A stretch of 64,000 bases of DNA. Source: Arthrobacter sp. SLBN-112. GTDB taxonomy: Bacteria > Actinomycetota > Actinomycetes > Actinomycetales > Micrococcaceae. The notes under the pieces are model-generated. The model was not told the DNA's origin. It did not search any database and saw nothing but the letters and a program-made list of their open reading frames with translations. The translations under genes and the position numbers were made by a program. Location: positions 3,782,001 to 3,846,000 of the forward strand of contig NZ_VFMU01000001.1 of the NCBI RefSeq assembly GCF_006715225.1, read 5' to 3'. Below, in pieces: positions 1-64,000 of the stretch; the stretch's first letter is position 1; the number at the start of each line of letters is the position of its first letter.

Positions 1-176
1 GGTTCGGCCACGTCCATGTCCAGGCCGATCAGCGCTGCCAGCGGGTCCTGCCCGGTGCGGTCCTCGGGCTCAAGCATGGAGATGACGTCGTCGATCAGGC
101 TGCGCAGCAGGTCCCGTTCAGCCGGTTCCAGGTAGCCGGTGATGCCTTTGAGCCCGTATTTAAATGCCTTAGCCAC
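1..176 (-). CDS. DUF2017 family protein (N-terminal part, cut by window edge)
   Basis: Only the first 58 or so codons are visible; the gene runs off the left end of the window. It starts at a GTG that overlaps the last codons and stop of clpS by 8 bases, so the two are translationally coupled. The peptide reads MAKAFKYGLKGITGYLEPAE and continues with a leucine- and acid-rich helix. This matches the start of the DUF2017 proteins that usually follow clpS in actinobacteria. No function is established for the family. The tight coupling to ClpS suggests a link to Clp proteolysis, but that is inference. Confidence 0.7.
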   Translation of the reverse strand, partial: MAKAFKYGLKGITGYLEPAERDLLRSLIDDVISMLEPEDRTGQDPLAALIGLDMDVAE

Positions 177-552
177 GTTTTCCCTTACCCTGGCGCGGAC
201 CGCCGGACTTGCCTGATGCGCCGCCGTTGCCGCCGCTGGCCTTTTCCACCGTGGCCCACAGGCCGAACCCGTGCATGGCCACGGCGTGGCGCTCCACCTG
301 CTCCTTGCTGCCCGAGGCGACGATGGAGCGGCCCTTCCGGTGGACCTCCATCATCAATTTGTTCGCTTTCGTCTCGGAGTAGCCAAAGTAGCTTTGGAAC
401 ACGTAGCTGACGTAGCTCATCAGATTCACGGGATCGTTCCAGATCACCAGGTTCCAGGGGATGTCCGGTGCCGTCAGGGAGTCGGTGGACTCTGCCGTGC
501 CGGTCCGGGTGCCCTCCTGTGTATCAGGGCCGGGCGCAACGCTTATGGTCAT
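169..552 (-). CDS. clpS: ATP-dependent Clp protease adaptor ClpS
   Basis: A 127-residue ClpS, the adaptor that hands N-degron substrates to the ClpC/ClpA unfoldase. The core at about residues 30-100 has the family signature: PWNLVIWNDPVNLMSYV, then the FQSYFGYSETKANKLMMEVH helix region, then a GRSIVASGSKEQVERHA segment. The first 30 residues are low in complexity and likely disordered, as is the Gly/Lys-rich tail (GGNGGASGKSGGPRQGKGKR), which is longer than in most ClpS. The DUF2017 gene follows with an 8-base overlap. pncB diverges from it 38 bases upstream, so both promoters must lie in that short gap or inside the flanking genes. Confidence 0.93.
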   Translation of the reverse strand: MTISVAPGPDTQEGTRTGTAESTDSLTAPDIPWNLVIWNDPVNLMSYVSYVFQSYFGYSETKANKLMMEVHRKGRSIVASGSKEQVERHAVAMHGFGLWATVEKASGGNGGASGKSGGPRQGKGKRG

Positions 553-590
553 CTGTCCATTCTATGGGGATGCCCGTTAGAGTGACTTTC

Positions 591-1919
591 GTGAGCACCT
601 CAGCCGGCTGGGACCATCCCCGCACGTCCTTTTACACCGACCACTACGAGCTGACCATGCTGCAGGCATCCCTCCATTCCGGGGCCGCGCACCGCAGGTC
701 GGTGTTCGAGGCGTTCGCGCGGCGGCTGCCCGACGGCCGGCGCTACGGCATCGTGGCCGGAACCGGACGGCTCCTGGAAGGCATCGCGCAGTTCCGCTTC
801 GGCGACGCCGAACTGGAGTTCCTGGAGCGGACCCGGGTGGTCAACCGGGAGACGCTGGAGTACCTGGCCAACTACAAATTCTCGGGCGACATCTGGGGCT
901 ATGCCGAGGGCGAGGCGTACTTCCCCAACTCCCCCATCCTGATCGTCGAGGCCTCCTTCGCCGAAGCCTGCATGCTGGAGACCTACCTGCTGTCCGTGCT
1001 TAACCACGACACCGCCATTGCCTCCGCCGCTTCCCGGATGGTCAGTGCCGCCGGTGGGAGGCCCTGCATCGAGATGGGCTCGCGGCGCACCCATGAGGAA
1101 GCCGCCACGGCATCGGCCCGCGCGGCCATCATTGCCGGTTTTGACAGCACGTCAAACCTTGAGGCAGGCATCCGCTACGGCGTGAAGACCGTGGGCACCG
1201 CAGCCCACTCGTTCACGCTGCTGCACGACACCGAGCGGGAGGCCTTCGAGGCCCAGATTGCCTCGCTGGGAGAGGGAACGTCGCTGCTGGTGGATACGTA
1301 CGACGTCGAAAAGGCAGTCCGCACGGCAGTGGACCTGGCAGGACCCCGCCTGGGCGCCGTCCGGCTGGACTCCGGCGACCTGGTGGCCCAGGCGCAGTGG
1401 GTGCGCAGGCTTCTGGACGACCTCGGCAACGAACACACCAAGATCGTGGTCACCTCGGACCTGGACGAATACGCCATCGCCGCCCTGCAGTCGGCGCCGG
1501 TGGATTCCTACGGCGTGGGGACGTCGCTGGTGACCGGCTCCGGAGCTCCCACCGCCAGCATGGTCTACAAGCTGGTCAGCCGCGCCGGCGATGACGGCAA
1601 CTTCGTGTCCGTGGCCAAGGCGGCCAAGAACAAGGCCAGCGTGGGCGGGCGCAAATACGCGCTGCGGAAGCTGGACGAACGCGGCACCGCCACCGCGGAG
1701 ATAGTGGGCGTGGGCCACCGGCCCGAAGACGATGGCAATGACCGTGCGTTGCTGCAGCAGTTCATGAAGAACGGCGAACTGCTGCCTGGCTGGACCGGAT
1801 ACGACGGCGTGCTCCGCGCACGGCAGCGCCACGCCGACTCCATGGCCGAGCTGCCGTCCGTGGTCAACCGCCTGCAGCGGGGCGAGGCCGCCATCCCCAC
1901 TGTCTATGAGGAAAACTGA
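591..1919 (+). CDS. pncB: Nicotinate phosphoribosyltransferase
   Basis: Converts nicotinate plus PRPP (with ATP) to nicotinate mononucleotide in the Preiss-Handler NAD salvage pathway. The protein of about 442 residues begins with the typical TSFYTDHYELTMLQASLHSG region. It has the GTAAHSFTLLHD segment, whose histidine (about residue 205) is the usual phosphohistidine, and the VRLDSGDL phosphate-binding strand. The GTG at 591 was chosen because the family alignment starts just after it; an in-frame ATG at 570 would add seven residues. pncA follows 10 bases downstream, giving a complete nicotinamide-to-NaMN salvage operon. Confidence 0.93.
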   Translation: MSTSAGWDHPRTSFYTDHYELTMLQASLHSGAAHRRSVFEAFARRLPDGRRYGIVAGTGRLLEGIAQFRFGDAELEFLERTRVVNRETLEYLANYKFSGDIWGYAEGEAYFPNSPILIVEASFAEACMLETYLLSVLNHDTAIASAASRMVSAAGGRPCIEMGSRRTHEEAATASARAAIIAGFDSTSNLEAGIRYGVKTVGTAAHSFTLLHDTEREAFEAQIASLGEGTSLLVDTYDVEKAVRTAVDLAGPRLGAVRLDSGDLVAQAQWVRRLLDDLGNEHTKIVVTSDLDEYAIAALQSAPVDSYGVGTSLVTGSGAPTASMVYKLVSRAGDDGNFVSVAKAAKNKASVGGRKYALRKLDERGTATAEIVGVGHRPEDDGNDRALLQQFMKNGELLPGWTGYDGVLRARQRHADSMAELPSVVNRLQRGEAAIPTVYEEN

Positions 1920-1929
1920 AGGAGCACTG

Positions 1930-2562
1930 ATGTCCCGCGCTTTGATCATCGTGGACGTGCAGAACGATTTCTGCGAGGGCGGCTCGCTCGCCGTTCCCGG
2001 CGGCGCGGCCGTGGCAGGTGCCATCAGCGAGTACCTGGATGCCCACAACGGCGAATACGACTTTGTGGTTGCCACCCAGGACTGGCATGTGGACCCCGGC
2101 AGCCACTTCTCGGACACCCCTGATTTCAGGGAGAGCTGGCCGCCGCACTGCGTGGCCGGCACCCGCGGAGCCGATCTCCATCCGGATCTGGACACCGAGT
2201 ACATCGATGCCTACTTCCGGAAAGGCCAGTTCGCTGCCGCCTACTCAGGCTTCGAGGGACTGCTGGCCCCGGAGGACGCCGTTCCCACCGGGGAACGGCA
2301 GGCCGGCGGCCTGGCCGGCGCCAGGGAGTCGCTGGAGCCCGATGAAGACGCCATCGGCCTTGATGACTGGCTGCAGAGCCACGACGTGGAGGACGTGGTG
2401 GTGGTGGGCATCGCCACCGACTACTGCGTGAAGGCCACTGCGCTCGACGCCGTCCAGGCCGGCTACGGCGTCACGGTGGTACGGTCGCTGACCGCCGGCA
2501 TCGCCGAGGACCTCGAAGACACGGTGGCCGAGCTGGAACTGGGCGGCGCCGACATCGCCTGA
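1930..2562 (+). CDS. pncA: Nicotinamidase
   Basis: Hydrolyses nicotinamide to nicotinate, supplying the substrate of the upstream PncB. The isochorismatase-fold catalytic set is visible: Asp9 in VDVQNDF, Lys98 in YFRKGQF and the nucleophile Cys at about 166 in IATDYCVKATALDA. The ATG was chosen because an AAGGAG ribosome site lies 7 bases upstream, overlapping the pncB stop. At 210 residues it is about 24 longer than the 186-residue mycobacterial enzyme. The extra length is mainly a Gly/Glu-rich insertion around residues 117-137. Confidence 0.93.
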   Translation: MSRALIIVDVQNDFCEGGSLAVPGGAAVAGAISEYLDAHNGEYDFVVATQDWHVDPGSHFSDTPDFRESWPPHCVAGTRGADLHPDLDTEYIDAYFRKGQFAAAYSGFEGLLAPEDAVPTGERQAGGLAGARESLEPDEDAIGLDDWLQSHDVEDVVVVGIATDYCVKATALDAVQAGYGVTVVRSLTAGIAEDLEDTVAELELGGADIA

Positions 2563-2566
2563 GCCG

Positions 2567-4348
2567 CTACTTGCGGCCCACGAACCAGTCCTGGAGCTTG
2601 CGCAGCCGCGACTTCAGCTGTTCCTCGTTGGCCTGCGCCACGGGAGGCCCGCCGCAGACCGTGCGCAGCTTGGTGTGCACCACGCCGTGGGGTGTCCCGG
2701 TCCGGGCAGCCCAGGCAGCGACGTTCTTGGCCAGTTCGTTGCGCAGGTCCATAAGCATCCGGTGGTCGGGAACGGCCGGGACCTGGCTTTCGGCGGCCGC
2801 CGGCGCTTTCCGGTTCTTCCGGTTCAGCTGCTCGTGCTGGCGCTGGCGCAGCAGTGTCCCCACCTGCTCCGCGTCCAGCAGGCCGGGGATGCCCAGGAAG
2901 TCCAGCTCGTCGTCGGACCCCACTTCGCCGCCCGTGCCGAACTCGCCGCCGTCAAACAAGACCCGGTCAAAGGAGGCCTGGGAGTCCAGTGCCTCGAACT
3001 TGCCCTTGGTCAGGCTGTCGGAGGCCTTTTCCTCACGGTTGGCCTCCTCCATGAGCGAGTCTTCGGGATTGAACAGCCCGTCCCCGTCCTCCTTCTCCGG
3101 CCGGTCCAGGGCGTGGTCGCGTTCCATTTCCATGGAGTTGGCCAGCGCCATCAGCTGCGGTACCGAGGGCAGGAAGACCGACGCCGTCTCTCCCCTTTTG
3201 CGGGCACGCACGAAGCGGCCCACAGCCTGGGCGAAGAACAGCGGCGTGGAGGTTGAGGTGGCGTAGACGCCGACCGAGAGCCGGGGCACGTCCACGCCTT
3301 CGGACACCATGCGCACGGCCACCATCCAGCGTTTCTCGCCGGCGGAAAATTCCTCGATCTTGCTCGAGGCCTTGGCGTCGTCGGACAGGATGACGGTTGG
3401 CGATTCGCCGGTAATCCTCTTCAGCTGCCCGGCGTAGGCACGTGCGTCCTCGTGGTCGGTGGCGATGACCAGGCCGCCGGCGTCCGGGACGGTGCGCCGG
3501 ACTTCGCTGAGCCTTTTATCCGCACCGGCCAGGACCGCGGGGATCCACTCCCCCGCCGGGTTCAGCGCCGTCCGCCAGGCATGGCTGGTGATGTCCTTGG
3601 TCACCGCTGCCTCACCGAGGGACGCCGCCATTTCCTCGCCCGCGCTGGTGCGCCAGCGCATCTGGCCGGAGTAGGCCATGAACATCACGGGCCGGACCAC
3701 ATGGTCGCGGAGGGCGTTGCCGTAGCCGTAGGTGTAGTCGGCCTTGGAGCGCCGGATGCCGTCCCGGTCCTCCGCGTATTCGACGAACGGGATGGGCGAG
3801 GTGTCGGAGCGGAATGGCGTACCGGTCAGGGACAGCCGGCGCACGGCGGGATCAAACGCCTCGCGCAGGCCGTCGCCCCAGGACAGGGCTTCGCCGCCGT
3901 GGTGGATTTCGTCCAGGATCACCAGGGTCCGGGCCGCTTCAGTCTTGGCCCGGTGCAGCAGAGGCTTGCTGGCCACCTGGGCATAGGTGACGGCGACGCC
4001 GATGAAGCCGCGGCCGTGCTGGCCGTCGGAGTTCTTGAAGTTGGGGTCGATGGCGATCCCCACTTTGGCGGCAGCATCCGCCCACTGGCGCTTCAGGTGG
4101 TCAGTGGGCGCCACGATGGTCACCCGGTTCACAGCACCGGAGTCGATGAGTGTGGAGGCGATCCGCAGCGCGAAGGTGGTCTTGCCTGCACCCGGGGTTG
4201 CCACCGCAAGGAAGTCCCGGGGACTGTCCTTCAGGTAAAGGTCAAGGGCTTCCTGCTGCCAGGCACGGAGTTTCGGGGCGGTTCCCCAGGCTGCGCGTTC
4301 CGGATAGGCCGGAGGCAGGGTGGGGCCGCCAAAGAGCGTCTCCGTCAC
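2567..4348 (-). CDS. DEAD/DEAH-box superfamily 2 helicase
   Basis: A 593-residue SF2 helicase. Walker A is ATPGAGKTTFA (about residues 48-58), the DExH box is VILDEIHHGG (about 145), motif III is SLTGTPF, and the second RecA domain has VSEGVDVPRL and QAVGRFVRARKRGE (motif VI, about residue 372). The acidic region after this and the Arg-rich C-terminus look flexible. Actinobacterial genomes carry this helicase beside a DUF3039 gene, as here. The DUF3039 stop and the helicase GTG start share a base (TAGTG), so translation is coupled. The nucleic-acid substrate is unknown. A start further upstream would lie inside the DUF3039 gene, so I prefer the GTG. Confidence 0.88.
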   Translation of the reverse strand: MTETLFGGPTLPPAYPERAAWGTAPKLRAWQQEALDLYLKDSPRDFLAVATPGAGKTTFALRIASTLIDSGAVNRVTIVAPTDHLKRQWADAAAKVGIAIDPNFKNSDGQHGRGFIGVAVTYAQVASKPLLHRAKTEAARTLVILDEIHHGGEALSWGDGLREAFDPAVRRLSLTGTPFRSDTSPIPFVEYAEDRDGIRRSKADYTYGYGNALRDHVVRPVMFMAYSGQMRWRTSAGEEMAASLGEAAVTKDITSHAWRTALNPAGEWIPAVLAGADKRLSEVRRTVPDAGGLVIATDHEDARAYAGQLKRITGESPTVILSDDAKASSKIEEFSAGEKRWMVAVRMVSEGVDVPRLSVGVYATSTSTPLFFAQAVGRFVRARKRGETASVFLPSVPQLMALANSMEMERDHALDRPEKEDGDGLFNPEDSLMEEANREEKASDSLTKGKFEALDSQASFDRVLFDGGEFGTGGEVGSDDELDFLGIPGLLDAEQVGTLLRQRQHEQLNRKNRKAPAAAESQVPAVPDHRMLMDLRNELAKNVAAWAARTGTPHGVVHTKLRTVCGGPPVAQANEEQLKSRLRKLQDWFVGRK

Positions 4349-4689
4349 TACTTGTTGCTGCCCGAGTCCCCTCCGGGACCCTTGCCGCCGTCGTTGCCCG
4401 GCCGGAGGCCTTCGTAGACCTCCTTGCACATGGGGCAAACCGGGAACTTCTGCGGGTCCCGGCCCGGCGTCCAGACCTTGCCGCAGAGGGCGATGACGGG
4501 CTCCCCTGTCAGCGCGGACTCCATGATTTTTTCCTTCCGCACATAGTGCGAAAAGCGCTCCCGGTCCCCGGGTTCCACTTCCTGGCGCAGTTCCTCGCGC
4601 TCAATGGTGGCCGTGGACGATCCAGCCCCGGAAAGCTCGCGCATCGGGTCGTTGTCGAGAGGGTCCGTCATGCTAGTCATGGCATTCAT
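4348..4689 (-). CDS. DUF3039 domain-containing protein
   Basis: A 113-residue protein of the DUF3039 family. The conserved block at residues 46-93 includes FSHYVRKEKIMESALTGEPV and then CGKVWTPGRDPQKFPVCPMC. The single upstream Cys and the CPMC pair could bind a metal, so a small zinc ribbon is plausible. The Gly/Asp-rich tail looks disordered. Methionines 1, 4 and 7 are all possible starts; the longest is given. Its stop overlaps the helicase start (TAGTG), suggesting the two proteins work together, perhaps with this one binding nucleic acid. That is inference, as the family has no known function. Confidence 0.85.
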   Translation of the reverse strand: MNAMTSMTDPLDNDPMRELSGAGSSTATIEREELRQEVEPGDRERFSHYVRKEKIMESALTGEPVIALCGKVWTPGRDPQKFPVCPMCKEVYEGLRPGNDGGKGPGGDSGSNK

Positions 4690-4715
4690 CTTAGCCGTTC
4701 CACGGTCCGGGCGTT

Positions 4716-4767
4716 CGACGGCGGCACGCCCGCGGCGGGGTCCGGCGCCGGCCGCCGTCGTACTTTT
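4716..4767. terminator. Perfect 10-bp inverted repeat with flanking T tract
   Basis: CGACGGCGGC and its exact complement GCCGCCGTCG are separated by 25 GC-rich bases that can themselves fold. On the plus strand the right arm is followed by TACTTTTT, like an intrinsic terminator. The flanking genes (nagB and DUF3039) are both transcribed on the minus strand, where the hairpin lies between them. It may insulate the DUF3039-helicase pair from nagB or stop antisense transcription. Confidence 0.4.
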
Positions 4768-4797
4768 TCATGGTCGGCGGCAGCGCCGGTAAGGCAT

Positions 4798-5577
4798 CTA
4801 AAGCCCCTGCCAGGCCGGCTTGTTCTCGTAGGTGTGGCGGTAGAAATCCGCCAGTTTCAGGGCGGAAGCGGCGGCCTCGTCCAGCAGGACGGTGGCGTGC
4901 GGATGGAACTGCAGCACCGACGCGGGGCAGATGGCTGCCACCGGCCCTTCGACGAAGTCGCGGACAGCCTGGGCCTTTTGCGCCCCCGTTGCCAGCAGGA
5001 TCACATGCCTGGCGGCCATGATGGTGCCCAGCCCCTGGGTGATGACGTGGTGCGGCACCTCTGCGAGGCTGTTGAAGAACCTGGCGTTGTCCCTGCGGGT
5101 CTGCTCGATCAGGCTCTTGATCCTGGTCCGGGATGCGAAGGAAGAGCCTGGTTCATTGAAGCCGATGTGGCCGTCGGTGCCCACGCCCAGCAACTGCAGG
5201 TCCACGCCGCCTGCCTCGGCGATGGCCTGTTCGTACGCGGCGCAGGCTGCGGGGATGTCGGTAGCGGTTCCGTCGGGGCCATGGACGTTCTCCGGCGCGA
5301 TGTTCACCCGGTTGGTGAATTCACGGCGCACCACCTCGCGGTAGGACTCGGGATGGCCTGCCGGCAGGCCCACGTATTCGTCCAGCGCGAATCCGGAGGC
5401 ACGGCTGAAGTCCAGCCCCTGTTCGTGCCGGGCGGCCAGTTCGTCGTAGACGGGCAGCGGCGAGGACCCGGTGGCCAGGCCAAGGACGGCGGCCGGCTTG
5501 CGCCGGACCAGCTGTTCAATGGCGTCGGCTGCGAGCTTTCCGATCTGCCTGCTGCCGCCAAGGATGACGATTTCCAT
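4798..5577 (-). CDS. nagB: Glucosamine-6-phosphate deaminase
   Basis: Converts glucosamine-6-phosphate to fructose-6-phosphate and ammonia, feeding amino sugars into glycolysis. The 259-residue length fits bacterial NagB. Visible motifs are LGLATGSSP (phosphate loop, residues 32-40), LDEYVGLP with Asp66-Glu67 (general base region), and GVGTDGHIGFNEPGSSF with the catalytic Asp and His. No nagA or PTS gene is adjacent; an ABC exporter operon lies 22 bases upstream on the same strand, so nagB may be cotranscribed with it although the functions look unrelated. Confidence 0.93.
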   Translation of the reverse strand: MEIVILGGSRQIGKLAADAIEQLVRRKPAAVLGLATGSSPLPVYDELAARHEQGLDFSRASGFALDEYVGLPAGHPESYREVVRREFTNRVNIAPENVHGPDGTATDIPAACAAYEQAIAEAGGVDLQLLGVGTDGHIGFNEPGSSFASRTRIKSLIEQTRRDNARFFNSLAEVPHHVITQGLGTIMAARHVILLATGAQKAQAVRDFVEGPVAAICPASVLQFHPHATVLLDEAAASALKLADFYRHTYENKPAWQGL

Positions 5578-5599
5578 ATTGTTCCTTTCCGGTCGCTTG

Positions 5600-7171
5600 T
5601 CAGCGGTTGACGGTTACCTGCGCCAGAAGCTCGGGCCCCCGAGCCTCGAGCCACTTGCCGCCAAGGCGGACACCGGCCAGGAAGAGGACCAGGCCAACGA
5701 TTGTTCCTGCGGCCAGGTTGAGCCAGCCGAACAGGACGTTCCCCGTGACAGCCTGGGCAACCAGCAGCGCGGCCTCGGGCAGGACCAGGACCATCAGGAC
5801 CAGCATCCCCACGAACTGCACGGCCAGGGTCTGCCCCACGTTGCCCGGAGGCTTTTTGAACGGGCTGTCGCCAGGGAGCGGGACCGTTACCGTGTACCGG
5901 GCCGAGACCACCGAGGACAGCCCGAGGCCCGTGAAGAGGATTCCCAGGCTGAACCCCAGCTGGCCCGGCAGCGCGGCCCAGTTGTGGGTGAATGCCGCGT
6001 ACCCCATGGAGAACGCCAGCACCACCGGCAGGGCGAAGGTCAGGCACGCCAGGGCCCGGCCAAGCCGGTCCGCTACCCCGCGGACCCCGATGGCCAGGTG
6101 CAGCGCAAAGGCGGTGTTGTCATAGGAGACGTCCGCGGAGATGGACCAGGCCAGGATAAAGGCCGCCACCGGGGCGAGGAAGGCAAGGCTGCCATAGCTC
6201 CCGGTCTGGGCACCCTGGAACGCCAGCACCACCGGAAGCAGTGGGATTACCACCAGCGAACCTGAATACCGCGGGTCCCGAAGCCAGTAGGTGAGCGACC
6301 TGGCCATCACGGCGCCGGCGGGGGTGGCCGGCAGCACGCCGAACAGACCCAGGCGGCGGCCCCTGCGCTTGCCGGCACCGGCGAATGGCGGGGTGACCAG
6401 CGCGCGCTCGAGCAGCAGCTTCCAGCACCAGGCCAGGGTGCCGAGGACCGCCACGGACACCAGCAGCTTGGCAGCGGCCTGCCCGGGCCGGCCGGAAGCG
6501 ATGTCCCCGCCAAGCGCCCACGGTGCTCCGAGCGGGGTCCAGGACAGCGTCCGGGCGAACCCGGGCAGGAACCCGGTGGACGCGCTGATGCCGCGGCCAA
6601 CCCCTGCCACGATGGGTCCCAGCAGGACCAGGGGCACCATGAACGCGATGGCGCTGATGTCCTTGAACCGCCGGGAAGCAGCCAGGCTTGCCGTTGCGGT
6701 GGTGACCACCTTGGCCAGTACGACGCAGGTCATCACGCCCAGGGCTGCCCCCAGGAGGGCTGCGAGCGCGGGAAGCACTCCGCGGGACCAGGTCACCACC
6801 GTGGACAGGGCCACGAGCGCGGTGGCCAGGCCCGGGATGCCGATCAACCCGCCAAGGGCCAGGCCGGCGAGCAGCTGCTTCATGGGAACCGCAAAGGTGG
6901 TGAAGCGCGCCGGATCAAGGGTCATGTCCGTGGCGGATGCCACCACCGGTATGACGCCCCAGCCAAGCACAGCGGCGGAGCCGCCGAGGACAACTGCGGT
7001 GTGTGCAGTCACGGGGTTTGCGTTGCGCAGCAGGACCAGGGCGATGATCAGTGTCGCCACCACCCCCAGCGCATAGAGCCCTGCGATGGCCATGCCCACC
7101 AGCTGCCAGGGGCTGCGGCGCAGCCCGTTGCGCAGCAGCGTGAGCTTGAGCCTCAGAAGGTGCGCAACCAT
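5600..7171 (-). CDS. ABC transporter permease
   Basis: A 523-residue, very hydrophobic protein with roughly 10-12 predicted membrane helices, including a leading pair near residues 20-70 and a final one at about 490-510. A basic cytoplasmic stretch (AGAGKRRGRRLG) sits near the middle. Its 5' end overlaps the ATPase gene by 19 bases, so it is the membrane partner of that ATPase. The arrangement resembles two-gene exporters of the ABC-2 type. The substrate cannot be read from the sequence. Confidence 0.82.
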   Translation of the reverse strand: MVAHLLRLKLTLLRNGLRRSPWQLVGMAIAGLYALGVVATLIIALVLLRNANPVTAHTAVVLGGSAAVLGWGVIPVVASATDMTLDPARFTTFAVPMKQLLAGLALGGLIGIPGLATALVALSTVVTWSRGVLPALAALLGAALGVMTCVVLAKVVTTATASLAASRRFKDISAIAFMVPLVLLGPIVAGVGRGISASTGFLPGFARTLSWTPLGAPWALGGDIASGRPGQAAAKLLVSVAVLGTLAWCWKLLLERALVTPPFAGAGKRRGRRLGLFGVLPATPAGAVMARSLTYWLRDPRYSGSLVVIPLLPVVLAFQGAQTGSYGSLAFLAPVAAFILAWSISADVSYDNTAFALHLAIGVRGVADRLGRALACLTFALPVVLAFSMGYAAFTHNWAALPGQLGFSLGILFTGLGLSSVVSARYTVTVPLPGDSPFKKPPGNVGQTLAVQFVGMLVLMVLVLPEAALLVAQAVTGNVLFGWLNLAAGTIVGLVLFLAGVRLGGKWLEARGPELLAQVTVNR

Positions 7172-7947
7172 TCCAGCCCTTCCGTGTGGCTGTGGCCGCC
7201 GACCAGCTGCACGAAGCGGTCCTCAAGGGAGGCGCCGGCGCGTACCTCGTCCACGGTCCCCGCCGCCAGCAGCCGGCCACGGGCCACCACGGCAACGTGG
7301 TCGCACATGCGCTGGACCAGGTCCATCACGTGGCTGGACACGATGACGGTCCCGCCGGAGGCCACGTACCGGTCCAGGATGGAGCGGATGTTCGCGGCCG
7401 ACACAGGATCCACCGCTTCGAAGGGCTCATCCAGGACCAGGAGCCGCGGGGCGTGGATCAGGGCGGAGGCCAGGGCGATCTTCTTGGTCATGCCGGCCGA
7501 ATAGTCCACCACCAGCGTGCCGGCGTCCTGCGTCAGGTCCATGGCTGCCAGCAGCTCCCCCACCCGGGCAGCCACCACGGCCTTGTCCATGCCGCGCAGC
7601 AGCCCGGCATACGTAATCAGCTGTTCTCCTGTGAGCCGGTCGAAGAGCCGGACGCCGTCCGGCAGGATCCCCATCAGCCGCTTGGCTTCGAGCGGGTGCT
7701 GCCAGACATCCACCCCGTGCACCACCGCCGTTCCGAAGTCGGGGCGCAGGAGGCCGGTGGCCATGGACAGCGTGGTGGTCTTGCCCGCACCGTTCGGGCC
7801 CACGATTCCGAAAAACGAACCCGCGGGGACCTCCAGGCTGATGCCGTCCACCGCGATTTTCCCGCCGAACCGTTTGGCGAGCCCGCGGATGGAAAGGGCC
7901 GCCACGGGCCCGGTATTCGACGCCTGGTCAGGTATCGGAGCAGTCAT
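7153..7947 (-). CDS. ABC transporter ATP-binding protein
   Basis: A 264-residue ABC ATPase with Walker A GPNGAGKTTT, the signature-like stretch YSAGMTKKIALASALIH, Walker B RLLVLDEPFEAVD and the H-loop VIVSSHVMD. The signature is SAGM rather than canonical LSGGQ, as is common in ABC-2 exporters (for example CcmA-type ATPases). Coupled by a 19-base overlap to its permease downstream. It diverges from the antiporter gene, with about 50 bases between the two starts. Confidence 0.9.
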   Translation of the reverse strand: MTAPIPDQASNTGPVAALSIRGLAKRFGGKIAVDGISLEVPAGSFFGIVGPNGAGKTTTLSMATGLLRPDFGTAVVHGVDVWQHPLEAKRLMGILPDGVRLFDRLTGEQLITYAGLLRGMDKAVVAARVGELLAAMDLTQDAGTLVVDYSAGMTKKIALASALIHAPRLLVLDEPFEAVDPVSAANIRSILDRYVASGGTVIVSSHVMDLVQRMCDHVAVVARGRLLAAGTVDEVRAGASLEDRFVQLVGGHSHTEGLEWLRTF

Positions 7948-7998
7948 GAGGCCAGCCTAGCCGGGGACCGGTCCGGGCGGGGGTGGGAGACTAACTCC

Positions 7999-9873
7999 AT
8001 GGACATTGCGTTGGGCCTGCTGGTGATCGTTGCTGTGGTGTGTGCCGGCAGCGCCGTGGGCCGCAGGTTCAACATCCCGGTTCCGCTGCTGCTGGTCCTG
8101 GCGGGGGTGGCGGGATCGTTCCTGCCGTTCATTCCGCCGGTGGAGCTGAACCCCGAACTGGTGCTGGTGGGCCTGCTGCCGCCGCTGCTCTACGCGGCCG
8201 CGTTCCGCACCTCGCTGTTCGACTTCAAGACCAACCGCCGGTCCATCGGCCTGTTGTCCGTGGGCTACGTCATCTTCGGCACCCTGGGAGTCGGGCTCGT
8301 GGTGTGGTGGCTCTTCCCCGAAATCCCGCTGGCGGCCGCCATTGCCCTTGGCGCAGTGGTGGCGCCTCCGGACGCCGTCGCCGCCACGGCCATCGCGCGG
8401 AAGGTGGGAATGCCGCGCCGGATCGTCAACATCCTGGAAGGCGAATCACTGGTCAACGACGCCACGGCGCTGGTGTGCCTGCGCGCCGCCCTGGCGGCCA
8501 TCGCCGGCTCCGTCTCGGTACTGGATGTGGCCGGCGGCTTTGTGGTGGCGGCCGGCGGGGGCCTGGCGGTGGGCCTCGCCGCCGCTTACCTCCTCACCGA
8601 AATCAGGAAACGGATCAGCAACGTAGCCATCAACACCTCAACATCGCTGATGGCACCGTTCGTTGCGTTCCTGCCCGCCGAGGCGATTCACGCGTCCGGC
8701 GTGCTCGCCGTCGTCGTGACCGGCCTCGTGATGGGCACCAAGGCGCCCTCCATGCCCAACGGTGCCGCGCGGCAAAGCGCCCGGAGCAACTGGGACACTG
8801 TCCAGTTTCTGCTGGAGAACGCCGTGTTCCTCCTGATCGGCCTGCAGGTTCGAAGCATCATTGACAGCGTCCAGGACGATTCGCTGGGCGCCGGCCGGGT
8901 GTGGCTCGGCTGCGCCGTGATCCTGCTGGCGGTGCTGGTGCTGCGCCCCGTCTGGGTCTTTCCGGCCACGTACCTGCCCCGCCTGGTTCCTTCCGTGCAG
9001 CGGGCAGACCCTGCGCCGCCCTGGCAGTTTCCCGCCATCGTGTCCTGGGCGGGCATGCGCGGGGTGGTCACCCTTGCCGCCGTCTTGACGCTGCCGGATG
9101 ACCTGGAGCACCGCAACGTGCTGGTCCTGGCCGCCATGGTGGTGGTGGCCGGCACCCTGGTGCTGCAGGGATTCACGCTGCCACCCCTGGTCCGGGCCCT
9201 GGGGCTGCCGGGGCCGGACAGGCGGGAGGACGCGCTGAACCAGGCCTCACTGATGCAGCTGGCCACCGCCGCGGGGATGAATCGGCTGGAGCAGCTGCGG
9301 CGCGACAGCGACCCGCCGGAGGTCATGGACATGCTGCGGCGGCGCACCCAGGAGCGGGGACTTGCGGCCTGGGAACGACTGGGCAGGTCCGCGGCAGAGG
9401 CGGCCACCCCCAGCCAGCGGTACGCGCAGCTGCGGATGGCCATGCTGGAGGCCGAACGGGACAAGGTGCTGGAGCTGCGGCGCGGCGGGGATTTTGCCCA
9501 TGAAGTCCTCAGCGAAGTCCTGGAACGGCTGGATGTGGAGGAGTCCATGCTGGATGCTTCCCTCAACGAACTGGGCGCTGCCGCTGAAGGCGGCGGCGAA
9601 GGGTTGTCCCAGCCCGGCGGCATATGCGACCACCTGACGGCCACCATGCCATCGCCTGCCCCCGCCAATCCGTCCTGTGCCGCGTGCGAGCGGGAGGGAA
9701 CCACGCCGGTGCACCTGCGCATGTGCCTGGGGTGCGGAAACGTCGCCTGCTGCGACTCCTCCGTGGGCCGGCACGCCAGCCGCCACTTCAAGGAGTCCGG
9801 TCACCCGGTCATGCGCAGCATCGAACCCGGCGAAGAGTGGCGCTGGTGCTATGTGGATGACCTGCTGGGCTGA
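7999..9873 (+). CDS. CPA1-type Na+/H+ antiporter with C-terminal UBP zinc finger
   Basis: A 624-residue protein. The first 410 residues are a cation:proton antiporter with about 12 membrane helices and CPA1 hallmarks: APPDAVAATAIA and ILEGESLVNDATALV. A soluble helical region follows (about 415-545), then a UBP-type zinc finger (about 555-624) with Cys/His ligands in the order SCAACEREG, MCLGCGNVACC, RHASRHFKESGH. In eukaryotes this finger binds the free C-terminus of ubiquitin. Here it could sense a ligand or bind another tail. The ATG was chosen because the first membrane helix begins directly after it; a longer reading frame upstream would overlap the divergent ATPase gene. Confidence 0.9.
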   Translation: MDIALGLLVIVAVVCAGSAVGRRFNIPVPLLLVLAGVAGSFLPFIPPVELNPELVLVGLLPPLLYAAAFRTSLFDFKTNRRSIGLLSVGYVIFGTLGVGLVVWWLFPEIPLAAAIALGAVVAPPDAVAATAIARKVGMPRRIVNILEGESLVNDATALVCLRAALAAIAGSVSVLDVAGGFVVAAGGGLAVGLAAAYLLTEIRKRISNVAINTSTSLMAPFVAFLPAEAIHASGVLAVVVTGLVMGTKAPSMPNGAARQSARSNWDTVQFLLENAVFLLIGLQVRSIIDSVQDDSLGAGRVWLGCAVILLAVLVLRPVWVFPATYLPRLVPSVQRADPAPPWQFPAIVSWAGMRGVVTLAAVLTLPDDLEHRNVLVLAAMVVVAGTLVLQGFTLPPLVRALGLPGPDRREDALNQASLMQLATAAGMNRLEQLRRDSDPPEVMDMLRRRTQERGLAAWERLGRSAAEAATPSQRYAQLRMAMLEAERDKVLELRRGGDFAHEVLSEVLERLDVEESMLDASLNELGAAAEGGGEGLSQPGGICDHLTATMPSPAPANPSCAACEREGTTPVHLRMCLGCGNVACCDSSVGRHASRHFKESGHPVMRSIEPGEEWRWCYVDDLLG

Positions 9874-9907
9874 CGGCATCATGAACCGGCAGCCCGGGAC
9901 GCCGCGG

Positions 9908-11005
9908 TCAGAAGGCCCGGCGCGGGATGGCCCGCTCGTATTGGGGCGGCCAGGCGAGGTCATGGCCCAGGTCGAATGCCGCGCGGAGCCACCAGTGGGG
10001 GTCCCGCAGGGCCGCCCGGGCAATGAAGACCCCGTCTGCCTGCCCGGTGGCGATGGCGTGCTCCGCCTGACCGGGGGTGGTCACCAGGCCCACGGTGCCG
10101 GTGGCAATTCCTGCCTCCCCGCGGATAGCGGCAGAGAATCCGGTTTGATAGCCCAGGCCCGGCTTGATCTGCTGGTTGGCCACTGCCCCGCCGCTGGAGA
10201 CATCCACCAGGTCCACGCCGTGCGCGGCGGCCTCCCGTGCCAGGCGGACCGACGCTGCCTGGTCCACGCCGCCCGGCGCCCAGTCGGTGGCCGAGATCCG
10301 GAGCAGCAGGGGCATGGAATCGGGGATCACCGCACGGACCGCGTCAACCACGGCCAGCATGAGCCGGTTCCGTCCGGCTTCATCGCCGCCCCAGTCATCG
10401 CTGCGCTGGTTGATCAACGGGCTCTGGAACTGGTGCAGGAGGTAGCCGTGGGCCCCGTGGATCTCCATGGTGTCAAAGCCTGCGTCCACGGCGCGGACAG
10501 CGGCTGCGGCGAAATCGGCAATCACACCATGGATCTGTTCCTCGGTCATGGCGGCAGGCGCCGCATAGCCCTCGAAGGCCGTGGTGGACGGGCCCACGGT
10601 GTCCCAGCCGCCGTCGGACGCCGGAACACTGCCGTGCTTGCCTGAAAACGGCCAGTACGTTGATGCTTTGCGCCCGGCGTGGGCCAACTGCACGCCGATC
10701 TTCGTTCCGGCTACACCGTGCCGGTGGACAAAGGAAATGATCCGCTGCCAGGCCGCCGCCTGGTCGTCGTTGTAGAGGCCGGCATCGCGGGGACTGATCC
10801 GGCCGGCGGCGTTCACTGCCGCGGCTTCGGTGAGGATCATCGCCGCGCCGCCCGTGGCAAACCCGCCCAGGTGCACCAGGTGCCAGTCGTTCGGCACACC
10901 CGGAGCGTCGTCGGGATCGCAGCTGTACTGGCACATGGGCGACACCCAGCCGCGGTGCTCCAACTCCATGGACCGCAGCGTCAGCGGCTGGAACAGGGCC
11001 GGCAC
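9908..11005 (-). CDS. NADH:flavin oxidoreductase, old yellow enzyme family (YqjM-like)
   Basis: An FMN-dependent ene-reductase of 365 residues that reduces activated C=C bonds using NAD(P)H. The N-terminal WVSPMCQYS carries the redox-tuning Cys25 of the YqjM (class III) group. QLAHAGRKAS and EIHGAHGYLLHQF give the substrate- and FMN-binding histidines, and the C-terminus has the phosphate-binding GTVGLVTTPGQAE stretch. The start is a GTG that shares one base with the TAG stop of the thioredoxin/TPR gene (TAGTG), so expression is coupled. The physiological substrate is unknown. Confidence 0.9.
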   Translation of the reverse strand: MPALFQPLTLRSMELEHRGWVSPMCQYSCDPDDAPGVPNDWHLVHLGGFATGGAAMILTEAAAVNAAGRISPRDAGLYNDDQAAAWQRIISFVHRHGVAGTKIGVQLAHAGRKASTYWPFSGKHGSVPASDGGWDTVGPSTTAFEGYAAPAAMTEEQIHGVIADFAAAAVRAVDAGFDTMEIHGAHGYLLHQFQSPLINQRSDDWGGDEAGRNRLMLAVVDAVRAVIPDSMPLLLRISATDWAPGGVDQAASVRLAREAAAHGVDLVDVSSGGAVANQQIKPGLGYQTGFSAAIRGEAGIATGTVGLVTTPGQAEHAIATGQADGVFIARAALRDPHWWLRAAFDLGHDLAWPPQYERAIPRRAF

Positions 11006-12018
11006 TAGAACAGCACCCGGGCAAGCGCCTGCCGTGCCTTTGCCACCCGCTCATCACCGGCGCCGACCACGTCGAACAGCTCCAGCAGCCGCAGCCGCGC
11101 GGTCTCCCGCTCCGGGCCGAAGTTCCTGCCGATGAACGCCACCAGCCGGTTCAGCGCATCCTCGACGTGCCCGCCGGCCACGTCCAGGTCGGCCACCCCA
11201 AGCTGCGCGGCCAGGTTGTCCGGCTCATCGGCGGCCCGCGCCCGCAGCGCCTCGCTGTCCTGGGCCGACAATGACTGCAGCCGGTCCATCAGCTCCACCT
11301 GCGCCAGCCCGGCCTTGGCCTCGTGGTCCGACGGCATCTCCTTCAGCGCCTGGCGGTACGCCTCGGCGGCAGCGGCGTAGTCGCCGGCCTCAATGGCGTC
11401 GAAGGCGGCCTGGTGCAGCGGCGGCAGCGGCGCGGGCTCCGGCTCTCCGCCCGCTCCGCCGTCAAGGCTCCCGGTGACCCCGTTCGCCGCAGCCACCTTG
11501 AGGAGTTCGTCAAAGAGGCTGCGCACCTGCTGTTCCTCGGCCCCGCCCTGGAAGAGCGGCACCGGCTGCCCCTTGAGGACGGCGACGGCGGTGGGGACGG
11601 CCTGCACCTGGAAGGCCTGGGCAAGCTGCGGGAAGGCTTCGATGTCCGCGGCGCCAAGGACCAGCCGGCCGCCGTAGCTGGCAACCACGCGCTCAAGGGT
11701 CTCAACCATCCTGCCGGACTCGGGCGAGTAGGGGGCCCACAGGGCAAACACCACCGGCACCTGGGCGGACAGTTCCACCAGCTGCTGGAAGTTGGCCTCG
11801 GTGACGTTGACCGTGAGTTCGGTGCCGCCGGCGGAGGCCCCCGGCTGCGGGGACTGCGGCGCTCCTGCGGCAGGGCCGGAGGGGGCGGTAGTACCGGAGG
11901 CGGCGGCAGTACCGGCGGGTGATGCGGGGCGCTTCAGCGAGGAAAGGTCGACGGCGCCGCGCAGATTAAGCGGGTTGGCAGCGGCAGGAGGGACTGGGCG
12001 GGAAGCTGGCGAACTCAT
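11005..12018 (-). CDS. Thioredoxin-fold/TPR protein (CnoX/YbbN-like), lacking CXXC
   Basis: A 337-residue protein with a disordered Ala/Pro/Gly-rich N-terminus, a thioredoxin fold at about residues 80-185 and TPR-like helices after about residue 205 (YAAAAEAYRQALKEMPSDHE). Where thioredoxins read WCGPC this one has WAPYSPESG, so both cysteines are replaced and redox catalysis is unlikely. That pattern fits CnoX/YbbN proteins, which act as holdase chaperones. Met1 is placed at MSSPASR; six more in-frame residues lie upstream. The old yellow enzyme gene starts on its stop codon (TAGTG). Confidence 0.85.
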   Translation of the reverse strand: MSSPASRPVPPAAANPLNLRGAVDLSSLKRPASPAGTAAASGTTAPSGPAAGAPQSPQPGASAGGTELTVNVTEANFQQLVELSAQVPVVFALWAPYSPESGRMVETLERVVASYGGRLVLGAADIEAFPQLAQAFQVQAVPTAVAVLKGQPVPLFQGGAEEQQVRSLFDELLKVAAANGVTGSLDGGAGGEPEPAPLPPLHQAAFDAIEAGDYAAAAEAYRQALKEMPSDHEAKAGLAQVELMDRLQSLSAQDSEALRARAADEPDNLAAQLGVADLDVAGGHVEDALNRLVAFIGRNFGPERETARLRLLELFDVVGAGDERVAKARQALARVLF

Positions 12019-12070
12019 GTTTCCCACTCTAGCCACTCCGGCCGCTGCCGGTGGTAATACAGCCAGGGGC

Positions 12071-13783
12071 CTACTTGAAGGAGGCCCCGACCAGGCCGCG
12101 GGTGGCGGCGACGAGCTTCATCGGATCCGTGGATCCTGCGGGCGGGACGTAGACCGCCATGGATTCGGCGAAGCTCAGGACCATGCCCGTGCTGGTCTCC
12201 TTGCCGCCGGCCAGGGCTGCCGCGTCGTCGCCGATGCTCAGCTTGTCACCGGCCGCCTTGGGGGTGCCTTCGAAACCGAAGTTGATCCGGCCCAGGACCA
12301 GGGCCCCGCCGTCGGAAGTGTGGAACACCACGGTGCTCTCGGGGACCACCTTGTGGGTGAAGGAGAAGTTGCCGTTCTCGCCTGCCTTGACCACCTCGGC
12401 CTGGTAGGACAGGGTGTCGGCGATGTACGGCGAGGACTGGCCCTCGACCAGCTTGTCCTTGAAGGGCGAGTCCGCTGAGGTGAGCCTGTCAGCCAGGCCG
12501 GACATTGCTTCCTCGCCACTGTAGAGCAGCCCGGTCTTGTCCGATGCGGCGAGCGTCTCGGTACCGCCCCGGCTGATGTTCGGGAAGGTGGTGCCCGGCT
12601 GAAGGGGGGTGGTTTCCATCAGCTTGTAGTTTTCGCGCGGTGACTGCTGGACCAGGGTCAGGATCTGCGGAACCACGTTCCCTTCGCCCTGGGTCACGGC
12701 CAGCACCGAGCGGGGCCAGTCGCGGCCGCTGGTGACCACGGTGGTGAGCAGCTTGGTGGAGCGCACGGGCATCCGCGGCTCGTAGGAGCCCACCTGGGAG
12801 CGGATCTTGTAGTTCTGGGTGCGGATTTCCAGTTCGGGTCCGGCCACGCGGTCCGACAGCTTGGCCGCATCCTTGGCTGCATCACCGGCGTCGGTGGCGC
12901 TGGAGACCTGTTCGAGGATCCGGCGGAACTGGGCGTCCAGGAGGACAGGCGATCCCGCGGCCTCCTTGGCTGCCGGCGATGCGGCGCCCCCGGACGGCTG
13001 CGGGCTGGGAGTGGCCGCCTGGGCTGCGGTGCCGGATCCGGCGAGCAGGGCTGCAACCACACCGGCCGCCACCATGGTGGCCTTGGAAGAGGAGGACGAC
13101 GGCGGGGCCTGGCCCTGCGGCGCGGCGTTGCGTTCACGGGCGCGGCGGGCGTAGCTGCTGTCGCCGCCCTCGCCGTCCTTCCGGCGGGCCGAGAGCAGCG
13201 CCAGGACGATGCCGCCCAGGATCAGCAGGCTGCCCAGGACCATCAGCGGAACGGCCCAGGGGGTGGAGGTGTCGTTGGGGAAGGTCATGGAGACAGAGGC
13301 GGGAGCCGGCTTGGTGCCGTCGGAGGCGAGCAGCAGGCTCCAGTCACCGTCCGCAGGCGGGGTCCAGGTGTAGTCGAGCTCGCCGCCGGCGTTCTCGGTG
13401 GAAACCCAGAGATCTGAACCGGCGGGGTTGGGCGCGGTGCCTTCGCCGTCTGCGTGCTCAACCACGAGGGATTTTTCATCCCCGGACACGCCCGTGATGG
13501 TGTTGTGGGCCGTCTGGCCCACCCAGGCGCTGACGTCATCAGGCCGTCCGGTGGCCAGCATGAAGTTTCCGTCGCCCTGGACGGTGATCTTGACCGGTCC
13601 TTCGTGCAGGGTACGCAGCTTCTGGTCGATGACGGTCAGCGGCGCGGCGGCGGAATCGGCCGGCACGGACGCGGTGAACGTCTCGGATGGAGCCCAGATG
13701 GTTCTCTGGCCGATACCGGCCAAAAGTGTCAGGAGGCCGAGCAGCACAAGTGCGGCTGCAGTCTTTAAACGCAAGGGAAACAC
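12071..13783 (-). CDS. Secreted/membrane-anchored protein of unknown function
   Basis: A 570-residue protein starting at GTG. Residues 5-25 are a hydrophobic signal or anchor. An extracytoplasmic, beta-rich domain follows to about 185 (KITVQGDGNFMLATGRPDDV; WTPPADGDWSLLLASDG), then a membrane helix at about 190-212. A basic, Ser-rich cytoplasmic linker leads to a second helix at about 235-255 that ends in an AQA signal-like site. The C-terminal 300 residues look extracytoplasmic. I do not recognise a catalytic motif. It is the first gene of a minus-strand run with the CnoX-like and old yellow enzyme genes, 52 bases apart, which suggests envelope stress or redox quality control, but weakly. 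Confidence 0.75.
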   Translation of the reverse strand: MFPLRLKTAAALVLLGLLTLLAGIGQRTIWAPSETFTASVPADSAAAPLTVIDQKLRTLHEGPVKITVQGDGNFMLATGRPDDVSAWVGQTAHNTITGVSGDEKSLVVEHADGEGTAPNPAGSDLWVSTENAGGELDYTWTPPADGDWSLLLASDGTKPAPASVSMTFPNDTSTPWAVPLMVLGSLLILGGIVLALLSARRKDGEGGDSSYARRARERNAAPQGQAPPSSSSSKATMVAAGVVAALLAGSGTAAQAATPSPQPSGGAASPAAKEAAGSPVLLDAQFRRILEQVSSATDAGDAAKDAAKLSDRVAGPELEIRTQNYKIRSQVGSYEPRMPVRSTKLLTTVVTSGRDWPRSVLAVTQGEGNVVPQILTLVQQSPRENYKLMETTPLQPGTTFPNISRGGTETLAASDKTGLLYSGEEAMSGLADRLTSADSPFKDKLVEGQSSPYIADTLSYQAEVVKAGENGNFSFTHKVVPESTVVFHTSDGGALVLGRINFGFEGTPKAAGDKLSIGDDAAALAGGKETSTGMVLSFAESMAVYVPPAGSTDPMKLVAATRGLVGASFK

Positions 13784-13981
13784 CTATCATCAGCGGGGGT
13801 TTGCCTTCAATAGTAACCTTTTTGTTACCACTGGCCCCTTTTTGCCTGGTCCGCCCCTTCCGTTGGCGGACCCAAGGTGGTGGCTTCAGCTCGCGGTGAC
13901 AAGCCTGCTGATAGTGTTTGCGATGATCATCACACCCGCCCGCAAACGCGGAGCCACACACGGAACAGGCCCCCAAGACCA
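13784..13981. promoter_or_regulatory. Divergent intergenic region with GTAAC inverted repeat
   Basis: This 198-base gap separates divergently transcribed genes and must hold both promoters. At 13813-13828 GTAAC and GTTAC flank a CTTTTT spacer, a possible operator. The region is visibly richer in A and T than its surroundings there. I cannot assign -35 and -10 boxes with confidence. Confidence 0.35.
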
Positions 13982-13985
13982 GTGA
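13842..13985 (+). CDS. Possible small membrane peptide coupled to the AI-2E permease
   Basis: A 47-residue reading frame with one hydrophobic helix (WWLQLAVTSLLIVFAMII) followed by a positive patch (TPARKRG), the pattern of a single-pass small membrane protein. Its TGA overlaps the GTG start of the permease by four bases (GTGA), typical of coupled genes. Against it, the only starts are TTG (13842 or 13863) or GTG inside the helix, and no ribosome site is visible. Confidence 0.25.
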   Translation: MPGPPLPLADPRWWLQLAVTSLLIVFAMIITPARKRGATHGTGPQDQ

Positions 13986-15301
13986 CTGACAAGACGGACC
14001 CGTCCTCGGCGGCAGCCGGAAAATCCGGGGATGCCAAGGGCCCTGTCCCTGCGCCGGTGCCTCCCCTCGGCATGGCAGCAGCCGCGCACCGCAGGGGTCA
14101 CGCCACCGCCGCCCTTGGCCAGGTGGTCCGCAGGCTCCGCCAGCCCCTGCCGGGGGCACAGCCCAGGCTTCGCTTCGAAATGCCACCCGAATACACCGGG
14201 CAGGTGCCCGAGGCGGACCATGGCGGCGAGGACGAACCCCAGTTCGGCCACCCGGGTCCACGCATGTCCCCCCAGCATCCGCTGTACATGGGCTTCATGG
14301 GGACGGTGGGCGTGGGACTGGCGCTGCTGGTCTACTGGATCGGGTCCCACACCACGCAATTGCTGCTGTGGATCGTCGCGGCGCTGTTCATCGCCCTGGG
14401 GCTTGAACCCGTGGTGGGCTGGCTGGAGAACCGCAGGATCCCCCGGCCCGCGGGCATCCTGGTCTCCGTGGCTGTCCTGATGGGCGCCGTCGTCGGATTC
14501 TTCGCCACGCTCATCCCCACCATTGTTGAACAGGTATCGGAGATCGTGCGGCAGGCGCCGGACTGGGTGCGCAGCTTCATGGACTCGGACTTCTTCCGCA
14601 GCCTTGATGACCAGTTCGGCGTGCGCGACCGCATTACCGAGGAACTGGACAAGTTCGTCAACGATCCCGCCGCCATGGGCGGTATTTTCGGCGGCGTGGT
14701 GGGATTCGGTTCCACCGTGGCCAACGGGCTGTTCGGCACCCTGATCGTCCTGGTGCTGAGCCTGTACTTCCTGGCGGCGCTGCCGGCCATGAAGAAGTGG
14801 GGCTACCGGCTGGCGCCGCGCTCCCGCCGGAAACGGGTGGCAGCCCTCTCGGAGGAAATCACCCGGTCGGTGGGGAACTACGTGATCGGCCAGGCCTGCG
14901 TGGCCCTTCTCAATGCCACGTTCGCCTTCGTGGTGATGTCCATTGTGGGCATTCCGTTTGCCCTGCTCCTGGCGTTCGTGGTGGTCCTGCTCGCATTCAT
15001 CCCGCTGGTTGGCGGCATGATCGCAGGCATCGTGGTGGTCCTCGTGTCACTTACGGAGGGCTGGCAGGCGGCTGCCATCTACGCGGTCTGCTACTTTGCC
15101 TACCTGCAGTTCGAGGCCTACTTCATCTCGCCGCGCATCATGCAGAAGGCAGTTGCCGTGCCCGGTGCGGTGGCGGTGATCTCCGTCATTGCCGGCGGCA
15201 GCCTGCTGGGCGTGCTCGGTGCCCTGATCGCCATTCCCACCGCCGCCGCCGTGCTGCTGCTGCTCCGGGAGATCTACATCGTCCGGCAGGACCAGCACTA
15301 A
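13982..15301 (+). CDS. AI-2E family transporter (PerM/YdiK-type membrane protein)
   Basis: A 439-residue membrane protein. The first 100 residues are polar and disordered. About eight helices follow, in the AI-2E exporter arrangement: a pair near 120-150 (LLLWIVAALFIALGLEPVV), one at 160-180, a soluble segment with amphipathic helices (IVRQAPDWVRSFMDSDFF), then the remaining helices including the VVLLAFIPLVGGMIAGIVVV family signature. The GTG start was chosen because it sits in the GTGA overlap with an upstream small frame. The family name is historical; the substrate here is unknown. The stop overlaps the convergent hydrolase gene. Confidence 0.88.
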   Translation: MTDKTDPSSAAAGKSGDAKGPVPAPVPPLGMAAAAHRRGHATAALGQVVRRLRQPLPGAQPRLRFEMPPEYTGQVPEADHGGEDEPQFGHPGPRMSPQHPLYMGFMGTVGVGLALLVYWIGSHTTQLLLWIVAALFIALGLEPVVGWLENRRIPRPAGILVSVAVLMGAVVGFFATLIPTIVEQVSEIVRQAPDWVRSFMDSDFFRSLDDQFGVRDRITEELDKFVNDPAAMGGIFGGVVGFGSTVANGLFGTLIVLVLSLYFLAALPAMKKWGYRLAPRSRRKRVAALSEEITRSVGNYVIGQACVALLNATFAFVVMSIVGIPFALLLAFVVVLLAFIPLVGGMIAGIVVVLVSLTEGWQAAAIYAVCYFAYLQFEAYFISPRIMQKAVAVPGAVAVISVIAGGSLLGVLGALIAIPTAAAVLLLLREIYIVRQDQH

Positions 15302-16095
15302 GCGCCGGCAGTGGCCACCGGGCCGTCCCATTCCTGTGGCAGCGGGGCCGCGCCGGAGTCGGGGCTGACCAGGGCCACGATGTCGTTCAGGACCCGCCCC
15401 GCGTACTTCTCCCCCACCCACAGATGCTTGGCCCCGGCCACGCCCACCACGCGCGCCTGCGGCACCAGCCGGAACCGTTCGGCGGCCTCGGCAGGCTGGA
15501 GGAAGTCGTCATGCTCCGGCACCAGGACGGTCAGGGGCTTGCCCGATTCCGCCCACAGCTGCAGGTGCTTGTCCGTGGCCCGGTGCAGCGGCGGCGACAA
15601 CAGCACCGCGCCCTCGATCTCCCCGGCCACCGGCTCCAGGGCGCCGTACATCAGCGCCAGTTCGGTCCCGAATGACCAGCCCACCAGCCAGCGGTTGGGA
15701 AGTCCCCGCTCAACGGCGAACCGCACGGCCGCCTCGACGTCATGCCGCTCCCCGATCCCTTCCTCGAACGCCCCGCTGCTTGTGCCGCGGTCGGAGGCGG
15801 TACCCCGCGTATTGAAGCGCAGCACCGCAATTCCCGCCAGCGCCGGCAGCCGGTAGGAGGCCTTGCGGTAGACGTGGGAATCCATGAAGCCGCCGTGCGT
15901 CGGCAGCGGATGGAGCGTGATCAGCGTGGCCTTGACCGGACCCGATTCCGGCAGCGCCAGTTCGCCCACCAGCCTGTGGCCGTCCTCGGTCTGCAGTTCG
16001 ATGTTCTCGCGCCGGGCAGGCAGGACAGTGGAGGCACGGATGGGGACAAGGCCCCCGGACTGGGTGAATTGGTACGACGCCGGATCAAAAGTCAT
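15298..16095 (-). CDS. Alpha/beta hydrolase
   Basis: A 265-residue serine hydrolase fold. HPLPTHGGFMD forms the oxyanion loop, GWSFGTEL (about residue 144) is the nucleophile elbow, PEHDDFLQ supplies the acid, and GAKHLWVGEK the histidine. The short length and the RFNTRGTASDRGTSSG loop match the small esterase/dienelactone-hydrolase-like group that acts on unknown esters. Its 3' end overlaps that of the permease by two bases in convergent orientation. Confidence 0.85.
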   Translation of the reverse strand: MTFDPASYQFTQSGGLVPIRASTVLPARRENIELQTEDGHRLVGELALPESGPVKATLITLHPLPTHGGFMDSHVYRKASYRLPALAGIAVLRFNTRGTASDRGTSSGAFEEGIGERHDVEAAVRFAVERGLPNRWLVGWSFGTELALMYGALEPVAGEIEGAVLLSPPLHRATDKHLQLWAESGKPLTVLVPEHDDFLQPAEAAERFRLVPQARVVGVAGAKHLWVGEKYAGRVLNDIVALVSPDSGAAPLPQEWDGPVATAGA

Positions 16096-16173
16096 GCCTG
16101 CCAGCTTAGCGACAGCGGGCGCGTGGCTGCGTCACACGACAGGGCCTGCGGGGCGGCTGCCCGCAGCGGGTGG

Positions 16174-16527
16174 TCAGCGGTACCGGTAGCTGCGCGTCAT
16201 CCAGCAGTTGGTATGCCAGTGCCGCCGCTCCGCCAGGCCGGCGGCCGCACCAAAGAGGTGGTCATCCTTCCAGACCACCAGGTGTGCAACGCCGGGCAGC
16301 ACGGCCGTGGAGCATTCCGGGCAGATGTAGGTCTTCTCCGCGTTCCTGGCGGTCATGGTCCGGACCATCCACTCGCCGTCAGGGGCGCTTTCCCGGCGGG
16401 CAATCCCGGCCCGGGCGCGTTCCAGGTCCAGCTCGGGGACCTCGCCGCTCCTTTTCCCTCCCGTGCCCCTGCCGGATGCGGAACCCTTGCCGGAAACGGG
16501 ACGGCGGGGACGGTTGGAACGCGGCAT
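16174..16527 (-). CDS. Small Cys/His protein (actinobacterial 'ATP/GTP-binding protein' family)
   Basis: A 117-residue protein with a basic N-terminus ([15 protein letters not shown]) and a compact C-terminal domain: TYICPEC followed by HWHTNCW, so a CxxC...HxHxxC metal site is likely. The [20 protein letters not shown] segment is characteristic of a family found next to nucS in actinobacteria and often labelled ATP/GTP-binding protein without experimental basis. Start at MPRSN because the conserved family begins there. It diverges from nucS with about 120 bases between starts. Confidence 0.75.
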
Positions 16528-16646
16528 GTATCCATTCTGCCCCAGCCCGCCCACTCGCCCGTCCCGCTCCATGCCGCCCCTTGCGGCGCACCCGGCCTCC
16601 CGCCGTCGGGCATGGCATGCCGGGCCCACGCGGTAGTCTGTACGGC

Positions 16647-17342
16647 GTGCGACTTGTCATAGCCCATTGCTCCGTTGATTATGTTGGCCGGCTCAAAGCC
16701 CATCTCCCCCTCGCCACCCGGCTCCTGCTGGTCAAGGCGGACGGCTCCGTGCTGGTCCATTCCGACGGCGGTTCCTACAAGCCGCTGAACTGGATGAGCC
16801 CGCCGGCCACGCTGCGGGTTTCGTCCCCGGACGACGTGGACCTCGAACTTGGCGTGGTGGAGCAGTGGACCGTGCAGTCGGCCAAGACCGATGACCGGCT
16901 CATCATCAACATCCACGAGAAGATCACTGAGTCATCCCATGACCTGGGCGTGGACCCCGGGCTGATCAAGGACGGGGTGGAAGCGGACCTGCAGCGGCTG
17001 CTCGCTGAACAGATCGAGACGCTCGGCCAGGGCTACTCGCTCATCAGGCGCGAGTATTTCACCGCCATCGGCCCCGTTGACATCCTGGCGCGGGACGCTG
17101 ACGGTGCCACGGTGGCCATCGAGCTCAAGCGCCGGGGAGACATCGACGGGGTGGAGCAGTTGACCCGGTACCTGGAACTGCTCAACCGCGACCCCCTGCT
17201 GGCACCGGTGCGCGGAATCTTCGCGGCCCAGCAGATCAAGCCGCAGGCCAAGGTGCTGGCCAACGACCGCGGGATCGATTGCGTGACGCTGGATTACGAC
17301 GCCATGCGCGGCGTTGACGACAGCGAATCCCGCCTCTTCTAG
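16647..17342 (+). CDS. nucS: Mismatch-specific endonuclease NucS/EndoMS
   Basis: A 231-residue endonuclease of the MutSL-independent mismatch repair route used by actinobacteria and some archaea; it cuts both strands at certain mismatches. The N-terminal DNA-binding half starts [20 protein letters not shown]. The RecB-like nuclease half has [17 protein letters not shown] and [10 protein letters not shown], giving the D, ExK and QxxxY active-site residues. The protein ends ESRLF, like the sliding-clamp-binding tail shown to matter in Corynebacterium EndoMS. The GTG start fits the conserved N-terminus. Confidence 0.94.
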
Positions 17343-17648
17343 GTTTTCCTTTCCTGCTTAGGCATTTAATCGCCGGGCTTTGGCTGCACGCTTCTGAGAC
17401 ATCTGAATTTTTACCCAAATTTTGTCCTTTTTGTCCTCCGGGCCGTTGACCTGCGGGAATGGGCATGAAATTCTTATCTCAGTCTTTGTGTAGGTGTTTT
17501 TCATGCTCGCAAGACATGTTGCGAGCGCGAAGCTCCTGCAGCGCCGGACCTCCCTTTGGGACGAGGCAATCAGGATTCTTCTCGCGGAGTGACCAAGGTC
17601 GGCACGAGGTGTGCCGGTCTTAAAAAGTTCCACAATGAGGAGAAATAA
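17343..17648 (+). promoter_or_regulatory. Long structured leader and promoter region of the cold-shock gene
   Basis: The 306 bases between nucS and the cold-shock gene carry no other gene. A TTGACC at 17446-17451 with AATTCT 17 bases on is a weak promoter candidate. Two hairpins follow: GCTCGCAA-GACATG-TTGCGAGC (17505-17526, perfect 8-bp stem) and an 11-bp stem with two G-U pairs at 17595-17621, just upstream of the GAGGAG ribosome site. A long folded leader is typical of cspA-type messages, whose structure changes with temperature. Confidence 0.5.
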
Positions 17649-17852
17649 ATGGCACAGGGAACCGTCAAGTGGTTCAACGCTGAAAAGGGCTTCGGCTTCA
17701 TCACCCCGGATGACTCCGATGGCGATGTCTTCGTTCACTACTCCGAAATCCAGACCGGCGGCTTCAAGACCCTCGACGAGAACCAGCGCGTTCAGTTCGA
17801 AATCGGCCAGGGTGCCAAGGGCCCCCAGGCCACTGGCGTAACGCTGGTCTAG
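17649..17852 (+). CDS. Cold-shock protein (CspA family)
   Basis: A 67-residue single cold-shock domain that binds single-stranded RNA and DNA and melts RNA structure. RNP1 is KGFGFITPD and RNP2 is VFVHYSEI, and the start [18 protein letters not shown] is classical. A GAGGAG ribosome site lies 6 bases upstream of the ATG. A long structured leader precedes it and a strong terminator follows, so it is monocistronic. Confidence 0.96.
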
Positions 17853-17884
17853 TACCGCCCGGCCGCCCACCGCGGCTGTCAGCG

Positions 17885-17926
17885 AAACAAATGGTCCCCG
17901 GCACAATTGCCGGGGACCATTTGTTT
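17885..17926. terminator. Perfect 19-bp bidirectional intrinsic terminator
   Basis: Two exactly complementary 19-base arms flank a CAAT loop. The GC-rich core (GGTCCCCGGCA) is bracketed by AAACAAA on one side and TTTGTTT on the other, so each strand shows a U-rich tail after a stable stem. It lies between convergent genes and can end both the cold-shock transcript and the long minus-strand transcript ending with the MprF-like gene. Confidence 0.85.
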
Positions 17927-18009
17927 ATGCCGCAATTGTTGCCACAGAAATACTGCATTTCCGGCAAACCGACCTGACGATTGCCGGGCCGTTCCCTGTT
18001 GATGCCGCG

Positions 18010-20616
18010 TCAGGTCACCAGTTTGCGGACCAGCCTCGCGCCCTGTGCCAGGGAAAGTCCGGGCAGGTACGCCCGGGTCAGCGCCCTGCCGATGGCTGGC
18101 AGGTGCAGCGGGTCCTGGTAGTACAGGTAGAGGGCGCGGTACTCCGGCTTGAACCGGGATTTGAAGGCCGCCAGGGAGCGGAAGCCGTAGACCGGCTCAA
18201 GCGCGTGGCCCACCAGGTCAAGGATCCTGACCAGGTTCTGCGCGCCCTCATCGGGAGCCTCCTGCCCTTGGTCACCGGGCCCACCGATTCCTTCGGTGCC
18301 TGTGCCCTCTGCGCCTGTTCCCCGTTCCGGCGGGCCATCGGGCCGGCTGGCCAGCGGCGACCCCGACAGGGAGATGACGTCCACCGAACCCCGCAATTCC
18401 AGCACGGCAGAGGCAATCAGGAATTCCATCACCCCTGGAAATCCCTCACTCCCCCGGCGCATGACGTCCAGCGTCCTGCTCACCAGCCGCCCGCCGTCGT
18501 ACACCGGCAGCCAACTGGTCACTCCATGGACGGCACCGCTGCCGTCCACGGCCAGGCAGCACAGGACTTCCTCGTCGTCGAGCTCGTCCACTCCCCCCAG
18601 CGTGAAGCCCATCTCCGGAACGGACTTGCCGGCCGCCCATTCCTCGGAGACTTCGCTCAGCCGTGACCGGAGCGTTGCGGGCAGCGAATGGTACGAACCC
18701 CAGACGGCATGGACCCCCAGCTTCGCGGCGCGGTTGAGGGCGGTCCTGACGTTCTGCCATTCCTTGCCCTTGAACTCAAGCTCGTTCAGCGCCAGCCGGG
18801 TCTCCTGGGCGACGGCCACACGGGAAAAGCCGCGTTCCCTCAGCATGGGCCACATGGTGTCATCACAGGAATACAGCGCCGGTATCAGAGCCTGGCTGCG
18901 GCAGTAGTCGAGGAACCCATCGGTCACCCGCTGCTCAGCCTTACGGTCACCGAACGCGCCGCCCAGGGTCAGGGCAACGGTCCCGTGCTGCTGGAACGCC
19001 ATGCCGCCTGCCCCGTCCGGGCTGAACCAGTACGTGTTGGGCTCCCAGAGGGCCATCCAGGACAAGGGGCCGCCGCCCTGGTGGAGCAGCTCCCGGGCAC
19101 GGCTGCGGTCCTGCCGTCCGAAGTGGAGCCCGTGGTGCCGCCCCACCAGGATCCACCACACCGCAGCCAGGGCTACGACCCAGAACACCGGGCCCGAGTA
19201 GGCAAACAGCAGTGCTTCGGCACTGTCGCGCTCGGGGAAGACCCGGCGGAACTGCTGCGGAATCGGCACCGGGACGTACTGCCGGGCCAACTCGGCGAAA
19301 AGGCCCAAAAGTCCGCCGTCACGGGACAGCCCGCCGGACCAGAACCAGGCCACGGTATAGGAACTGGCCAGGACAAGCCAGGTTCCGCAGATCACAGCCC
19401 CGAGCGTCCGCCGGGCGCCGGGACGCGTCTGGACGCGGAACTGCCGGCGGTTCAGCCACAGGACTACCGCCAGCAGGAGCGGGACACCCACGAGTGGCAG
19501 CACATGGGCGAAGGCGGAGGACAGGGGCGTTGCGTGCGTGCCCTGCAGGCGCGAAGGGACAAGGGCGAACAAGGCAAGGTAGACCGCCGCGAGGGCAGTG
19601 ACAGCCAACTGGATGGCCAGCGCAATGTTCAGTGCCAGCCGGCGGCCCCGGCGCATGCCGTCGGCGCAGATCAGCAGCAGGATGACCGGGACCACGGCCA
19701 GCGCCAGGCCGAAGGGTCCGGCGAATCCTGCCCTTCCCGTTTCCAGGCAGGTGGCGTCAACGGTGGCACCGCAGTTGAAAATCAATTCATTCAGCGTGGG
19801 CATCGGGCTTAGCACGACATCCCGCAGCAGTGCCAGCGGGCCGGTCGGCGCCCGCGTGATTCCGGTCAGGATGGGACCCACCGCAAACACGGCGACGGTC
19901 AGGGCCAGGAGGTTCCTGGTTTCCCGTCCGGTGGACCGGTGCCGGTGAAGCCTCCCCTGGTCCCCCTGGATCCACCAGCCGGCAAGGAGGCCAAGGAGGG
20001 CACCGATGAGGCCAATGACGGTTTCGGCGTGCCCCACATAGAGGACCAGCAGCAGGGAAATGGACAGCACCGCGGTGCGGAGCCGGCGCTGCCACAGCAG
20101 CGTGATCCGGGCACTGGCCGCCAGGCCCGCGGTGAGCACCGGGGCGTAGGGGCCGATGAGCCGGTCATCCACCATTGCGTCCAGCCAGCCGTCGCCCACA
20201 TACCCGGCCAGCTGGGTCACCAGGAGGAACACCGTGACGGCCGCGAACTGCCCGCCAAAGAACAGTCCGACGGCGGCCCGCCGGCCAAGTTTGCGCTCCG
20301 CCAGGCCCAGCAGCAGCACGATCATCAGCGACGCTGCAAGGTAAGCGAGCGGGTTGGTGGCGAAGAAGAGGCTGGTGAAAAGTGTCCACCACTGCCCGCC
20401 GCGCAGCCCGGGGCCGCTGACGGAGGCCAGTCCCAGGAGCTGCTCCGGCGGCCCGTCGAGGAAGCTTCCGGTCAGCGCCGCGGCGGCAAGGAAGGTTACA
20501 AGCACGCCCAGGGTGAAGGGCATGGACTTCAGCGTGAGCAGCGCCTGCCGGACTGCAGGGCGTCCGACGGCGGCCCACATCAGGGCGGTGGTACGGTCCG
20601 AGTTCCTGATGCTCAC
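18010..20616 (-). CDS. MprF-like aminoacyl-phospholipid synthase (rhomboid-like membrane domain plus DUF2156)
   Basis: An 868-residue protein. The N-terminal half has about 12 membrane helices; its first part resembles a rhomboid fold (LRGGQWWTLFTSLFFATNPL; GHAETVIGLIGALLGLLAGW) but without an evident GxSG catalytic serine. The C-terminal 350 residues are the DUF2156 domain of MprF/LysX-type enzymes, which transfer an amino acid from aminoacyl-tRNA to a membrane lipid (SWMALWEPNTYWFSPDG; FKSRFKPEYRALYLYYQDP). A Gly/Glu-rich insertion near residues 745-790 is unusual. The GTG start overlaps the TGA of the upstream esterase gene (GTGA), so the two are coupled. The lipid and amino acid are unknown. 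Confidence 0.8.
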   Translation of the reverse strand: MSIRNSDRTTALMWAAVGRPAVRQALLTLKSMPFTLGVLVTFLAAAALTGSFLDGPPEQLLGLASVSGPGLRGGQWWTLFTSLFFATNPLAYLAASLMIVLLLGLAERKLGRRAAVGLFFGGQFAAVTVFLLVTQLAGYVGDGWLDAMVDDRLIGPYAPVLTAGLAASARITLLWQRRLRTAVLSISLLLVLYVGHAETVIGLIGALLGLLAGWWIQGDQGRLHRHRSTGRETRNLLALTVAVFAVGPILTGITRAPTGPLALLRDVVLSPMPTLNELIFNCGATVDATCLETGRAGFAGPFGLALAVVPVILLLICADGMRRGRRLALNIALAIQLAVTALAAVYLALFALVPSRLQGTHATPLSSAFAHVLPLVGVPLLLAVVLWLNRRQFRVQTRPGARRTLGAVICGTWLVLASSYTVAWFWSGGLSRDGGLLGLFAELARQYVPVPIPQQFRRVFPERDSAEALLFAYSGPVFWVVALAAVWWILVGRHHGLHFGRQDRSRARELLHQGGGPLSWMALWEPNTYWFSPDGAGGMAFQQHGTVALTLGGAFGDRKAEQRVTDGFLDYCRSQALIPALYSCDDTMWPMLRERGFSRVAVAQETRLALNELEFKGKEWQNVRTALNRAAKLGVHAVWGSYHSLPATLRSRLSEVSEEWAAGKSVPEMGFTLGGVDELDDEEVLCCLAVDGSGAVHGVTSWLPVYDGGRLVSRTLDVMRRGSEGFPGVMEFLIASAVLELRGSVDVISLSGSPLASRPDGPPERGTGAEGTGTEGIGGPGDQGQEAPDEGAQNLVRILDLVGHALEPVYGFRSLAAFKSRFKPEYRALYLYYQDPLHLPAIGRALTRAYLPGLSLAQGARLVRKLVT

Positions 20617-21941
20617 CACTGCAGCCCCCACTGGGTGCCAAGGAACTGAAGGGCATCCGCGAACCGCTTGGACGAGGTGTCCCAGGAGTGGCCGGTGTGC
20701 TCCACCTCGTGCGCCTGCACGGTGAAGCCCGCAGCCTGCGCCGCATCGGCCAGCGTGTGGAGGTTCGCCACGAACTCGGGGTCGTTCCGGCCTGCGGTGA
20801 GGTACATGCCGCTGGACGCAAACCGTTGGTGTTTCATAATCTCCAGTGGAGTCTGCCTGGTGAATTCATCAGGGTTTCCGGGGAAGGCTGCGTCGATGGT
20901 CTTCTGCCGTTCCTTTGCAATGGCGGGCTCGGCCTCACTGGAAAAGGCGAGCACATCGGCGTAGATGTCGGGATGCCGTGTGCCCATCTGCACGGCGCAG
21001 GTGCCGCCAAAGGAGAACCCGCCCACGGCCCAGTGGCTGTGGTTGGTATCGACCGCCAGGGTGGAACTGATCCACTGCGGAACGTCCCGGGCGAGGTAGG
21101 TGTCCGCTTTGGCAATGCGGCTGTCCATGCACATGGTGTTGGCAGACTGCGAGCCATTGGGATCCGGGATGACCACCACCGGGGACACCCCGCCGTGTGC
21201 CGCGGCAAAGGAATCCATGTGGCCCCGGAGGGCTCCGCCGGTTAGCCAGTCCGCAGGCCCTCCCGGCTGGCCCGCCACCAGGACCAGTACCGGCAGTGCA
21301 GGTCGGTTCGATGCAAAATAGGCCGGCGGAAGGTAGATGTAGGCGTCGCGGGTGTTCATTCCGGACAAGGTCCCGGGGATCGCGGACTTCCGGACGACGC
21401 CCCCGGCCGGCAGCTCCCCCTCCGGCTTCCAGCCCTGGAGCGGTACGCCGTCAAATTGGCCCGGTGGACGCATGAGGTCCTGCTCGAGGACCGGGATCCG
21501 GGCCTGGGCCGTGCCGAGCAAATCGCTGACCGTCCTGTTCAGCCCGAAATAGGCGTTGATTTGGACCGCCGAGAGCAGCGCCACCAGCAGCGCCGCGAGG
21601 ATAGCTCCCCCGCGTGCGCCCCAGCTGGTCCGCGGCAGCCGGAGCAAGCCCAGGAAGACAGCAGCTACGCCGGGCACCAGCCACAGCAGGACGGGGTCCG
21701 GCAGGTCCTCGGGGAAGGTGGTGAAGATATTGATGAGCGCCCAGTGGACGGTACCCACCAGCGCAAAGGCAGCTGCCGCGGCGGTGAGGATGCGGGACGC
21801 CCATGCCGTGGCCCGGTGCGCCGGCGTCATGGAGGCGCGCCAGGGTGGCACCAGGAGGTAGGCTGCGCCGCCCATTCCCAATACCAGGACAGTTCCATAC
21901 AGTGGACCGTCCGTGAGCCGGATGTCTGAAAGCCAATCCAC
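20613..21941 (-). CDS. Membrane-anchored alpha/beta hydrolase (esterase D/antigen-85-like)
   Basis: A 442-residue protein with four N-terminal membrane helices (to about residue 135) followed by an extracytoplasmic esterase domain. The nucleophile elbow is AVGGFSFGGTCAVQMG, the acid is probably in LTAGRNDPEF, and the histidine is in VEHTGHSWDTS. The domain resembles the esterase/mycolyltransferase group. It is coupled by GTGA to the MprF-like gene. In Corynebacterium a lipid-aminoacylating enzyme is paired with an esterase, so a role in removing or remodelling aminoacyl lipids is a reasonable inference. Confidence 0.8.
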   Translation of the reverse strand: MDWLSDIRLTDGPLYGTVLVLGMGGAAYLLVPPWRASMTPAHRATAWASRILTAAAAAFALVGTVHWALINIFTTFPEDLPDPVLLWLVPGVAAVFLGLLRLPRTSWGARGGAILAALLVALLSAVQINAYFGLNRTVSDLLGTAQARIPVLEQDLMRPPGQFDGVPLQGWKPEGELPAGGVVRKSAIPGTLSGMNTRDAYIYLPPAYFASNRPALPVLVLVAGQPGGPADWLTGGALRGHMDSFAAAHGGVSPVVVIPDPNGSQSANTMCMDSRIAKADTYLARDVPQWISSTLAVDTNHSHWAVGGFSFGGTCAVQMGTRHPDIYADVLAFSSEAEPAIAKERQKTIDAAFPGNPDEFTRQTPLEIMKHQRFASSGMYLTAGRNDPEFVANLHTLADAAQAAGFTVQAHEVEHTGHSWDTSSKRFADALQFLGTQWGLQW

Positions 21942-21946
21942 GTCGG

Positions 21947-22378
21947 CTAACGCCAGGTCCCCACGCCTATCACCGGACCTGCTTCCAGCCAGGATGAGAG
22001 ACCCGTATAGGCGTCGAACTTCATGGCCAGGTGCAGGTCCTGCCCCTCATAGCGGAGTTCAACGATCACCACATCCGGCTGGACCTTGACGGCCTCAGCC
22101 TCCGTGGGTTTCCGGCGGCCCAGCAGCTCCAGTGAACTGCGCTTGAACGTGTACTTGGGGCGGACGCTCAAGGAGATGAGCCTGAACCATTCCAGGTCAT
22201 TGTCCTGATAACGACAAACCCCCATTTGCCAGCTGTTTCCAGCCAGGCGAATGGAGGCGTCCACCGTGCCGAGGGCACGCCGCAGGTTGAAGCGGCGCAC
22301 CCCCGAAAGGCACAGTGCGATAATCAGCAATCCGAAGGCGATTGCCAGTGCGATGAACGGAATACCCGGAGCGTCCAT
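21947..22378 (-). CDS. DUF2550 family membrane protein
   Basis: A 143-residue protein with one N-terminal membrane helix (FIALAIAFGLLIIALCLSGV) and a cytoplasmic beta-rich domain (NSWQMGVCRYQDNDLEWFRL; RRKPTEAEAVKVQPDVVIVE). DUF2550 genes follow atpC in many actinobacteria, as here, 10 bases downstream. Function unknown. The start MDAPGIPF places the membrane helix near the N-terminus; 17 in-frame codons upstream would overlap atpC. Confidence 0.85.
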   Translation of the reverse strand: MDAPGIPFIALAIAFGLLIIALCLSGVRRFNLRRALGTVDASIRLAGNSWQMGVCRYQDNDLEWFRLISLSVRPKYTFKRSSLELLGRRKPTEAEAVKVQPDVVIVELRYEGQDLHLAMKFDAYTGLSSWLEAGPVIGVGTWR

Positions 22379-22388
22379 CAAGGTCGTG

Positions 22389-22673
22389 CTAGCGGATCCC
22401 AGCGGTAGCCGAGCCGCCCATCTGGGCATTGTCGGCGACGATCACCACGCGGTTGTTGTCAACGGAGAAGAACCCGCCATCCACATCCACCGCAATACGG
22501 TCCCCGGACACCGGCTGGATGGCCAGTTCACCTTCGGCCAGGATCGCCAGCAGGGGCGAGTGGCCGGGCAGGATTCCGATTTCACCATCGCTGGTGCGGG
22601 CCTTGACCATCTTGGCCGCTCCGGACCACACGAAGTGGTCCGCTGCGACAATCTCAACCTCAAGCTCAGCCAT
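22389..22673 (-). CDS. atpC: F1Fo ATP synthase epsilon subunit
   Basis: A 94-residue epsilon subunit of the F1 stalk. The N-terminal beta-sandwich is complete (AELEVEIVAADHFVWSG, GEIGILPGHSPLLAIL, GGFFSVDNNRVVIVAD). It lacks the C-terminal helical hairpin that inhibits hydrolysis in E. coli (about 138 residues), which is usual for short actinobacterial epsilon proteins. It starts one base after the atpD stop. Confidence 0.95.
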   Translation of the reverse strand: MAELEVEIVAADHFVWSGAAKMVKARTSDGEIGILPGHSPLLAILAEGELAIQPVSGDRIAVDVDGGFFSVDNNRVVIVADNAQMGGSATAGIR

Positions 22674-22674
22674 A

Positions 22675-24186
<1,512 letters not shown>

Positions 24187-24211
24187 TTACGCGGAACCGA
24201 GGCGGTGGAGG

Positions 24212-25102
24212 CTACGACGCCAGGGCGTCGGCACCGGCAACAATCTCGGAGAGTTCCTGCGTAATTTCGGCCTGGCGGGCCGTGTTGCGCAGACGCGTGT
24301 ACTTCTTGATCAGGTCCGTCGCGTTGTCGCCTGCGGACTTCATCGCCCGCTGGCGGGCGGCGAGCTCGGAAGCTGCTGCCTGCAACATGGCTGCGAAGAT
24401 ACGGGATTCGATGTAGCGCGGGAGCAGGGCGCCAAGAACACGCTCCGTTTCCGGCTCGAACTCGTACAGCGGCAGGAGATCCGACTCGGACGCGGCCTGC
24501 TCTTCCACTACTTCAAGCGGGAGCAGGCGGATGACCGTCGGCTCCTGGGTGACCATGGACTTGAAACGCGTGTAGACAACGTGGATTTCGTCCACGCCGC
24601 CCTCTTCGAAGTCCGTTGCGAATTCTGCCAGCAGCGCTTCGCGGAGCTCACGGGCGGTTGCGAACTCTGGCGCGTCCGTCCCTCCGGTCCAGACCCGCGC
24701 GTACTCGCGGTTCCGGAAGTCGAAGTAGGCCTGGGCCTTACGGCCCACAAGGTAGGTCTTGACTTCCTTGCCTTCAGCGTGGAGCAGCTCGTTGAGACCT
24801 TCCGCCTGCTTGAGGACGCTGGCGGAGTAGGAACCGGCCAGGCCGCGGTCCGAGGTGATTACCAGGACGGCGGCACGGCGGATCTGCTCCGGTTCAGTGG
24901 TCAGCGGGTGGTCGATTTCGCTTTGGCTGGCGACAGCAGAAACGGCGCGCGTGATCGCGTTCGCGTAAGGCAGTGAAGCTGCTACGCGCGCACGGGCCTT
25001 CCCGATGCGCGAGGTAGCGATCAGTTCCATCGCCTTGAAGATCTTGCGCATCGACGTGGTCGAGCTGATCTTCTGGCGGTAGACCCGGATCTGGGCTCCC
25101 AT
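24212..25102 (-). CDS. atpG: F1Fo ATP synthase gamma subunit
   Basis: The rotor shaft of F1, 296 residues. Conserved ends are visible: [20 protein letters not shown] with the [14 protein letters not shown] helix, and the C-terminal [20 protein letters not shown] and [18 protein letters not shown] 72-base gap holding a perfect hairpin separates it from atpA; a 82-base gap follows before atpD. Confidence 0.96.
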
Positions 25103-25130
25103 ACTTATCCTTTCCTAACATTCCGTGACC

Positions 25131-25163
25131 GGGTGTGCCGGGCCGTTGGCCCGGCACACCCGA
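25131..25163. other. Perfect 15-bp hairpin between atpA and atpG
   Basis: CGGGTGTGCCGGGCC pairs exactly with GGCCCGGCACACCCG across a GTT loop. It occupies nearly half of the intercistronic gap, 12 bases after the atpA stop and 28 bases before the atpG start. On the transcribed strand no run of U follows, so it is not a simple terminator. It could pause, process or protect the mRNA. Confidence 0.8.
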
Positions 25164-25174
25164 ATCATGCGGAA

Positions 25175-26812
25175 CTAGCGCTTCTGCTTGACGATCTTTT
25201 CCTGGTCGACTTCGCCCTCGGAGATAGCATCATGCTCCTCGTGGCCGGCGCCTACCAGGTGGTTGTCACCCTGGCCGAAGAAGCCCTTTTTGAAGTCGAC
25301 GATCGAGGACTTCAGAGCTGCAACAGTGTCGTCGTCCAGCACGTTGGTCTGGGCCAGCGTGGTGAGGATCGAGGACTTGTGGCGCAGGTGCTCCAGGAAC
25401 TCACCTTCAAAACGGCTGATGTCCTCGACGGGAACGTCATCCAGGTAGCCGTTGGTGCCGGCCCAGATGGAGACGACCTGGTCCTCGACCGGGAACGGCG
25501 AGTACTGGCCCTGCTTGAGCAGTTCCATCAGGCGGGCGCCACGCGTCAGCTGCTGGCGGGATGCTGCGTCCAGGTCGGATGCGAACATTGCGAACGCCTG
25601 CATATCGCGGTACTGCGCCAGGTCCAGCTTCAAGGTACCGGAGACCTTCTTCATGGACTTCACCTGGGCGGCACCGCCAACGCGGGAAACCGAAACACCC
25701 ACGTCAACAGCAGGGCGCTGGTTGGCGTTGAAGAGGTCGGACTGCAGGAAGATCTGGCCGTCCGTGATGGAGATGACGTTGGTCGGGATGTAAGCGGACA
25801 CGTCGTTCGCCTTGGTCTCGATCAGCGGCAGGCCCGTCATGGAGCCGGCACCGAGCTCGTCGGAGAGCTTGGCACAACGCTCCAGCAGGCGGGAGTGCAG
25901 GTAGAAGACGTCGCCCGGGTAGGCTTCGCGTCCCGGCGGGCGGCGCAGCAGCAGCGACACGGCGCGGTAGGCTTCGGCCTGCTTCGACAGGTCATCGAAC
26001 ACGATGAGGACGTGCTTGCCGCCGTACATCCAGTGCTGGCCGATGGCCGAGCCTGCGTACGGAGCCAGGTACTTGAAACCTGCGGGGTCGGAGGCGGGAG
26101 AAGCCACGATGGTGGTGTACTCCAGCGCGCCGTTGTCCTCGAGGGTCTGGCGGATGGCGGCAATGGTGGACGCCTTCTGCCCGATGGCCACGTAGATGCA
26201 GCGGACCTGCTTGGTCACATCGCCGGAAGCCCAGTTGGCCTTCTGGTTGATGATCGTGTCGATGGCGATGGCGGATTTACCGGTCTGGCGGTCGCCAATG
26301 ATGAGCTGTCGCTGGCCGCGGCCGATCGGGATCATGGCGTCGATCGCCTTGAGGCCGGTCTGCATCGGCTCGTGCACCGACTTGCGCTGGGTCACGCCGG
26401 GAGCCTGGAGCTCCAGGGCGCGTGTGGTCTCGGCCTTGATCTCGCCGAGGTCGTCGATGGGCATGCCCAACGGGTCAACGACGCGGCCGAGGAAGGCGTC
26501 ACCCACGGGGACGGACAGAACCTGTCCGGTGCGGTGCACTTCCTGGCCTTCTTCGATGCCGGTGAAATCACCGAGGACGATGACGCCGATTTCGCGGACG
26601 TCGAGGTTCTGGGCGAGGCCCAGGGTGCCGTCCTCAAAACGAAGCAGCTCGTTCGCCATGACCGAGGGAAGGCCCTCAACACGGGCGATGCCGTCACCAG
26701 CGGTGGTTACGCGGCCGACCTCTACGCGCTCTGCGTTTCCGGGTTCGTAGGACGCCGCGAACTCGTTCAGCGCATTACGGACGTCGTCGGCGTTGATGGT
26801 CAATTCGGCCAT
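25175..26812 (-). CDS. atpA: F1Fo ATP synthase alpha subunit
   Basis: The non-catalytic nucleotide-binding F1 subunit, 545 residues. It has the P-loop [15 protein letters not shown], the [20 protein letters not shown] segment, and the [19 protein letters not shown] signature region. The C-terminus carries a 30-residue charged extension ([20 protein letters not shown]), typical of actinobacterial alpha subunits; in mycobacteria the extension suppresses ATP hydrolysis. Confidence 0.97.
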
Positions 26813-26837
26813 CTGCAGTCCCTGCTCTCCTGTTTGT

Positions 26838-26857
26838 GGTCACCGCAATCGGTGACC
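26838..26857. other. Perfect 8-bp hairpin between atpH and atpA
   Basis: GGTCACCG and CGGTGACC flank a CAAT loop in the 77-base gap, 25 bases upstream of the atpA start. It lacks a following U tract. It is the second intercistronic hairpin in this operon and lies near the atpA ribosome site region. Confidence 0.6.
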
Positions 26858-26889
26858 GGGGTTTCTATCAGTTTGGTGTGCTTGTCCGG

Positions 26890-27717
26890 CTAGCCGGCCA
26901 GCTGGCGTTGCAGTTCGCCCAGCTTGGTGAGAACCGAAGCGTCAAGCACTTCGTCACCGACCTGGACGCGGATGCCGCCAATGAGTGCCGGGTCAACGTT
27001 GACGTTGACCTTCAGTTCCCGCCCGTACAGGGCATTCAGGCCGGCCTGCAGGCGGGCAAGCTGCGTCTGCGTCAAAGGACGGGTCACGCTGACCGTTGCA
27101 ATCCAGCGCCGCTGCCGCTTGGCTGCCAGCTCGGCGAACCGCTGCACAAGCCGGGTGGGCTTGATGCCGCGGGGCTGGGTCACAGCCTGTGCAATGAGGA
27201 CTTTGGCTTCCTCACTGGCAGCGGGTACAAGCTTCTCGGCAAGCGCAACCTGGGCTGCACTGCTGGCCTGTGGTTCGGACAGAGCACGTTGTACCTCATG
27301 GCTGGAGGCAACAGCCTGGTTGAAGGAAAACAGATCGTTCTCCAGCTCTTCCAGGCCAGTGATTCCGGAGGCAGAAACGGCCGACTTGTTTTCAGCAACG
27401 GAAATGACCACCGTTGCGGCAAGAGTCTCGAGTGCATCGCCGATATCACGGGCGTTTGCCCAGCGTGAGCTGGCCAGTCCGCCTGCGATGTCTGCAGCAT
27501 CAGCGGAGACTTTCCCGCCAACCAGCTGCCTGACCAGCGCCGACTTTTCGTCACCGTTGCGGGACGGGTCAGTCAGGGCGCGGCGCAAGCCAGCCGAGCT
27601 GTCCACCATTCCCAGAATTCCGAAGAGTTCCTTTGCCAGCTGCAGCGACGCCGTCGGAAGCTTTGCTTCCAACTCCGCCAGCGCTGTTGCCAGCGATTCG
27701 CTCGATACGCCTGCCAT
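26890..27717 (-). CDS. atpH: F1Fo ATP synthase delta subunit
   Basis: A 275-residue OSCP/delta subunit of the peripheral stalk, the usual length for actinobacteria and longer than the E. coli protein (177). The C-terminal signature region reads TVSVTRPLTQTQLARLQAGL and then KVNVNVDPALIGGIRVQVGD. The start shares a base with the atpF stop (TAATG), so translation is coupled. Confidence 0.93.
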   Translation of the reverse strand: MAGVSSESLATALAELEAKLPTASLQLAKELFGILGMVDSSAGLRRALTDPSRNGDEKSALVRQLVGGKVSADAADIAGGLASSRWANARDIGDALETLAATVVISVAENKSAVSASGITGLEELENDLFSFNQAVASSHEVQRALSEPQASSAAQVALAEKLVPAASEEAKVLIAQAVTQPRGIKPTRLVQRFAELAAKRQRRWIATVSVTRPLTQTQLARLQAGLNALYGRELKVNVNVDPALIGGIRVQVGDEVLDASVLTKLGELQRQLAG

Positions 27718-28268
27718 TACTTAGCTGCACCTGCGTTCTGGGACTCCAGATCTGCCAGGAAACGGTCCACGACCCGTGCGGCGCGCTCATCGTCGTTGAG
27801 CGATTCGCCCACGATGCGGCCGGCAAGGGTGGTGGCCAGGGTGCCCACCTCAGAGCGCAGCGACACAACGGCCGCCTGGCGCTCGGACTCGATCTGTGCG
27901 TGGGCCTGCGCGGTGATGCGGGCAGACTCGGCTGCAGCCTTCTCCTTGAGATCCGCGAGGATCTGTGCACCTTCGGCGCGGGCTTCCTCACGGATGCGGT
28001 TGGCTTCGGTGCGGGCGTCGGTCAGCTGCTGCTTGTACTCTTCGAGTGCAGCAGACGCCTCAGCCTGTGCCTTTTCAGCCTTGGCGATGCCGCCTTCGAT
28101 GGCCTCGGCACGCTCCGCGAAGGTCTTCTCGAACATCGGGACAACAAACTTGACCACGATGAACAAGAGGATGAGGAAGCCCACGAGGACAACGCCCATT
28201 TCCCAGAGGTTGGGCATGAGGGGGTTGACTTCGCCCTCAGTGGCGGCTGAGATGATCAGCTGATTCAT
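27717..28268 (-). CDS. atpF: F1Fo ATP synthase b subunit
   Basis: Peripheral stalk subunit b, 183 residues: one membrane helix (MGVVLVGFLILLFIVVKFVV, about residues 24-43) and then a long alanine- and glutamate-rich coiled coil that dimerises and contacts delta. The ribosome site is upstream in a 51-base gap after atpE. Confidence 0.95.
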   Translation of the reverse strand: MNQLIISAATEGEVNPLMPNLWEMGVVLVGFLILLFIVVKFVVPMFEKTFAERAEAIEGGIAKAEKAQAEASAALEEYKQQLTDARTEANRIREEARAEGAQILADLKEKAAAESARITAQAHAQIESERQAAVVSLRSEVGTLATTLAGRIVGESLNDDERAARVVDRFLADLESQNAGAAK

Positions 28269-28319
28269 ATTTCACCCGTCCTTTTCTACTCGGTTCTGAA
28301 AGTTCGCTTCGCTCTAGGA

Positions 28320-28523
28320 CTAGAGAACGAAGGCGAAGACCAGGCCGAGGATGGCAAGGGCTTCGGTCAGCGCAAGGCCAAGGAACGCGATCGGCTGCAG
28401 GACACGCTGTGCTTCCGGCTGGCGTGCAACGCCGTTGATGTAGGCAGCGAATACGAGGCCAACACCGATACCACCGCCGATTGCGGACAGACCGTAACCT
28501 ACGAGGTTGAGATTGCCTTCCAT
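28320..28523 (-). CDS. atpE: F1Fo ATP synthase c subunit
   Basis: The proton-carrying c-ring subunit, 67 residues with two membrane helices. The first is glycine-rich ([20 protein letters not shown]), the polar loop has ARQPEAQ, and the second helix carries the proton-binding glutamate in [12 protein letters not shown]. The ATG at 28523 gives the conserved MEGNLNLVG start; nine in-frame codons upstream are unlikely to be used. Confidence 0.96.
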
Positions 28524-28540
28524 TTTTCTTCCTTTCAAGA

Positions 28541-28619
28541 TGCCACCCATGTGGCAGGTTGTTTGGGTTGCTTCATCCCCGCGAGGGGAAGTCTGTGGTT
28601 GCCCCGAAGCTGCGCTTCG
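28541..28619. other. Three small hairpins between atpB and atpE
   Basis: The 107-base gap contains TGCCAC-CCAT-GTGGCA (28541-28556), CCCC-GCGA-GGGG (28577-28588) and CGAAGC-TGC-GCTTCG (28605-28619), each a perfect short stem. They lie upstream of atpE, whose product is needed in the largest number of copies. Such leaders are known to favour atpE translation in other bacteria; that role here is inferred. Confidence 0.5.
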
Positions 28620-28630
28620 CCGGCGGGTGC

Positions 28631-29431
28631 CTAGTGGCTGTCGGCGTGCAGGGCGCCTTCGATGTAGATCGCGGTCAGCAGCGTAAAGACATAGGCCTGC
28701 AGGACCATGATCAGGGCTTCAAGCATGTACATGGCGATGGCGCCGGCGAGGACCAGGACCGAGGTGCCCTTCAGCAGGACGTTCTCCTGCATCACCAGGT
28801 ATTCGATGCCGGATCCGGCGATCATCACGATCAGGTGGCCGGCGAGCATGGTGGCGAACAGACGGAGGCTGTGCGTCACGGGCCGGACGAGGAAGTTGGA
28901 GATGATCTCAATGGGGATCACGATCGGCAGGATGAACCACGGCACGCCCGAAGGGACGGTGGCCAGCTTGAAGTAGCGCAGGCCGTTCTTCTTGACGCCG
29001 ATGGCGATCCAGGTGAAGTACACCAGGCCGGCCAGCACATACGCTCCACCCACATGCGAGAACGTGGGGAGCTGGATTACCGGGATGGCACCGTAGATGT
29101 TGTTGACCAGGATGAAGAAGAACAGGCTGAACAGAAGGGGAACATACTTGATGAAGTCCCTGCCGCCGATGATGTCCTTGGCAATTCCGTTGCGGACGAA
29201 GCCGTATGCGGCCTCGCCGGCGAACTGGAGCTTGCCGGGTACCAGCTGCTGCTTGCGTGCAGCCAGCACGAAGAAGGTAGCGATAATTGCGACAGAGAGG
29301 AGGACCAGCAGCATCTGCTTGGAGAATCCTTCTGCGGCACCCCACGGCAGGATTGCCGGCAAATGCATTTCGTTAATACCAGGAGGAGTAAACTCTCCTG
29401 AATCTTGGGCCGGGAGCGCAAGCGCGATCAA
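28631..29431 (-). CDS. atpB: F1Fo ATP synthase a subunit
   Basis: The membrane stator subunit that forms the proton half-channels, 266 residues with six or so helices. The essential arginine is in [37 protein letters not shown] precedes it, and the C-terminal helix has [20 protein letters not shown]. First of the core atp genes, following the two AtpI-type genes. Confidence 0.96.
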
Positions 29432-29512
29432 CGCGTTTCCTCTCTGCAGTGTCCATCATTGGGCGTTGGGCGGGGTCCGGCAGCATGAGCGCCTGCTGTT
29501 CCCCCTGTGAAA

Positions 29513-29851
29513 TTATTTGGCACTATCTTTTCCGTCCTGGGACGGTGCGCTGGGAGCATGGCGCTCATCAGCATTTTTGCGGGAACTGGTGAGGCCATGC
29601 ATGTGGGAAAGGTAGAAACCTCCGACGGCTCCGAGCAGAGCGCCTGCGAGCACAATCCAGCGCGTTCCCCACAGATAATCCAGTCCCCACCCTATCAAAC
29701 TCCAGACGATGATTCCGCCAACGATGTAGCTGAAGACAGCTATTCCAGCGTTGTAGCCGCCGTCGGTGTTATCGCCTGCGACTCCGGGCGCGGATACCCC
29801 GCGGGTGGGAGCGGAGTGGTCCGCCTGCCCGCGTTTCCGTGTGTTGCGCAT
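29513..29851 (-). CDS. AtpZ/AtpI-type small membrane protein
   Basis: A 112-residue protein with two membrane helices (GIAVFSYIVGGIIVWSLIGW and a second at WIVLAGALLGAVGGFYLSHM) and a charged tail. The size, the helix pair and the place before atpB match AtpZ/AtpI proteins, which assist c-ring assembly or magnesium handling in ATP synthase operons. The ATG has a GGAAGG ribosome site. The gene ahead of it stops five bases upstream. Confidence 0.8.
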   Translation of the reverse strand: MRNTRKRGQADHSAPTRGVSAPGVAGDNTDGGYNAGIAVFSYIVGGIIVWSLIGWGLDYLWGTRWIVLAGALLGAVGGFYLSHMHGLTSSRKNADERHAPSAPSQDGKDSAK

Positions 29852-29855
29852 AGGG

Positions 29856-30326
29856 TTATTCCTTCCCCTCTGGATCGTTGTAGATCTGGAGGCGCGCCCT
29901 GCTGAAGCCGTGGATCTCCGCGGCCTGCCACAGGACCACCGCAACGACGGCGCCGATGACGAACCAGCGTCCGTGGAGCCACTCCGGGGCGCCGATGACG
30001 AACAGGACGACGGCGAAGCCAACTACCTTGATGAAGTACGTGGCCACGAACATCCCGATCGCGCCGGAAGGATTCCCGCGTCCCACGAAGTGGCCAACCA
30101 GCAGGCTGATCCCGAAGAACAGCATGACCAGCAGGCCCCCGAGGGAACTGGAAGCCGCGCCGGTTGCTCCATTGAGGAGTCCGGCAGGAATGGCACAAAG
30201 CGCAAGTCCTGCTGCAGCAGCAATCGAGCTGCGCTTGAGCAGGTCCAGCCACAGCGAAGGGGTGGGACCGGAGGCGCCAACGTGTCCGTTGCCGGAGGCA
30301 GGTCCGGACTCGGCGTTGGAGGTCAT
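29856..30326 (-). CDS. AtpI-like membrane protein, first gene of the ATP synthase operon
   Basis: A 156-residue protein with a polar N-terminus and four membrane helices (IAAAAGLALCAIPAGLL; SSLGGLLVMLFFGISLLVGH; GMFVATYFIKVVGFAVVLFV; WFVIGAVVAVVLWQAAEI). It occupies the position of atpI (Rv1303-type) between wecA and atpB in actinobacteria. A probable role is in ATP synthase assembly; sequence similarity within this group is low, so the assignment rests mainly on position and topology. Confidence 0.72.
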   Translation of the reverse strand: MTSNAESGPASGNGHVGASGPTPSLWLDLLKRSSIAAAAGLALCAIPAGLLNGATGAASSSLGGLLVMLFFGISLLVGHFVGRGNPSGAIGMFVATYFIKVVGFAVVLFVIGAPEWLHGRWFVIGAVVAVVLWQAAEIHGFSRARLQIYNDPEGKE

Positions 30327-30402
30327 TCGATCCCAATCGTCGGCACCACATGGCAGCTGGCCAGGAGGCAGGGGGTGGAGTGGCAGCTTGGGCTGCCCCT
30401 AA

Positions 30403-30431
30403 ATTCTACACGAGATAGAAATAATTCAGAA
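30403..30431 (-). promoter_or_regulatory. Candidate promoter of the ATP synthase operon
   Basis: Read on the minus strand, TTCTGA (30431-30426) and TAGAAT (30408-30403) are separated by 17 bases; the -10 box matches the consensus at five of six positions. It lies just downstream of the wecA stop and about 75 bases before the first atp-cluster gene. A GGCAGC...GCTGCC hairpin (30382-30397) would lie at the start of the transcript. Confidence 0.45.
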
Positions 30432-30437
30432 CCGGCG

Positions 30438-31550
30438 TTACGCCACGGTTTGCCCGTTGCCCCGGGACAGATATGGCCATGCGGTCACCAGCCCCATGAC
30501 CAGTGTGGCGAAGATGTCGACGGTGAGAACCACCTGCCAGGGAAAGATGGCAAACGCCAGGCCGCCGAAGGAAAGCACCGCGGTCCAGAGATACATCAGG
30601 ATCACGGCGGTTCTGTGGGAGTAGCCGATGTCAAGCAGCTTATGGTGCAGATGCCCGCGGTCGGCAGACCAGGGCGATCGCCCGCGGGCCGTGCGGCGGA
30701 CCACGGCAAGGCCCAGGTCGAGCAGCGGCAGGAAGAGCACGGCGAAGGGAAGCAGGATGGGAATCACGGTGGAGATACCGTTGGCACGGTCGTAGAGGCC
30801 GGAGGAGATCTGTCCCGTGGATACCACACCGGCCGAGGCCATGAGCAGTCCGATCAGCATCGCCCCCGAATCGCCCATGAAGATCTTCGAGGGAAAGAAG
30901 TTGTGCGGCAGGAAGCCCAGGCAGCCGCCCACCAGGACGGCGGTGATGAGGGTTGCCAAGTCCGAGTAGTCCAGCAGCACGGCGTTCCGGTGCACCCAGT
31001 AGGCGGTGAAGAAGAAGGCGGTACCGCCGATGATGGCCACGCCTGCGGCCAGGCCGTCCAGTCCGTCAATGAAATTGAAGGCATTCATGGTGGTGACGAT
31101 CAGCCCCGCCGTCAGCACCACGCGGAGCATCCCGTCCTGGAGATAGATGGGTTCGGGCACCCAGGGGACGATGGTCATCTGGACACCCCAGATGGCCACT
31201 GTCAGTCCGGCGGCACTTTGCCCGATCAGCTTCACCCACCACCGGATGTCCAGGAGGTCGTCCGCCACGCCTACCAGGACGATCACGGCAGCGCCGGCCA
31301 GGACGCCCCAGGGCGAGAAATTGTTCCGGTAGATGTCCCTGACGAAAAAGGACTGGCTGGCCACAACCAGTGCCACCAGGACGCCGAGGAAGATTGCCAC
31401 GCCGCCAAGCCTTGAAACGGGGGTGGAATGCATATCCCGGCTGCGGATGGGCAGGTGCAGTTCCAGCCGGTGCCCCACGATGCGGGCACCCCAGGTGGCT
31501 GCATAGGAGACGACGGCAGCCGTGAGCCCCATCAGCAGGTACATGATCAT
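30438..31550 (-). CDS. Undecaprenyl-phosphate N-acetylhexosamine-1-phosphate transferase (WecA/TagO type)
   Basis: A 370-residue polyprenyl-phosphate sugar-1-phosphate transferase with about 11 membrane helices. It starts wall-polymer synthesis by loading GlcNAc-1-phosphate on undecaprenyl phosphate. Family motifs are GVADDLLDI (DDxxD), NAFNFIDGLDGLAAG, FFPSKIFMGDSGAM and the cytoplasmic ADRGHLHHKLL histidine motif. It is the counterpart of mycobacterial WecA (Rv1302), which lies in the same place before atpI. The upstream glycosyltransferases suggest a teichoic-acid-like or arabinogalactan-like linkage unit. Confidence 0.9.
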   Translation of the reverse strand: MIMYLLMGLTAAVVSYAATWGARIVGHRLELHLPIRSRDMHSTPVSRLGGVAIFLGVLVALVVASQSFFVRDIYRNNFSPWGVLAGAAVIVLVGVADDLLDIRWWVKLIGQSAAGLTVAIWGVQMTIVPWVPEPIYLQDGMLRVVLTAGLIVTTMNAFNFIDGLDGLAAGVAIIGGTAFFFTAYWVHRNAVLLDYSDLATLITAVLVGGCLGFLPHNFFPSKIFMGDSGAMLIGLLMASAGVVSTGQISSGLYDRANGISTVIPILLPFAVLFLPLLDLGLAVVRRTARGRSPWSADRGHLHHKLLDIGYSHRTAVILMYLWTAVLSFGGLAFAIFPWQVVLTVDIFATLVMGLVTAWPYLSRGNGQTVA

Positions 31551-31836
31551 GGGACTGGAGCCGTTTCAGGAGTGGTGTCGAAGCCGCTCGGCTGCGTGGG
31601 CAGCCGGTCCGTGGTGGGTGGGCTCACTGGCCGGGAATCTGTTCTTCGATAAATGAAACTTCTCCGTCGCCGAGCGCGCAGCAGGCAGTGCGCACAGACT
31701 TACGCGCAGCGCCTTACAGGGCTGTATTACAGTGGACTCTAGTCAAAGATACTAGTGCCACCGGCACCATGGCTCCGCGCCACACGGGCGCACATCAGGC
31801 GGGGAACTCCCTGGCGGCCATGCTGAAAGGACCCCC
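31551..31836. promoter_or_regulatory. Divergent intergenic region, candidate promoter and CTAGT palindrome
   Basis: This 286-base gap divides wecA from the divergent glycosyltransferase. Toward the plus-strand gene, ATTACA (31726-31731) and GATACT (31748-31753) with a 16-base spacer form a moderate promoter candidate. It overlaps CTAGT-CAAAGAT-ACTAG (31739-31755), a possible repressor site. No coding frame is convincing here. Confidence 0.35.
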
Positions 31837-32733
31837 ATGACCCCCCGCATTGCGGTTGCCGCGGTGACGTTCGACCGGCCCAAGGAACTGTCCGTTCTGC
31901 TGGATTCGATCAACGCGCAGAGCCTGCACGTTGACACGATTTGCCTGGTGGACAGCGGTACAGCACCTGCGCGCGGCGTAGCCGAAAAACACGGCAACGT
32001 CGACTACGTCCGCTCCGAAGCCAACCTTGGCGGCGCAGGCGGGTTTGCGCTGGCCGCCCTCAAGGCAGTGGCCAGCGGTGCGCGCTGGATCTGGATGATG
32101 GACGACGACGCCGAGCCGGCTGATCCCGAATGCCTCGCCACGCTGCTGCGCGAGGCCGAGGCACGCGACCTCGAGGCCGTGGTCCCACTGGTCACGGCCC
32201 CCGGCGATCCCAACCGGCTGTCCTTTTTCTTCCGTCTTGACGGCAAGGTCACGCACGACCGCGCTGAGGTGGAGAAGCTCGGCTTCCTCCCGGACGACGG
32301 CCACTTCTTCAACGGCGCGCTGATCCGTTCAGACGTGTTCTTCAAGGTCGGTTTGCCGGACATGCGGCTGTTTATCCGCGGAGACGAGGTGGATTTCACC
32401 ATCCGCCTCCGCCAGGCGGGGATCCGCTTCGGGACCGTGACCACCACTTCCATCACCCACCCGCACGCCTTCTCGGAAACGCAGCATGTCTACGGCGCCC
32501 GATGGCATGTCATCGTCCCCGACTCCGCCTTCAAGCGCTATTACTACTACCGGAACCGCGGCTACCTGATCCGCCGGTACTTCCGGGTGCGCTCTTTCGT
32601 GGCCGACGTCGGCGGCTACCTGGGCTACTTCCTGCAGCGCCGCGACCTGCCGGGCTTCCTGGGCTGGGCGCGTGCATTCGGCACCGGCCTGCGGGGCAAG
32701 GGCTTTGCCCCGCTGGAAGACCAGAAGTTCTAG
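31837..32733 (+). CDS. Family 2 glycosyltransferase (GlfT/rhamnosyltransferase-like)
   Basis: A 298-residue GT-A enzyme. It opens with AVAAVTFDRPKELSVLLDSI, has SEANLGGAGGFALA and the metal-binding WMMDDDAEP, and RGDEVDFTIRLRQAG provides the catalytic acid region. The RYYYYRNRGYLIRRY tail is typical of the branch that makes galactofuranose or rhamnose cell-wall polymers. A GAAAGGA ribosome site precedes the ATG. It is alone on the plus strand, divergent from wecA and convergent with the WecG/TagA-type gene. The donor sugar is unknown. Confidence 0.85.
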   Translation: MTPRIAVAAVTFDRPKELSVLLDSINAQSLHVDTICLVDSGTAPARGVAEKHGNVDYVRSEANLGGAGGFALAALKAVASGARWIWMMDDDAEPADPECLATLLREAEARDLEAVVPLVTAPGDPNRLSFFFRLDGKVTHDRAEVEKLGFLPDDGHFFNGALIRSDVFFKVGLPDMRLFIRGDEVDFTIRLRQAGIRFGTVTTTSITHPHAFSETQHVYGARWHVIVPDSAFKRYYYYRNRGYLIRRYFRVRSFVADVGGYLGYFLQRRDLPGFLGWARAFGTGLRGKGFAPLEDQKF

Positions 32734-32785
32734 CCGGCCCTGCTTCAGCCCTGCCGGCGTCCAGGTTCGGCCCTGCGCTGCCTGT

Positions 32786-33544
32786 TCAGGCTTTGGCCTT
32801 CAGCCGGCGTGCTGCCAGGAGCCACAGCAGGACCCATGGCTCACCCAGCACGCGGTAGGCGACACGGCGCGGATGCAGGAGCAGGCGCCAGGCCCACTCC
32901 AGCCCCATCCTGCCGAGCCACCGGGGCGCAAGCTTCTGGACCCCGGCCAACTGTTCGATCGCCCCACCCACGGCACAGTACACAGCCGGCGGCATGTCAC
33001 CCAGCCGGCGCTGCAGCACTTCCTCCTGCAGGGGCATGCCCAGGCCAAGCAGAACCAACTGCGGCTGTTCGCGGTGCAGCCAGGCAACGGCCGCTTCCTC
33101 CAGGGCAGGACCCCAGCCTTCCCCCGGAAAGCCTGATACGTGGGCGCCCGGAACGATTGCCGCCAGCCGGCGCACAGCCCCGGCGTTCGCTTCCGGCCCC
33201 GCGCCGATCACCGCAATCCGGTCAAGCCCCCGGACCTGGTCCAGGGCCGGCAGCCAGTCGGTGGAGCCCAGCCGGTAGTCCATGACGGGGCCGTCGGCAT
33301 TGCCGGTCCTCCCCCACAGCCACAGCACCGGCGCCCCGTCCAGGAGCACCACATCGCTTTCCTCGTAGAGGCGGCGGAAGCCGTCATTGGACAAGGCAAG
33401 CGTGACGCTGTGCAGGTTGTGGCCCAGCACTGTGCGCGTGGAACCTTCCGCAATATAGCTGCTCAGTTCTGCAACCAGCTCGGAAACCCGCAGTGGAGTG
33501 GCATGGACGTCCAGGACGGGAATTTGCTGGCGGTCAAGCGCCAT
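32786..33544 (-). CDS. WecG/TagA/CpsF family glycosyltransferase
   Basis: A 252-residue GT26 enzyme, the family that adds the second sugar (ManNAc in TagA) to undecaprenyl-PP-GlcNAc. Visible are TVLGHNLHSVTLALSN, VVLLDGAPVLW, the LVLLGLGMPLQEEVL substrate loop and APRWLGRMGLEWAWRLL near the C-terminus, all family features. Its ATG shares a base with the TGA of the Sua5 gene. With the nearby WecA-type enzyme it could complete a teichoic-acid-type linkage disaccharide. Confidence 0.87.
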   Translation of the reverse strand: MALDRQQIPVLDVHATPLRVSELVAELSSYIAEGSTRTVLGHNLHSVTLALSNDGFRRLYEESDVVLLDGAPVLWLWGRTGNADGPVMDYRLGSTDWLPALDQVRGLDRIAVIGAGPEANAGAVRRLAAIVPGAHVSGFPGEGWGPALEEAAVAWLHREQPQLVLLGLGMPLQEEVLQRRLGDMPPAVYCAVGGAIEQLAGVQKLAPRWLGRMGLEWAWRLLLHPRRVAYRVLGEPWVLLWLLAARRLKAKA

Positions 33545-34356
33545 CAAGGCTGTGCGTTCCCGGCAGGAGTGGTGGGTTCTGCTTCTGTGCCCGTCACCGC
33601 TGACGAGCCGGAAGCGGCGGGCAAGGACCCGGCGTCGTTCTCTTCGTCCCCAATTGCACCTTGCTCCGGGGCCGGTTCCTCCTCGGCCATGGGGATTTCG
33701 CCCAGGCCCAGGACGCCCGGGACGTGCTCGCGCAACCGGTCCAGGCTCACTGCCCCGTTGCGCACCACGCGCAGGATGGGGCCGGTGGCGTCAACGATGG
33801 TGGACGGGACGCCGGCTTCACCCTCCAGCGGGCGCGGCCCGCCCTCCAGGTACACCTCCACCGAGTCAGCCAGCTGTTCCCGTGCCGCTGCGGCCGTCTG
33901 GGCTGGAGCCTGGCCTGTGCGGTTGGCCGAGGAGACGGCCAGCGGTCCCGTCAGGGTCAGCAGTTCCAGGGCCACCTCGTCGGCGGGCATCCGGAGCGCC
34001 ACGGTGCCTTTGGTTTCGCCGAGGTCCCAGTCCAGCGACGGCTGGGCGTGCAGGATCAGGGTCAGGCCGCCGGGCCAAAAGGCCTCCGCCAGTTTGCGGG
34101 CCTCGGCGGACACCTCGGTGGCCAGGCCGTCCAGGGCGTTAATGCGCGGAATCAGGACGGGCGGGGGCATGGTGCGGCTGCGTCCCTTGGATACCAGCAG
34201 CATGGTGACGGCCTGCGGGGAGAACGCATCCGCGCCGATGCCGTAAACGGTGTCCGTGGGGAGCACGACGCACTTCTTCTCGCTGATGGCACGCTGGGCA
34301 TGTTCCAGTCCCCGTGCCCGTTCGTCGTCAGTGGTGCAGTCATAAGTTGTGGTCAC
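33544..34356 (-). CDS. L-threonylcarbamoyladenylate synthase (Sua5/YrdC family)
   Basis: Makes threonylcarbamoyl-AMP from threonine, bicarbonate and ATP for t6A modification of tRNAs that read ANN codons. The 270-residue protein has the YrdC fold with KKCVVLPTDTVYGIGADAFS, SKGRSRTMPPPVLIP, FWPGGLTLIL and LAVSSANRTGQ. An acidic, low-complexity tail of about 60 residues replaces the Sua5 C-terminal domain. Overlaps prmC by four bases (ATGA) and the WecG/TagA-type gene by one. Confidence 0.92.
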   Translation of the reverse strand: MTTTYDCTTDDERARGLEHAQRAISEKKCVVLPTDTVYGIGADAFSPQAVTMLLVSKGRSRTMPPPVLIPRINALDGLATEVSAEARKLAEAFWPGGLTLILHAQPSLDWDLGETKGTVALRMPADEVALELLTLTGPLAVSSANRTGQAPAQTAAAAREQLADSVEVYLEGGPRPLEGEAGVPSTIVDATGPILRVVRNGAVSLDRLREHVPGVLGLGEIPMAEEEPAPEQGAIGDEENDAGSLPAASGSSAVTGTEAEPTTPAGNAQP

Positions 34357-35252
34357 TGGCCCATTCTTTCATTCCGTAGGGCCTGGTCCGCGAGCAGGGC
34401 GCTGGTGGCGCGCTCCTTGCCGTTGAGGTCCAGGTGCGTCGTGATGGCTGTCCAGGATCCCGTCCTGGCAAGCATTGCGGCGATCCAACCGGACTGGACT
34501 TCCGCGTGTTCCATGACGAAGTAGCCCCCGGGACGCAGCAGCCGGGCAGCGGAGGCGGCCGCCGCCGTCGGAAGCTCCATGCCGTCCGCTCCCCCGCCGT
34601 ACAAGGCCTCCGGGGGATCATGCAGGGCTACTTCGGGTTCGTTGGGGATGGCTTCGGCAGGGATGTACGGCGGGTTGGAAACCACGACGTCGACCGTCCC
34701 GTTGAGTTCCGGAAAGGCGTCACGCAGGTCCCCCAGGACAAGGTTGACGCCCAGCGGGGCCAGGTTTTTCGCAGCCCATGCGTGCGCAAACGGGCTGAAC
34801 TCGACGGCATGCACCTCGGCGCCCGGCACTTCATGGGCAAGGGAACCGGCGATGGCACCGGAGCCCGTCCCGAGGTCCACGATCCGGGGGTGGGGCAGGT
34901 CCCTGACGTGGTCGATGGCCAGCTGGACCACTGATTCGGTCTCCGGACGCGGGATGAACACCCCGGGCCCCACGGCCAGTTCAAGGTAGCGGAAGTGCGC
35001 CACCCCGGTGATGTGCTGCAGCGGGATGCGGCGCGCACGCTCGGCCACGAGGGCTTCGTAGCCTTCGGGCGCCGGCGTATCGCCCAGCATCAGGGAGCGG
35101 AGGCGACCCAGCCCGACGTTGAGGAGATGGTCCGCCAGCAGCTCCGCGTCCACACGGGGACTGGGGACACCTGCCTCGGCCAGTATTGCCGCGGCCTCGC
35201 GGACCGCCGCGGCCAGCGACCGTGCAGGCTCCCCACGGGTGGGCTCAGTCAT
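34353..35252 (-). CDS. prmC: Peptide chain release factor N5-glutamine methyltransferase
   Basis: Methylates the glutamine of the GGQ motif in release factors using S-adenosylmethionine. The 299-residue protein has the helical N-domain, then the SAM-binding VDLGTGSGAIAGSLAHE and the catalytic NPPYIP motif in VVSNPPYIPAEAI. It follows prfA, its substrate gene, by 13 bases. The ATG at MTEPTRGE is preferred to a longer frame reaching into the prfA spacer. Confidence 0.94.
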   Translation of the reverse strand: MTEPTRGEPARSLAAAVREAAAILAEAGVPSPRVDAELLADHLLNVGLGRLRSLMLGDTPAPEGYEALVAERARRIPLQHITGVAHFRYLELAVGPGVFIPRPETESVVQLAIDHVRDLPHPRIVDLGTGSGAIAGSLAHEVPGAEVHAVEFSPFAHAWAAKNLAPLGVNLVLGDLRDAFPELNGTVDVVVSNPPYIPAEAIPNEPEVALHDPPEALYGGGADGMELPTAAAASAARLLRPGGYFVMEHAEVQSGWIAAMLARTGSWTAITTHLDLNGKERATSALLADQALRNERMGQ

Positions 35253-35265
35253 GCGAAGCTCCCGG

Positions 35266-36339
35266 TCAGTCGCCGATGGCGTCCAGCCGCGCCTGCTCAT
35301 CCATCTCGATGGCGGACTGGATCACCGGTTCCAGGTCCCCGTTCATCACCTGGTCAAGGTTGTAGGCCTTGTAGCCGGTCCGGTGGTCGGCGATCCGGTT
35401 TTCCGGGTAGTTGTAGGTCCGGATGCGCTCCGAGCGGTCCATGGTGCGGATCTGCGACTTGCGCTGGGCGGAGTTCTCGGCGTCGATCTGCTCCTGCTGG
35501 TGCGCCAGGATGCGGGCGCGCAGGACGCGCATGCCGGCCTCGCGGTTCTGCAGCTGGGATTTCTCGTTCTGCATGGCCACCACGATGCCGGTGGGAAGGT
35601 GCGTGATGCGGACGGCGGAGTCTGTGGTGTTAACGGACTGTCCGCCGGGGCCGGAGGAGCGGTAGACGTCGATCTTGAGGTCGTTCGGGCTGATTTCCAG
35701 CTCCTCGGGCTCATCAACTTCCGGCAGGACCAGCACGCCGGCGGCGGAGGTGTGGATACGGCCCTGGGATTCCGTAACCGGGACGCGCTGGACGCGGTGC
35801 ACGCCGCCTTCGAACTTAAGCCGGGCGTACACACCCTCGGCGGGGTCATTCGAGTTGCCCTTGACGGCCACTTGGACATCCTTGTACCCGCCAAGGTCGG
35901 ACTCGGTGGCAGAAATGATTTCGGTCTTCCAGCCGCGGGACTCCGCGTACCGGGTGTACATGCGCAGCAAATCGCCGGCGAACAGGGCAGCCTCGTCGCC
36001 GCCTTCACCGCCCTTGACCTCGAGGATCACGTTGCGGGCATCGTCAGGATCGCGGGGAATCAGCAGGCGGCGGAGCTTGGCGGCGGCAATCTCCAGAGCG
36101 GCTTGGAGTTCAGGCACCTCGGCAGCGAACTCAGGATCCTCCGAGGCCATTTCCTTGGCAGCAGCAAGGTCGTCCCGGATGCCTTCCCACTTGTGGTAGG
36201 CCTCAACAATGCCATTAAGCTGAGCCGACCGCCGCCCCAGCTTCCGGGCAAGCCGCTGGTCAGCATAAACAGCAGGATCCCCCAGCTGCGCCTGGATAGC
36301 ATCATGCTCATCAAGCAGGCCCTGTACGGACTCAAACAT
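35266..36339 (-). CDS. prfA: Peptide chain release factor 1
   Basis: Terminates translation at UAA and UAG. The 357-residue protein has the GGQ loop in [18 protein letters not shown] and the [16 protein letters not shown] region typical of RF1. It is placed with prmC and sua5 as in other actinobacteria. The 204-base gap toward rho contains the palindromic element described separately. Confidence 0.96.
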
Positions 36340-36409
36340 TTTTCAAAACCTTTCGACGCGCTGGGAAACAGTCTAGTGACGCCCACAGCGGCAGGTGACG
36401 TACGGCCGT

Positions 36410-36525
36410 CGTCGCATATTTTTGCCGGCCAGGGAGTGGCATCGGGCCTGTCGGAGCGTTGCTGCTGACGTACGCAGTATGTCAGCAGCAACGCGAAGGG
36501 GCGGGGCCGGCAAAAATATGCGACG
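36410..36525. repeat. Nested inverted repeat (21-bp outer, 14-bp inner stems) between rho and prfA
   Basis: The outer arms CGTCGCATATTTTTGCCGGCC (36410-36430) and its exact complement (36505-36525) are 21 bases each. Inside them lie the inner arms GCGTTGCTGCTGAC (36456-36469) and complement (36481-36494); past one mismatch the inner stem extends three more pairs. The whole can form a long cruciform or RNA structure. It may be a dispersed palindromic element. Confidence 0.85.
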
Positions 36526-36535
36526 GCCCCGCCCC
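36498..36535 (-). terminator. GC-rich hairpin directly after rho
   Basis: GGGGCGGGGCCG (36498-36509) pairs exactly with CGGCCCCGCCCC (36524-36535), a 12-bp stem starting 9 bases past the rho stop. The 14-base loop contains the T-rich stretch of the larger palindrome. There is no U tract after the stem, so it may slow polymerase or protect the 3' end more than terminate strongly. It competes with the outer stem of the overlapping repeat. Confidence 0.5.
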
Positions 36536-36543
36536 GGATAAAG

Positions 36544-38709
<2,166 letters not shown>

Positions 38710-39002
38710 GAAGGATCCTTCCCCCTCGACGGCGTCCAGACTGGGAGCTGGGCGCGATGATTTGATCTGGGCTGCAGTTCAGATCTGCAGCCGGGATTTC
38801 GGCCTTGCCGGTTGGATTTCGGCCAGCAGGGCCGGATACTGATTCACCTTGCGCTGCGCCCATGGCACAACGCCGGGCTGACGGTTCAGGGGCAGTTGAA
38901 TGCTGCAGATTCCTGCGACAGACCAAGCAGGCGGCACCGGAATACATTCACAGTGGTAGATCAAATAGCAACTGAATGCAGGAGCAGATCAGATAGGCGG
39001 AA
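38710..39002 (-). promoter_or_regulatory. Rho leader region with 8-bp hairpin
   Basis: The 293 bases between thrB and rho have no convincing gene. GGCTGCAG and CTGCAGCC flank TTCAGAT at 38770-38792, a perfect 8-bp stem about 60 bases before the rho start. A long leader fits rho autoregulation by Rho-dependent attenuation, known in E. coli, but no direct evidence is visible. The rest is unremarkable. Confidence 0.4.
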
Positions 39003-39977
39003 TTACCGCCGGTGCAGTTCAACCTTAGCACCTTCGACGTCCACTGCCAGCTTCAGCACGCGCCAGCCAATATCCGGCGTGTTCTCCGCCGTATAGGCCT
39101 GGATGAAGGCGAGGGCGTTGCCTGCCTGTTCTTCACCGTTTGCCAGCACCAGGACGGTGGGCCCGGCCCCGGAAACCACTGCAGCATAGCCCGCTTTGCG
39201 GAGCGCGCCGATCAAGGCGGCACTGGGCCGCATGGCGTCGGCGCGGTAGCTCTGGTGCAGGTAATCCTCGGTGCCCGGCAACAGGAATTCGGGATTCTGC
39301 GTCAGTGCGTGGATCAGCAGGGCGGCGCGGCCGGAGTTCATGGCGGCCGCATGGTGTCCCACGGATGCCGGCAGCAGGGCGCGGGCCGCTTCGGTGGACA
39401 GTTCAAAGTTGGGTACCGCCACGATGGGGATCACGGACCCGGCCACGGTGGCACGGGTGCTGCTGTACTGCTCACTGTCCTGCCATGACAGCGCCAGTCC
39501 GCCGAAAAGGGCCGGTGCCACGTTGTCCGGATGGCCCTCCAGTTCACTGGTGAGCTGGAGGATCCAGTCCTTTCCGCGCTGGTCTGCGGCCGGCACCATG
39601 GCGTTGGCAGCCGAGACTGCGGCCACCACGGCAGATGCGGACGAGCCCAGTCCCCGGCCATGCGGGTTGACGTTGTCGGCAACCACCTTCAGTCCGCCGT
39701 GCCGGTAACCCAGCCGCTCAAATGCCGCGTCCATGGCGCGGACCACCAGGTGGCTGGCATCGCGCGGCAGGGTCTCAGCGCCCTCGCCGCGGAGCTCGAA
39801 CACGAGGTCGTCCGTGTCGAGGCTTTCCACGGTGAGGGTGTCGTGCAGGGCCAGTGCGAGCCCAAGGCTGTCGTAGCCGGGGCCGAGGTTGGCGCTCGTG
39901 GCGGGGACCCTGACGGTGACGCGCTGCCCCGGCTCAATCAGGTGCAGTCCGACCGCGGCCTGCGAGGTGGTGTCCAA
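39003..39977 (-). CDS. thrB: Homoserine kinase
   Basis: Phosphorylates homoserine in threonine synthesis. A 324-residue GHMP kinase: VRVPATSANLGPGYDSLGLA at the N-terminus, the ATP-binding loop PHGRGLGSSASAVVAAVSAA, and VSGAGPTVLVL (motif 3) near the C-terminus. Last gene of the argS-lysA-hom-thrC-thrB run, two bases after the thrC stop. Confidence 0.95.
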   Translation of the reverse strand: MDTTSQAAVGLHLIEPGQRVTVRVPATSANLGPGYDSLGLALALHDTLTVESLDTDDLVFELRGEGAETLPRDASHLVVRAMDAAFERLGYRHGGLKVVADNVNPHGRGLGSSASAVVAAVSAANAMVPAADQRGKDWILQLTSELEGHPDNVAPALFGGLALSWQDSEQYSSTRATVAGSVIPIVAVPNFELSTEAARALLPASVGHHAAAMNSGRAALLIHALTQNPEFLLPGTEDYLHQSYRADAMRPSAALIGALRKAGYAAVVSGAGPTVLVLANGEEQAGNALAFIQAYTAENTPDIGWRVLKLAVDVEGAKVELHRR

Positions 39978-39979
39978 GG

Positions 39980-41086
39980 CTATTTTTCTTCCAGTCCCAG
40001 CTCAGCGGCAACGGTGACCACATCGTTCGGAACCTTGACGGGCTGGACGTCGCTGCCGTCCTCCGTGCGCAGGGCCCACTGGGGATCCTTCAGGCCGTGG
40101 CCGGTGACGGTGATGACGATGGTCTTGCCGGAGGGCACCTCGCCGGCGGCGTGCTTCTTGAGCAGACCGGCTACACCGGCGGCGGAGCCGGGCTCCACGA
40201 ACACGCCTTCACGGGATGACAGCCAGCGGTGGGCGTTCAGGATTTCCTCGTCGGTGACGGCTTCGATGAGTCCGCCGGATTCGTCGCGTGCGCCCACGGC
40301 TCCGTCCCAGGACGCGGGGTTTCCGATGCGGATGGCCGTGGCGATGGTGTCCGGCTCGGTGATGGGGTGGCCCGCCACGAACGGAGCTGCCCCGGCAGCC
40401 TGGAAGCCCCACATGGCCGGCGTCCTGGTGGAGACGGCGGGCAGCGTGCCGGATGTTTCGGACTCGAACGGAGCCGAGTACTCCTTGTAGCCCTTCCAGT
40501 ACGCGGTGATGTTGCCTGCATTGCCCACGGGCAGGACGTGGATGTCCGGTGCATCGCCCAGGGCGTCCACCACCTCGAAGGCGCCGGTCTTCTGGCCCTG
40601 GATGCGGGCAGGATTGACGGAGTTGACCAGGAAGACGGGGTAGGACTCCCCCAGCTTGCGGGCGATGTCCAGGCAGTTGTCGAAGTTGCCGTCCACCTGG
40701 AGGAGGGTGGCACCGTGGGCGATGGCCTGGCTGAGCTTGCCCATGGAGATCTTGCCTTCGGGCACCAGGACGGCGCACTTCAGGCCGGCGGCGGTTGCGT
40801 AGGCGGCGGCGGACGCGGAGGTGTTGCCGGTGGAAGCGCACACCACGGCCTTGGCGCCGGAGGCCACCGCCGCCGTCATGGCCATGGTCATGCCCCGGTC
40901 CTTGAAGGAACCGGTGGGGTTCATTCCCTCCACCTTCAGGTAGACCTCGGAACCGGTGAGTTCGGAGAGCTTCTGCGCGTGCACCAGCGGGGTGCCGCCC
41001 TCGCCCAGGGTGATGACCCTGGTGGACTCCGTCACGGGCAGACGGTCAGCGTATTCGCGGATGACACCGCGCCATTGGTGAGCCAC
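39980..41086 (-). CDS. thrC: Threonine synthase
   Basis: Converts O-phosphohomoserine to threonine with pyridoxal phosphate. The 368-residue protein has the PLP lysine in [32 protein letters not shown] (substrate loop), and the glycine-rich [15 protein letters not shown]. This is the short actinobacterial form. The GTG start is directly after the hom TAA, with a GAAGGAG ribosome site inside hom. Confidence 0.95.
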
Positions 41087-42403
41087 TTAGACTCCTTCTA
41101 CCCGCAAAACGGATGTAACTGAATTGATGACGTCCAGGCCCTTCACGGCCTCGACGGTGGCTGCAAGGGCAGCCTCTGACGCGCGGTGGGTGACAATCCG
41201 CAGTTCGGCCGACTCCACGTTGGATTCCGAATCCCGGTGGATGGTCTGCCGCATGATTTCGATGGAGACACCGTGCCCGGCAAACAGCTGGGCGATCTTT
41301 GCCAGCACGCCGGGCTGGTCGGCGACGTCCAGCCCGATGTAGTAGCTGGTGGTGGCCGCATCGATGGGCAGCGCCGGAACATGGCCGGTGGTGGTTTCGG
41401 TGCGTCCCGGACCGCCCAGGACCAGGCGGCGGGCTGCCGAGACGAGGTCGCCCAGCACGGCGGATGCCGTGGGGGTGCCGCCGGCTCCCTGGCCGTAGAA
41501 CATCAGCTCGCCGGCGTTTTCGGCCTCAATGAACACGGCGTTGAACGCCCCGCGCACAGCGGCCAGCGGGTGTTCGCGCGGCAGCAGCGTGGGGTGGACG
41601 CGGACGGACACGCCTTCCTTGCCGTCGGCACCGGTCAGTTTCTCCGCGATGGCCAGCAGCTTGATGACGAAACCGGCATCCTTGGCAGCGGCGATGTCCG
41701 CGGCGCTGACGGACGTAATGCCTTCACAGTGGACGTCGTCCAGGGCGAAGCGGGTGTGGAAGGACAACGACGCCAGGATGGCGGCCTTCGCTGCAGCGTC
41801 GTGGCCTTCGACGTCGGCGGTGGGGTCCGCCTCGGCGTAGCCAAGGCGCTGGGCCTCGGCGAGGGCGTCGGAGAACTCGGCGCCGGTGGTGTCCATCTGG
41901 TCAAGGATGAAGTTGGTGGTGCCGTTGACGATGCCCAGCACCCGGGTGATCCGGTCGCCCGAGAGGCTGTCGCGGATGGGGCGGAGGATGGGGATGGCTC
42001 CGGCCACGGCGGCTTCGTAGGACAGCTGGACGCCTGCCTTGTCCGCTTCTTCGTAGAGGGTGGGTCCGTCCTGTGCCAGGAGCGCCTTGTTGCCCGTGAC
42101 CACGCATGCGCCGTTGCGCAGCGCGGAGAGGATCAGCGTGCGGGCCGGTTCAATGCCGCCCATCAGTTCGATCACCAGGTCGGCGTCCTTGACCAGGGTG
42201 TCGGCGTCGGTGGTGAAAAGCTCCTGCGGCAGGTCCACGTCGCGCGGGGCGTTGACGTTGCGCACGGCAATGCCGCTGAGCTCCAGGCGGGCACCGGTGC
42301 GGGCGGCGAGCGCGTCGGCGTCCTCAATGAGGATCCGCGCAACCTGGGCCCCAACGTTGCCACAGCCCAGCAGGGCCACTTTCAGCGTTCGCATTTCCGT
42401 CAT
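41087..42403 (-). CDS. hom: Homoserine dehydrogenase
   Basis: Reduces aspartate semialdehyde to homoserine with NAD(P)H, the branch to threonine and methionine. The 438-residue protein has KVALLGCGNVGAQVARIL (dinucleotide fold), VVTGNKALLA, the catalytic region LGYAEADPTADVEGHDAAAK, and a C-terminal ACT domain (about 355-438) that usually confers threonine feedback control. Monofunctional; no aspartokinase is nearby. Starts immediately after the lysA stop. Confidence 0.95.
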   Translation of the reverse strand: MTEMRTLKVALLGCGNVGAQVARILIEDADALAARTGARLELSGIAVRNVNAPRDVDLPQELFTTDADTLVKDADLVIELMGGIEPARTLILSALRNGACVVTGNKALLAQDGPTLYEEADKAGVQLSYEAAVAGAIPILRPIRDSLSGDRITRVLGIVNGTTNFILDQMDTTGAEFSDALAEAQRLGYAEADPTADVEGHDAAAKAAILASLSFHTRFALDDVHCEGITSVSAADIAAAKDAGFVIKLLAIAEKLTGADGKEGVSVRVHPTLLPREHPLAAVRGAFNAVFIEAENAGELMFYGQGAGGTPTASAVLGDLVSAARRLVLGGPGRTETTTGHVPALPIDAATTSYYIGLDVADQPGVLAKIAQLFAGHGVSIEIMRQTIHRDSESNVESAELRIVTHRASEAALAATVEAVKGLDVINSVTSVLRVEGV

Positions 42404-43876
42404 TCAGGCTCCCATGTCGCGGTTCAGCAGGTCTTCTTCGGTTTCCCCGCGGACAATCAGCCGGGCAGATCCGTCGCGCACCGCGACAACGCCCGGCCGG
42501 GCCAGATAGTTGTAGTTGCTCGAGAGGGCCCAGCAGTAGGCGCCGGTTCCCGGTACAGCAAGCAGATCACCGGCTGCCACGTCCTCGGGCAGATATACAT
42601 CTCTAACAACTATGTCGCCGCTCTCGCAATGTTTGCCCACCACGCGGGACAGTTGCGGAGCTGCGTCGGACGTGCGCGAGGCCAGAACGGCCGAGTAATC
42701 CGCGTCGTACAGCACCGGCCGGGCGTTGTCGCTCATACCGCCGTCAACCGAAACATACCGGCGCGGATACGTAACGTTGTTGCCCGCGTCACCGTCGGCG
42801 GAAGCCGCAGGGGCATCCACGCGTACTGTCTTCAGCGTGCCCACCTCGTAGAGGGTGAAGGTGGTGCTGCCCACGATGGCGCGGCCGGGCTCGATGGAGA
42901 TGCGGGGCGCGTCGATGCCCAGCTCGGCGCAGGTTGAACGCACGACGGCGGCCATCGCCGTCGCGATTTCTGCTGCGGGGCGGGGGGTGTCCACCGGGGT
43001 GTAGGCGATCCCGTACCCGCCGCCGAGGTCCAGTTCGGGCATGGTGATGGAGTACTTGTCCTGCATGGCGGCCAGGAAGCGCAGGAGCTTCTGGGCGGCC
43101 AGCGCAAAACCGTCCGGTTCGAAGATCTGTGAACCGATGTGGCAGTGCAGGCCCAGCAGTTCGATGCCGGGGTGTGCTGCTGCCGCCGCCACTGCTTCCT
43201 CGGCAGCGGAGAGGCCGGCCTCATCCGTGGTGTCAGCCGCCATGGACAGGCCAAACTTCTGGTCCTCGTGGGCGGTGGCGATGAATTCGTGCGTGTGGGC
43301 GTGGACGCCGGGGGTGAGCCGAAGCATGACCTTCGCCTGTTCACCGCGGGCCTGGGCAATGCTGCCTACGCGCTTCAGTTCGGCCAGGCTGTCCACCACG
43401 ATCCGGCCCAGGCCCATGTCAAGGGCCCGGTGGATCTCGCCGTCGGACTTGTTGTTGCCGTGCAGGGCGACGTCCGCCCCGGGAATCCCGGCCCGGTGGG
43501 CAACGGCGAGTTCCCCGCCCGATGCTGTATCCAGGCGCAGCCCTTCCTCCTCCACCCACCGGACGACCGAGGTGCACAGGAACGACTTTCCGGCGTAGTA
43601 GACGTCCACTCCCCCGCAGATGTCGGCGAACGCATCATTGAACGCGTCGCTGAAGGCCCTGGCCCGGGCACGGAAGTCGATCTCGCTCATCACGAAAAGC
43701 GGCGTGCCGTACTGCCGCTGCAACTCGCTGACGGGGATACCGTCAATGCTGAGTTCGCCATCCCCGTTGCGCGCCACGTCACGGGCCCACATGGGTTGGT
43801 GGAGGGCATTGAGGTCAGCCGGAACGGCGAGCCATTCCGGGGCAAGCGGAGAACCCTGTGCTCCTGTGTGCGTCAT
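42404..43876 (-). CDS. lysA: Diaminopimelate decarboxylase
   Basis: Forms lysine from meso-diaminopimelate. The 490-residue fold-type III PLP enzyme has the PLP lysine in VYYAGKSFLC, LDLGGGYGIAYTP (phosphate loop), EPGRAIVG and the C-terminal catalytic Cys in VGKHCESGDIVVRD. The ATG lies five bases after the argS stop and the next gene starts one base after its stop, so it is operonic with argS and hom, as in mycobacteria. Confidence 0.95.
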   Translation of the reverse strand: MTHTGAQGSPLAPEWLAVPADLNALHQPMWARDVARNGDGELSIDGIPVSELQRQYGTPLFVMSEIDFRARARAFSDAFNDAFADICGGVDVYYAGKSFLCTSVVRWVEEEGLRLDTASGGELAVAHRAGIPGADVALHGNNKSDGEIHRALDMGLGRIVVDSLAELKRVGSIAQARGEQAKVMLRLTPGVHAHTHEFIATAHEDQKFGLSMAADTTDEAGLSAAEEAVAAAAAHPGIELLGLHCHIGSQIFEPDGFALAAQKLLRFLAAMQDKYSITMPELDLGGGYGIAYTPVDTPRPAAEIATAMAAVVRSTCAELGIDAPRISIEPGRAIVGSTTFTLYEVGTLKTVRVDAPAASADGDAGNNVTYPRRYVSVDGGMSDNARPVLYDADYSAVLASRTSDAAPQLSRVVGKHCESGDIVVRDVYLPEDVAAGDLLAVPGTGAYCWALSSNYNYLARPGVVAVRDGSARLIVRGETEEDLLNRDMGA

Positions 43877-43881
43877 CAGTC

Positions 43882-45531
43882 CTACATCCGTTCCGGGGCT
43901 GAAACGCCCAGCAGGTCAAGTCCGTTGGCCAGCACCTGGCTGGTGGCGTCGTTGAGCCACAGCCGGGTGCGGTTGAGGTCGGTCACCGCTTCGTCACCCA
44001 TGGGGGCAATGCGGCAGGCGTCGTACCAGCGGTGGTAGGCCCCCGCGATGGCCTCCAGGTGGCGGGCCACGCGGTGCGGTTCGCGCAGCTCTGCCGCCTT
44101 GGCCACGATGGACGGGTAGCTGCCCAGGTAGGACAGCAGCTCGTTTTCGGTGGCGTGGTCCAGCAGCGAAGCCTCGAATGCGGAGCGGTCCACGCCTGCA
44201 TCCACCGCATTGCGTGCGGCGCCGCGCGAACGGGCATGGGCGTACTGCACGTAGAACACAGGGTTCTCGTTGCTGTGCTTCTTCAACAGCTCCGGATCAA
44301 GGGTCAGCGGCGAGTCGGCCGGGAACCGGGCCAGGGAGTAGCGGACGGCGTCCTTGCCCAGCCAGTCGATCAGGTCCTTGAGCTCGATGATGTTGCCGGC
44401 GCGCTTGGACAGCTTGGCTCCGTTAACGGACACCAGCTGGCCGATCAGGACCTCGATGTTCATTTCGGGGTCATCGCCTGCAGCGGCAGCGATGGCCTTC
44501 AGCCGGTTGATGTAGCCGTGGTGGTCAGCGCCCAGGAGGTAGATCTTCTCGGTGAAACCGCGGTCCTTCTTGGACAGGTAGTAGGCGGCATCCGCGGCGA
44601 AGTACGTGGGCTCGCCGTTCGCACGGATCATCACGCGGTCCTTGTCATCGCCAAAGTCCGTGGTCCGCAGCCAGACCGCACCGCCGTCGTCGAACACGTG
44701 GCCCTGTTCGCGAAGGCGCGCCACGGCACTTTCGATGGCGCCGGCGTCGTGCAGTTCCTGCTCGGAGAAGAAGACGTCGAACTCCACGCCGAAGTCCGCC
44801 AGGGTGGCCTTAATGTCCTTCATCTGCGCTTCGTAGGCGGCGGCGCGGATGACCGGCAGCGCGGCAACCTCAGTGAGTTCGCGGATGTCCGGGTGCGCGG
44901 TGAGCACTTCGTGGCCAAGGTCTGCGATGTACTGACCCGGGTAGCCGCCGTCGGGCACGGGAAGGCCGTGCAGCCGGTTGTAGACGGAGTGGGCGAAGGT
45001 GTTCATCTGCGAGCCGGCGTCGTTGATGTAGTACTCGGCCGTGACGTCGGCGCCGGAGGCGCGCAGCACGCGGGCGATCGAATCCCCCAGCGCAGCCCAG
45101 CGGGTGTGCCCGATGTGCAGCGGCCCGGTGGGGTTTGCGGACACGAATTCCATGTTGACGGTGCGCCCGGCGAGCGCCGTGTTGGTGCCGTAGTCCCTGC
45201 CTGCCTCGACGATGGCCTTCGCCAGTGCACCGGCTGCTGCGGCGTCCACGGTGATGTTCAGGAAGCCGGGTCCGGCGATGTCCACGGCGGAGACGCCGTT
45301 GATCGACTTGAGGCGGGCGCTGAGCACGCTTGCGAATTCGCGCGGGTTGGTGCCCGCCTGCTTGGCCAGCTGCAGGGCGATGTTGGTGGCCCAGTCGCCG
45401 TGGTCCCGGTTCTTGGGCCGCTCCACGCGCACGTCCTCGGGGACTGCTGATGCCGCGAGGGCGATCTCGCCGGCGGCGACGGCGTCCTTGAGGCAGGCGG
45501 ATATGGCGAGGGAAAGTTCTTCGGGAGTCAC
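43882..45531 (-). CDS. argS: Arginyl-tRNA synthetase
   Basis: Class I synthetase of 549 residues. HIGH motif: NPTGPLHIGHTRWAALGDSI. KMSKS-like motif: NGAKLSKRAGNII. The C-terminal anticodon-binding domain (DALR) runs from about 430 to the end, finishing NGLDLLGVSAPERM. It heads the lysine/threonine operon on the minus strand; the divergent flavin cassette begins 164 bases away. Confidence 0.96.
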   Translation of the reverse strand: MTPEELSLAISACLKDAVAAGEIALAASAVPEDVRVERPKNRDHGDWATNIALQLAKQAGTNPREFASVLSARLKSINGVSAVDIAGPGFLNITVDAAAAGALAKAIVEAGRDYGTNTALAGRTVNMEFVSANPTGPLHIGHTRWAALGDSIARVLRASGADVTAEYYINDAGSQMNTFAHSVYNRLHGLPVPDGGYPGQYIADLGHEVLTAHPDIRELTEVAALPVIRAAAYEAQMKDIKATLADFGVEFDVFFSEQELHDAGAIESAVARLREQGHVFDDGGAVWLRTTDFGDDKDRVMIRANGEPTYFAADAAYYLSKKDRGFTEKIYLLGADHHGYINRLKAIAAAAGDDPEMNIEVLIGQLVSVNGAKLSKRAGNIIELKDLIDWLGKDAVRYSLARFPADSPLTLDPELLKKHSNENPVFYVQYAHARSRGAARNAVDAGVDRSAFEASLLDHATENELLSYLGSYPSIVAKAAELREPHRVARHLEAIAGAYHRWYDACRIAPMGDEAVTDLNRTRLWLNDATSQVLANGLDLLGVSAPERM

Positions 45532-45695
45532 CCCTCTAGACTACCGGGGGCCAGTGACAGCAAAGAATTTGGCGCTCCTGGCTGCCGTTCCGGCTGCATC
45601 CAAAAGAGTGCGGTGAACCATTCGCGTGGATCCGGCGTTGACTAAACCGTAGCGAAAGTGAACGGTACAGCCCCAAAAGTGAAACGAGAGCCTTC

Positions 45696-46187
45696 ATGAG
45701 ACCCTCCAGCCCCCAAAGCCCCGCCACCTCCGGCACTGCGTTCCGCAAGAGTCTTTTCGCCGGTCTCGCAGGCCTGTCCCTCGCAGGAACGGTGGCGGGC
45801 TGTGCACCGTCCGCGGCGGACAGCACCCCTGGCACCGCGGGGACCCCGGCCGCTCCTGCTTCGGGTTCTTCCGCTCTTGCCGGCAGCGGCGGCAGTTACA
45901 AGGACGGCACCTACAGCGCGGACGGGAACTATGTGTCCCCGAACGGCACGGAAACAGTGGGCGTGCAGCTGAAGCTGGCGGCGGGAAAAGTCACGGACGT
46001 GCAGATCACCCAGCACCCGTCCAATCCAAACACCCGGAAGTTCCAGGGCCAGTTCGCCGGGGGCATCGCTGCGCAGGTGGTGGGCCGGAACATCGACGAG
46101 CTTAACGTTTCCAAGGTTGCCGGGTCCTCGCTGACCAGCGGAGGCTTCAACCAGGCCGTGGACAAGATCAAGGCGGAGGCGCAGTAG
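45696..46187 (+). CDS. FMN-binding domain lipoprotein
   Basis: A 163-residue exported protein. The signal peptide ends in a lipobox (TVAGC, lipidated Cys36), followed by a Ser/Ala/Gly-rich linker and an FMN-binding domain (about 68-163; YKDGTYSADGNYVSPNGTET, AGKVTDVQITQHPSNPNTRK). Domains of this type carry FMN bound covalently by ApbE to Thr/Ser of an SGAT-like motif. Here the matching place reads VAGSSLTSGGF, so Ser145 is the predicted acceptor. ApbE and a membrane reductase follow at 3 bases and by overlap. It would accept electrons outside the membrane. Confidence 0.85.
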   Translation: MRPSSPQSPATSGTAFRKSLFAGLAGLSLAGTVAGCAPSAADSTPGTAGTPAAPASGSSALAGSGGSYKDGTYSADGNYVSPNGTETVGVQLKLAAGKVTDVQITQHPSNPNTRKFQGQFAGGIAAQVVGRNIDELNVSKVAGSSLTSGGFNQAVDKIKAEAQ

Positions 46188-46190
46188 GCG

Positions 46191-47063
46191 GTGCCCCTCG
46201 CGGACTGGCAGGACTTTTCGTTCCAGGGCATTGGAACCGCCTGGGAAATCACCACTGCGCAGCCATTGCCCCCGTCCCTTCGCGCACACCTCCTGGACAG
46301 GGTTGAAAAGTTCGACGCCGACTGGTCCCGTTTCCGTGCCGACTCACGGGTAGCGGACCTGGCACGGACGCCGGGACGTTATGCCTTTCCGGAGGAGGCC
46401 GCCCCGCTGGGCGAGCTATACCGCCTGCTGTACCGGGTCACCGGCGGCGCCATGACCCCGCTGATTGGCAGCAGCCTGGAGCGTCTGGGGTATGACGCAG
46501 CGTATTCGCTGCGGCCGGCCGGTCCGCCACTGCCTGCACCGCCCTGGGAATCGGTGCTCAGCTGGTCCGGAGCAGTCCTGACCGCGGACGTTCCCGTGCT
46601 GCTGGACATCGGCGCGGCCGGCAAGGGCCTGTTGGTGGACCTGCTGGCCGCGGAACTGGAGGACGCGGGCATTGGCGCATTCATCATCGATGCCAGCGGC
46701 GACCTGCTGACACGCGGGGCAGGACCCGTCAGCGTGGCGCTGGAACACCCCTACAACCCGGCACAGGCCATCGGGAAAATCGACCTGGACGGCCGCGCTC
46801 TGTGTGCCTCCGCCGCCAACCGCCGGGCCTGGGGCGACGGAATGCACCACGTCCTGGACGGGACCACCGGGGAGCCGGTGCGGACCGCCGTCGCCACCTG
46901 GACCCTGGCTGGGACGGCCATGCTGGCCGATGCCATTGCAACGGCCCTGTTCTTTGTTCCCGGCGCCACGCTCCAGGAAACCTTTGATTTCTCCTGGCTG
47001 ACCGTCTTTTCCGACGGCAGCGCAGCCTACTCCGCCGAATTCGAAGGGACGCTGTTCTCATGA
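46191..47063 (+). CDS. FAD:protein FMN transferase (ApbE family)
   Basis: A 290-residue ApbE that attaches FMN to Thr/Ser of target proteins. It has RVEKFDADWSRFRADS, the LLDIGAAGKGLLVDLL motif, a HVLDGTTGEPV segment and the metal-binding TAMLADAIATALFF. The start is a GTG three bases after the lipoprotein stop. Unlike many ApbE proteins it shows no signal peptide, so flavinylation before export, or a cytoplasmic target, is possible. It overlaps the next gene by four bases (ATGA). Confidence 0.9.
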   Translation: MPLADWQDFSFQGIGTAWEITTAQPLPPSLRAHLLDRVEKFDADWSRFRADSRVADLARTPGRYAFPEEAAPLGELYRLLYRVTGGAMTPLIGSSLERLGYDAAYSLRPAGPPLPAPPWESVLSWSGAVLTADVPVLLDIGAAGKGLLVDLLAAELEDAGIGAFIIDASGDLLTRGAGPVSVALEHPYNPAQAIGKIDLDGRALCASAANRRAWGDGMHHVLDGTTGEPVRTAVATWTLAGTAMLADAIATALFFVPGATLQETFDFSWLTVFSDGSAAYSAEFEGTLFS

Positions 47064-48628
47064 ACCCCGTGGAAACGCCGCAGGCCCGCCCGCCCGCGTC
47101 CCTGGCCGGCCGGATGGGGACTGCCGTGGGCAGGTTCACCATGTACCGGATTACCCTGGTGGTCCTGGCGGTACTGGCCGGCTACAGCATCCTGCTCAAC
47201 GTCCTGGGCTGGCTGACGTTCGGCATCCCGGCCATTCTGGTCCACCTGGCACTGTGCCTGGGCCTGACCTACGCCTCCAACCGGGTGCTGGCGGCGCTTT
47301 TCCGGGTGAACCCCCATACAGAGTCTTCCCTCATCACGGGGCTGCTGCTCTACTTCCTGTTCTGGCCGTCGCTCCAGCCACTGGACCTGGCCGGGGTGGC
47401 ACTGGCGTGTGTCCTGGCGTCCGCCTCCAAATACGCCTTGGCGTGGCGTGGCCGGCACATCTTCAATCCTGCGGCCGCCGGCGCCTTTGCCACCGGACTG
47501 ACCGGTTTGAACATTGCTACGTGGTGGGCGGCGACTCCTGCCGTGCTGTGGCTGCTGGTGCCGGGCGTACTGCTGGTCCTGTACCGGACCCGCAAAGTGC
47601 TGATGGCGTCCGTGTTCACGCTGGCGGCCACCGCCGTCATCACGCTGGAACTGCTTCGCTCGGGCATGACGGCGGGAATGGGCATCTACCAGGCCCTGGC
47701 ACAGCGGCCGGTCCTGTTCTTCGTCGGATTCATGCTGACCGAGCCCCTGACGCTGCCGCCCCGCCGCCGCCAACAGCTGGCGCTGGCCGCCGTGGTGGCG
47801 GTGCTCTTTGCAGTCCCGTGGAACCTTGGCTTCTTCGCCAACTCGCCCGAGGCAGCCCTGCTGGCCGGCAACCTGCTGGCCTTCCTGGCAGGCCAGCGCG
47901 GGGCCGTGAAGCTCCGGCTCGCCGGTACCCGGCAGCTGACGCCGGCTACCACCGAGTTCTCCTTCGAACCTGCCCGGCCGGTTCGCTTCCTTCCGGGCCA
48001 GTACATGGAAGTGGACCTGCCGCAGGCGAGGCCTGATGGCAAGGGCCGACGCCGGGTGTTCAGCCTGACCGGCTCCCCCGGCGGGCGCCTGGTGAAGTTC
48101 GCCGTGCGGACGGCCGGCCCCTTGTCCGCGGCGAAGGAGGCGCTCCTGGCGCTGCGGCCGGGCGACGAAGTGGCAGCCACGGCAGTGGGCGGCGATTTTG
48201 TCCTGCCGCGCGATCCGCACCGCCCGGTACTGCTCATTGCTGCGGGAATCGGGATCACACCCTTTGTTTCGCATTTGTCCTCCGGGGGCCTGCGGGAGCG
48301 GGACGCGGTACTCCTGCTCCTGGCCAGGAGCGCTGACGAAGTGGCCTACGCGGAAGAACTCCGGGATTCCGGCATCCGGGTGCTGGTGCGGACGGCGGAC
48401 GGTTCGCGGCCGCCGTCCGGACTGGCCTCCGTTGCCGGACGCTCCGGTCCCGGGGACCGGCTCCCCGGGGACCGGCTGGACGGCGAAACCCTTGCGGCAC
48501 TCGTGCCGGACATCGCCGCCCGCGAGGTCTATGTCTCGGGATCACCGGCGAGTGTTGCGTCCCTTCGCCGCGCCGCGAAGAGCGCCGGTGCCCGGCGGGT
48601 CCGGACAGACTCTTTCTCCGGCTATTAA
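47060..48628 (+). CDS. NqrB/RnfD-like membrane domain fused to ferredoxin-NADP reductase domain
   Basis: A 522-residue fusion. Residues 25-285 form about eight membrane helices with NqrB/RnfD features: GRHIFNPAAAGAFATGL and VGFMLTEPLTLPP. I see no SGAT flavinylation site in this part. Residues 290-522 are an FNR-type reductase: PGQYMEVDLP (about 310) and RRVFSLTGSPGG for FAD, AAGIGITPFVSHL (about 393) for NAD(P), and EVYVSGSPASVASL (about 490). The design predicts NAD(P)H oxidation inside and electron delivery through the membrane to the FMN lipoprotein encoded upstream. It starts with a four-base overlap with apbE. Confidence 0.85.
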   Translation: MNPVETPQARPPASLAGRMGTAVGRFTMYRITLVVLAVLAGYSILLNVLGWLTFGIPAILVHLALCLGLTYASNRVLAALFRVNPHTESSLITGLLLYFLFWPSLQPLDLAGVALACVLASASKYALAWRGRHIFNPAAAGAFATGLTGLNIATWWAATPAVLWLLVPGVLLVLYRTRKVLMASVFTLAATAVITLELLRSGMTAGMGIYQALAQRPVLFFVGFMLTEPLTLPPRRRQQLALAAVVAVLFAVPWNLGFFANSPEAALLAGNLLAFLAGQRGAVKLRLAGTRQLTPATTEFSFEPARPVRFLPGQYMEVDLPQARPDGKGRRRVFSLTGSPGGRLVKFAVRTAGPLSAAKEALLALRPGDEVAATAVGGDFVLPRDPHRPVLLIAAGIGITPFVSHLSSGGLRERDAVLLLLARSADEVAYAEELRDSGIRVLVRTADGSRPPSGLASVAGRSGPGDRLPGDRLDGETLAALVPDIAAREVYVSGSPASVASLRRAAKSAGARRVRTDSFSGY

Positions 48629-48738
48629 GCCCGCTTCGTCGCCTGCCCTGTCCTGGCGTTGGCCCCGGTTTTCCCATGCGGGCCACCTTCCTGCTAAGCT
48701 CTAGGACGTCCCGCCGGGAACGGCAGGAAATCCCGATT

Positions 48739-48811
48739 GCCCTCGTAGCTCAGGGGATAGAGCGTCTGCCTCCGGAGCAGAAGGTCGTAGGTTCGAATCC
48801 TATCGAGGGCA
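48739..48811 (+). tRNA. tRNA-Arg(CCG)
   Basis: A complete cloverleaf: acceptor GCCCTCG paired with CGAGGGC and discriminator A, D-arm around AGCTCAGGGGATAGAGC, anticodon stem TCTGC/GCAGA with loop CTCCGGA giving anticodon CCG, and T-arm GTAGGTTCGAATCCTAT. CCA is not encoded. It reads CGG codons, common in this high-GC genome. Confidence 0.97.
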
Positions 48812-48816
48812 CAGAA

Positions 48817-48849
48817 AACCCCCGTCGCTTCACTGAAGCGGCGGGGGTT
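48817..48849 (+). terminator. Intrinsic terminator after tRNA-Arg
   Basis: AACCCCCGTCGCTTC pairs with GAAGCGGCGGGGGTT across an ACT loop, with one T-G pair, and is followed by CTTTCGTT. It lies 5 bases beyond the tRNA and before the convergent transporter gene. Confidence 0.85.
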
Positions 48850-48890
48850 CTTTCGTTCCATGCCTTAGCCGGTTCCACCGTGCCGCAGGA

Positions 48891-49841
48891 TCAAAACTTC
48901 AGGGCGGCCTCATCCAGCGTGGCCAGGGTCAGCACGGCCTCCTCGACCGTTTCATGGTCTTCCAGCTCACGCTCGATCCGGCGGAGGGTTACGGCGACTT
49001 CGTGTTCGGGATGGTCCCCCTGCAGGTCCACGGCCGCCACCAGATACAGCTTGCGGGGTCCCACGAATTCCAGGTGCAGGTAGGTGAGCCGGGCGATGTC
49101 CGGGTGCTCCAGCACGCGCCGGGCCATGGACCGTTCAATGTCAGGGGTGACGCCCTGGCCCACCAGGAAGCGCCTGTTCCGGTCGATCAGGACGACGGCG
49201 ACGACGGCCAGCAGTACGCCCACGGCGATCGAACCGATCGCATCCGGCAACGGTGATCCCGTGACCTGGTGCAGGAACACGCCCACGAATGCCACAACGA
49301 GGCCGATCAGCGCGGCAGCGTCCTCGGCGAAGACGGCGCGCAGGGTGGGGTCTGAACTGATGAGTACCTGCTCCAAGGTGTGCCGGTCCAGCTCATGGGC
49401 CGCCTTCCTGGTCTGCCGGAACGCCTGGACGAAGGAAATTCCCTCGAAGACGAAAGCCACGGCCAGGACCACATAGGCCACACCGAAATCGGCCGCCGGC
49501 TCCGGCTCAATAATCTGCTGGACGCCATGCATGATGGACACCACCGCGCCGGCGGTAAAGAGTCCGAACGCGGCGAACATGGACCACACATAGGCTTCCC
49601 GGCCGTAGCCCATGGGATGGCTCTCGTCCCTGGGCCGGCCGGAACGCCGCTCGGCGAAGAACAGGAACACCTGGTTTCCCGTGTCTGCCCAGGAGTGGGC
49701 TGCCTCCGCCGCCATGGAAGCCGAGCCCGTAAGGACAGCGGCCACGGACTTCGCCGCAGCCACAAGGGTGTTGGCCACAAAGGCGATGATGACAATCAAC
49801 AGGGTGGAGCTGGACGAGGATCCCTTTTCGGTTTCAGCCAT
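48891..49841 (-). CDS. Cation diffusion facilitator family transporter
   Basis: A 316-residue metal-proton antiporter with six membrane helices and a C-terminal ferredoxin-like domain (about 215-316). The first metal-site motif is HSWADTGNQ (HxxxD) in helix 2. In helix 5 the usual second HxxxD is replaced by FAEDAAALIGL, the pattern of the SLC30A9-like branch. The metal is therefore uncertain; Zn, Co or Mn are all possible. The start MAETEKGSSSSS was chosen because the first helix follows; the longer upstream frame is not conserved. Confidence 0.88.
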   Translation of the reverse strand: MAETEKGSSSSSTLLIVIIAFVANTLVAAAKSVAAVLTGSASMAAEAAHSWADTGNQVFLFFAERRSGRPRDESHPMGYGREAYVWSMFAAFGLFTAGAVVSIMHGVQQIIEPEPAADFGVAYVVLAVAFVFEGISFVQAFRQTRKAAHELDRHTLEQVLISSDPTLRAVFAEDAAALIGLVVAFVGVFLHQVTGSPLPDAIGSIAVGVLLAVVAVVLIDRNRRFLVGQGVTPDIERSMARRVLEHPDIARLTYLHLEFVGPRKLYLVAAVDLQGDHPEHEVAVTLRRIERELEDHETVEEAVLTLATLDEAALKF

Positions 49842-49966
49842 GCGCCTACCGTACCCACCTGGGCTTGCTGCAGTACCCGGAAGGCTGCCGAATTTCCGGC
49901 CGCCGCCTGCCGTTGATTGTCGGTGGCTCCTCTTAAGCTGAAACCACCTAGCTGAGGGAGTACGCC

Positions 49967-51019
49967 ATGCACGTTCAGTTCTGTTCCATCGTTCCGCCCT
50001 ACCTGTTGCGCCGGCTGGCGCAGCAGGACGCTCCCGGATTCTCTTCCGCGGCCAGCGCTGCGCGGAAGGCCCTGGGCCACGTCGAATCATTCCAGGCCGC
50101 ACGGGCGCAGGCTGTTCCGGTCCTCCCGCCCGGCCTGCGCCAGGCAAAGCCCGGCCCGGTCAACCGCACCATCTACGATGCCGGCGGCGAAGAGACCCTT
50201 CCGGGCAGTCCGGTCCGCAAAGAAAACGGACGCCCCACCGGCGATGCCGCCACCGATGAGGCCTACGACGGACTGGGACACACGCACCGGTTGTATGCCG
50301 AGGCTTTCGGACGGGATTCCGTTGACGGACGCGGGCTGAAACTCGATGCCACCGTGCACTTCGGAAATCTGTACGACAACGCTTTCTGGAACGGCTCACA
50401 GATGGTGTTTGGTGATGGCGATGGCGATGTCTTTGACCGGTTCACCAAGTCCATCAGCGTTATCGGCCACGAATTGGCGCACGGCGTCACCCAATACTCG
50501 GCCGGGCTTGTTTACCGGAACCAGGCGGGTGCCCTGAATGAGTCGATGTCGGATGTCTTCGGTGCGCTCGTTGAGCAGTACGTCAGGAACCAGACCGCCG
50601 CCCAGGCCAGCTGGCTGATCGGGGAAGGGCTTTTTACGCCCAAGGTCCAGGGGCTGGCCCTGCGGTCCATGAAAGCTCCCGGAACGGCATACGACGACGA
50701 CGTGCTGGGCAAGGACCCGCAGCCCGGCTCCATGGACTCCTATGTCCGGACCAGCGCCGACAATGGCGGCGTCCACATCAACTCCGGCATCCCCAACCGC
50801 GCGTTCTACCTGGTTGCGGACGCCCTGGGCGGCCATGCGTGGGAGGCGCCCGGCCGCATCTGGTACGAGACCCTTACCAATGGATCGTTGCCGCCGGCAG
50901 CAACGTTCACCGTCTTTGCCCGCGCCACGGTACGTGCCGCCACTGACCTTTTTGGTTCGGACTCCAAAGAGCATGACGCCGTACGGGGGGCGTGGGAAAC
51001 TGTAAAGGTCAAGGTTTAA
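49967..51019 (+). CDS. Protealysin-like M4 family metallopeptidase
   Basis: A 350-residue thermolysin-family zinc peptidase without a signal peptide. The active site is complete: HELAH at 168-172 (catalytic Glu169), third zinc ligand Glu192 in NESMSD, and His270 in GGVHINSGIPNRAF. The short precursor carries PPYLL at 10-14, the hallmark of the protealysin subgroup, which matures by self-cleavage. The GAGGGAG ribosome site precedes the ATG. The next gene encodes an emfourin-like inhibitor, as in Serratia, where the pair forms an operon. Confidence 0.93.
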   Translation: MHVQFCSIVPPYLLRRLAQQDAPGFSSAASAARKALGHVESFQAARAQAVPVLPPGLRQAKPGPVNRTIYDAGGEETLPGSPVRKENGRPTGDAATDEAYDGLGHTHRLYAEAFGRDSVDGRGLKLDATVHFGNLYDNAFWNGSQMVFGDGDGDVFDRFTKSISVIGHELAHGVTQYSAGLVYRNQAGALNESMSDVFGALVEQYVRNQTAAQASWLIGEGLFTPKVQGLALRSMKAPGTAYDDDVLGKDPQPGSMDSYVRTSADNGGVHINSGIPNRAFYLVADALGGHAWEAPGRIWYETLTNGSLPPAATFTVFARATVRAATDLFGSDSKEHDAVRGAWETVKVKV

Positions 51020-51077
51020 CCACCACCGGCTGCCGGTCACAGGCCGCCGGGCAAGAGGGAAGCCCAGGGGCCAGGCC

Positions 51078-51416
51078 ATGAAGATCAAGGTGGAGCGGAG
51101 CGGCGGGTTGGCTGCGGTCACGCGGGTGTGGACCGTCGATGCCCAGTCGGACAGCGACCTCAGCCAGTGGCAGCCCCTTGTCGAGGCCTGCCCCTGGGAC
51201 GCCGTTCCCAGCACGCCGCGGGCAGCCGCTGCGGCTTTCGCGGCACCGCAGCCGGACCGCTTCATCTACTCCATCTCGGCAGGACAGCGCCGGGCCGCCC
51301 TGCCGGAACAGGCCGTCACCGGCCCCTGGCGCGTCCTGGTTGATACCGCACGGGCGGCCGCAGAAGAATCTGCCGGGGGGACCCGGCCGGGGGCTGCCGG
51401 AGGCGGTCCGGCCTGA
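51078..51416 (+). CDS. Emfourin-like protealysin inhibitor
   Basis: A 112-residue cytoplasmic protein. The N-terminal MKIKVERSGGLAAVTRVWTV matches emfourin, the slow tight-binding inhibitor of protealysin, whose N-terminal edge inserts in the M4 active cleft. The middle has SAGQRRAALPEQAVTGPWRV; the Ala/Gly-rich tail looks disordered. It lies 58 bases after the M4 peptidase gene on the same strand, so it probably keeps the intracellular peptidase in check. The family call is by resemblance and context. Confidence 0.8.
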   Translation: MKIKVERSGGLAAVTRVWTVDAQSDSDLSQWQPLVEACPWDAVPSTPRAAAAAFAAPQPDRFIYSISAGQRRAALPEQAVTGPWRVLVDTARAAAEESAGGTRPGAAGGGPA

Positions 51417-51483
51417 AGGTCCGTGCCGCAGCAGGGAGTCGAATGAAGGGCTGTTTCTGTCCGGCAGTAGACTGTCTGCAGCC

Positions 51484-54400
51484 ATGACTTTTCATATCTC
51501 CTATCCCGCCGAGCTGCCGGTTTCCGAGCGCCGCGAGGACCTGATGGCCGCGATCGCCGCCAACCAGGTGACCATCATCGCCGGCGAGACCGGCTCCGGA
51601 AAGACCACCCAGATCCCCAAGATGTGCCTGGAACTTGGCCTGGGCGGGAAGGGCCTGATCGGGCACACCCAGCCCCGGCGGCTGGCAGCACGGACCGTGG
51701 CCGAGCGCATTGCGGAAGAACTTGGCGTGGACATCGGCCAGGAGGTGGGCTTCCAGGTCCGTTTCACGGGCGAGGTAAGCAAGGCAACCAAGGTCAAGCT
51801 GATGACCGACGGCATCCTGCTCGCCGAGATCCAGCGGGACAGGCTGCTGCGCAAGTACAGCACCATCATCATTGACGAGGCACACGAGCGAAGCCTCAAC
51901 ATCGACTTCATCCTGGGCTACCTGAAGCGGATCCTGCCTCAGCGGCCGGACCTGAAAGTCATCATCACCTCGGCCACCATCGATCCCGAACGGTTCGCCA
52001 ACCACTTCGGCACCCCCGGGAATCCCGCCCCCATTGTCGAGGTATCGGGCCGGACCTATCCGGTGGAAATCCGCTACCGGCCCCTGTCCCAGCCGAAGGC
52101 AGAGGACGATGAGGCCTCGGATGATGAACTTGAGGAGGACCGCGACCCCCTGGATGCCGTCTGCGATGCCGTGGACGAACTCGCAGCTGAGGCACCGGGT
52201 GACATCCTGGTGTTCTTCTCCGGTGAGCGCGAAATCCGCGATGCTGCAGACGCACTGCAGGCCCGTATCCAGTCCAACCGCAGACTGGCCAACACCGAGA
52301 TCCTCCCCCTGTTCGCCCGCCTAAGCCTCCAGGAGCAGCACAAGGTGTTCCACCCGGGCGGCAAGCGCCGGATCGTGCTGGCCACCAACGTGGCGGAAAC
52401 ATCCCTGACGGTCCCCGGCATCAAGTACGTCATCGACACCGGCACGGCCCGCATTTCCCGGTATTCACACCGCACCAAGGTCCAGCGCCTCCCCATCGAA
52501 CGCGTCTCGCAGGCATCGGCCAACCAGCGCTCCGGCCGCTGCGGCCGCGTGTCTGACGGCATCGCCATCCGCCTCTACTCGGAGGAGGATTTCGAATCCC
52601 GGCCCCGCTTCACGGATCCGGAAATCCTGCGCACAAACCTCGCTGCCGTCATCCTCCAAATGACCGCCATGGGCGTGGCGAAAGGCCCCAAGGACGTTGA
52701 GGAGTTCCCCTTCGTCGAGCCGCCGGAAACCCGGGCCATCAACGACGGCGTCACCCTCCTTCGCGAACTGGGCGCCCTGGCTCCCCCACGCTCCCAGGGA
52801 AAGGGCGGCAGGCCCGAGGCAGGCGGCGGACTCACCGCCGTCGGACAGAAACTCGCCCAGCTGCCTGTCGATCCCCGGCTGGGCCGGATGATCGTGGAAG
52901 CCGGGAAACGGGGCTGCGTCCGCGAAGTCATGGTCCTGGCGGCCGCCCTGACCATCCAGGACCCGCGTGAACGGCCCACGGACAAGCAGCAGCTGGCCGC
53001 GGAAAAGCACAACCGTTTCCGGGACGAGAACTCGGACTTCACCGGCTACCTCAATCTCTGGAACTACCTGCAGGAGAAACAGCAGGAGCTGTCGTCGTCA
53101 GCCTTCCGCCGGTTGTGCCGCGCCGAATTCATCAACTACCTGCGCGTGCGGGAATGGCAAGACCTTTTCGCCCAGTTGCGCCAGCTCGCCCGGCCGCTGG
53201 GGATTTTCCTGGACAACAAGCGCCTGGCCGATCCGGCGGGCAACCATGACGGGATCCACATCAGCCTGCTTTCCGGGCTGCTGAGCCACATCGGGATCCT
53301 GGACGAGCGCAAGCGCGAATACGCCGGCGCCCGCGGCAGCCGGTTCGCGATCTTCCCGGGCTCCGCCTTGTTCAAGAAGTCCCCCACGTTCGTCATGGCA
53401 GCCGAGCTGGTGGAAACCAGCCGACTGTGGGCGAGGGTGGCCGCCAAATTCGATCCCCTGTGGGCCGAGCAGGTGGCGCCGGACCTGGTGAAGCGCAGCT
53501 ACAGTGAACCGCACTGGTCCACCCGGCAGGGCGCCGTGATGGCCTACGAAAAGGTCACCCTCTACGGCGTTCCCATCATCGCCCAGCGGCGGATCAATTA
53601 CGGCACGGTGGACCCGGTGGTGGCCCGGGAACTGTTCATCCGCCACGCACTGGTGGAGGGCGACTGGAAGACCCACCACAAGTTCTTCCACCGCAACCAG
53701 GCGCTGCTGCACGAGGTGGAGGAACTCGAGGCACGGATGCGCCGCCGCGACCTGCTGGTGGACGACGAGACGCTGTTCGAGTTCTACGACGCCAGGATCG
53801 GCCCCGACGTGGTGTCCGAACGGCACTTCGATAAATGGTGGAAGGACGCCCGCCGGGAGAACCCCGACCTCCTGGATTACGACAAGTCGCTGCTGCTCAG
53901 CGACGACGCCGACGACCTTGATGAAGCGGCATACCCCAAGACCTGGCTGCACAAGGGCTTCGAGCTTCCGTTGACGTACGAGTTCCACCCCGTCGCCCCG
54001 GGCTCGCCGCCCAATCCGTCCGACGGCGTCACGGCAGAAGTTCCTGTCCTGTTCCTCAACCAGCTGGATGACGGTCCGTTCCGCTGGCTGATCCCGGGCC
54101 AGCGCGTGGAGCTGGTGACGGCGCTGATCAAGTCGCTCCCCAAGCAGATCCGGAAGAATTTCGTTCCTGCCCCTGATGTTGCCCGGCAGGCGGTGGCCTT
54201 GCTGGAGTCGGACTTCGATCCGGCCAAGGATGAGCTGGAGCCGTCGCTGGAGCTCGCGCTGCGGCGGATCCGCGGTGCCATCATCCCGCCCGGTTCCTGG
54301 AACTGGGATGCCGTGCCTGCCCACCTGCGTGTGAGTTTCAAGGTGGTGGACAGCAAGGGCAAGGTCCTCGGCGAAGGAAAGGACCTGGCGGAACTCCAGG

Positions 54401-55443
54401 AGAGGCTGGCCCCCGCCACCCGGCGTGCCATTGCCGAATCGCTCGGCGCCACCCCGGCCTCCGCCGCGCCCGGCGGCAAGGGGCAGCGCGGGAACGGCAA
54501 GGCGCCCGACGCCGGGGCACCCGGACGGCAGCAGGCGGCCGGGGTGCCGGGAGCCGCCGCCGCGGCCGGGTTCGTGGAGCAGGAGGGCCTAAAGGAATGG
54601 ACCTTCGGCACCGTCGAGCGCCAGGTGAGCAGCATGGTCAAAGGCCACACGGTTACCGGCTACCCCGCACTGGTGGACAAGGGCGCGTCAGTGTCGCTCC
54701 GGGTCTTCCAAACGCAGGAGGAACAGCTCGACGCGATGCGGGCTGGTGTCATCCGCCTGCTGGCCCTGCGGGTTCCGGCGCCGGACCGCTATGTCCTGGA
54801 GCATCTGAGCAACACGGAAAAGCTCACCTTCAGCCAGAACCCGCACGGCTCGGTGTCCGCCCTGATTGCCGACTGCGCGCTGGCGGCCATCGACAAACTC
54901 ACGCCCGCGGACCTCCCGTGGGACCGGAAGGCCTTTGACCAGCTCTATGAGGTGGTGCGCGCCGAACTGATCGACACCGTCTTCACGGTGACCGCCGTGG
55001 TGGAGCGCATCCTGGCCAGCACCCGCCGGATCGAAAAGCAGCTCAAGGGCACCACCAGCCTCGCCCTGATCAGCGCGCTGAACGACATCAAGAGCCAGAT
55101 GGAGCAGCTGGTGTATCCGGGGTTTGTGGCACGCACGGGCTACGCACAGCTCAGCCAGCTGCCCAGGTACCTGGCGGCCATCGAGAAGCGGCTGGAACGC
55201 CTGCCCGGCAACGTCCAGCGCGACGCCCTCAACATGGCTGCGGTCCAGCGGCTTGAGGACGATTACGACCATGCCGCTTCGGCACTTCTGCCCGGACGCC
55301 GTGCGGGACGTGAGTTAACCCAGGTGCGCTGGATGATCGAGGAGCTTCGGGTGAGCCTGTTCGCCGTCGAGCTCGGCACGGCCTATTCGGTATCCGAAAA
55401 GCGGATCCGCGCCGTGCTCAACAAAGCACTGGCCCCCGCCTAG
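51484..55443 (+). CDS. hrpA: ATP-dependent RNA helicase HrpA
   Basis: A 1319-residue DEAH/RHA helicase, the full bacterial HrpA length. Walker A is IAGETGSGKTTQIPK (about 35-49), the DEAH box is IIIDEAHERSLNID, motif III is ITSATIDPERF, then NVAETSLTVPGIKYVIDTG and QRSGRCGRVSDGIAIRLYSE (motif VI). The winged-helix/ratchet, OB and C-terminal HrpA-specific domains follow. An acidic insertion lies near residue 205, and a Gly/Ala-rich linker at about 990-1025. In E. coli HrpA resolves stalled ribosomes. The ATG lies just after TAGACTGTCTGCAGCC with no strong ribosome site; an earlier frame overlaps the inhibitor gene. Confidence 0.93.
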   Translation: MTFHISYPAELPVSERREDLMAAIAANQVTIIAGETGSGKTTQIPKMCLELGLGGKGLIGHTQPRRLAARTVAERIAEELGVDIGQEVGFQVRFTGEVSKATKVKLMTDGILLAEIQRDRLLRKYSTIIIDEAHERSLNIDFILGYLKRILPQRPDLKVIITSATIDPERFANHFGTPGNPAPIVEVSGRTYPVEIRYRPLSQPKAEDDEASDDELEEDRDPLDAVCDAVDELAAEAPGDILVFFSGEREIRDAADALQARIQSNRRLANTEILPLFARLSLQEQHKVFHPGGKRRIVLATNVAETSLTVPGIKYVIDTGTARISRYSHRTKVQRLPIERVSQASANQRSGRCGRVSDGIAIRLYSEEDFESRPRFTDPEILRTNLAAVILQMTAMGVAKGPKDVEEFPFVEPPETRAINDGVTLLRELGALAPPRSQGKGGRPEAGGGLTAVGQKLAQLPVDPRLGRMIVEAGKRGCVREVMVLAAALTIQDPRERPTDKQQLAAEKHNRFRDENSDFTGYLNLWNYLQEKQQELSSSAFRRLCRAEFINYLRVREWQDLFAQLRQLARPLGIFLDNKRLADPAGNHDGIHISLLSGLLSHIGILDERKREYAGARGSRFAIFPGSALFKKSPTFVMAAELVETSRLWARVAAKFDPLWAEQVAPDLVKRSYSEPHWSTRQGAVMAYEKVTLYGVPIIAQRRINYGTVDPVVARELFIRHALVEGDWKTHHKFFHRNQALLHEVEELEARMRRRDLLVDDETLFEFYDARIGPDVVSERHFDKWWKDARRENPDLLDYDKSLLLSDDADDLDEAAYPKTWLHKGFELPLTYEFHPVAPGSPPNPSDGVTAEVPVLFLNQLDDGPFRWLIPGQRVELVTALIKSLPKQIRKNFVPAPDVARQAVALLESDFDPAKDELEPSLELALRRIRGAIIPPGSWNWDAVPAHLRVSFKVVDSKGKVLGEGKDLAELQERLAPATRRAIAESLGATPASAAPGGKGQRGNGKAPDAGAPGRQQAAGVPGAAAAAGFVEQEGLKEWTFGTVERQVSSMVKGHTVTGYPALVDKGASVSLRVFQTQEEQLDAMRAGVIRLLALRVPAPDRYVLEHLSNTEKLTFSQNPHGSVSALIADCALAAIDKLTPADLPWDRKAFDQLYEVVRAELIDTVFTVTAVVERILASTRRIEKQLKGTTSLALISALNDIKSQMEQLVYPGFVARTGYAQLSQLPRYLAAIEKRLERLPGNVQRDALNMAAVQRLEDDYDHAASALLPGRRAGRELTQVRWMIEELRVSLFAVELGTAYSVSEKRIRAVLNKALAPA

Positions 55444-55473
55444 CGGCGGCCAGCCACCAATGAGAGGAATCCA

Positions 55474-56457
55474 ATGAAGCTCACGCTTGCCCAGGGCCCG
55501 GCAGGGACCGAGATTGCCGGCCTCGGCCACGCCCAGCCCTCGCGCATCATGGACAACCATGAGCTCGAAGGCATGATGGAGACGAGCGACGAATGGATCC
55601 GCCAGCGCACCGGGATCGTCACACGGCGCATTGCCGGCGAGGGCGAGACCGTGGTGGATCTGGCCATTCCAGCGGCCCGGATGGCTCTGGCTGATTCGGG
55701 CGTCGCGGCCGGGGACATCGATCTCGTGGTGGTGGCCACCACCACGGCCGCCGAACGCTCCCCCAACACCGCAGGCCGGGTGGCGGACGCGCTGGGGCTG
55801 GGTCGGGACGGCCGCGGCCCGGGAATCATGGACGTCAACACGGCCTGTTCGGGTTTTGAGTACGCCCTTGGCGTGGCCGACCAGGCCATCCGCAGCGGAA
55901 GTGCCTCCCACGCGATCGTGGTCGGCGCCGAAACCCTTTCGTCGGTGACCGACTGGACGGACCGCGCAACCGCCATACTCACCGCCGACGGCGCCGGCGC
56001 CGCCGTCGTGCGCCCTTCGGGGACGCCCCGGATCGGCCCGGTGGTGTGGGGTTCGGAGGGCGGCATGGCCGACGCTGTCCGGATCTCTCCGCCCTCGGGA
56101 AGGTTTTCGCAGAACGGGCGCGAGGTATTGCGCTGGGCCCTGACCAAGGCGCCGGAACGTGCCCGCGAAACGGTGGCCAAGGCCGGGCTCACCTTGGACG
56201 ACATCCAGGTCCTGGCCGCCCACCAGGCCAACCTCCGCATCATCGAGCCGCTCGCGGAGGCACTGGGGCTCACGGACCGGATCGTTATCACCGATGTCAC
56301 CGAGTCGGGGAACACCTCCGCCGCCAGCGTGCCGCTCGGACTGAGCAAATGGTGGCACTCCGGGCGGATTCCGGCGAACGTCCCCGCATTGCTTTTCGGC
56401 TTCGGCGGCGGCTTCACCTACGCCGGCATGGTGGCGATGACCCCGCGCCGGGACTGA
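55474..56457 (+). CDS. 3-oxoacyl-ACP synthase III (FabH-like)
   Basis: A 327-residue KAS III thiolase-fold enzyme that condenses an acyl-CoA with malonyl-ACP. The Cys-His-Asn triad is visible: Cys125 in DVNTACSGF, His about 249 in AAHQANLRI, Asn about 279 in TESGNTSAAS. The N-terminus ETSDEWIRQRTGI is classical. It lies 30 bases after hrpA, away from any fatty-acid operon, so it may be an accessory FabH for branched primers or another acyl product rather than the housekeeping enzyme. Ribosome site AGAGGA. Confidence 0.9.
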   Translation: MKLTLAQGPAGTEIAGLGHAQPSRIMDNHELEGMMETSDEWIRQRTGIVTRRIAGEGETVVDLAIPAARMALADSGVAAGDIDLVVVATTTAAERSPNTAGRVADALGLGRDGRGPGIMDVNTACSGFEYALGVADQAIRSGSASHAIVVGAETLSSVTDWTDRATAILTADGAGAAVVRPSGTPRIGPVVWGSEGGMADAVRISPPSGRFSQNGREVLRWALTKAPERARETVAKAGLTLDDIQVLAAHQANLRIIEPLAEALGLTDRIVITDVTESGNTSAASVPLGLSKWWHSGRIPANVPALLFGFGGGFTYAGMVAMTPRRD

Positions 56458-56471
56458 TGTCCCTGCCCGGC

Positions 56472-56906
56472 TTATCCCTGGCCGCCGGGTACGAACTCCC
56501 CGTACCCGGCGGCGCGGAGGCCTTCGCGCAGCTTCTCTGCGTTGGCGTCCAGGACGGCAGGGTCCGGGTTCTGGTCCGCGGAGCCAAAGTCGAAATCGGC
56601 CATGCTTTGCGACGGCCACACATGGACGTGCAGGTGGTTGACTTCATAGCCCGCCACGATCAGGCCCGCCCGCCGGGCCCCGAAAATGTCCACCTGGACC
56701 GCGCCGATGCGCCGTGCCACTTCCATGACTTTGGCAAGGGTTTCCGGCGACGCGTCCGTCCAGCGGTCCACTTCCTCGGTGGGGACCACCAGGGTGTGGC
56801 CGTCGGCGAGCGGGCCGGTGGTGAGGAACGCCGAAACGTCGTCCTCGCGCCACACAAACCGGCCGGGAATCTCTCCCCTGATGATCTTCGTGAACAGCGT
56901 GCTCAT
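56472..56906 (-). CDS. HIT family protein
   Basis: A 144-residue histidine-triad nucleotide hydrolase or transferase. The triad is NHLHVHVWPS (about residues 88-97); the N-terminal TLFTKIIRGEIPGRFVWRED is the usual Hint-type start. Such proteins hydrolyse nucleoside phosphoramidates or related adducts. Its ATG overlaps the stop of the alcohol dehydrogenase gene by four bases. Convergent with the FabH-like gene, 14 bases apart. Confidence 0.92.
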   Translation of the reverse strand: MSTLFTKIIRGEIPGRFVWREDDVSAFLTTGPLADGHTLVVPTEEVDRWTDASPETLAKVMEVARRIGAVQVDIFGARRAGLIVAGYEVNHLHVHVWPSQSMADFDFGSADQNPDPAVLDANAEKLREGLRAAGYGEFVPGGQG

Positions 56907-58063
56907 GCGTCTGCCTCCTCGGCGGCTGTGTGCAGTGTGCCGGCGTCCAGCACGAACCGGTACTTTACGTCTCCTGCGACCATCCGGTCGTAAGCTTCAT
57001 TCAGCCTGCCGGCGGACACCACCTCGATGTCGGCCACCACGCCGTGCTCAGCACAGAAATCCAGCATCTCCTGGGTTTCGGCGATACCGCCAATCAGGGA
57101 TCCCGCATAGGCGATCCTGCGGCGGATCAGGGCACCCGGGTTGACCGGGGGCATGGCTTCGGAGGGCAGCCCCAGCTGGAACAATGCCCCGTCCACCCGC
57201 AGCGTGCGGAAGAAGGGGTTCAGGTCGTGGGGGGCGGCAACGGTATCGATGATGAGGTCCACGGTGCGGTCCGCGGCGGCCATGGCGGCTTCATCGCGGG
57301 ACAGGACAACCCGGTCCGCGCCCAGCTCCAGCGCCGCCGCCACCTTGGACTCCGACGTGGTAAACACCACCACCTTCGCTCCCATCGCCTTTGCAAGCTT
57401 GACGGCCATGTGGCCGAGCCCGCCAAGTCCGACGACGCCCACCACGTCCCCTTCCCCGGCGTCGAAATGCCGCAGCGGCGAGAAGGTGGTGACGCCGGCG
57501 CACAGGAGGGGCGCGACGGCGGCCGGGTCCAGTGACGCCGGTACGCGAAGGACGTAGCGGCGGTCCACCACGATGGACGAGGAATATCCACCCTGGGTGA
57601 TGGCATCGCCGTTCCGCCGGTCCTTCGCCCCGTAGGTGCCGGTCATGCCGTTTTCGCAATACTGCTCCAGGCCGTCAAGGCAGCTGTCGCATTCGCGGCA
57701 GGAGTCCACCATGCAGCCCACACCCACCCGGTCGCCCGCGGCGAAGTCGGTAACGTCAGAACCCACCCTGCTGACGGTTCCCACGATTTCGTGGCCGGGA
57801 ACCAGCGGGTACGCCTGGCTGCCCCATTCTCCGCGGGTGGCGTGCACATCGGAGTGGCAGAGCCCGCAGAACTCGATCGCGATTTCCACGTCGTCCGGCT
57901 TGGGAGCACGCCGGTCCACGGTCAGCGGCACCAATCCACTGTCCGGGGAGACTGCACCGTAGGCTGCGGCGCGCACGCCGGCGTCTTCCGCGGGCGTACC
58001 CGTGCGGTTGGCAGGGCTCAGGGGTTTGGCGAGGGGCGGCGGTACGGGGCGTCCTGGTGTCAT
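56903..58063 (-). CDS. Zinc-dependent NAD(P) alcohol dehydrogenase (YahK/CAD-like)
   Basis: A 386-residue medium-chain dehydrogenase. Catalytic zinc ligands are in FCGLCHSDVHATRG and VPGHEIVG, structural zinc cysteines in CRECDSCLDGLEQYC, and the nucleotide fold is VVGLGGLGHMAVKLAKAMGA. The CAGVTTFSPLRHF segment places it with cinnamyl-alcohol-dehydrogenase-type aldehyde reductases, often NADPH dependent. It overlaps sseA upstream and the HIT gene downstream by four bases each. The substrate is unknown. Confidence 0.9.
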   Translation of the reverse strand: MTPGRPVPPPLAKPLSPANRTGTPAEDAGVRAAAYGAVSPDSGLVPLTVDRRAPKPDDVEIAIEFCGLCHSDVHATRGEWGSQAYPLVPGHEIVGTVSRVGSDVTDFAAGDRVGVGCMVDSCRECDSCLDGLEQYCENGMTGTYGAKDRRNGDAITQGGYSSSIVVDRRYVLRVPASLDPAAVAPLLCAGVTTFSPLRHFDAGEGDVVGVVGLGGLGHMAVKLAKAMGAKVVVFTTSESKVAAALELGADRVVLSRDEAAMAAADRTVDLIIDTVAAPHDLNPFFRTLRVDGALFQLGLPSEAMPPVNPGALIRRRIAYAGSLIGGIAETQEMLDFCAEHGVVADIEVVSAGRLNEAYDRMVAGDVKYRFVLDAGTLHTAAEEADA

Positions 58064-58974
58064 AGTGCGACCGTACCCTCGCCGCCGGCGGAGTTTCCAG
58101 CCGGCCTTCCGGCATCTCCGGTCTCTCCCGCCGCGGCACCCGCTTCCGGTCCAGTGGCCACCGGCAGTTCCGGCCGGTTGGACCACTCCGAAAAGGAGCC
58201 GGGGTACAGCGCGGCCGGGATCCCCGCGAGTTCCAGCGCAGCCACCTCATGGGCTGCCGTCACGCCGGAGCCGCAGTAGACGGCCACGGGCCGGCCGGCA
58301 GCGACCCCAAGGGATTCGAACCGCCGCCGCAGCTCTGCCCGGGAAAGGAACCGCCCGCCGTCGTCCACGTTCCCCGTGGTGGGGGCACTCAAGGCTCCTG
58401 GAATATGGCCGGCCCGGGGGTCAACGGGTTCAACCTCGCCCCGGTACCGTTCCCCTGCCCTGGCATCGAGCAGCAGGCCATGGCGCGGCCAGGCGGCGGC
58501 AGCCCCGGCGTCGACCACCGGCATGTGTCCGCTGCCCAGCTCCGCGTCACCCGGCGCGGGATGGACGGGGCCCGCTTCGACGGGCAGGCCTGCGGCACGC
58601 CACGCGCCCAGGCCGCCGTCGAGCAGGTAAACCTTGTCCAGGCCGGCATCACGGAGCATCCACCACACCCGGGCGGCGGCCATGTTCGAGCTGTCATCGT
58701 AGGCCACCACCACGTCGCCCCTCCTGATGCCCCAGCGCCGGGCCGACTCCTGGAACTGTCCGGCGGACGGCAGGGGGTGCCGTCCCCGGTCAGGAACCGC
58801 CGGATCCGAAAGCTCGGAGGCCAGGTCCACGAACACCGCGCCCGGCAGATGCCCGGCGAGGTAGTGGTCGCGGCCGTGGGAATCGCCCAGCACCCAGCGC
58901 ACGTCCAGCAGCACCGTGCGGTGCCCGGCGGCCAACCTGGCTTCCAGGGCGGGAACGTCCATCAAGGGTTTCAT
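58060..58974 (-). CDS. sseA: Sulfurtransferase (SseA/3-mercaptopyruvate type)
   Basis: A 304-residue two-domain rhodanese. The inactive N-domain has VLLDVRWVLGDSHGRDHYLA; the C-domain carries the active Cys (about 234) in AVYCGSGVTAAHEV. The CGSGVT loop is that of 3-mercaptopyruvate sulfurtransferases, while thiosulfate rhodaneses have CRKGVT. The tail after about residue 280 is Gly/Ala rich. It starts the coupled sseA-dehydrogenase-HIT operon and diverges from the cysteine desulfhydrase gene, 108 bases away. Confidence 0.9.
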   Translation of the reverse strand: MKPLMDVPALEARLAAGHRTVLLDVRWVLGDSHGRDHYLAGHLPGAVFVDLASELSDPAVPDRGRHPLPSAGQFQESARRWGIRRGDVVVAYDDSSNMAAARVWWMLRDAGLDKVYLLDGGLGAWRAAGLPVEAGPVHPAPGDAELGSGHMPVVDAGAAAAWPRHGLLLDARAGERYRGEVEPVDPRAGHIPGALSAPTTGNVDDGGRFLSRAELRRRFESLGVAAGRPVAVYCGSGVTAAHEVAALELAGIPAALYPGSFSEWSNRPELPVATGPEAGAAAGETGDAGRPAGNSAGGEGTVAL

Positions 58975-59082
58975 CGGTGCTCCTTCTATTGCATGGGGCG
59001 GCCGATGCGGAACATCGTACCTGGCCGGCCAACGGTCCCACTCTAGACGGGCTGCTCCCGGTGCCGCGGGTAGGCTGGACTG

Positions 59083-60192
59083 GTGACGATTGAGGGCAGC
59101 ACCGGCAGGAACCATGACGGCTCGGACCGGGACTGGGCCGACCAGGCCATCGTGACCATCAGGGCCGAAAACAACCGCTCCGCGGACACCCACCTGTACT
59201 CCGTGCCGCTGCCCGAACAGTGGGGCATCCAGCTGTACCTCAAGGACGAATCCACCCACCGTTCCGGCAGCCTGAAGCACCGGCTGGCCAGGTCCCTGTT
59301 CCTGTTCGGCCTGGTCAACGGCTGGATCCGGGCGGACACCACCATCGTGGAGGCCTCGAGCGGCAGCACGGCGGTCTCGGAAGCCTACTTCGCCCAACTG
59401 CTGGGGCTCCCCTTTGTTGCCGTGATGGCACGCACCACCAGCCCGGAAAAAATCGCGTTGATCGAAAAATTCGGCGGCTCCTGCCTGCTGGTGGAGAACG
59501 CCTCGGATGTCTATGCCACGGCGGAGGAAGTGGCCGCCACCTGCAACGGGCATTACATGGACCAGTTCACGTTCGCGGAGCGGGCCACGGACTGGCGCGG
59601 GAACAACAACATCGCCGAATCCATCTTCGGCCAGCTCAGCCTGGAGCAGCACCCGGTGCCGGAATGGATCGTGGTGGGCGCCGGCACGGGTGGAACCAGT
59701 GCCACGATCGGCCGGTTCCTGCGCTACCACAGCCATGCAACACGCTTGCTGGTGGTGGACCCCGAGAACTCCGCGTTCTATCCAGGCTGGCTGGGGGAAA
59801 CAGCCGGACGCCCCACCCGCCCCTCGCGGATCGAAGGGATTGGCCGGGCCCGGATGGAGCCGAGCTTCATCCCCTCGGTGATCGACCGCATGGTCCAGGT
59901 CCCGGATGCCGCCTCGATCGCCGCGATGCGGCACTTGGACTCTTTCGCCGGGCTGCACGCGGGCCCGTCCACGGGCACCAACCTGTGGGGAGCTTGGCAG
60001 ACGGTGGCGCAGATGCTGTCGGAGGGCCGCCGGGGCAGCGTCGTCTCCTTGATGTGCGACGGCGGCGAACGGTACGCGGGGACCTACTGGAACCAGGACT
60101 GGCTGGCTTCCCGGGGGCTGGATCCCGCGCCGTACGAGGCAGTGATTTCGCGCTTCCTGGACACCGGCGAGTGGACCGGCGCTCCTGCCTAA
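59083..60192 (+). CDS. PLP-dependent cysteine desulfhydrase (Cds1-like)
   Basis: A 369-residue fold-type II PLP enzyme of the cysteine synthase superfamily. The PLP lysine is Lys65 in [13 protein letters not shown]. The substrate loop is [14 protein letters not shown] and the phosphate loop [15 protein letters not shown]. The unusual first 40 residues and the [19 protein letters not shown] tail match the actinobacterial Cds1 group (Rv3684), which releases hydrogen sulfide, pyruvate and ammonia from cysteine. GTG start. Opposite orientation to sseA suggests joint handling of cysteine sulfur. Cysteine synthase activity is the alternative. Confidence 0.82.
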
Positions 60193-60845
60193 ACCTCCAC
60201 GGATTCGCGGGCCGCCAGGTGCCGGTACTCGGTGCCGTACTTGGCGCCGATCCGCTTGACGTGGCCTTCAACGATGCCCAGGCCGTTCTCATTGAGCAGC
60301 CCGTCATGGATCTGGAATGCGCGCGGCGCCCGCACCCCGATGACGAAGTCCACCACCTCGGCGGATTTGCTCCACGGCGCGTGCAGCGGGACCAGGAGCG
60401 TCCGGACCGGGATTCCGTCCGGGATGACGAACGAGTCCCCCGGGTGGTACACGTTGCCGTCCACCAGGAAACCGATGTTCGCCACCACGGGGATCTGCGG
60501 GTGGATCAGGGCATGCTGGCCGCCGAAGCTGCGGATATCGAAGCCGGCTGCCTGGAAGGACTGGCCGGGTTCCACCGTGTGGATGCGGTCTGCCGCAGCC
60601 GGAGCTTCCCCCCGCAATTGTTCGGCGACGCCGTGCGGGGCGTACAGTACCAGGCCCTGGTCTCCGTCAAGGGCGGCCACCACGGCCTTGATGTCGATAT
60701 GGTCCGGGTGTTCGTGGGTCACCAGGACGGCCTGCGCCCCGGACAGCGCCTCGGCTGATTCGGAAAAGGTGCCGGGGTCCAGGACCAGGACCCTGCCTTC
60801 CTTCTCGAGCCGGATGCAGGCGTGGGTGTATTTGGTCAGCTTCAT
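60189..60845 (-). CDS. Metallo-beta-lactamase-fold hydrolase
   Basis: A 218-residue MBL-fold protein. The metal motif is [16 protein letters not shown] (HxHxDH form, about residues 43-58), with further ligands in FGGQHALIH and YHPGDSFV. The size and [14 protein letters not shown] start match the UlaG/YtnP-like group of L-ascorbate-6-phosphate lactonase relatives, many with unknown substrates. Its stop overlaps that of the desulfhydrase gene in convergent arrangement. Confidence 0.88.
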
Positions 60846-60963
60846 AGCGCCAGCCTAGGGTCCGCCCCGGAATCGTGTCCACGGACCCTGCCGTCCCCGG
60901 CCCCGCCGCCGAAGCTCCGGCTGGTAATCTTGGTGTTTGCCCCCCACGGAAGCGAGTTCGTCC

Positions 60964-61425
60964 ATGCCGATCGGCGTCAAGGCTGATTCCGCCGCCCCAT
61001 CCCCGGCAGGAGGCGGCAGGGAACAGCGCGTAACCAAGCAGCGCAAGGCCGTCAGCGCGGCGCTGGACCACCTGGACGACTTCGTCAGCACGCAGGAGCT
61101 CTACCGGATCCTGCAGAACCAGGGCGTGTCCGTGTCACTGGCCACTGCCTACCGGATCCTGCAGTCGCTCGCCGACGAGGGACTGGTGGATGTGCTGCGC
61201 AATGGCGACGGCGAAGCGGTGTACCGGCGCTGCGCCGTCACTGCCCACCACCACCACCTGCTGTGCAGGAACTGCGGGAAGGCCGTGGAAGTGGAAGCAC
61301 CCGCCGTCGAAACGTGGGCAGTGCGCACGGCGGCGGACCATGGATTCACCGAGGTGGACCACACGGTGGAAATTTTTGGCCTGTGCCCGGAGTGCACCGC
61401 CCTTAAGGCCGCCGGGAAGCTGTAA
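60964..61425 (+). CDS. zur: Zinc uptake regulator Zur (Fur family)
   Basis: A 153-residue Fur-family repressor. The winged-helix domain has TKQRKAVSAALDHLDDFVST and SLATAYRILQSLADEGLVDV. The dimer domain has the HHHHLLCRNCGKAVEV and FGLCPEC segments; the two CxxC pairs hold the structural zinc and the His run is part of the sensing site. Divergent genes for znuABC converge on it, so it most likely represses them when zinc is plentiful. The ATG at 60964 is used; a TTG nine codons upstream is possible. Confidence 0.88.
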   Translation: MPIGVKADSAAPSPAGGGREQRVTKQRKAVSAALDHLDDFVSTQELYRILQNQGVSVSLATAYRILQSLADEGLVDVLRNGDGEAVYRRCAVTAHHHHLLCRNCGKAVEVEAPAVETWAVRTAADHGFTEVDHTVEIFGLCPECTALKAAGKL

Positions 61426-62287
61426 GGACCCGCCCGTTGATGCCGCGGGCGTCGCGCACCGAGCTGATGGCGCGGCACACCACGTAGATCAGGAATGACA
61501 ATGTGGTGACGTAGGGGCTGATGGGGATCCGTCCGCCCAATGCCAGCAGGATTCCGCCCACGGTTGCAGTGACCGCGAAGATGACGCTCAGGACCACCGC
61601 CGCTACCGGCGAGGACGTGACCCGCAGCGCCGCGGCCGCAGGCGTAATCAGCAGGGCAAGCACCAGCAGGGCGCCAACCACCTGGATGGACAAGGCCACA
61701 CTGACGCCCAGGACCACCATGAACACGATGGCCAGCGTGCGGACCGGGACTCCCCGCGCCTCGGCGAGCTCGGGATCCACGCTGGCGAAGTTCAGCGGCC
61801 GCCAGATTGCCAGCAGCACGAGCATGACCACGACGGCGGTCCCGGCGAGGGCCTGGAGCTGGACGGTATCCACGGAGACGATTTGCCCCGTGAGGAGCCC
61901 GAACTTGTTCGCGGCGCGGCCCTGGTACAAGGACAGGAACAGGATTCCGAGGCCCAGGCCGAAGGGCATGATCACGCCGATGGTTGAGTTCTTGTCCCTG
62001 GCCCTGACTCCCATCAGGCCCAGCAGCAGTGCTGCGGCCACTGATCCGATGAGCGAGCCGAAGACCACGTCCGCGCCGACCAGCAGGGCGAAGGCGGCGC
62101 CCGCGAAGGAAAGTTCGGAGATGCCGTGGACCGCGAAGGCAAGGTCGCGCTTCATGACGAACGTGCCCACCAGGCCGCCAAGGAGCCCCAGGATGGCGCC
62201 CGCCCAGATGGAGTTCTGGACCAGCACCAGCAGTTCGCCGTAGTTGTCGAAGTTGAAGATGGCCCCGAGGATGCTGTCGGCGTCCAC
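61403..62287 (-). CDS. znuB: Zinc ABC transporter permease ZnuB
   Basis: A 294-residue ABC-3 family permease with eight or nine membrane helices (IWAGAILGLLGGLVGTFVMK; FAVHGISELSFAGAAFALLV; GALLVLALLITPAAAALRVT). The GTG start shares a base with the TAG of znuC (TAGTG), so translation is coupled. Its 3' end overlaps zur by 23 bases in convergent orientation. Works with ZnuC and ZnuA. Confidence 0.92.
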   Translation of the reverse strand: MDADSILGAIFNFDNYGELLVLVQNSIWAGAILGLLGGLVGTFVMKRDLAFAVHGISELSFAGAAFALLVGADVVFGSLIGSVAAALLLGLMGVRARDKNSTIGVIMPFGLGLGILFLSLYQGRAANKFGLLTGQIVSVDTVQLQALAGTAVVVMLVLLAIWRPLNFASVDPELAEARGVPVRTLAIVFMVVLGVSVALSIQVVGALLVLALLITPAAAALRVTSSPVAAVVLSVIFAVTATVGGILLALGGRIPISPYVTTLSFLIYVVCRAISSVRDARGINGRVLTASRRP

Positions 62288-63102
62288 TACGCGGCCTCCC
62301 CCGCCAGGGCGTCGGCCGCGGCGTGGTGGTGGGTGGTGGCATCGGGAAGGCCAACGACGACGATCCGCCCGTTGGCGTGGATCACCTCTACCTGGGTGCC
62401 GTACAGGTCGGAGAGCACTTCAGTGGTCATGACCTCTTCCGGTGTCCCCACCCGGAACCGCCCCCCTGCCAGGTACAGGACCCGGTCGACGTAGTCGATA
62501 ATGGGGTTGATTTCGTGGGTAACGAAGACAACGGCGCTGTTGTGTTCACGGCTTTGTTTGTTGATCAGGGCGCTGACTGCCTGCTGGTGGTGCAGGTCAA
62601 GGGACAACAGCGGCTCATCGCAAAGCAGGACCTGGGGATCCGTTGCCAGCGCCTGCGCCACCCTCAGCCGCTGCTGTTCGCCGCCGGAGAGCTGGCCAAC
62701 CGGAACTTTGGCGTAGTCGGAAGCTCCCACCAGCTCCAGGAGCTGGTCCACCTTGCGGTTTGTCTTGGCCGCCGACAGCCGGACGCCCCAGCGGTGCCCA
62801 TCGACGCCCAGCGCCACCAGGTCACGGGCACGCATGGGTGTGTCCTGCGGAAAGGACTTTTGCTGGGGAATGTAGCCAATCAGGTTGCTGCCGCGTTCCA
62901 CGGGCCGTCCGCCCAGGGAGGCCTTTCCGGAGTGCAGCTTCTGCAGGCCCAGGAGGACTTTCAGGAAACTGGTTTTGCCGCTGCCGTTGGGACCCAGCAC
63001 GGCGAAGAATTCACCGGGCCTGATCTCCAGGTCCAGGTCCTCCCAGAGCGTGCGCTGACCGAACTTGAGGCACGCCCCTTCGAGGCTGACGACGGATTTC
63101 AC
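62287..63102 (-). CDS. znuC: Zinc ABC transporter ATP-binding protein ZnuC
   Basis: A 271-residue ABC ATPase: Walker A LGPNGSGKTSFLK, signature GQLSGGEQQRLRVAQAL, Walker B VLLCDEPLLSLDL, H-loop VFVTHEINP. A His-rich tail (ATTHHHAAADALAGE) may bind zinc. Starts at GTG overlapping the znuA TGA (GTGA), with a GGAG ribosome site inside znuA; a longer frame upstream is not supported. Confidence 0.93.
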   Translation of the reverse strand: MKSVVSLEGACLKFGQRTLWEDLDLEIRPGEFFAVLGPNGSGKTSFLKVLLGLQKLHSGKASLGGRPVERGSNLIGYIPQQKSFPQDTPMRARDLVALGVDGHRWGVRLSAAKTNRKVDQLLELVGASDYAKVPVGQLSGGEQQRLRVAQALATDPQVLLCDEPLLSLDLHHQQAVSALINKQSREHNSAVVFVTHEINPIIDYVDRVLYLAGGRFRVGTPEEVMTTEVLSDLYGTQVEVIHANGRIVVVGLPDATTHHHAAADALAGEAA

Positions 63103-64000
63103 CTGTTTGACTCCAGAATTTTGCTGACGTTGTTCACATTGTCCGTCATCCACTGCAGGTAGGTCTTGCCCTCCGGCAGGGTTTCGGTGAAGTCCACCAC
63201 CGGAACGCCTGCGGCTTGGGCCGCCTTCTTGAGGGTTTCCGTCTGCGGGCCTTCGGTCTGGGCATTGTAGGCCAGCAGCCGCACCGTCCTGGACGCCACC
63301 AGGTCGGTGGCTTCCTTCATGGCGGCGGGCGGCACGTCAGTGCCCTCCTCGATCGCGGCAGTGTATTGCTCAGGCGTGGCGTTCTTCAGGCCCGCATCTT
63401 CGAGCAGGTACAGCGGGACGGGTTCGGTGACCGCAACCTGGCCTCCGGCCGCCGCGGCTTTCCCGGCGTCCAGCTGGCTGTGCAGCCCGGAGAGGGAGGA
63501 CTTGAACGCGTCGGCGTTGGCGCTAAATGTGGCAGCGGAACCGGGATCCAGCGTGCCGAGTTTCTCCGCAACGCTGTCGGCCACCCGTTCCATGGCCGGC
63601 AGGCTGTACCAGACGTGCTCGTTGAAGTCGCCGTGATCGTGCCCGTCCGAACCTTCCGCCGCCGGCGGGGTCGCCGCCTGGGTCTCCTCTTCCGGGTGGG
63701 CAAGGCCGGAGATTTCGACGGCGGTCAGCACGGAGCCGCTGTCCAGCTTGCTGCTCTCCACCAGGGTATGGAGGAAATCGTCATAGCCGCCGCCGTTTTC
63801 GATGACCAGCTGGGCTTTGGAGACGGTCAGGCGGTCCTGGGCGGTTGCCTCGTAGGAGTGCGGATCCTGGCCGGCGCTGTTGATGATCGCGGTGACGTTG
63901 ACCTTATCCCCGCCAATGGTCCTGGCGATGTCGCCGTACACATTCGTGGAGGCTACGACGTTGATCCCCTGTGCGGAGGCAGGAGTTCCGGGCTGTTGCG
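63099..64000 (-). CDS. znuA: Zinc ABC transporter substrate-binding protein ZnuA (5' end outside window)
   Basis: The open frame continues beyond the right edge of the window, so the signal peptide and start are not seen. Visible are GINVVASTNVYGDIARTIGG (the usual mature N-terminal strand), PHSYEATAQDRL with a zinc-ligand His, the histidine/acid-rich loop GSDGHDHGDFNEHVWYSLPA, and LLAYNAQTEGPQTETLKKAA near the C-terminus. The His loop and the neighbouring Zur argue for zinc rather than manganese. It overlaps znuC by four bases. Confidence 0.92.
   Translation of the reverse strand, partial: QQPGTPASAQGINVVASTNVYGDIARTIGGDKVNVTAIINSAGQDPHSYEATAQDRLTVSKAQLVIENGGGYDDFLHTLVESSKLDSGSVLTAVEISGLAHPEEETQAATPPAAEGSDGHDHGDFNEHVWYSLPAMERVADSVAEKLGTLDPGSAATFSANADAFKSSLSGLHSQLDAGKAAAAGGQVAVTEPVPLYLLEDAGLKNATPEQYTAAIEEGTDVPPAAMKEATDLVASRTVRLLAYNAQTEGPQTETLKKAAQAAGVPVVDFTETLPEGKTYLQWMTDNVNNVSKILESNR

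Follow-up and report, generated by a model that had tools for sequence, protein, structure and literature searches.

A three-gene flavin cassette of Arthrobacter with a fused NqrB/RnfD-like reductase and an ApbE without a signal peptide

Flavinylation systems termed “NQR/RNF-like” have been described by Meheust et al. 2021 (PMC8238504) and Huang et al. 2024 (PMC11334425) and are reported mainly from Actinobacteria and the candidate phyla radiation. Huang et al. modelled a Ktedonobacter system, noted that its membrane domain has no covalent flavin site and proposed that the exported subunit places its flavin at a non-covalent flavin site (PMC11334425). Architecture, electron direction and the docking idea are therefore already in print. 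In NQR and RNF, NqrB/RnfD is the inward, or return, arm (PMC12174285), and FMN lies 7.7 Å from riboflavin in RnfD (PMC9588780). Most ApbE enzymes seem to be secreted, with one cytosolic ApbE given for a soluble target (PMC12052999), and an extracellular transferase is taken for granted for a Streptomyces protein (PMC10339131).

We analysed a window of 64,000 nucleotides from Arthrobacter sp. SLBN-112, in which three plus-strand genes lie at 45696-46187, 46191-47063 and 47060-48628. The first, encoding an FMN-binding lipoprotein, ends with a TAG stop at 46187 and is followed by three bases (GCG) and the GTG start of apbE at 46191; the TGA stop of apbE at 47063 overlaps the ATG of the third gene, a membrane-reductase fusion, at 47060 as an ATGA, and the fusion ends at 48628. 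Re-reading the sequence returned the same coordinates, three-base gap and ATGA overlap that the first-pass annotation had given, and confirmed the cassette as a real observation, correctly read and ordinary in kind. On one side it is flanked by a minus-strand gene at 43882-45531, which we take to be argS (named by eye from the sequence), and on the other by a tRNA-Arg gene at 48739-48812, followed by a terminator-like stem at 48817-48849. A simple scan found no sigma-70-like promoter, which means little for this kind of organism. Past the tRNA-Arg gene, Pfam identifies a cation efflux family protein (48891-50147, minus strand) and a thermolysin-type M4 metalloprotease (49967-51019, plus strand); the ORF finder draws the two reading frames with overlapping start regions.

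The first-pass annotation had proposed looking for the same fusion beside ApbE and FMN-binding genes in other genomes, and it is found there in two sets of loci. The close set (80 loci kept out of 94, titled Arthrobacter, Pseudarthrobacter, Paenarthrobacter or Micrococcaceae) carries the full cassette in the same order in 79 cases, the exception beginning inside ApbE at a contig end (L019); an argS match is present in 78 of the 80, the other two being short contigs. At one close locus (L027) the apbE match falls into three pieces, owing either to a frameshift or to faulty assembly. Across the class, an even sample of 394 genomes yielded the full-length fusion in 27 genomes (E 2e-109 or better) from five genera and three families; the other matches to the fusion query, among the matches listed, were to its reductase half. 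From these 27 we fetched 24 as a distant set, leaving out the organism's own genome and two of the same genus, and in all 24 loci the lipoprotein gene comes first, followed by apbE and then the fusion. Taken over both sets, the arrangement exceeds what chance would give. Two distant loci of one genus have extra genes between the lipoprotein gene and apbE (L125, ~4.3-6.9 kb; L126, ~3.8-6.5 kb), one of them resembling WXG100 weakly, at a score under the cut-off. Two other loci, which share a genus with each other and were checked by Pfam (L123:3038-5767 and L129:3780-6500), have a P-type cation ATPase gene immediately upstream of the cassette. When home-made gene calls were compared by eye at eight distant loci, the neighbours of the cassette varied between lineages, suggesting that the unit consists of the three genes; no acceptor gene common to the lineages was seen among these eight.

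The fusion joins an NqrB/RnfD-like membrane domain (approximately residues 1-280) to an FAD/NAD(P) reductase domain (approximately residues 281-522). PF03116 matches neither the window fusion nor any other protein of the organism's genome; it does match 6 of 24 fusion relatives at E <= 0.01 (best 1.8e-6), and the fusion of a same-genus genome (G002) at E 1.8e-5. The structure model, for which the whole fusion was folded rather than the membrane half alone, matches RnfD and FNR/NqrF in Foldseek: the best 50 of 1169 matches in the plain list are reductase-type because the reductase half fills the list, and RnfD appeared only on a second look. Compared with 19 RnfD sequences, the profile of the N-terminal half of the membrane domain scores 33.7 (highest of 60 column shuffles, 20.1), and that of the C-terminal half scores 18.4, not above its shuffles (20.9). 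The hhalign probability to RnfD is low, at 21.9 for the whole membrane half and 39.4 for its N-terminal half, with controls for the whole-half comparison at E 0.68 (reductase half) and E 0.25 (reversed membrane half). The fold match to RnfD and the PF03116 matches in relatives rule out an unrelated membrane family.

Across 105 aligned fusions (81 close and 24 distant), the reductase domain has GxGxxP in 104, and only 94 agree with a loose FAD-site pattern. A C-terminal NAD-binding domain, for which the published test is PF00175, is present, with the window protein itself below the PF00175 cut-off. No fusion of the 105 contains CxxC, and seven have at least four cysteines; the absence of CxxC fits, without proving, the lack of an Fe-S cluster in the fusion, and agrees with the earlier statement that the cassette encodes no Fe-S protein. 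Among 120 homologues listed (1824 found among 7996 scored), PF03116 is assigned to 8 and both Pfam labels to 4. Since PF03116 misses most members, the published census based on it probably undercounts, with the reservation that its thresholds differ from the precomputed Pfam labels used for the 120 homologues.

The riboflavin pocket of Vibrio cholerae NqrB is made up of G198, N200, T162, D346, N203, A205 and F342 (PMC10643135). Our residue correspondence to NqrB/RnfD was drawn from profile alignments, which are weak at E228, where the motif is plain. By this correspondence, N136 (N203) and A138 are kept in 105 of 105 fusions, T93 (T162) in 104 of 105 and F224 in 102 of the 104 that are readable. 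Two positions are exchanged: N200 of NqrB is replaced by H133 in all 105, and D346 by E228 in all 104 readable fusions. In the window, the codons for H133 to N136 (H-I-F-N), at the N200 and N203 positions, occupy 47456-47467, and the E228 codon (GAG), at the position of the riboflavin-binding D346 of NqrB and D248 of RnfD, occupies 47741-47743, where the C-half profile alignment alone is not significant. With the pocket mostly kept and two positions exchanged, the alignments point to a non-covalent flavin as likely near the cytosolic side of the membrane domain, in an altered site. A covalent FMN motif in the membrane domain can be dismissed, as [ST]GA[ST] occurs in none of the 105 fusions.

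The lipoprotein (45696-46187, 163 residues) has a predicted lipid-anchored Cys36 (VAGC) and an FMN_bind domain at approximately residues 69-163. The window protein scores 20.3 bits against FMN_bind, under the cut-off of 22; the family matches 13 of 17 lipoproteins of one alignment at E <= 0.01 (best 8.6e-7), and the structure model has an FMN-binding domain as its best PDB match and further matches to FMN_bind, NqrC and RnfG. It thus has the FMN_bind fold expected of an ApbE substrate. The substrate motif D-x-x-[S/T]-G-A-[S/T] is absent from the window protein, which has S-K-V-A-G-S-S, and no SGAT-like motif occurs near the C-terminus of the 24 distant lipoproteins. A profile of 17 lipoprotein relatives aligns this GSS with the GAT of 8p2a_A (E 0.0066), so that the second Ser stands opposite the Thr of the solved relative, and GSSLT is present in all 79 close and 24 distant lipoproteins (103/103). 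Despite the variant motif, the predicted linking position still holds a residue of the Ser/Thr class. We presume that FMN would be linked to Ser145 (codon TCG, 46128-46130) within this GSS motif; exchanging Thr for Ser has been reported to cut flavinylation by 10 to 55% (PMC12052999).

ApbE (46191-47063, 290 residues), an FAD:protein FMN transferase, matches PF02424 at E 8e-33 and ApbE structures in the PDB down to E 5.7e-11 (4xgw). Aligned with the latter, it keeps the H-x-x-D and A-D-x-x-x-T stretches, whose catalytic role is described in PMC12052999. Pfam matches to PF02424 in the window, to FMN_bind and PF03116 in relatives, and the fold matches together uphold the identities first assigned to all three proteins.

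Unexpectedly, this ApbE has no signal peptide. In the window and in most close loci, reading upstream from the ApbE start meets a stop codon before any further start codon. Scoring a hydrophobic stretch as a Kyte-Doolittle mean above 1.8 over 15 residues, within 70 codons upstream of the ApbE domain, we found none in 79 close cassettes (76 without room for one), none in 24 distant cassettes (18 without room) and none at 30 other ApbE loci of the organism's class (L170-L199), which are the loci of best matches in 118 genomes rather than a random draw. The control set, drawn from a different class within the phylum (L200-L229), has such a stretch in 25 of 26 ApbEs, the exception being L217. Sequences incomplete at the five-prime end were dropped (2 of 81 close and 4 of 30 control ApbEs), and the organism's own second ApbE was not measurable in this comparison. 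A cruder test on ApbEs adjacent to further FMN_bind genes in the class gave a hydrophobic N-terminal stretch in 0 of 21 (21 pairs from 30 loci), with several ApbE starts missing and only about 15 residues measured in those cases; their FMN_bind partners had a stretch in 12 cases, were unmeasurable in 7 and fell under the limit in 2 (L277, and the organism's own copy at 1.65 against 1.8). The N-terminal signal or lipobox of most characterised ApbEs is thus found in none of the 79 close and 24 distant cassette ApbEs. The FAD exporter EetB (PF07456) was found in none of the 27 cassette genomes, nor in any of 8 control-class genomes, which makes the result uninformative. A literature search of titles and the beginnings of abstracts, covering few subscription journals, returned no report of a signal-less ApbE for exported targets.

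In the ApbE/lipoprotein cluster of the window at least one member does carry a signal or lipidation site, as judged by lipobox pattern and hydrophobicity; the pattern is loose, and in L046, L051, L064 and L065 at the least it picked a stretch that precedes the true start. The absence of a signal peptide from ApbE in all measured cassettes suggests that FMN attachment may take place in the cytosol, ahead of export. We regard it as an evenly balanced proposition that this holds class-wide, so that ApbE would attach covalent FMN in the cytosol and the loaded protein would then be exported by a Sec or Tat-like route; the published scheme of flavinylation outside the membrane with exported FAD would then not be valid for the class. 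Twin-arginine export would be a simple way out for the lipoprotein. Among the signals of the 79 close lipoproteins, only 5 have strict RRxHH and 67 have RKxHH; among those of the 24 distant ones, only 5 have RRxHH and 1 has RKxHH, which makes 10/103 for the strict motif overall. As the signals are not consistently twin-arginine, the flavin-bearing chain could possibly cross via Sec. The missing signal peptide complicates the first-pass picture as to where FMN is attached.

Possible alternatives are that ApbE is exported without a signal or that the lipoprotein is not flavinylated at all. The latter, with ApbE serving another cytosolic target and the cassette using free flavin, would suit a lipoprotein motif that deviates at most defined positions and two partners predicted on opposite sides of the membrane. 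We consider it very improbable: the apbE gene sits between the lipoprotein and fusion genes throughout the close (79/80) and distant (24/24) loci, its product is the sole PF02424 match in 19 of 27 cassette genomes and retains the two catalytic stretches, and GSSLT is invariant, with its second Ser aligned to the linking-motif Thr of the solved relative.

We think it likely that the cassette, although its fusion falls below the PF03116 and PF00175 cut-offs that define the class, belongs to the published NQR/RNF-like flavinylation systems and has an outward path from NAD(P)H to the lipoprotein. In this path, NAD(P)H would reduce the FAD of the cytosolic reductase domain. The membrane domain would take up the electrons on a non-covalent, riboflavin-like flavin and hand them to the FMN of the lipoprotein, docked at the place that the covalent FMN of NqrB/RnfD itself would occupy; from there they would reach an acceptor outside the cell. 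ApbE would supply the FMN, most likely acting in the cytosol since it has no signal peptide. The NqrB/RnfD arm, being the inward one in NQR and RNF, would have to run in reverse here, and would do so without an Fe-S protein. The minimal route suggested by the first-pass annotation thus holds up computationally, as a type already in print (PMC8238504, PMC11334425). Its view that one membrane protein replaces several Nqr/Rnf subunits needs qualifying: the minimal route stands, and what it uses is a reversed inward arm rather than a copy of the outward NqrF-NqrD/E path.

Flow in the opposite sense, from an extracellular reductant through the lipoprotein FMN and the membrane domain to NAD(P)+, would agree with the NQR/RNF precedent, where electrons travel inward through the NqrB/RnfD subunit and RnfD directs them towards NAD+ (PMC12174285, PMC9588780). 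Reduction of NAD(P)+ needs a low-potential donor, however, and a related actinobacterial FMN protein has a potential of -184 mV (PMC10339131), which makes NAD(P)H likelier as the donor; nor did a donor gene stand out near the eight loci compared by eye. We therefore hold inward flow to be quite improbable.

If flow is outward, the lipoprotein might pass its electrons to O2, for redox balance or peroxide production, with no specific acceptor. This we consider unlikely. It would fit the lack of an accompanying acceptor gene at the eight loci, and the closest solved FMN domain (8p2a) is domain 2 of SaFMN3, a protein that can use O2 (PMC12052999, PMC10339131). Isolated FMN domains commonly react with O2, however, and such reactivity is a poor guide to the natural acceptor.

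With the outward path as the preferred reading, the cassette is a simple three-protein transmembrane electron route, seemingly of flavins only, that is suited to studying an NqrB/RnfD-type domain without partner subunits. Its interest rests on the flavin-site exchanges, on its undercounted spread and above all on the place of flavin attachment, which the pairing of a signal-less ApbE with a lipoprotein makes directly testable: if attachment is cytosolic, a cofactor-bearing polypeptide would cross the membrane.

Among known systems, the NQR/RNF-like ones share with the cassette an exported FMN-binding protein, a protein with an N-terminal NqrB/RnfD-like membrane domain and a C-terminal NAD-binding domain, and a membrane domain without a covalent flavin site. 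The present analysis adds the Ser/GSS motif, the two riboflavin-site exchanges (H and E), the PF03116 misses and the signal-less ApbE; the motif, the exchanges and the signal-less ApbE go unmentioned in the accessible parts of PMC8238504 and PMC11334425. Compared with RnfD/NqrB and their partners RnfG/NqrC, the membrane subunit of the cassette has no covalent FMN motif, is fused to its reductase and has D346 changed to E and N200 to H. PF02508 (NqrD, NqrE, RnfA, RnfE) has no match in the organism's genome, which is a single contig and 100% complete; 4 of 14 control genomes match. Listeria flavin-based extracellular electron transfer (PplA, FmnB) likewise exports electrons through a lipoprotein flavinylated by an ApbE-type enzyme; there, FmnB works outside the cell and depends on EetB/FmnA to export FAD (PMC9973259). 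The organism's one other PF02424 match lies in a second, MsrQ-like flavinylation cluster (L085:3833-6724, corresponding to C1:869832-872723). This system shares with the cassette a membrane protein with a C-terminal NAD-binding domain, an FMN_bind protein and an ApbE without room for a signal, and differs in its ferric-reductase-type membrane domain (PF01794) and in the canonical SGAT motif of its FMN_bind protein. Haem-type and flavin-only export routes may thus run in parallel in the same cell.
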